Source: a virus
Length of the DNA stretch: 25,608 bases
Direction: 5' to 3' (one strand)
IMG/VR virus record: IMGVR_UViG_3300046007_004363
Location: 1-25,608 of that record
Part shown: piece by piece, positions 1 through 25,608 of the stretch
Numbering within the stretch: position 1 is the first letter of the stretch
Layout: every line of letters begins with the position of its first letter
Notes under the pieces: model-generated
Databases searched by the model: none
Told to the model about the DNA's origin: nothing
The model's input: the letters and a program-made list of their open reading frames with translations, nothing else
Program-made: the position numbers and the translations under genes

Positions 1-1
1 A

Positions 2-229
2 GCAAGAACTCGCTTCTTGAACATTGTGAACCCATATCTTGAATCAATCCAACAACGTCAAGGTTTGTATGCCTTCCGTGTTATCATGGATGAAAGTAAT
101 AATACGCCGGATATTATTGACCGTAACATTCTTTATGGACAATTGTATCTACAACCTGCAAAGACTGCTGAATTTATCATTCTTGATTTCAACGTTCAAT
201 CAACAGGTGCGGCATTCCCAGGTGCTTAA
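2..229 (+). CDS. Tail sheath protein, C-terminal fragment (T4 gp18-like)
   Basis: Only the last 75 codons are in the window; the reading frame is open from base 2 and ends at the TAA at 227-229. The tail sheath is the contractile outer cylinder of a myovirus tail. The fragment reads RFLNIVNPYLESIQQRQGLY, then a VIMDESNNTPDIIDRN segment and a PAKTAEFIILDF strand. This is the typical sheath C-terminus: a long helix, a 'DE.NNTP..ID.N' loop, and a final strand that holds neighbouring subunits. The following tail tube gene agrees, since sheath and tube genes are adjacent in T4-like phages. Arg codons CGT/CGC and C-ending codons are commoner here than in the later giant gene, as expected for a major structural protein. 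A strong hairpin follows the stop. The upstream part of the gene is outside the window. Confidence 0.85.
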   Translation, partial: ARTRFLNIVNPYLESIQQRQGLYAFRVIMDESNNTPDIIDRNILYGQLYLQPAKTAEFIILDFNVQSTGAAFPGA

Positions 230-241
230 TTGATATAAAAA

Positions 242-272
242 GGGGAGATGAAATACTCTCCCCATATTTTTT
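242..272 (+). terminator. Rho-independent terminator after the sheath gene
   Basis: A perfect 7-bp stem GGGGAGA (242-248) / TCTCCCC (257-263) with an 8-nt loop is followed by ATATTTTTT. It lies 13 nt after the sheath stop codon and just before a CATATTTATA-like element, so it probably separates the sheath transcript from the tube transcript. Confidence 0.8.
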
Positions 273-280
273 GAAATTAC

Positions 281-290
281 TATATTTATA
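281..290 (+). promoter_or_regulatory. Candidate late promoter (TATATTTATA) before tail tube
   Basis: TATATTTATA lies 31 nt before the tube start codon. The same CATATTTATA-like element occurs in several other intergenic regions of this window in the same orientation. The spacing fits a -10-type late promoter with a short leader. T4 late promoters use TATAAATA; this sequence is different, so the assignment is inferred from recurrence and position only. Confidence 0.5.
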
Positions 291-321
291 CTTAAAAGGT
301 ATTTTAAATTTGGAGAAATAA

Positions 322-810
322 ATGGCTGAATTACTTGATCCCACGGAAGTATTTTTTACCCCGTTTGAGCCAAAGTTACAAAATCGTTTTATCATGTATA
401 TCGAAGGTGTTCCTGCTTATTTGGTAAAAGGTTCAGGAAGACCTAATATAAATTTTAATCCGATTACTTTGGATCACATAAACATTAAACGTAAGGTAAA
501 AGGTAAAGGTGAGTGGCAAGATATTACAATTAAATTGTATGATCCAATAGTTCCATCCGCTGCTCAGGCAGTTATGGAATGGGTGCGTTTATCACACGAA
601 TCTGTAACAGGTCGTGATGGTTACTCTGACTTCTACAAGAAAGATATTACGCTACACATCCTTGGTCCTGTTGGTGATAAAGTAGAAGAATGGACACTTA
701 AAGGTGCATTCATTACTGCCACAACATTTGGTGAAATGGATTGGGCAAACGATGCGTTTGTTGAAATTTCATTGACCTTGGCATATGATTATGCTATCCT
801 ACAATACTGA
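322..810 (+). CDS. Tail tube protein (T4 gp19-like)
   Basis: This 162-aa protein should form the inner rigid tube of the contractile tail through which DNA passes; T4 gp19 is almost the same length. The N-terminus has 'FEPKLQNRFIMYIEGVPAYL', matching the 'PK..NRF...I.G.P' start of this family. A predicted beta-rich body follows with 'W.DI.I.LYDP', and the end reads 'GEMDWAND..VEI.LTLAYDYA', typical of the last tube strands. GGAG about 8 nt before the ATG is a good ribosome binding site. Placement directly after the sheath gene and ahead of the tail chaperone and tape measure genes is standard for myovirus tails. It probably forms its own transcription unit, with the terminator at 242-272 before it and a hairpin at 852-878 after it, as would suit a highly expressed structural protein. 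Confidence 0.9.
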   Translation: MAELLDPTEVFFTPFEPKLQNRFIMYIEGVPAYLVKGSGRPNINFNPITLDHINIKRKVKGKGEWQDITIKLYDPIVPSAAQAVMEWVRLSHESVTGRDGYSDFYKKDITLHILGPVGDKVEEWTLKGAFITATTFGEMDWANDAFVEISLTLAYDYAILQY

Positions 811-851
811 TACAAATTGTATTATCATATTGAGGTTGAATTGAAGAATAC

Positions 852-887
852 GGGTATACTGATTTTTTCGGTATACCCATATTTATA
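852..887 (+). terminator. Hairpin terminator after tail tube gene
   Basis: A perfect 8-bp stem GGGTATAC (852-859) / GTATACCC (871-878) with an 11-nt T-rich loop is followed directly by ATATTTATATT. The tail is less U-rich than in a textbook terminator, and the 3' arm runs straight into the promoter-like element CATATTTATA, so the two elements touch. Confidence 0.6.
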
Positions 888-888
888 T
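879..888 (+). promoter_or_regulatory. Candidate late promoter (CATATTTATA) before chaperone gene
   Basis: CATATTTATA lies 46 nt upstream of the ATG at 935, with its first base next to the 3' arm of the preceding hairpin. It is the same sequence as the elements at 2034, 6004 and 19435. Confidence 0.5.
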
Positions 889-934
889 TAGTAAATTAAA
901 ACGTTTTATTACAAACAATGTTATAGGATTAGTT

Positions 935-1801
935 ATGACAAAAATTCCAACAGGTTATGATATACCCATGGATAGTGGTATGTCTGATGCAGATTTAAAG
1001 GCACGATTAGTTGCCGAACACAAACAGACTAATGTTAAAAAATCAAACTTCCCAACAGAGATGGTTCCATTGCCGTCAAAAGGATTAGTTTATCCAGAAG
1101 GTCATCCTCTTGCCGATGGTGTTATCGAAATGAAATATATGACTGCAAGAGAGGAAGATATTTTAACATCACAGAATTTGATTAAACAAGGCGTAGTTTT
1201 GGATAAATTATTTGAGTCTTTGATTGTTACTCCAATGAATTACGGTGATTTGTACGTGGGTGATAAAAATGCAATTATGGTTGCTGCTAGAATTTTGGGA
1301 TATGGAAAGGAATATACAGTTGAAATAGACGATCCATTCTCACCTGGAAATAAACAAAAACTAACAATAGATTTAACTCAAATTGAGCACAAGGAGGTCG
1401 ATTATTCGCCGTTTGAGAACAGAGCATCCGAATTTGATTACACACTACCCCTTTCAAATAGAACTGTAACATTCAGACTTTTAACACATGATATTGAAAA
1501 ACAAATCAAACATGAATTGAAAACAATGAATAAATCATTAGTTAAAACTGGAATTGACAAGGAACTAACAACAAGACTCAAATATGTTATTGTTGCAGTT
1601 GATGGGGAACGAGGAAGAGCAACTGTTGATAATTTTGTTGATAACGAATTATTTGCTGCAGACTCAAGAGCATTAAGACAGTTTATTAGAGAGTTTTCAC
1701 CAGATTTAGATATGACTTTCACTTTTGTTTCTGATACAACTGGTGAGGTAAAGGAGATGGATATACCGCTTGAGGTGTCATTTTTTTGGCCTAACTCCTG
1801 A
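935..1801 (+). CDS. Baseplate hub/tail assembly chaperone, T4 gp26-like
   Basis: This 288-aa protein reads LPSKGLVYPEGHPL near residues 46-59 and then 'IEMKYMTAREEDILTSQNL', a signature I associate with the T4 gp26 'T4_baseplate' family found just ahead of the tape measure gene in T4-like phages. Such proteins are thought to act in baseplate hub or tail assembly, probably on the tape measure, rather than as major structural parts. The ATG is preceded by AGGATTAG at a good distance. The 0-frame ends at TGA 1799-1801 with residues SFFWPNS. A run of seven T at 1781-1787 gives access to a +1-frame extension that looks like gp51. A 0-frame product (288 aa) and a frameshifted product of about 361 aa would mirror the gpG/gpGT arrangement of lambda. 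Function is inferred from family and position. Confidence 0.8.
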   Translation: MTKIPTGYDIPMDSGMSDADLKARLVAEHKQTNVKKSNFPTEMVPLPSKGLVYPEGHPLADGVIEMKYMTAREEDILTSQNLIKQGVVLDKLFESLIVTPMNYGDLYVGDKNAIMVAARILGYGKEYTVEIDDPFSPGNKQKLTIDLTQIEHKEVDYSPFENRASEFDYTLPLSNRTVTFRLLTHDIEKQIKHELKTMNKSLVKTGIDKELTTRLKYVIVAVDGERGRATVDNFVDNELFAADSRALRQFIREFSPDLDMTFTFVSDTTGEVKEMDIPLEVSFFWPNS

Positions 1802-2021
1802 GTATAAGATAGGGTTACACGAAGAAGTATTTTCTGTTTGTTATTATGGTAAAGGTGGTTTCACATGGAGTGAAGTTTATGATTTACCAATACATTTAAG
1901 AAGATATTATCTTAAACAAATTCAGAAGGCAGTAGATGAAAAAAATAAAGCGGAACAAGCAGAGATTTCAAAATCAAAATCAAAAGTTCCAACATTTACT
2001 AAACCATCTGGAAGAAAATAA
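1770..2021 (+). CDS. gp51-like tail/baseplate assembly ORF in +1 frame, probably made by frameshifting
   Basis: The open frame overlaps the end of the gp26-like gene in the +1 frame. Its only internal start near the beginning is a TTG at 1770, 13 nt after AAGGAG, which is a poor distance. After the T run it reads GLTPEYKIGLHEEVFSVCYY, then a 'GFTW.EVY.LP..LRRYYLKQI' stretch and a Lys-rich tail. That is the pattern I associate with gp51-like proteins of T4-like phages, and with the C-terminal extension of frameshifted tail chaperones. Conserved-looking residues begin right at the slip site (GLTPEY from 1788), so the natural product is more likely a fusion than an independent 83-aa protein. The tape measure gene follows after a terminator. 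An independent TTG start cannot be excluded. Confidence 0.7.
   Translation: MRCHFFGLTPEYKIGLHEEVFSVCYYGKGGFTWSEVYDLPIHLRRYYLKQIQKAVDEKNKAEQAEISKSKSKVPTFTKPSGRK
1781..1787 (+). other. Candidate programmed +1 (or -2) frameshift site, T7 run
   Basis: The 0-frame codons are TCA TTT TTT TGG. Seven T in a row let a Phe tRNA slip by +1 so that GGC CTA ACT CCT GAG is read instead of TGG CCT AAC TCC TGA. The 0-frame stop lies only 12 nt beyond the run. The joined product would have 284 residues of the gp26-like part and 77 of the gp51-like part. Confidence 0.55.
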
Positions 2022-2025
2022 ATTC

Positions 2026-2065
2026 ATGGTCTACATATTTATACAATGTAGACCATTTTGTTTTT
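2026..2065 (+). terminator. Strong rho-independent terminator with promoter-like loop
   Basis: A perfect 10-bp stem ATGGTCTACA (2026-2035) / TGTAGACCAT (2047-2056) with an 11-nt loop is followed by TTTGTTTTT. It ends the gp26/gp51 unit 5 nt after its stop codon. The loop TATTTATACAA contains most of the recurring CATATTTATA element. Confidence 0.85.
2034..2043 (+). promoter_or_regulatory. Candidate late promoter (CATATTTATA) inside terminator loop
   Basis: CATATTTATA begins in the 5' arm and fills most of the loop of the terminator at 2026-2056, 39 nt before the tape measure ATG. Position and orientation match the other copies. Confidence 0.45.
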
Positions 2066-2082
2066 AATTTATCCGGAAGGTC

Positions 2083-5000
2083 ATGGCAACGGAAAATGAA
2101 AAAAAATTAGAAGAACAGATAAAATCTCTTTCGGAAGAAAGAAAAAAAATTGAAGCTGCTATTCTTGTATTAAAAAATCAAATAGAATCAACAGAAAAAA
2201 AATCTGTTGCTAATCTAGAAAGAATAATAAAATTAGAAACTTTGCGTCTTGATAGTGTAGAGAAGGAAGAAGAAATACGCAAAAAAATTGAAAAGATAGA
2301 CAAAGATACCGAAAAAAGAACAGAAAAGGCAAAAAAAGCTCAAGACGAGACAACAAATAGTCTTGAGGGAACAAATGATCTTACATCTGATCTAAACAAA
2401 GCAATGAAATCTGTAAATTCTTTGATGACAGATTTCAGTAAGACTTCATTTAAAACACAGGCCATACTATCAACATTACCAGCTGATGCACAAAAAAATG
2501 CAGCTAATATGGGTTTAACTGTAAACATTTCTGAAAAATTTGGTAAAACAATTGAAAAAGTAAAGGTACACATACAACAAGGTGGTACATATACAGACTC
2601 TTTCAAAGATTCCTTAGCAGAAACAGTTGATCTTGCATCAGATGTAGAACAAATGGAAGCTGCAATGGTTAAATCATCTGCAGATGCAATGAAAGGTAAA
2701 GCCAGTATTGTAGAGACTGATAGAGTAAGAGAAGCAATACTTGTAAAGATGTATGAGATTGAAAACGGTAGTAGCGATTTAACGAGAGAAGAAAAGAAAC
2801 TCCAAATGGATGCATTGGGTGTATTGTTGAACAAAATAGACCAGATGGATGTTGCTAATGAAAAAATAAAAGAACAAAATGATAGTATGGCTAACTTAAA
2901 TCAAATGAGTAGTAAAGTTGGTGATACAATGGGGGGATGGGTAAAAAGACTTCCAGGTGGGGATAACATATCAAATGCTTTGGGTATAGATAAAACAGCA
3001 AATAATATAAATAAGAAGATGTCTACTGCATTTACATCTGCATTAGGTGCTATAAAGGGTAAAAACAGTCCAGCCGAAGCATTCAAGGATGCGGGTTCTG
3101 CATTAGGTAGTATGATTTCAATGGCACCAAAGTTGATGGCAGGTTTAGGATTAGGGTTATTAACGGGTGCAGTTAGTTTCTTGATGGGTGCTTTTGGTGA
3201 AGTAGACCAACAAGTTTCTGATATAGGTAAGGAATTTGGTTATTCAAGAAAAGAAGCAATGGGATTGAGAGATGCGTCAATTGATATTGCTGGAGAAATG
3301 GGTGTTGTTGGTGTAAACTCAAAAGAAGTTGTAAAAAACATAGGCACCGTTTCCGAAATGATGGGTGGATTGGATATAGGTGCTCAAATTGCGGGTGGAA
3401 ATGCTGCGGCCAAACAATTAGTAAAAGATACAACTCTTTTAACAGAAAAATTCCAAATGAGTGCAGATGAAGTTCAGTCTATGCATACTCTTTCATCCAT
3501 AACCGGCAAAAGTATGGGTGAACTTGCAGGAACTGCCGCTAAAATGGGTGGTGGATTGATGACAAGTAAACAAGCAATGAAGGCACTCGCAAGTGTTCCA
3601 AAAGAAGTTGCAGTTGCTTTCAAAGGAATACCTGCACAGTTGGCTGCTGCTGCTCAGAAGGCAAAATTACTTGGACACGATTTGAAGAAAGTTCAAGATA
3701 TTGGTGATGGTATGTTAGACATAGAACAATCACTTGAAAAAGAAATGGAAGCGAGAGTATTGACTGGTAAAAATCTTCAATTAGATAAAGCCCGTGAACT
3801 TGCATTGAATGGTGATATTGCCGGATTACAAGATGAATTGTTAAAACAAGCCGGTGGTCTTGAAGACTTTACAAAGATGAATCGTATTCAACAAAAGGCA
3901 ATGGCAGATGCCATGGGTATGTCTGTTGAAGAAATGACCACGATGCTTACAAATGCAGACAAACTACAAAAGTTGGGTGTATCACAACAACGAATGGATG
4001 AATTACAGTCTAAAAATGCTGAAGAATTAAAGAAAATTGCAGGTGAAACTGCAGATGGTGCATTGAAAGCCGAAATAGAAAGAATGGCAAAAGAAAAAGA
4101 ATCTGCATCTATAAAAGAAAAGATGGCCAATATAGTTCAAAAACTACAAGAAAAACTATCAAAACTATTGACGCCTATTCTTGAAATGGTGCATGGAATG
4201 TTGGATGCAGCCGAAGCTGGTGGTGGATTTGACGATATAGTACAATCAATTTCTGGTGTAATAAAAGGTATAATTCCAATTGTAAAAACTCTTTTTGGTG
4301 TGTTATCGTCTTTAATTGGTCCTGTTACATCAGTTTTAGGATTTTTTGGTGGTATAGGTGATAAAACAGAAGAAATAACCGGTGGTGTTGCAGATGCTGG
4401 AAAGGCGGCTGAAGCAAGTCAGGCCGGTTTCGGTGGTATAATGAAAGCAGTTACATTGATTGGTGGTGCTTTTGCTGGCAAGGCATTGATTGGTAAAGGT
4501 CTTGACATGATGAAAGAAAAGGCATCAGAGTTCGGAGACACGTTAAAAGAAAAGGTTGCCGATAAAGTTGGGGATATGGGTAAAAAGTTTTTGGGTATGG
4601 GTAAGAATGCAAAAGGAATGAAAACGCCAAAGGCACCAAAAATGCCAGAAGGTGGTGGCAAAAAGGGTGGTGGGTTCATGGACTCATTGGTAGAGGCATT
4701 CAACAAAATAGATGCTAAAAAAATGTTAATGGGTGCAGCGGCATTAGTTGTTTTGGCTGCCGCTCTTTGGATAACGGCTAAGGCAGTTCAAGAATTTATG
4801 AAAGTAGATTGGGCTGCTATGGCAAAAGCCGGTGTTGCTCTTTTAGGTTTAGCCGGTGTTGCTTATTTGATAAGTAAAGTAGAAAAGGATATGATAAAAG
4901 GTGCAGCCGCAATGTTAATACTCGGTGCAGCTCTTTACGTGATTGGATTGGCATTACAATTTTTTGTAAAAATTAGTTGGGAAGATTTAGCAAAAGCTGG

Positions 5001-5985
5001 TGTTGCTTTATTAGGATTAGTTGGGATTGCGGCTTTACTTGCATATGCGGCGCCATTGGTTATAGTTGGTGCACAATCAATACTTATACTATCTGCTGCT
5101 TTCCTTGTATTTTCAGTTGGTATGTATGTTTTGAGTAAGGCAATGGCCGGATTTGTTCCAATGATGGAAACAGTTTTCAATGGAATAAACACTATAATAA
5201 CTACAATAGGTGATGCTATTGTTAAAATAATAGAAGCTGTTGCAGGTGGTATATCAACCGTAATTGATAAGTTAATGGGATTGACTACATTAAACGGTGA
5301 CAATCTATTGAAGATTGCTGCGGGTATAACTGCATTGGGTCTCGCCCTCGCTGGTTTTGGCGGTGGTTCCGGTGCAGGTGCTATTGCAGACGGTATAGGA
5401 AATGCAATCGGTGGACTATTAGGTGGTGAAAGTCCATTAAGTCAATTACAAACTATAATGAAAGATATTCAGCCAGAAAAATTATCTGGTATAGCTAAGG
5501 CAATCGTAGAACTTTCCGCTGCTATGACTGCACTTTCAAATACACTTCAAAATGTAAACTTTGATAAATTAGAAGAAGTAATGTCTGCTGTTGATAAAGC
5601 TAGTGGTGGAAGTAAAATTGGTTCTATCGTAAGTAGTATCAGTTCTTTATTCGGCGGTGGTGGAGAAGAAAAGGGTGGAGCTTCCGCCTCTCCTGCAAAA
5701 GCCGGTGGAATATCCACAGTTGGACAAACTGCGGAAACAGTTGCGGTTGGTGGTGCAGGTGGTGCAGCCGGAACAAGTGGTGCAGGTGGTGCAAGTGCAG
5801 CTGGTGGAGGAGGCGGTGGCCTTGAAGGAAAGATGGACCAACTTATTTCTATAATATCATCAATGGCATCATCACCAACGATAATACAAATTGGTGATAA
5901 AACGGTAGAAGAAATAAATGGTAGAGGCGATTTCAAGAAAACATATCAAATAGGAACGGATAATACCTACGGTAGATCCATGTAA
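2083..5985 (+). CDS. Tail tape measure protein
   Basis: This 1300-aa protein should sit inside the tail tube and set its length; T4 gp29, which does this job, is about 590 aa. The first 90 residues or so are a charged coiled coil (Lys/Glu-rich heptads). Long predicted helices follow, with hydrophobic segments near residues 344-372 and 724-759 and a cluster at 881-1027. That cluster contains a 56-residue tandem duplication (GAAALVVLAAAL...KAGVALLGLAG at 884, then GAAAMLILGAAL...KAGVALLGLVG at 940). A Gly/Ala/Ser-rich low-complexity segment occupies about 1190-1250, before a conserved-looking C-terminus (IIQIGDKTVEEING). GGAAGG just before the ATG is the ribosome binding site. Position after the gp26/gp51 chaperone and before baseplate genes, length, helicity and hydrophobic patches together support the call. 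No peptidase motif was seen. Confidence 0.87.
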   Translation: MATENEKKLEEQIKSLSEERKKIEAAILVLKNQIESTEKKSVANLERIIKLETLRLDSVEKEEEIRKKIEKIDKDTEKRTEKAKKAQDETTNSLEGTNDLTSDLNKAMKSVNSLMTDFSKTSFKTQAILSTLPADAQKNAANMGLTVNISEKFGKTIEKVKVHIQQGGTYTDSFKDSLAETVDLASDVEQMEAAMVKSSADAMKGKASIVETDRVREAILVKMYEIENGSSDLTREEKKLQMDALGVLLNKIDQMDVANEKIKEQNDSMANLNQMSSKVGDTMGGWVKRLPGGDNISNALGIDKTANNINKKMSTAFTSALGAIKGKNSPAEAFKDAGSALGSMISMAPKLMAGLGLGLLTGAVSFLMGAFGEVDQQVSDIGKEFGYSRKEAMGLRDASIDIAGEMGVVGVNSKEVVKNIGTVSEMMGGLDIGAQIAGGNAAAKQLVKDTTLLTEKFQMSADEVQSMHTLSSITGKSMGELAGTAAKMGGGLMTSKQAMKALASVPKEVAVAFKGIPAQLAAAAQKAKLLGHDLKKVQDIGDGMLDIEQSLEKEMEARVLTGKNLQLDKARELALNGDIAGLQDELLKQAGGLEDFTKMNRIQQKAMADAMGMSVEEMTTMLTNADKLQKLGVSQQRMDELQSKNAEELKKIAGETADGALKAEIERMAKEKESASIKEKMANIVQKLQEKLSKLLTPILEMVHGMLDAAEAGGGFDDIVQSISGVIKGIIPIVKTLFGVLSSLIGPVTSVLGFFGGIGDKTEEITGGVADAGKAAEASQAGFGGIMKAVTLIGGAFAGKALIGKGLDMMKEKASEFGDTLKEKVADKVGDMGKKFLGMGKNAKGMKTPKAPKMPEGGGKKGGGFMDSLVEAFNKIDAKKMLMGAAALVVLAAALWITAKAVQEFMKVDWAAMAKAGVALLGLAGVAYLISKVEKDMIKGAAAMLILGAALYVIGLALQFFVKISWEDLAKAGVALLGLVGIAALLAYAAPLVIVGAQSILILSAAFLVFSVGMYVLSKAMAGFVPMMETVFNGINTIITTIGDAIVKIIEAVAGGISTVIDKLMGLTTLNGDNLLKIAAGITALGLALAGFGGGSGAGAIADGIGNAIGGLLGGESPLSQLQTIMKDIQPEKLSGIAKAIVELSAAMTALSNTLQNVNFDKLEEVMSAVDKASGGSKIGSIVSSISSLFGGGGEEKGGASASPAKAGGISTVGQTAETVAVGGAGGAAGTSGAGGASAAGGGGGGLEGKMDQLISIISSMASSPTIIQIGDKTVEEINGRGDFKKTYQIGTDNTYGRSM
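4732..5067 (+). repeat. 56-codon tandem duplication in tape measure gene
   Basis: Two adjacent copies of a hydrophobic unit start at 4732 and 4900 (168 nt apart). Each runs from GAAA(L/M) through an aliphatic helix, a short polar turn (KVDW / KISW) and AKAGVALLGL. This fits growth of a tape measure by internal duplication. Confidence 0.7.
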
Positions 5986-6003
5986 TAACATTTTCAATTA
6001 TAT

Positions 6004-6013
6004 CATATTTATA
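6004..6013 (+). promoter_or_regulatory. Candidate late promoter (CATATTTATA) before giant baseplate gene
   Basis: CATATTTATA lies 19 nt upstream of the ATG at 6033, followed by AGGAAG as ribosome binding site. No clear hairpin precedes it, so read-through from the tape measure gene is also possible. Confidence 0.5.
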
Positions 6014-6032
6014 TGAAATAATAGGAAGAATA

Positions 6033-9000
6033 ATGTCTTTGTTAGATTTAAAATCAGACTTATCAAAATATCGGGCAGAAACTTCGATAGAAGAAAAAGA
6101 AGGCCCACACACATCTGTTGCAAAAAGTAGTAAAGGTTTTGCAACAAATCAACCTATTACAGATAGATTATTAACATCTATACCAGAAATAAAAAAACCA
6201 AAACAAATACCCATAGATGAAAGATTAAAACAATCTAAATTAGATGACATCATTCGCAAAGATTTTGATGAAATGATGATAAATTCTGTTTCAGGATTGT
6301 CACCAAAAAATATAGATGTAAACACATATAATCTTGGAGTATCTTCTATTGAAAATGTTGCTTCAAAATTTGGTCAAATCAAACAAGAAGAAATTGTAAA
6401 TAATTTAAATACATCCAATACTCTGATAATAAAGTCTCAATCTGGAAACAATAATAATGATTCAAATGTAAACCCAAGTCAATTTACACAAACTGTTAAT
6501 AGAACTGAACAAAGTCCTAATATAGTGGTAAATGTTGGTGATGCAAATGATAATATAATCGTTCCTGAAATAATCATAGATGGCAAACCATTATCTATGA
6601 ATAGAGAAAATCAATCGGTAATAATAAATAAAAACTTAATTTCTCCCATAAACAATGTAATAAATCCAAACATTGCATTGAATAAGATATTTAAACCATC
6701 CGTAAAAGAAAATACAACACCTAACATTGTAAAAGATACAATAAAGGAAGGTCTTGTTGTTGATCCACAAACAAAGGTATTTAGAATACAATCTGGAACA
6801 AATCATTTTACTGATGAAAGTGAATTAAATCCAAAAGGAAAATCCATACAGTTCATATCCACATCTATGTTGGATTCAAGAAGACCACTTCAAGAACCAG
6901 ATTTGGTTAGATATAGTGGTGAAACTGTGCAGACTAGAGATAACAGTATCTATAATATAGATAATGTTATTAGAACAAATCCATCCGGTAGAAATGAAAA
7001 TCCAGATGAATCACTTTATTCATTCGATAATGCACAGGGTGTAAACTATTTCGATAATAGATATTTCAGAGGATTTAGCATAAACCAAAAATCAACAGAT
7101 TTGGTTAATAAGTATTCGTCTATATTTGGTTTTCCAGGATCAAGAGGAACTTCACCTGCAGTCAATTTCATGGTTGATACAAATTCTACTGGATTTGAAA
7201 CATTTACTCAACCAAGAGTTTCCTCGTATAAAAACGAAAGTTCAGATTATACATTTGTTACTCAAAGAAGTGTAAACTTTTTTGATATAAACGGACAACA
7301 TACAAATGCAGGTTTTACTTTATTTGCTCGTGCATTAACAAGTAATTATTTAGATAATGTTTCAAGATTTACATGGAAAGGTAAAAGACCATCTGCTCCA
7401 TCTGTTAATTATTTTGATGTTAATAAAGAGAAAAGTGTTGCTGGTTTCCACACATTTGCACAAACATATGATACAAAATTTGTAAAACAATCATCGATAT
7501 ATGATTGGGATGGAAAGAGAACTGGATCACCAGAAGTAAATTATTTTGATATAAATTCAACATATACAAAACGTGGTTTTCATAAACTTGCAGAGTTGTA
7601 TGATTCAAAATATGTAAGGGGTAGTTCTATCTTCGATTGGGATGGAAAGAGAAGAAATGCACCTGCTGTAAATTATTTTGATGTTGATTCTAAAAATTCA
7701 CAAACCGGTTTCCATACGTTTGCACAAAAATACGATAGTAAATTTGTTGCAGAATCATCTGAATTTGATTGGGATGGTGTACCTACAAATGCTCCTGCAA
7801 TAAACTATTTTGATTTAAATGGTCAATTTACAACAACAGGTTTCCATACGTTTGCACAAACTTATGATACCAAATATATTCCTGAAACATCTAGATTTGA
7901 TTGGAATGGTGTTCGTAGAAAGGCACCTTCTGTAAATTATTTCGATTTGAGTAAAGAATTTACAACAACTGGTTTCCATACATTTGCGAGAAAATATGAT
8001 ACCAAATATATTCCTGAAAGTTCTGTGTTCGATTGGGATGGCACCAGAGATAAAGCGCCTGTTGTTGATTACTTCGATTTGTATGCAACAAATACTTCAA
8101 CCGGCTTCCATTCATTTGCTCAATTATATGATACGAAATTTATAGAAGAATCTTCTATCTTTGATTGGGATGGAACAAGAGTAGATGCTCCGGAAGTAAA
8201 CTACTTTGACATCTCCGGTGGAGGTAGATCTAACTTAGAATCTACTTCTGGATTTGTTGCAAAAACTACTGCAGGTTTCCATAAATTTGCTCAGATATAT
8301 GATACAAAATATGTTCGTGGTTCATCGATTTATGATTGGGATGGTGACAAACAATCTGCACCTGCTGTAAATTATTTTGATGTATCTGGAACAAGTAGAA
8401 CTGCGAGTGAACAAAACTCTTTACTTGCACAATTTAATGTTCCAAGAAGATTTACCGCAAATACACTTGGTGGATTCCATACATTTGCACAAAAGTATGA
8501 TACAAAATACATAACAGAATCATCTGAATATAATTGGGATGGTACAAGAAATAATGCACCAGAAGTAAATTATTTTGATATTGCACAAACAAACAGAACT
8601 ATATCCGAATTTACAGGTGGTTTTAGGTCATTCACAACAGCTGGATTCCATAAATTTGCTCAATTATATGATTCAAAATATATTAAAGATTCTTCAAGAT
8701 ATGATTGGGATGGTAGGGCTGACAGAAAAAATTTCCGAAATCCAATACCGGTAGATTACTTCGATAATCCAAATGCAAATGCAAGACGTTTTGGTACACA
8801 ATTCATAATAAATACACCAAACGATTATCGTGCGGGTATAATGACTGTTGGTACAAAAGATAAATTTATTGCAAAAACTTTTGGTGGTTTCCATATATTT
8901 GCTCAATTGTATGATTCAAAATATATTCCTGAAAGTTCACGATTCGATTGGGATGGTACGAAAGATAGAGCACCTTCTGTAAATTATTTTGATACATTCC

Positions 9001-12000
9001 AATCAAACAGAACAACATCAGAAGAAAATTCTTTACTCGCAGACTTCAATAGACCAAAACAATTTATAGCAAGTACAACTGCTGGTTTTCATATATTTGC
9101 TCAAAAGTATGATACCAAATATATTAAGTATGCTTCGTTGTATGATTGGGATGGTGTTCCTGATAAAACTAATTTTAGAAATCCAGTACCAGTTGATTAC
9201 TTCGATACATTTGAATCAAATAGAACTACATCTGAAGAAAATTCTTTACTTGCAAACTTTAATCGATCTAAAGATTTTATTGCAAAAACAACTGCTGGTT
9301 TTCATATATTTGCACAAAAGTATGATACAAAATATATTAAAGACGCATCAATATATGATTGGGATGGTAGAGCTGATAGAAGGAACTTCACCAATCCAAT
9401 AGCAGTAGACTTCTTTGACAATATAGGATCAGTTAGTGACTATCGTAGACGTTCTAATGTTGGTGGTGAAAACTTCTTAGACGGTGCTGGTTCAGTTAAT
9501 GGGTATAACACACGATCAAATATCGGAGGATTTGCATTCCTTAAACAGATTGGTACAAAAGATAAATTTGTTCAAAAAACTTTATCTGGTTTTGATATAT
9601 TTCCAGAACATTATGTAACACGATATATTCATGGTGCATCAAGATTTGATTGGGACGGACCAAGACAAGACGCACCAGCAGTTGATTTCATGGATACTGT
9701 TGCATCCGGCGATGTATTCATTAAAAATACATTAGGTGGTGGCGACTATCTACGTGGAATTATTGCTTTAGGTAATTTACCAGTAAGAACTTTTCAAGGT
9801 GGAAATAAATCTAGATTAGATTATAGTTTATCAGGATATACACATAGTGGTTTCACTACTTTTGCACAAATATATGATACACAATATACCTTTAAAGTAG
9901 ATAGGTTTGGTTGGGTTGGTGGTGTGGATAGAATTGGATTATCAAATCCTATTCCAGTTAATTTCTTTGACAACCATGTAACAATAAGTAATGGTTCGGA
10001 TTCTGTTGCTTATGATAATGAGAGTAGACCTGGAACAGTTCCAAGTCAAGCAACAGTAATAAACGGACAGCGTAGGGGATATGGAGAAATAAATCCTGGT
10101 TCGATATTATTTCAACTTGGAAAAATAAGCACAAAGGATCAATTTATTGCAAAGACAACTGCTGGTTTCCATATACTTGCTCAGAGATACGATTCAAAAT
10201 ATGTTTGGGATTCTTCTGTCTTTGATTGGGATGGAACAAAATTAAATGCACCAACTGTAAATTATTTTAACGATAGATACGGAGACGGTTTCCGTAAATT
10301 TGCAATAGAATTAGTATCTGATTTAAAACCAGATAGTGGTAGATTCAATTGGGCAGGTTCAAGACCAGATGCTCCAGCAGTTTCATATTTTCCACAATTA
10401 CAACCTAAAACTGATCATGCAAGAAAGATAGCTATTTTTAGTAATCAAACTGAACCAACAAGTCCTGTGATTACAATAGGGGAGGATGCAGTTGTTCCAC
10501 CTGAATTGTTTAAAAAATCTGGATTGTCTCCTGGATTTAGAAGATTTTTCATAAACAAAACTCAAACTGCATATTCACCGTATCTTTCTGAATTTTCAGT
10601 TCTTGCAACTGCTAATCCATATACTAATTTTTTCCAAGCACCAAATGGTTACAAACTTTCAGGAATAAATGGATTAGAGGCAACTGATCCATCTACACTT
10701 GGAATGGTAACGGGTCTATTGACTGGTATAGGTGGGTTTATACCATATCTTGGATCATTAAATAGACCAACTAAAGATCCAAGTGTAACCGAAATTGGTC
10801 TTGGTGATTATTTATCAAGTGATAATATAAACTCATTTGATAAAGTTTTATATGATACACTAAAATTTTCGGGTGGGAAACAAAAATATAGTTCATCTGT
10901 TGTAAAACGTTCATCAATAAGAACAAAAACTTTGGGTTCAAATCTATCTTTAATAGATGCAGATATTAAAAACACAACATTTTTCTCATGGGGAAAATGG
11001 CCAGTAGCAAAAGATAAAGGATTTTTGCGTAATATGTCTCTTTTTAAAGGAACGTTATACCCAATAATTTTTGAACATTTTGATAATAGGGATCGTCCAG
11101 ATGTAGTATTTGAAGATACAATAGGTAGCATAAATTTAATAAATATATTGGGTGTTCCTGGAGGCGATTCAAACCGCAATACACGTATTACATATGGTAC
11201 TAGCACAGAGTTAAAAGTTGAACATGGTCGCGGAGATGGTCAGAGCAATTTCGATACTAATGCATACGGTTTCACACAGGGCTTAAAAGGACAGGCATTT
11301 TTAGATGCTCTTTTGCCACACTCTTTGGGAAAAAGACCTTGGTCTTCTGCAATCGGTAATAGTTTGTATTCAACATTACAAAATCAATATCCAATTTATA
11401 CATTTGATGCAAATTCAAGATTTTATGGTTATCGTAGACCTAGCAATTCAAATCCAGCGGAACCTGTACTTGATAATGTTGATCAATTCGGTGCAAAATT
11501 TGCAGATGTTTCGATATACAGAACGGGTGCAGGTGGACCATATGAGAAAATGTTAAAGAATGGATTTTGGGTTCAACCTGAAAATGTTAATAATTCGGAT
11601 CAAATACAACCTGGTGCAGTAAATACTCGTCCTGGTTATCATGGAACAAAAGGATATGAAAGGTTTGGTAGAGGCGGTAATTCTGAAACAGGATTTTTCA
11701 GAATAGATGAAAATTCAGAAAATTTAGTTAGACAATATGGTTATATTGGTCGTTGGGCTTTACAGACTGGAGAACTTGATAAACAATATAAAAAGTTTGA
11801 TTTAAGAGAAGATTCATACAATCCAGATATATTTTGGTCACAACCTTATTATGTATCTGATATAGGTGCAAATTGGGGATGGGGTGCACTTGCTTGTGGT
11901 AGAATGAGTCCAACAACTCAATTAGACAGAAGACTTGCTGATTTGCAGAGAATTGCAAAGTTTATGACATCTGGAAAAGGATTGTTATGGACATTGAAAC

Positions 12001-14987
12001 AATTTGGTATGCAGTTTATGAATCCATTTGTTGATACATGGGGTGAACCTTTCGATCTTTTTGAACAGAGATCTTATCAAGATATTGGTTCAAGTGAAAG
12101 AAGAATATCGGTTGTGAATAATTCTGTTCTACCTAATATATTTGATACCACAGGAGATCCGGTTGGTCCCAATAGTGGATTGGGATCAGGTGGTTCTATT
12201 TTTATGCCACCCCCAACAATGTTGTATAATCCATTATCTACTTTAATAAGTACAGTTGGTTCCGGTATAGGTTTACATTGGCAAAGACACTGGAAATCTG
12301 CAGGATTTGGGTTTGGTGGTGCACATCAATGGGTTCCAAATTATCGAGAACAAGTGGCAACTGCAACTATGTCAGCTGGTGTGGAACAATCAAGAACATC
12401 TTTTCAAAATCCGTTAGCAAATAGACCAAACATGGGCAATCTCTCAGGAGATCCAGCAGGCACAAGACGTATTCCTGATGATTTAAACCAACATTATGAG
12501 GCACAAACCACTTATAGAAATAAAACCGGGTTTATCAATCAAAATATCGGCGGAATAGATTACAAAGAAAAATCATTCCATAGAAAATCAAATGGTACTT
12601 GGGAGACTCCTGCTCCTGATCAATCACAATGGTATTCATTACAAAACGAAACTCCAGGAAATGGGCGAGGTAATGCTACTGGAAGTCCCGTTGCATCAGG
12701 ACACGGTGCATCTTTGGATTATTTTGAAGAACCAAGAAGAACTAACCCAATAACACGCCAACGTAGATATAATAGATTGATTGGTTTAATGAAAGAATTA
12801 TTACCACAATCTTTTTCACCAAATCTTGTTGCTGATAGAGATGGTAGAACACAACAATATGGTCCACCTGCACCTGGATCACAAACAGGAACAACATCAA
12901 CTCAACCAGAGATAAATTCCGATCTGAGAGTAAGGGCAAACGCTGCGTTGATTGCAACTAATAGAACAAGACTGTCTGATGCGGAGATAGTAAGACTGTC
13001 ATCAAATTTTGGTGGACCTGGTTCATTCTTTGGTATAGGTGGAACCAGTATAAACAAATCAAGACACAAACTACTTGGAACATATACAACTTCTCCTCTT
13101 TTAAATAAAGATTTAGTTGAAGAAGGAAAACAAAGAGAAACATTCTTTGCATTAGATTTCTATGCAACATATAAAGATAGATTGTTAAAGTTAAAACCAA
13201 CTATAAATTCTGCATTTCCAAATGGTAATGAATTGGGTGGTGATTTGTATGCAATAACAACTGGATTAAAAACTAGAGATTTAGGAAGAAATAATGGAAT
13301 ATACAGTGCAAATCCGTTAAAGGATCCTAATGATCCAAACAATCCTATTGTTGGCGAAAATATAACAATACAACCAATAACTGCTCGTAAAATAAATGCA
13401 ATTGCCACGAATAGAAATGATCTCATGTTTACATACGAAAGTTCCGAAAACAGATTGAGAAACTCTACCGTAAATGAACTGCGAACACAAAAAGGTGGTG
13501 GTGCATCAATGACTGGTGTTAATCCAAAAATTAAAGATTATTTTACAAGTGATATTAAAAAATTTAAAGTGTCAAATTATTTACATAAACACACTTATGA
13601 TTCAACATCTACATTAAGACCAGGAACATCACCAAACATTTGGCTAAATCCAAGTTGGACACCAAATAGAAGTAGAAAATTCAATGATTTTAGATGGGAT
13701 ATAGAGGATATAAATTCAACTTATTCTCCACCAAATTCTCCAAGAAACACAACTGGATGGAACAATTTAATATCTATGAAATTTTCTACACATCCTGCTA
13801 TTTCTGATTACAAAAAAAATAATTTAGAAGATAAGTTTGGTTTAGGAAAACACGGAGAACCTGGTTCTGATAGAGGAAATCCAAGAGTAACAAATATAGT
13901 GTATACCAAAGTTCAAACAGCTCTCGGTTCGACTAATGCAGGACTTGCAGCTATTGCTGGAAATTTAGCAACAACTCCTGCTGCTGGTGCTACCAGAAAT
14001 GGAACATCATTTTCAACATATTCTGTTCCAGTTTTAAAAAATCAAGGAGCTGGTCCTGGTATTCCAACAAACGTATTTCGCGGAGATAGAATAAATATAA
14101 TAGATTACAAACGTGCTAATTTTCCTCTAACACATGATTTGGTTTATGAAAAAGGATTATTTAATAATCCAAGCTTACCTGGAACAGATGATCTTATAGA
14201 ATTTTATTTTTCAAGTATAGTATTAGATGGTCATAATTACTGTCCTGCAGAAGTAATTGTTTTTAGAGCCATATTTGATAGTATAACTGACAATCATAAA
14301 CCATCATGGTCTGCTGTAAAATATATGGGTAGAGGTGATCCACTCTATACTTACGATGGATATGAAAGGGATGTTAGTTTTAATTTTACTGTTCACATTG
14401 GATCTCGCGATGAAATGAAAGCATCGTGGCGTAAATTGAATTATTTGGCAGGATGGACAGCACCGGAATATACTAGATCTGGATTTATTCGTGCTCCACT
14501 TTGTAGATTAAATATGGGTAATTTATTCAAAAAAATGCCAGGATATATTAGCTCATTGAGTTATACATTTGATAATACGAATGGAACATGGGAAACTGCA
14601 AATTTAGACGGAGATAGATTCAATCAAAATACAGATAGTAGTGTTGAGTTTGAAACTACACCGGGTGTATTACAATTGCCAAAAACAATACAAGTTGCTT
14701 GTTCATTTGTACCAATAGGCGTATATCGTCCTGAAAGATTTGGTGTATTCTATCCCTTATATGACGATAGTACAAATAATCCTGCAGAAATTGAAAATGG
14801 ACTTATACCAAATACAGACGATAGAGTTAATTGGTTTAAACCTTTTGATGATATATCGATTCCAACGATAGTGAATGGTGCTCTTCCTGCCGGTGCTGAT
14901 GCTGATGTTATTGCTCATCTTGCAGTTGCTCCGGGAGAAGAAGAAGATTTGGCACAAGTTACTTTAAGTAATCCACCGCCGCCATAA
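6033..14987 (+). CDS. Giant repeat-containing baseplate protein with tube-initiator-like C-terminus
   Basis: An uninterrupted 2984-codon frame starts at ATG behind AGGAAG. Residues 1-335 are polar and Asn/Gln-rich with no fold I recognise. Residues about 336-1456 hold some 19 copies of a repeat, consensus GFHxFAQxYDTKYIxxSS, then (F/Y)DWDG, a short spacer and APxVNYFD. Residues about 1460-2700 are non-repetitive, with 'GKGLLWTLKQFGMQFMNPF' and 'LYNPLSTLISTVGSGIGLHW', stretches I recall from uncultured marine phage structural proteins but cannot name. Residues about 2705-2945 contain GRGDPLYTYDGYERDVSFNF, W.KLNYLAGW, MP.YISSL and TWE, resembling tail-tube initiator/cap proteins (T4 gp48/gp54 type). 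The protein ends in SNPPPP. Lying between the tape measure gene and LysM/hub genes, it is most likely a baseplate component. It could instead be a fibre- or whisker-like surface protein attached through that C-terminal domain. The exact role is inferred. Confidence 0.65.
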   Translation: MSLLDLKSDLSKYRAETSIEEKEGPHTSVAKSSKGFATNQPITDRLLTSIPEIKKPKQIPIDERLKQSKLDDIIRKDFDEMMINSVSGLSPKNIDVNTYNLGVSSIENVASKFGQIKQEEIVNNLNTSNTLIIKSQSGNNNNDSNVNPSQFTQTVNRTEQSPNIVVNVGDANDNIIVPEIIIDGKPLSMNRENQSVIINKNLISPINNVINPNIALNKIFKPSVKENTTPNIVKDTIKEGLVVDPQTKVFRIQSGTNHFTDESELNPKGKSIQFISTSMLDSRRPLQEPDLVRYSGETVQTRDNSIYNIDNVIRTNPSGRNENPDESLYSFDNAQGVNYFDNRYFRGFSINQKSTDLVNKYSSIFGFPGSRGTSPAVNFMVDTNSTGFETFTQPRVSSYKNESSDYTFVTQRSVNFFDINGQHTNAGFTLFARALTSNYLDNVSRFTWKGKRPSAPSVNYFDVNKEKSVAGFHTFAQTYDTKFVKQSSIYDWDGKRTGSPEVNYFDINSTYTKRGFHKLAELYDSKYVRGSSIFDWDGKRRNAPAVNYFDVDSKNSQTGFHTFAQKYDSKFVAESSEFDWDGVPTNAPAINYFDLNGQFTTTGFHTFAQTYDTKYIPETSRFDWNGVRRKAPSVNYFDLSKEFTTTGFHTFARKYDTKYIPESSVFDWDGTRDKAPVVDYFDLYATNTSTGFHSFAQLYDTKFIEESSIFDWDGTRVDAPEVNYFDISGGGRSNLESTSGFVAKTTAGFHKFAQIYDTKYVRGSSIYDWDGDKQSAPAVNYFDVSGTSRTASEQNSLLAQFNVPRRFTANTLGGFHTFAQKYDTKYITESSEYNWDGTRNNAPEVNYFDIAQTNRTISEFTGGFRSFTTAGFHKFAQLYDSKYIKDSSRYDWDGRADRKNFRNPIPVDYFDNPNANARRFGTQFIINTPNDYRAGIMTVGTKDKFIAKTFGGFHIFAQLYDSKYIPESSRFDWDGTKDRAPSVNYFDTFQSNRTTSEENSLLADFNRPKQFIASTTAGFHIFAQKYDTKYIKYASLYDWDGVPDKTNFRNPVPVDYFDTFESNRTTSEENSLLANFNRSKDFIAKTTAGFHIFAQKYDTKYIKDASIYDWDGRADRRNFTNPIAVDFFDNIGSVSDYRRRSNVGGENFLDGAGSVNGYNTRSNIGGFAFLKQIGTKDKFVQKTLSGFDIFPEHYVTRYIHGASRFDWDGPRQDAPAVDFMDTVASGDVFIKNTLGGGDYLRGIIALGNLPVRTFQGGNKSRLDYSLSGYTHSGFTTFAQIYDTQYTFKVDRFGWVGGVDRIGLSNPIPVNFFDNHVTISNGSDSVAYDNESRPGTVPSQATVINGQRRGYGEINPGSILFQLGKISTKDQFIAKTTAGFHILAQRYDSKYVWDSSVFDWDGTKLNAPTVNYFNDRYGDGFRKFAIELVSDLKPDSGRFNWAGSRPDAPAVSYFPQLQPKTDHARKIAIFSNQTEPTSPVITIGEDAVVPPELFKKSGLSPGFRRFFINKTQTAYSPYLSEFSVLATANPYTNFFQAPNGYKLSGINGLEATDPSTLGMVTGLLTGIGGFIPYLGSLNRPTKDPSVTEIGLGDYLSSDNINSFDKVLYDTLKFSGGKQKYSSSVVKRSSIRTKTLGSNLSLIDADIKNTTFFSWGKWPVAKDKGFLRNMSLFKGTLYPIIFEHFDNRDRPDVVFEDTIGSINLINILGVPGGDSNRNTRITYGTSTELKVEHGRGDGQSNFDTNAYGFTQGLKGQAFLDALLPHSLGKRPWSSAIGNSLYSTLQNQYPIYTFDANSRFYGYRRPSNSNPAEPVLDNVDQFGAKFADVSIYRTGAGGPYEKMLKNGFWVQPENVNNSDQIQPGAVNTRPGYHGTKGYERFGRGGNSETGFFRIDENSENLVRQYGYIGRWALQTGELDKQYKKFDLREDSYNPDIFWSQPYYVSDIGANWGWGALACGRMSPTTQLDRRLADLQRIAKFMTSGKGLLWTLKQFGMQFMNPFVDTWGEPFDLFEQRSYQDIGSSERRISVVNNSVLPNIFDTTGDPVGPNSGLGSGGSIFMPPPTMLYNPLSTLISTVGSGIGLHWQRHWKSAGFGFGGAHQWVPNYREQVATATMSAGVEQSRTSFQNPLANRPNMGNLSGDPAGTRRIPDDLNQHYEAQTTYRNKTGFINQNIGGIDYKEKSFHRKSNGTWETPAPDQSQWYSLQNETPGNGRGNATGSPVASGHGASLDYFEEPRRTNPITRQRRYNRLIGLMKELLPQSFSPNLVADRDGRTQQYGPPAPGSQTGTTSTQPEINSDLRVRANAALIATNRTRLSDAEIVRLSSNFGGPGSFFGIGGTSINKSRHKLLGTYTTSPLLNKDLVEEGKQRETFFALDFYATYKDRLLKLKPTINSAFPNGNELGGDLYAITTGLKTRDLGRNNGIYSANPLKDPNDPNNPIVGENITIQPITARKINAIATNRNDLMFTYESSENRLRNSTVNELRTQKGGGASMTGVNPKIKDYFTSDIKKFKVSNYLHKHTYDSTSTLRPGTSPNIWLNPSWTPNRSRKFNDFRWDIEDINSTYSPPNSPRNTTGWNNLISMKFSTHPAISDYKKNNLEDKFGLGKHGEPGSDRGNPRVTNIVYTKVQTALGSTNAGLAAIAGNLATTPAAGATRNGTSFSTYSVPVLKNQGAGPGIPTNVFRGDRINIIDYKRANFPLTHDLVYEKGLFNNPSLPGTDDLIEFYFSSIVLDGHNYCPAEVIVFRAIFDSITDNHKPSWSAVKYMGRGDPLYTYDGYERDVSFNFTVHIGSRDEMKASWRKLNYLAGWTAPEYTRSGFIRAPLCRLNMGNLFKKMPGYISSLSYTFDNTNGTWETANLDGDRFNQNTDSSVEFETTPGVLQLPKTIQVACSFVPIGVYRPERFGVFYPLYDDSTNNPAEIENGLIPNTDDRVNWFKPFDDISIPTIVNGALPAGADADVIAHLAVAPGEEEDLAQVTLSNPPPP
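7038..10400 (+). repeat. Array of about 19 in-frame coding repeats (basic period 132 nt)
   Basis: The GF(H) start of each unit lies at 7071, 7191, 7311, 7443, 7575, 7707, 7839, 7971, 8103, 8274, 8472, 8643, 8886, 9084, 9297, 9588, 9849, 10164 and 10287. From 7311 to 8103 the spacing is exactly 132 nt (44 codons). Afterwards it lengthens to 171-315 nt, because extra modules sit between units, and then shortens to 123. All spacings are multiples of three. The first and last units are the most diverged. Neighbouring copies at about 9000-9130 and 9210-9345 remain very similar in DNA, which suggests fairly recent duplication. Confidence 0.9.
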
Positions 14988-15000
14988 TTTTTTACAATTT

Positions 15001-15010
15001 TATATTTATA
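15001..15010 (+). promoter_or_regulatory. Candidate late promoter (TATATTTATA) before LysM/hub genes
   Basis: TATATTTATA lies 37 nt before the ATG at 15048 in a short T-rich gap. No stable terminator hairpin is visible between the giant gene and this element. Confidence 0.5.
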
Positions 15011-15047
15011 TTTAAACACATTGTTATCAATATAATTCTAGGATTAA

Positions 15048-15383
15048 ATGGAAAATCGTTACAAATCTTGTAATATAGTAACTGGTTCAAGAAAATTAGA
15101 ATCAAATGGAAACCAAACCACAGTATCTAGGTTATCAACAACATTTTACCCAAACCTAGATACAGGTGGTGATAATATGATTCTTTCACAACCAGGCGAT
15201 AGATTGGATTTAATTGCAAAAGAATACTATGGAGATGAAACATTTTGGTTTGTTATAGCAGTTTCTAACAATTTAGGTAGAGGGACATTATATGTTCCAC
15301 CTGGTACATTACTTCGTATACCAAGATACTCTGAATATAGTGGTATTGCTTCGCTTGTTCAATCATTTAATGAGGAGAGATAA
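15048..15383 (+). CDS. LysM-like baseplate protein (T4 gp53-like)
   Basis: This is a 111-aa protein. Residues about 43-98 read 'SQPGDRLDLIAKEYYGDETF', then 'WFVIAVSNNLGRGTLYVPPG' and 'LLRIPR'. This is the LysM-type pattern (D.L..IA...YGD...W..IA..N......G..L.IP) used in small baseplate proteins such as T4 gp53 and P2 gpX, where it binds other baseplate parts rather than necessarily peptidoglycan. It is shorter than T4 gp53. AGGA precedes the ATG, and the next gene begins 3 nt after the stop, so the two are surely co-translated. Its place between a tube-initiator-like domain and the hub gene fits a baseplate wedge or hub connector. The exact T4 equivalent is uncertain. Confidence 0.72.
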   Translation: MENRYKSCNIVTGSRKLESNGNQTTVSRLSTTFYPNLDTGGDNMILSQPGDRLDLIAKEYYGDETFWFVIAVSNNLGRGTLYVPPGTLLRIPRYSEYSGIASLVQSFNEER

Positions 15384-15386
15384 TTT

Positions 15387-17537
15387 ATGCCAGTAGTGGG
15401 AGGAAGACACGTAAACCCTTTTTATAGGCAGGTTGATCCTTATGTTGTAAATGAATTAAATGCTAGAGGAAACATACATGGTCAAAGAGTTAGGGGTGCA
15501 TCTAGAAGTGCAACTGCTGGAACTGGTGGTGGTGATGCTGCTAGGAATTTGAATTGGGGATATGGAAAAAAATCTTGGTGTAGAATATACTCACCAACCA
15601 CTGGCATTGTTTTAGGAACAGCTGGTTCATCGGTTATGAGTACAAGAAACGGTGATCTTACATTGTATAGTGCAGCAAGAAATGTTCCAAGATACCCATT
15701 ATTACAAAGTCTAGATGTCAATAATGAGGGAACAATGGGATCTTTATTGAAAGGTAAATTTACATTTACAATATATCCTAGAATAACTACTAATGGATTT
15801 GTATTGGATCGTATAGAAGATGCATTTTTTACACCTGGTGCAGAAGTAAATGTAAATTGGGGATGGAGTGTAACAGCCGCAAGTGCACAGGCATGTACCG
15901 GAAAATTTACAGGAATAATATACAATTTCAATTGGAGCGTTAATCCTGATTTATCAATAACAGCAGATTGTTCAATAGTTTCGGCAGCAACTATTTCAAC
16001 TGGTATGTCAGGTGACGTTAATACCGGTAATGATCCAAATGATACACCTGTCACAATCGGAACAAACCCTTTACCTGGACCTAATATCGCATCAGTTATA
16101 GATAAAGATTTGGCAGGTGGTCCTGGATTTGCAGCAACCTTTGGGCAGGCACCTATGACACAAACATATATTGGTTTTGCCGGTACGTCCACACAAATGA
16201 TGGAGTATTATGCTATAGGTTTACCATTTCAACCAACGGAACCAGAATCAACTGGTAATACAGATCCCGGAGCCCAAAATCAGGGGGCAGCCCAATTAGC
16301 AGCTGCACGTCCAGTTACCCCTCCGGTGCCAAAACCTTTTTATTATACTAAACTTCAAACTGTTGTAGAATTTATCAATAAGGCAATAGATCAACTTGAA
16401 ACAGGCACTGCAGGTCCACCAGGACGTCCACCAGCGATTGGACCTGATGATGTGATGAAAAGACTTTTTAGAGTACAGGTTTACGGTAATTATACTGCAT
16501 GGAATGATCAAATAAGATCTGCGTTCCCTGTTGATGTATTTTTTCCAGATGACATAATGGGTGAATATGGTGGTTCGTCACCATTTACTGCACCTGCACC
16601 ACTTAGATCTCAGCCAGGAAGTATCGCACCTCCTGGAGTTCTTAACGGTGGTAACATCGCAATAGGTGAGATACTAATTGGAACCGATTTTTTGAAAAAA
16701 ACATATAAAGAATTTGTTGCAGAAAATGCTGCAAATATATCTCATAAAAATTTAACAAGTTTTTTTGAAACAATATGTAAAAGAATAAATTATGCAACAG
16801 GTGATGTTTACCAATTATCTCCTGTACTTTTTGAGACGGAAGATTTATCGGGTTTAACACCGCAAGGTGTAAGGGATCCGACTCCGGCTATACTGTCAAT
16901 AGAAGACACTAATTTAACTAACGAGGCAACTGCTACATCAGCAGTTGTTCCCTATCCATTCCGCGTTGATATAAGTGCAGCTATAATTAGAAATGCATCA
17001 ATATCATGTAAACCACCCGCAGCATCAGCCGCTGCCGCATATACGGCAGCAAGAGCTGAGACATCTCGAACAAGTAAACCAACCAATTCTGATGTTAAAG
17101 TTAGCCCAACTGCTGGTACTGGAGTACCCGCACCATCTGCTCAAATGACTGGTAATCAAAGATCCGCTGCTACCGATTTAACAGCTAAAATCGCAAATGC
17201 TTTAACCGATGGTTTTAACAATGCATGGGGTGAACAGTATAGAGGATTGATTACAAAATGGAAAAAAACTTTAGTTGCATCTAGTCCAGGTGGTGCAGGG
17301 TCAGCAAATGGTCATTGGATGAAAAAGGCGGTATATCCAATAGATTTAACATTGACCATAGATGGTATTATGGGATTTAAATTTGGAGACACCATTCAAT
17401 GTTTTGCAATACCTGCAAGATATAATCAAGATCCTTGGAACATAGTCTTTACTGTAACTAAAATAAGTCATAAAATAGATGCTGGTGCATGGACAACCAC
17501 TTTAAATACAAAAGCTCGTGTTAGTATGGGTGGATAA
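15387..17537 (+). CDS. Baseplate hub protein (gp27/gpD-like)
   Basis: This is a 716-aa protein. Residues about 100-165 read 'PRYPLLQSLDVNNEGTMGSL', then beta strands and 'FFTPGAEVNVNWGW', a pattern of hub proteins that form the top of the cell-puncturing device. The last 65 residues read 'PIDLTLTIDGIMGFKFGDTI', then 'PARYNQ...FTVTKISHKID' and 'WTTTLNTKARV'. This matches the C-terminal strand set of phage late-control gene D / hub proteins. Between them is a Pro/Ala/Gln-rich linker (about residues 275-315) and a region I do not recognise. No lysozyme or peptidase motif is visible. GGAGAG lies before the ATG. The stop codon overlaps the next start (TAATG). Confidence 0.75.
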   Translation: MPVVGGRHVNPFYRQVDPYVVNELNARGNIHGQRVRGASRSATAGTGGGDAARNLNWGYGKKSWCRIYSPTTGIVLGTAGSSVMSTRNGDLTLYSAARNVPRYPLLQSLDVNNEGTMGSLLKGKFTFTIYPRITTNGFVLDRIEDAFFTPGAEVNVNWGWSVTAASAQACTGKFTGIIYNFNWSVNPDLSITADCSIVSAATISTGMSGDVNTGNDPNDTPVTIGTNPLPGPNIASVIDKDLAGGPGFAATFGQAPMTQTYIGFAGTSTQMMEYYAIGLPFQPTEPESTGNTDPGAQNQGAAQLAAARPVTPPVPKPFYYTKLQTVVEFINKAIDQLETGTAGPPGRPPAIGPDDVMKRLFRVQVYGNYTAWNDQIRSAFPVDVFFPDDIMGEYGGSSPFTAPAPLRSQPGSIAPPGVLNGGNIAIGEILIGTDFLKKTYKEFVAENAANISHKNLTSFFETICKRINYATGDVYQLSPVLFETEDLSGLTPQGVRDPTPAILSIEDTNLTNEATATSAVVPYPFRVDISAAIIRNASISCKPPAASAAAAYTAARAETSRTSKPTNSDVKVSPTAGTGVPAPSAQMTGNQRSAATDLTAKIANALTDGFNNAWGEQYRGLITKWKKTLVASSPGGAGSANGHWMKKAVYPIDLTLTIDGIMGFKFGDTIQCFAIPARYNQDPWNIVFTVTKISHKIDAGAWTTTLNTKARVSMGG

Positions 17538-18211
17538 TGGCATTTAGATCTAGAACATATTATCCAGAAAACTTCATAACCAAAAATTTGTTTACGAATG
17601 GAAAAGAATGGATGTCTATAACAGATTGGAGTGAATATGTTGGTCCATATCACACGTATATTTCTGGAGAAACATATTCAGAGTCAGAATGGCATCCAAC
17701 AAAATCAATAAGACTTGTAAAATATAAAGAAAGAAGTAAATCGTATTTTAAGTATGTTGAGATGGTTCAATATGTAAAAACTTCAGATGGATCAAGAAAA
17801 CCAAAATTAAATCCATTTTTAAAATACAATTTATATGAAAAGCCAACTCCTATTTTACGCACACCAACCAGTGACGAGTTTAAAGCGGGAAGTATGACCA
17901 GACATTTTGCATATAAAAGAAATGAACCTGAAGTATTTTTTGTTGAAATTGGTCCCAATCAAAAAATAGATTATTTTAGAGATGGTGCAGGTATAAACCA
18001 ATATCTATACAATATAATAGATGTTCCATGGAAATTGAATGGTCCTGAATATGATACATTTAATGATAGAGGAATACTTGTTAGTCCGGGTGTAGTTGAT
18101 ACAAATAAAAGAATTATATTGCGAATTTCAAAAAAATTACCTATATTTGTTAAGATAGTAACTGATCCAAGACAGTTTACGATTTATGACAATACTTTAA
18201 AGTTATTTTAA
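17537..18211 (+). CDS. Unknown protein, probably baseplate-associated
   Basis: This is a 224-aa protein whose ATG overlaps the hub gene's TAA by one base, so translation is probably coupled. It is rich in Tyr, Trp and charged residues, with no signal peptide or membrane segment. The N-terminus reads 'YYPENFITKNLFTNGKEWM' followed by 'SEYVGPYHTYISGETYSES', a pattern I have a general memory of from hypothetical proteins next to tail genes of marine T4-like phages. The C-terminus looks beta-rich (RIILRISKKLPIFVKIVTD). Position as the last gene of the baseplate run suggests a minor tail or baseplate part. No function can be given from the sequence. Confidence 0.75.
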   Translation: MAFRSRTYYPENFITKNLFTNGKEWMSITDWSEYVGPYHTYISGETYSESEWHPTKSIRLVKYKERSKSYFKYVEMVQYVKTSDGSRKPKLNPFLKYNLYEKPTPILRTPTSDEFKAGSMTRHFAYKRNEPEVFFVEIGPNQKIDYFRDGAGINQYLYNIIDVPWKLNGPEYDTFNDRGILVSPGVVDTNKRIILRISKKLPIFVKIVTDPRQFTIYDNTLKLF

Positions 18212-18216
18212 TTTTT

Positions 18217-19431
18217 ATGAAATTCCAACAAAAACCTTCGGTTTGCATTCCAATTACAAGTAATCCAAACAAACATCAATCTGCAGTTGGCATTATCGGT
18301 ATGTATTTTCTTTTTACAGATGGCGAAGAAAAATACATTAACTTTACTCATCCAGATGAAATAGATAGTGACATCAATCTAAGAGATATTATTTTACATC
18401 CAAAAACTATTGTATTTAATAAAAAGTCATTAGTGTATAATGGTTGTAATGATGGCATAGATTTAAACTCATACCTGCACTATCATATATCAGACCATAT
18501 AAATCCAAAAGAATTTTATCCAAAGGGTATGGAAACTCTTGCAAATAAATTTTACAAGATAGAAGATTTAGGTCATGTCATACCACTTTCAAAACAATTA
18601 GAATGGGCAAGAAAAATAGCAAGATATGTCATACAAATTTACAATGATAATCCGATTAGTCAAAGTTGTATTGACTATTGTAATGATTTCATAAATGTGT
18701 TCCATGAAATAGAAAAGAATGATATTCTTGTTGGTGATGAAATAAAAAAACAAAACTATATGTGGTATACTGCAACAGGCAGACCAAGTAATGCATGGGA
18801 TGGTTTTAACTTCTCTGCAATGAATAAAAAAGACGGTAGTAGGGATAAAATCCGTTCAAGGTTTGAAGGTGGTAAAATTGTTCAATTTGATTACGATGCT
18901 TTCCATATTAAACTATTGGCAAAGATATTAGAATATAAATTTGAAGGGCATCCATATGAACAAATACAACTTGATTTGAATATGGATATTGATTATGATG
19001 ATTTCAAATCAAAAGTGTTTCAAAATATCTATGGAACAATAACTCCTGAGTTTATGAAACATCCTTTTTTCAAAACAGTTCAAGCTATGATTGATACTAT
19101 GTATGAACAATATGAAACCGATGGAATGGTGAAATCTTGGTTTTATGAAAAGAGATTTAGAGATATTCAAGATGCAACACCTAACAAAGTATTTAATTAT
19201 GTTCTGCAGTCATTGGAAACCGAATATAATGTTCGTAAAATAAAAAGTATCTTACCACATTTGAAAGATAAGAAATCTGTATTTATGATGTATCTATACG
19301 ATGCATTCATATTCGATATTCATCCAGACGAAACAGATTTAATCAAAGTATTACAGTCTGCCTTTGAGACTGATAATATGTCAGTAAAAATTTACGTTGG
19401 CGATACATTTGGTGGTATTCTACAAATTTAG
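18217..19431 (+). CDS. Compact family-A DNA polymerase with degenerate proofreading domain
   Basis: This 404-aa protein has recognisable Pol I motifs in order. TATGRPSN (185-192) matches the TGR segment before motif A. 'VQFDYDAFHIKLLAKILEY' (222-240) matches motif A with catalytic D225. 'FKSKVFQNIYG' (263-273) matches motif B with K264, F268 and Y272. 'MMYLYDAFIFDI' (357-368) matches motif C with catalytic D362. Residues about 11-140 can be laid along the Pol I 3'-5' exonuclease domain ('GMYFLFTDGEEKYINFTHPD', 'KGMETLANKFY'), but the DxE, NxxxD and final Asp positions are missing, so proofreading should be lost. The gene starts 5 nt after the previous stop and lacks a visible Shine-Dalgarno. 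It probably serves in phage replication with the SSB, exonuclease and helicase downstream; a repair role is possible. Confidence 0.78.
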   Translation: MKFQQKPSVCIPITSNPNKHQSAVGIIGMYFLFTDGEEKYINFTHPDEIDSDINLRDIILHPKTIVFNKKSLVYNGCNDGIDLNSYLHYHISDHINPKEFYPKGMETLANKFYKIEDLGHVIPLSKQLEWARKIARYVIQIYNDNPISQSCIDYCNDFINVFHEIEKNDILVGDEIKKQNYMWYTATGRPSNAWDGFNFSAMNKKDGSRDKIRSRFEGGKIVQFDYDAFHIKLLAKILEYKFEGHPYEQIQLDLNMDIDYDDFKSKVFQNIYGTITPEFMKHPFFKTVQAMIDTMYEQYETDGMVKSWFYEKRFRDIQDATPNKVFNYVLQSLETEYNVRKIKSILPHLKDKKSVFMMYLYDAFIFDIHPDETDLIKVLQSAFETDNMSVKIYVGDTFGGILQI

Positions 19432-19434
19432 AAA

Positions 19435-19444
19435 CATATTTATA
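19435..19444 (+). promoter_or_regulatory. Candidate late promoter (CATATTTATA) after polymerase gene
   Basis: CATATTTATA starts 3 nt after the polymerase stop codon and 37 nt before the TTG at 19482. No terminator precedes it. Confidence 0.5.
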
Positions 19445-19481
19445 TTATGTATGAAAATTTACAAGTATAGAGAGAAAACTA

Positions 19482-19871
19482 TTGAAGACACAATTAGTTT
19501 GTACATTCACACGAAAAAACAATGTAGGTTATACGATAGATTCCATAAGAGAAAATTTTTCCATTCTTAATAATAAAGTATTTCTGTTTAAGTCATTAGA
19601 AACACGTGAAGATTCTTTATTGTCTTACAATGTAATAATGGACACATATAAGAAGTTTTTACCAAATTCAATAATGGTTCATCAAAAACGAGAAACAAAT
19701 ACGATATACACCATAAACGCCCTAAATGAATTGATAATGAACTTGAACAACGGTGTGCTTGATAAGTCATATCCTATTGAATGGGAAAGATATAGAAACT
19801 GTGCTCTATTGAAAAATCGAGACGGGTTTAGAGTAGTAAAGATATTTTTAGTTAAAGTATACAGCTGGTGA
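19482..19871 (+). CDS. Small protein of unknown function, TTG start
   Basis: This is a 129-residue frame that begins MKTQLVCTFT when TTG is read as start; AGAGAG lies about 7 nt upstream. No in-frame ATG gives a better start, and similar hypothetical proteins I recall from marine T4-like phages also begin close to 'MKTQLVCTFT'. The protein shows alternating strands and helices, and a central 'NTIYTINALNELI' followed by 'IEWERYRNCALLKNRDGFRV'. It has no membrane segment, signal peptide or (I/L)xE leader, unlike the four genes that follow. It has a promoter-like element on each side and could be a short separate transcription unit. Function is unknown. Confidence 0.7.
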   Translation: MKTQLVCTFTRKNNVGYTIDSIRENFSILNNKVFLFKSLETREDSLLSYNVIMDTYKKFLPNSIMVHQKRETNTIYTINALNELIMNLNNGVLDKSYPIEWERYRNCALLKNRDGFRVVKIFLVKVYSW

Positions 19872-19879
19872 TATTTATA
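19870..19879 (+). promoter_or_regulatory. Candidate late promoter (GATATTTATA) before leader-bearing gene cassette
   Basis: GATATTTATA overlaps the stop codon of the TTG-started gene and lies 31 nt before the preferred ATG at 19911. It differs from the consensus in the first base only. It would drive the four-gene cassette up to the terminator at 22330. Confidence 0.45.
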
Positions 19880-19910
19880 TGTATATTTTTATCAATTAAA
19901 AGTGATGACA

Positions 19911-20231
19911 ATGAAAATTAAAATCAATACTTTAATAAATGAAGTAACAAAAAGAGTTGTTGAGAGATTGAAAAACAATATGCTTTACGAAGGTAGTGGA
20001 TTCGATTCCATCTTTGAAGAATTGAAAAAATCTTTGGATCAAGTTAGCATATTACCAGATAATGTAATAGATGCTAGTATGTATAAAGAACACGAAATAG
20101 TAGATGCTCTGAAAGGAATTGGTTTTCAATATAAAAAACCAATATCTGGAAAGCTTCATTTTTTCAATAAAAAAACAAGTGTTAGTTTATATCTCATACA
20201 AAATTCTTTGCGTATAACACTAATGCCATAA
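19911..20231 (+). CDS. Small putative internal (packaged) protein with capsid-targeting-like leader
   Basis: This is a 106-aa protein when started at ATG 19911. GTG 19902 and ATG 19905 are in frame and would add MMT or fewer residues. I prefer 19911 because the product then begins MKIKINTLINEV, which closely parallels MKHSLKSLVNEV of the gene at 21488. Residues 9-11 are I-N-E, the (I/L)xE pattern cut by the T4 prohead protease. The rest is helical ('FDSIFEELKKSLDQV') followed by a small alpha/beta C-terminal half, with no recognised domain. The Shine-Dalgarno is weak. It is the first gene of a tight four-gene set ending in a terminator. Function is unknown; packaging in the head is an inference from the leader. 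Confidence 0.72.
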   Translation: MKIKINTLINEVTKRVVERLKNNMLYEGSGFDSIFEELKKSLDQVSILPDNVIDASMYKEHEIVDALKGIGFQYKKPISGKLHFFNKKTSVSLYLIQNSLRITLMP

Positions 20232-20241
20232 GGAAATATAA

Positions 20242-20823
20242 ATGAAACGTAAGAATAAAATAAACGAAACTATAATGTTGTCTGCTATAAGTCCAATGAG
20301 TTTTATGGCATTGATAGATGCTGCGAATGTTATAGAAAAAAATAAAAATTTAATACAGTTTCTATTTCCAAATGAAAGTATGAATACTATCAGATCATGG
20401 TTCTATAAGTTTGGTGAATCCAAGGCATATAAAGAAACATCCGAAAAATTACAATCCATTGGATCTAGATTTTCTACAAATCCAACTTTAAAGGTATTGT
20501 ATAAATCACTTGACACGTTAAAATCTGCATCATATAGTGAGAGTGAAAAAGAATCACATGAGGCAGATATTAGAAAAATAATAGAGAAAATTGGTTTGTT
20601 CATTAAAAAAAGACTTACAGATGATGATATTGCAGTTCTTGAAAGCATATTATCCGAACTAAACGGTGTTTCCGAAAACATATCTAAAAAAATTGATAAT
20701 CAAATTGAAGGTATGGTTGCTAAAGAACAAAAGACCGAAGTAGTAGTTAGTGAAAGACTTAAAAATAAACTTCGTAAAAAGATAAAAGAAATTGTTAGAA
20801 CACATCTATTATCAAAGAGATAA
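20242..20823 (+). CDS. Helical protein of unknown function, putative internal protein
   Basis: This 193-aa, Lys/Glu/Ser-rich protein is predicted almost entirely helical. The start MKRKNKINETIML places I-N-E at residues 7-9, again matching the (I/L)xE cleavage pattern. AGGA precedes the ATG, and the gap from the previous gene is 10 nt. The middle (about 80-165) has long amphipathic helices ('EADIRKIIEKIGLFIKKRL', 'DDIAVLESILSELNGVSENI'). The C-terminus is strongly basic ('ERLKNKLRKKIKEIVRTHL'), which could bind nucleic acid. No enzymatic motif or membrane segment is visible. Function is unknown; membership in the packaged-protein set is inferred from the leader and neighbours. Confidence 0.72.
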   Translation: MKRKNKINETIMLSAISPMSFMALIDAANVIEKNKNLIQFLFPNESMNTIRSWFYKFGESKAYKETSEKLQSIGSRFSTNPTLKVLYKSLDTLKSASYSESEKESHEADIRKIIEKIGLFIKKRLTDDDIAVLESILSELNGVSENISKKIDNQIEGMVAKEQKTEVVVSERLKNKLRKKIKEIVRTHLLSKR

Positions 20824-20831
20824 ACTTTTAT

Positions 20832-21476
20832 ATGATAAAATTAACAGATATATTAACGGAATTGGGTATACAGAAGGGTGCTTTTCACGGTTTTGGAATG
20901 AAGCCACAAGATATGAGAGTTGATGCTTGTAATGTTGAATGGACAAGTCCAGATCAAGATACCGGATGTCCTGCATTTTCTGATTCAACTTCTATAACCA
21001 CCGAAGATATTGATAAGGCAATTCTATACTTGAATGAAGAAACACCAAAAACATTGATTGCATATTCACGTGGTGGAGCAATACTTCTACAAGCGCTATC
21101 AATGGGTGCTAAAAAGCCAGATACAGTTTACCTTGTTGCTCCGGCATGGAATAGACAATGGCCAACGGTAACACTAACTGGTTCCGAAATTAGTGGAAAT
21201 GGTGCAATAATTCATGGTGGTAGTGATAATATAGTTCCATTGAAACATTCTGTAATGTTGGCAAAAGCAAGTGGTATGCCTCTGTATGTTTTTGCGGGTG
21301 CAAATCATGTAAACATATTGAAAAACAAAGATAATCCAACATCAGGAAAGTGGATGAAAGATGTTATGAGTGCTAAATCATTTCATATAATGTCTGTTCT
21401 TCCTGATTGGGGTAAAACGGGCAAAGCAACTGCAGACGAACTTAAAATACAAGAAGAATTTGTTAATACAATTTAG
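20832..21476 (+). CDS. Alpha/beta-hydrolase-like protein with capsid-targeting-like leader
   Basis: This is a 214-aa protein. The core shows a serine-hydrolase pattern: nucleophile elbow 'TLIAYSRGGAILL' with Ser79, then strand 'TVYLVAPAW', then 'AIIHGGSDNIVPLKHS' with Asp132, then 'LYVFAGANHVNIL' with His159. The order and spacing of Ser, Asp and His fit the alpha/beta-hydrolase fold without a large cap domain. Family members cut esters, lipids or peptides; the substrate cannot be read from the sequence. The start MIKLTDILTEL has L-T-E at 8-10, fitting a prohead-protease cut. Three Cys (33, 46 and none near the active site beyond these) are not obviously functional. The Shine-Dalgarno is weak; spacing to its neighbours is 8 and 11 nt. 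Packaging and host action are inferred. Confidence 0.75.
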   Translation: MIKLTDILTELGIQKGAFHGFGMKPQDMRVDACNVEWTSPDQDTGCPAFSDSTSITTEDIDKAILYLNEETPKTLIAYSRGGAILLQALSMGAKKPDTVYLVAPAWNRQWPTVTLTGSEISGNGAIIHGGSDNIVPLKHSVMLAKASGMPLYVFAGANHVNILKNKDNPTSGKWMKDVMSAKSFHIMSVLPDWGKTGKATADELKIQEEFVNTI

Positions 21477-21487
21477 AGAGAAAGTAT

Positions 21488-22324
21488 ATGAAACATTCAT
21501 TAAAAAGTTTAGTAAATGAGGTTAGAATTAAACTTAATGAAGATGAGGGACAAGAAGAATTGAAAAAAATACTTAAAAAAGATTATCCATCTTTTGTAAA
21601 AGAATTGGGCGATAATATCAAAGATGAAAAATTTTTGAATGCAATAAAATCACTATCATCCGATTCTCCAGTTAAAACATCATCCGTTACACCGGCATGT
21701 ACTGATTTACAACCAACACAAAATGAAGTAGTAATGGACAAATCATTGAGTTACCCATTGAAGGATCCTGCAAGTGCTGAAATGTATTTAAAGGGTGGTG
21801 TTGTTGCACCTGCTGGAAAATCAATAGTAACTGGCGGTGGTGGAAAATTTGTTATTGATGGACACCATAGATGGTCTCAGGTATTTTGTATAAATCCTGA
21901 TGCTAAAATGAAGGCATTAGATTTAACAGACATTAAAAATCCAATAGAAGCATTGAAAGCAACTCAAATTGGCATAGCAGCTCAAACTGGTACTGTTCCA
22001 ACCGCAGCCGGTGGTGGAGTAAATCTTTTTACGGTTGGCGAAAGTGAATTAAAGAAATATGTGATTGACAACATACAAGAACCTGTTGTTGAAATTTTCA
22101 AAAAATACGATAAAGGTGATACACCTGAAAAAATTGCAGATTATATTTGGGGTAATGTGCAAACATTAAAAACCCAAAGTCCACCAGTTGCAGGTGCTCC
22201 TAAGCGTGATGTTATGCCTCAAACTGACGATGCACCCGATTGGGTTGCCAACACATTTAATGTGGAAAAAATGCCAGAAGGTGTTGTAAAACGCCTGAAA
22301 AAATTGATGAACTACAATAAATGA
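21488..22324 (+). CDS. ParB/sulfiredoxin-like domain protein with capsid-targeting-like leader
   Basis: This is a 278-aa protein. Residues about 95-150 contain 'KSIVTGGGGKFVIDGHHRWS', then 'INPDAKMKALDLTD', matching the ParB-like nuclease (ParB N-terminal/sulfiredoxin) pattern in which D-G-H-H-R-W (124-129) forms the nucleotide-binding site. The DNA-binding helix-turn-helix of true ParB is not visible, so partitioning is unlikely. Related stand-alone domains are nucleases, NTP hydrolases or modification enzymes, and the activity is unknown. The N-terminus MKHSLKSLVNEVRIKLNED has LVNE at 8-11 and L-N-E at 16-18, which could be a leader cut like those of the preceding genes. AGAGAG lies before the ATG. 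It is the last gene of the cassette, followed by the hairpin at 22330. Confidence 0.75.
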   Translation: MKHSLKSLVNEVRIKLNEDEGQEELKKILKKDYPSFVKELGDNIKDEKFLNAIKSLSSDSPVKTSSVTPACTDLQPTQNEVVMDKSLSYPLKDPASAEMYLKGGVVAPAGKSIVTGGGGKFVIDGHHRWSQVFCINPDAKMKALDLTDIKNPIEALKATQIGIAAQTGTVPTAAGGGVNLFTVGESELKKYVIDNIQEPVVEIFKKYDKGDTPEKIADYIWGNVQTLKTQSPPVAGAPKRDVMPQTDDAPDWVANTFNVEKMPEGVVKRLKKLMNYNK

Positions 22325-22329
22325 TAAAA

Positions 22330-22360
22330 TGGGAAGTCTTCGGATTCCCCATATTTATTT
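22330..22360 (+). terminator. Terminator hairpin with UUCG loop after leader-bearing cassette
   Basis: TGGGAAGTC (22330-22338) pairs with GATTCCCCA (22343-22351) around a TTCG tetraloop, with one G-T pair and one A-C mismatch, and is followed by TATTTATTTATA. It ends the leader-bearing cassette. The sequence right after the stem (CCCATATTT) matches what follows the hairpins at 242 and 852, and includes another promoter-like TATTTATA (22356-22363). Confidence 0.65.
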
Positions 22361-22379
22361 ATAGAAATAAAAAAATTGC

Positions 22380-22408
22380 TTGCTTATTAAACATTAAATT
22401 ATTATATT
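22380..22408 (+). promoter_or_regulatory. Candidate sigma70-type promoter for replication genes
   Basis: TTGCTT (22380-22385), a 17-nt spacer and TATATT (22403-22408) resemble -35 and -10 boxes read by host RNA polymerase. They lie about 75 nt before the SSB gene in the longest gene-free stretch of the window (158 nt). ATTAAACATTA occurs both in the spacer (22386-22396) and again at 22447-22457 in the leader, possibly a regulator site. In an AT-rich genome chance matches are common. Confidence 0.4.
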
Positions 22409-22482
22409 AGTATTGTTCTATTAGACATAGCATTCTTTTAGTAACGATTAAACATTATTTATTACACATTTGGAGAAACATC

Positions 22483-23238
22483 ATGGGTATCAACCTCGAT
22501 GCAATCAAGAGTCGTTTGAACTCTCTAAAAAACACAAACAATCGCACATCTAACATTTGGAAACCCGATCCGGGTGAAACCCAAATCAGAATTGTTCCAT
22601 ACATCCACAACAGAGAAAATCCATTCATCGAATTGTATTTCCATTACAATTTGGGTAAGAGGTCTATTCTTTCACCTGCATCATTTGGTCGCCCAGATCC
22701 TGTGGTTGAGTTTGCTGAAAAACTTAAACAGACTGGCGATAAAGAAGATTGGGTAATGGGTAGAAAATTAGAACCAAAAATGCGTATCTATGTTCCTGTT
22801 ATTGTTCGTGGTCAAGAAAATGAAGGTGTAAAGTTTTGGGGATTTGGTAAACAAATCTATGAAGAACTGCTTGCTTTCTTTGTTGATCCCGATTACGGTG
22901 ATTTGTCTGATCCAAAATCTGGTCGTGACATTGTTGTTACCGTTAAGTCACCAGAAGAAGCCGGTAAGACTTATGCAGAAACAAGTATCCGTGTTAAACC
23001 AAAAGAAACACCTATTACAGAAAGTGCAGATGTTCTTGAAAAGATTAAGTCACAACCACAGATTACAGAATTGTATCCAGAGCCATCTTATGATGATTTG
23101 AAAATTCAATTGCAAACTTGGATGGGTGCTTCATCACAAGAAGAACCTGCAGCAGACCTCAATTACAAACAAGAAAAGAGTGAGAAGCCATCTACATCTG
23201 CTGAAGATGTCGGTGTTACATTTGATGATTTATTTTAA
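22483..23238 (+). CDS. Single-stranded DNA-binding protein (T4 gp32-like)
   Basis: This 251-aa protein (T4 gp32 has 301) should coat single-stranded DNA during replication and recombination. The N-terminal 'MGINLDAIKSRLNSLKN' is the basic self-association arm. 'GETQIRIVPYIHNRENPFIE' and 'YFHYNLGKRSIL' match the gp32 OB-fold start; 'ENEGVKFWGFGKQIYEEL' matches the 'NEGKVFKYRFGKKIW' stretch of T4. The C-terminus is an acidic, Ser/Glu-rich tail ending DVGVTFDDLF, the part that recruits partner proteins in gp32. I find no Cys in the protein, so the zinc site of T4 gp32 is absent. GGAG precedes the ATG. Arg codons are mostly CGN, unlike the structural giant, suggesting high expression. It is the first gene of the replication block, 12 nt ahead of recA/uvsX. 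Confidence 0.87.
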   Translation: MGINLDAIKSRLNSLKNTNNRTSNIWKPDPGETQIRIVPYIHNRENPFIELYFHYNLGKRSILSPASFGRPDPVVEFAEKLKQTGDKEDWVMGRKLEPKMRIYVPVIVRGQENEGVKFWGFGKQIYEELLAFFVDPDYGDLSDPKSGRDIVVTVKSPEEAGKTYAETSIRVKPKETPITESADVLEKIKSQPQITELYPEPSYDDLKIQLQTWMGASSQEEPAADLNYKQEKSEKPSTSAEDVGVTFDDLF

Positions 23239-23250
23239 TAAGGGTGAGTT

Positions 23251-24399
23251 ATGGCAAAATCAAAGAGTGATCTTTCCGATGAACTCGGTGGGCTCATTGC
23301 CGAAACTATAAACAAACAATTCAAAGCTCAAAACATTAAAACCGCTTACTTTCTTGAAGGTGATAGTGATGCACCTACGATAGTAAAAGAATGGGTGGGA
23401 ACTGGCTCAACTATGTTAGACTTGGCCATTTCCAATCGTAAGTATGGTGGTTTTCCCGTTGGTCGTGTATCTGAAATAACAGGTCTCGAACAATCTGGTA
23501 AATCATTGTTGGCAGCCCATGCACTTCTAAACACACAAAAGAAAGGTGGTCTTGCGGTTTATATTGATACCGAAAATGCAATCGCAACTGAATATCTATC
23601 TGCAATCGGTTTGAACTTAAAAGATATGTTATACATTCCATTGGAAACAGTAGAAGATATTTTTGAAACTGTTGATGTTATCATTGACAAGGTTCGTTCA
23701 TCCGATAAAGATAGGTTGGTAACGATAGTAGTTGATTCAATCGCCGGTGCATCCACTAAAACAGAAATGGCTGCAGACTTTGATAAGGATGGCTATGCTA
23801 CGGCAAAGGCACTTATCATTTCAAAGGCAATGAGAAAGATTACAAATCTTATCGGTAGAGAGCGTATTTGTTTGATTATTACAAACCAACTTCGTCAGAA
23901 ACTAAATGCTCCGGCATTCTCTGATCCTTGGACAACACCAGGTGGCAAAGGTATTCCTTTCCATGCTTCTGTTCGTCTTCGTCTTTCTTCAATTGGTGCT
24001 ATCAAAGCAAAGAGAGAAGGTCGTGATGAAATCGTTGGTTCGAGAGTTAAGGCAAAATTAGTTAAAAACCGATGTGGTCCACCACTTCGTGAATGTGAAT
24101 ATGAAGTTTATTTTGATAGTGGTATAGATGACTATTCTTCATGGCTAACTGTTATGAAGGAACACAATCTTGTTTCACAATCAGGTGCTTGGTATCAATG
24201 GACAGACAAAAGAACTGGAGAGGTAATCAAATTTCAATCCAAAGAATTTGTTGAAAAGATTATGAGTAATCCTGAATTGTATGATATAGTTTATGATGAA
24301 ATCGCAGAGAAAGTAATTATGAAATATAAGAAACTCGATGAAGCTCGTATAGACGATGTAACACTTTCAAATGAACCATTATTACAAGATGAAGTATGA
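23251..24399 (+). CDS. uvsX: RecA/UvsX-family recombinase
   Basis: This 382-aa strand-exchange ATPase acts in recombination-dependent replication and repair. The Walker A motif is GLEQSGKS (78-85). 'AVYIDTENA' carries the catalytic Glu at about 108. Walker B is VTIVVD ending at D162, followed by SIAG. 'ICLIITNQLRQK' (206-217) matches the glutamine switch before loop L2, and 'TTPGGKGIPFHASVRLRL' (228-245) is the RecA 'T.GG.....AS.R' segment. Length is close to T4 UvsX (391). The last 30 residues are acidic, as in many recombinases. GGGTGAG precedes the ATG. The end overlaps the start of the exonuclease gene (ATGA), so the two are probably translated together. The pairing with gp32 and the RNase H-type gene is T4-like. 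Confidence 0.92.
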   Translation: MAKSKSDLSDELGGLIAETINKQFKAQNIKTAYFLEGDSDAPTIVKEWVGTGSTMLDLAISNRKYGGFPVGRVSEITGLEQSGKSLLAAHALLNTQKKGGLAVYIDTENAIATEYLSAIGLNLKDMLYIPLETVEDIFETVDVIIDKVRSSDKDRLVTIVVDSIAGASTKTEMAADFDKDGYATAKALIISKAMRKITNLIGRERICLIITNQLRQKLNAPAFSDPWTTPGGKGIPFHASVRLRLSSIGAIKAKREGRDEIVGSRVKAKLVKNRCGPPLRECEYEVYFDSGIDDYSSWLTVMKEHNLVSQSGAWYQWTDKRTGEVIKFQSKEFVEKIMSNPELYDIVYDEIAEKVIMKYKKLDEARIDDVTLSNEPLLQDEV

Positions 24400-25442
24400 A
24401 CAACAAATATCAAAGACTTTTACAAGAAATAGAAACGGAAAGACAAGAACAAGAAAACCTACATCGTGATAGTAAGGTTTTGATTGTAGATGGGATGAAC
24501 CTTTTTATACGCACATTTTCTGCCATCCCAACATTAAACGAAGATGGTGTTCATGTTGGTGGACTTTCTGGTTTCTTGAAGTCTCTTGGAGCAACAATCC
24601 GTATGGTTAATCCCACGCGGGTTGTTGTGGTCTTTGATGGTAAAGGTGGTTCACAAAGAAGAAAAGAAATCTATTCAAACTATAAAGAAGGTAGGGCAAT
24701 CAAGTCACGGTTAAACCGTGTAGTTGGGTTTGAAGATATTGATGATGAACAATCCTCAATGAAGTATCAACTGTTTCGTGTTTTTTCATACCTACAAAAT
24801 CTGCCACTTACTATAATCTCCATTGATAAAATCGAGGCAGATGATGTGATTGCCTACCTTTCTTCTTATTTCAAAGAAAAATGTGTAATACTTTCTAATG
24901 ACCGAGACTTTCTACAATTGGTTTCGGATAGGGTTAATGTTTATTTGCCAACTAAAAAGAAGATGTATACACCTGAAAACCTTTTAGAAGAAACTGGTAT
25001 ATGGTGTGAGAATTATATCATATACAAATCGTTACTTGGCGATAAAAGTGATAATATAGTTGGCATTCGTGGTCTCGGTGACAAAACGATACTAAAATTC
25101 TTTCCAGAATTATCAGAAAAAAGAAAAATAGATTTGGAAATGTTCGTAGAAATTTGTAAATTACATGATAATAAATCCAAAGCAATTCAAGAATTAAAGA
25201 ATAACCTAAATGTATTGCAAACCAATCATAGAATTATGCAGTTGAGTGATGTTGATATTTCACAGAGCACTAAATCAACAATAAGAAATCTTGTTGATGG
25301 TGGAATAGATGCACTAAATAAGGTTGAACTTGATAAACTATTTGTAGAAGATAAGATGCAAAATGTTATGTTGAATTGGGATGTTTGGGTTCAGAAGAAT
25401 TTTACAACAATAAATTCCATTAGGAACAAATATGCAGGATAA
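24396..25442 (+). CDS. 5'-3' exonuclease / RNase H (T4 Rnh-like, FEN family)
   Basis: This 348-aa protein should remove RNA primers and flap DNA from lagging-strand fragments. 'KVLIVDGMNLFIRTF' (27-41) has the first metal ligand D32. 'VVVVFDGKGGSQRRKEIYSN' (76-95) carries D81 and the basic residues that grip the 5' end. 'DKIEADDVIAYL' (144-155) has E147, D149 and D150. 'VILSNDRDFLQL' (164-175) has D169 and D171. 'GDKSDNIVGIRGLGDKT' (215-231) is the last acidic pair plus the helix-hairpin-helix that binds duplex DNA. All expected metal ligands are present. About 25 charged residues precede the domain. Start and stop overlap both neighbours (ATGA with recA/uvsX; 11 nt with the helicase gene), so translation is coupled. 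Confidence 0.9.
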   Translation: MNNKYQRLLQEIETERQEQENLHRDSKVLIVDGMNLFIRTFSAIPTLNEDGVHVGGLSGFLKSLGATIRMVNPTRVVVVFDGKGGSQRRKEIYSNYKEGRAIKSRLNRVVGFEDIDDEQSSMKYQLFRVFSYLQNLPLTIISIDKIEADDVIAYLSSYFKEKCVILSNDRDFLQLVSDRVNVYLPTKKKMYTPENLLEETGIWCENYIIYKSLLGDKSDNIVGIRGLGDKTILKFFPELSEKRKIDLEMFVEICKLHDNKSKAIQELKNNLNVLQTNHRIMQLSDVDISQSTKSTIRNLVDGGIDALNKVELDKLFVEDKMQNVMLNWDVWVQKNFTTINSIRNKYAG

Positions 25443-25608
25443 TTTATCCCAGTATGGTCATACCTTTCAGACAAAAGTAGTCACTTCATTATTAAACGAT
25501 AGAGCATTTTTACAACAAGTTTCCGATATTATTGAACCAAATTATTTTGAGTCTCAAGCAAATAGTTGGGTTGTTGAAAAAATAATGTCTTATTATGAGA
25601 AGTATAAA
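25432..25608 (+). CDS. Replicative DNA helicase, N-terminal fragment (gp41/DnaB-like)
   Basis: The first 59 codons are seen; the gene runs off the window. The sequence MQDNLSQYGHTFQTKVVTSL, then 'RAFLQQVSDIIEPNYFES', matches the start of gp41/DnaB-type hexameric helicases of T4-like phages, whose N-terminal helical domain begins '(L)S.YG..FQ.K.I..LL.D..FL.Q..DI....YF'. The ATP-binding core is outside the window, so activity cannot be checked. The ATG overlaps the end of the exonuclease gene by 11 nt, which ties it to the replication operon. The alternative, an unrelated helical protein, is unlikely given the neighbours. Confidence 0.78.
   Translation, partial: MQDNLSQYGHTFQTKVVTSLLNDRAFLQQVSDIIEPNYFESQANSWVVEKIMSYYEKYK

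Follow-up and report, generated by a model that had tools for sequence, protein, structure and literature searches.

What is the function of a 2984-aa phage protein with a long array of repeats, and why does it carry so many of them? The protein is encoded in IMG/VR virus record IMGVR_UViG_3300046007_004363. The window analysed here is that whole record of 25,608 nucleotides, which is clearly a fragment of a larger phage. A sequence-only reading had noted about 19 repeats with an exact 44-codon period in six consecutive units, and had suggested a regular solenoid or stacked fold and perhaps an extended baseplate arm, whisker or host-contact spike. To address this question, we analysed the repeats, the remainder of the protein, its gene neighbourhood and its relatives in other phages. 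The features considered below are as follows.

322..810 (+), tail tube protein, gp19 type (PF06841, E 8.3e-7; phrog_4542, E 7.8e-28)
935..1801, baseplate-hub-like protein (phrog_150)
2083..5985 (+), tape measure protein, 1300 aa, with heptad periodicity (phrog_4372, E 3.7e-12)
6033..14987 (+), giant protein, 2984 aa, ATG start: repeat arm, middle region and predicted tube-initiator domain
6033..7190 (+), N-terminal part of the arm (aa 1-386): conserved start MSLLDLKSDLSKYR, one copy of the ~20-aa 'SKLDDI' element (up to about 7 copies in relatives) and ~18/37-aa 'LTFDR..SPNI / NPNI' elements
7191..10391 (+), 44-aa repeat array (aa 387-1453): GFHxFAQxYDTKYIxxSSxFDWDGxxxxAPxVNYFD
7311..8102 (+), block with exact 44-codon period (six spacings, aa 427-690)
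11949..12026 (+), conserved middle motif (aa 1973-1998) RIAKFMTSGKGLLWTLKQFGMQFMNP, close to the N-terminus in armless relatives
14103..14837 (+), C-terminal domain (aa 2691-2935), predicted tail-tube-initiator fold
15048..15383 (+), baseplate wedge (gp53-like) protein (phrog_7145, E 2.3e-9)
15387..17537 (+), next structural gene, 716 aa, without a family match; probably a baseplate hub, as inferred from its position

The repeats are real, and the count of about 19 was right. Seven consecutive units (starting at aa 427, 471, 515, 559, 603, 647 and 691) give six spacings of exactly 44, whereas insertions between the later units stretch the spacing to 57-105 aa. A profile built from the units (consensus GFHTFAQLLDTKYIKDSSRFDWDGSRQDAPEVNYFD) found 17 full-length and 3 partial units between aa 324 and 1453. 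Self-identity at lag 44 over aa 427-747 was 0.545, as compared with a maximum of 0.15 at any lag in 2000 shuffles. The sequence-only reading had not noticed that the repeats end at about aa 1453, so that the C-terminal half is non-repetitive and conserved, nor that relatives carry further, shorter repeats (about 18-20 aa) upstream of the 44-aa array. Searches of Pfam, PHROGs, NCBIfam and PDB sequences, with the whole protein and with its domain, gave nothing significant; in particular, no known repeat family (tail fibre, collagen or Ig-like) matched the repeats. AlphaFold2 gave no confident fold for eight units (pLDDT 30). A solenoid is thus neither shown nor excluded, and a chain that folds only on a partner fits as well.

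The giant gene directly follows the tape measure gene, and the order tube, tape measure, giant, gp53-like parallels 29-48-54 of T4. The nearest isolate is Microcystis phage Mel-JY01 (190 kb), which has the same order and a 2255-aa orthologue. Orthologues were also found in 56 viral contigs, which encode close relatives of the C-terminal domain, whereas no relatives were found in bacterial genome contigs. We found no account of such a protein, and no mention of Mel-JY01, among openly licensed papers.

To obtain information on the conserved C-terminal domain, we modelled the orthologue of viral contig L012 (five units plus the whole C-terminal part) with AlphaFold2. The model was of low to moderate confidence (mean pLDDT 43; the domain about 35-65 in ten-residue blocks) and showed a tail-tube-like beta fold with long hairpins and one helix. 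Foldseek returned baseplate tube-initiator-type chains of contractile injection systems and phages (9gtp_M, E 7.7e-4, probability 1.0; 6j0n, 6rao, P1, Mu, T4). VIA-align gave Z scores of 9-10 to the same class (baseplate proteins of P1, Mu, PVC, AFP, T4 (5iv5_BE) and A-1(L)), and a search of predicted viral structures added the 'baseplate tail tube cap' proteins of S-CAM3 and CP20. Comparison of the family profile with the single T4 sequences of gp48 and gp54 by hhalign gave E values of 0.27 and 0.61, which are not significant. The assignment to initiators of the T4 gp48/gp54 type, which have equivalents in PVC (Pvc7), AFP, pyocin, Mu and P1, therefore rests on predicted fold and gene order. 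In T4, gp48 and gp54 form a platform for the tube (PMC3004832); they are only 364 and 320 aa and are not known to contain repeats, whereas here a ~1450-aa repeat arm and a ~1200-aa middle region are added.

Next, we asked whether the arm is a general feature of these proteins. A wider search showed that most distant relatives are about 450-900 aa long and have the C-terminal core but no repeat arm; in many of them the middle motif (S..G..F..KQ..L) lies near the N-terminus. Armless examples are Flavobacterium phage immuto (716 aa), Rhodothermus phage RM378 (458 aa) and viral contigs L178, L181 and L185. These share the C-terminal domain by sequence (hhalign of the two alignments, probability 100, E 6.5e-59; RM378 by tblastn), and immuto, L178 and L185 also have the middle motif near the N-terminus. 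Armed versions are the window's clade, the distant relative L228 (IMGVR_UViG_3300022821_000013; 16 units of 39 aa, same repeat family) and LR756508, an uncultured 484-kb phage. LR756508 has the same architecture of arm, middle motif and C-terminal domain, with a presumed tape measure of 1602 aa directly upstream, but its arm (aa 20-905) consists of about 54 very acidic ~17-aa repeats of unrelated sequence (net charge -249 over 900 aa). Searches for further relatives of LR756508 and L228 found none beyond themselves, so these two lineages stay single points. The arm is most simply explained as an addition to a tube initiator.

The lengths of the giant protein and the tape measure looked coupled, and we therefore collected both for 39 phages. 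The arms are built of 44-aa units and, upstream of these, of elements of about 18-20 aa; the position of a landmark after the first such array steps by about 20 aa (83, 103, 124, 145, 165, 184, 204). The shorter elements were measured through the position of the first 44-aa unit and not counted one by one. With tape measures called from ATG only, regression gave R2 0.945. The worst residuals proved to be seven tape measures of one clade (contigs L047, L048, L050, L053, L054, L055 and L056) that start with GTG and that ATG-only gene calling shortens by 16-55 aa. With the GTG starts, tape-measure length = 453 + 21.0 (± 0.75) × units + 1.22 (± 0.055) × position of the first unit, with R2 0.967 and a residual SD of 17 aa, less than one unit. 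Each 44-aa unit thus goes with 21.0 tape-measure residues, and each ~20-aa element with about 24.

This relation was found while exploring and was then tested in several ways. Phylogenetic contrasts on a tree of the C-terminal domain gave R2 0.87 (p about 1e-14 for each term). Permuted lengths reached at most R2 0.46 in 10,000 trials, as compared with the 0.945 obtained with ATG-only starts. Leave-one-out Q2 was 0.960, and each of five clades was predicted from the others with an rmse of 10-37 aa. The result was stable to profile thresholds of 5-20 bits (R2 0.94-0.98) and to removal of near-duplicates. Unit number rather than residue number carried the relation: the length of the repeat region explained much less (R2 0.58), as did the length of the whole protein (R2 0.35), and the window's own clade, with its inflated spacers, deviated in length but stayed near the line in unit number. 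As internal controls, neither the length of the C-terminal part of the same protein (R2 0.09) nor that of the neighbouring 716-aa baseplate gene (r -0.26, p 0.14, n = 34) followed the tape measure. Out of sample, the line predicted 1675 aa for the tape measure of LR756508 (observed, 1602) but only 868-910 aa for that of L228 (observed, 1035), a miss of about six to eight units.

How can a predicted tube initiator come to match the tape measure? A tape measure (T4 gp29, lambda gpH) is stretched along the tail, so its length stands for tail length; this is established for phages in general, and we use it here as a stand-in. A protein whose unit number follows the tape measure so closely most simply spans the tail too. 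In the explanation that we favor, and which we consider fairly likely, the protein is the tail-tube initiator of a T4-like contractile tail, extended at its N-terminus by an arm of repeats. The C-terminal domain, probably in six copies as for gp48 and gp54 in T4, would sit at the top of the baseplate and start the tube. The arm would leave it and run up the tail beside the growing tube, with about one repeat per tail ring, bound to something that repeats along the tail (tube, sheath or tape measure). Since repeats of different sequence and size count alike, the arm would be a chain of equivalent binding modules whose number is kept matched to tail length. Our data establish the repeats, the initiator fold (in a model of moderate confidence), the gene order, the presence or absence of the arm among relatives, and the close relation between unit number and tape-measure length. 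That the arm physically spans the tail and binds along it, that there is one unit per ring and that there are six copies is inferred from sequence and by analogy with T4. The arm may lie in the lumen, between tube and sheath or on the tape measure itself, and it may help to set the length or only match it; the armless relatives make a strictly necessary ruler role unlikely. T4 has 590 aa of gp29 for 23 rings of 40.6 Å and six copies each of gp48 and gp54 (PMC3004832), that is, 25.7 aa per ring. The slope of 21-24 aa per unit is 5-20% below this value, so one unit is about 0.8-0.95 of a ring, close to but not proof of one unit per ring. The intercept of about 450-490 aa, without matching units, may be tape measure lying in the baseplate and neck, or rings served by the non-repeated part. 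We also considered each 44-aa unit as two ring-binding halves, but dropped this reading because the slope speaks for one unit of either size per 21-24 residues.

Other readings appear less likely. The arm could bind the tape measure coiled coil itself, one unit per about three heptads, before or during tube growth, so that the pair together sets tail length. The slope of 21.0 residues per 44-aa unit equals three heptads, the tape measure shows heptad periodicity (7, 14, 21, 35, 42, 49, 56) and the two genes are neighbours, which keeps this reading alive. However, armless relatives with tape measures of 1006-1226 aa show that length control does not in general need a partner, and the ~20-aa units give about 24 rather than 21 residues each; we regard it as possible but unlikely. 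It is very unlikely that the relation is indirect, either because larger phages have longer tails and also longer repeat proteins, or because the two adjacent genes are exchanged as one block. The contrasts retain R2 0.87, the C-terminal part and the next baseplate gene do not scale, and block transfer would preserve, not create, a straight line across clades. Moreover, close relatives that change both together are seen (contigs L031 and L032 differ by +1 unit, +40 aa upstream and +54 aa of tape measure).

The interpretation given in the sequence-only reading was supported in part. The reading as a baseplate-associated structural protein with a repeat that matches no known family was supported, but a whisker or host-contact spike was not. 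In favor of an outward appendage, the initiator domain would attach the arm at the baseplate, repeat number varies, and neighbouring repeats resemble each other (some are identical in Mel-JY01), as in fibres that recombine unequally. However, such an appendage has no reason to match the tape measure to within one unit in 39 phages, by unit number and not by residue length, and we consider it very unlikely.

A further-reaching possibility, which we regard as about as likely as not, is that the arm is a second, modular length-matched element of contractile tails, a repeat chain fused to the tube initiator that binds ring by ring along the whole tail and whose repeat number is selected to equal the ring number. 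It would have arisen at least twice with unrelated repeats, in the window's clade and in LR756508, and could act with the tape measure in setting length or in holding tube and sheath together. Tail length is held to be set by one protein, the tape measure. Here, a second protein carries a countable record of tail length, as represented by the tape measure, in which each repeat stands for 21-24 tape-measure residues, whatever its sequence; the match lies in the number of modules fused to the predicted tube initiator, not in helical length. If the arm spans the tail, it is a new tail component, and its repeat number lets ring number be read from a genome and gives an independent test of how tape measures translate residues into rings, with the armless relatives as a natural control.

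Repeats also occur elsewhere in proteins of this family: in contigs L217, L218 and L220, a different 42-aa acidic repeat in variable copy number (aa ~240-420) lies between the middle motif and the C-terminal domain, that is, in another place than the arm. The initiator protein of L228 carries a C-terminal OmpA-like stretch at aa 1472-1513 (Pfam OmpA, E 5.6e-4, below the gathering score), which would place a possible peptidoglycan-binding domain on a tube initiator. Finally, in contig L071 (5229-8353), two ORFs of 657 and 382 aa in different frames stand upstream of the giant gene where one tape measure gene is expected, reflecting either a broken gene, a frameshift or an assembly error.
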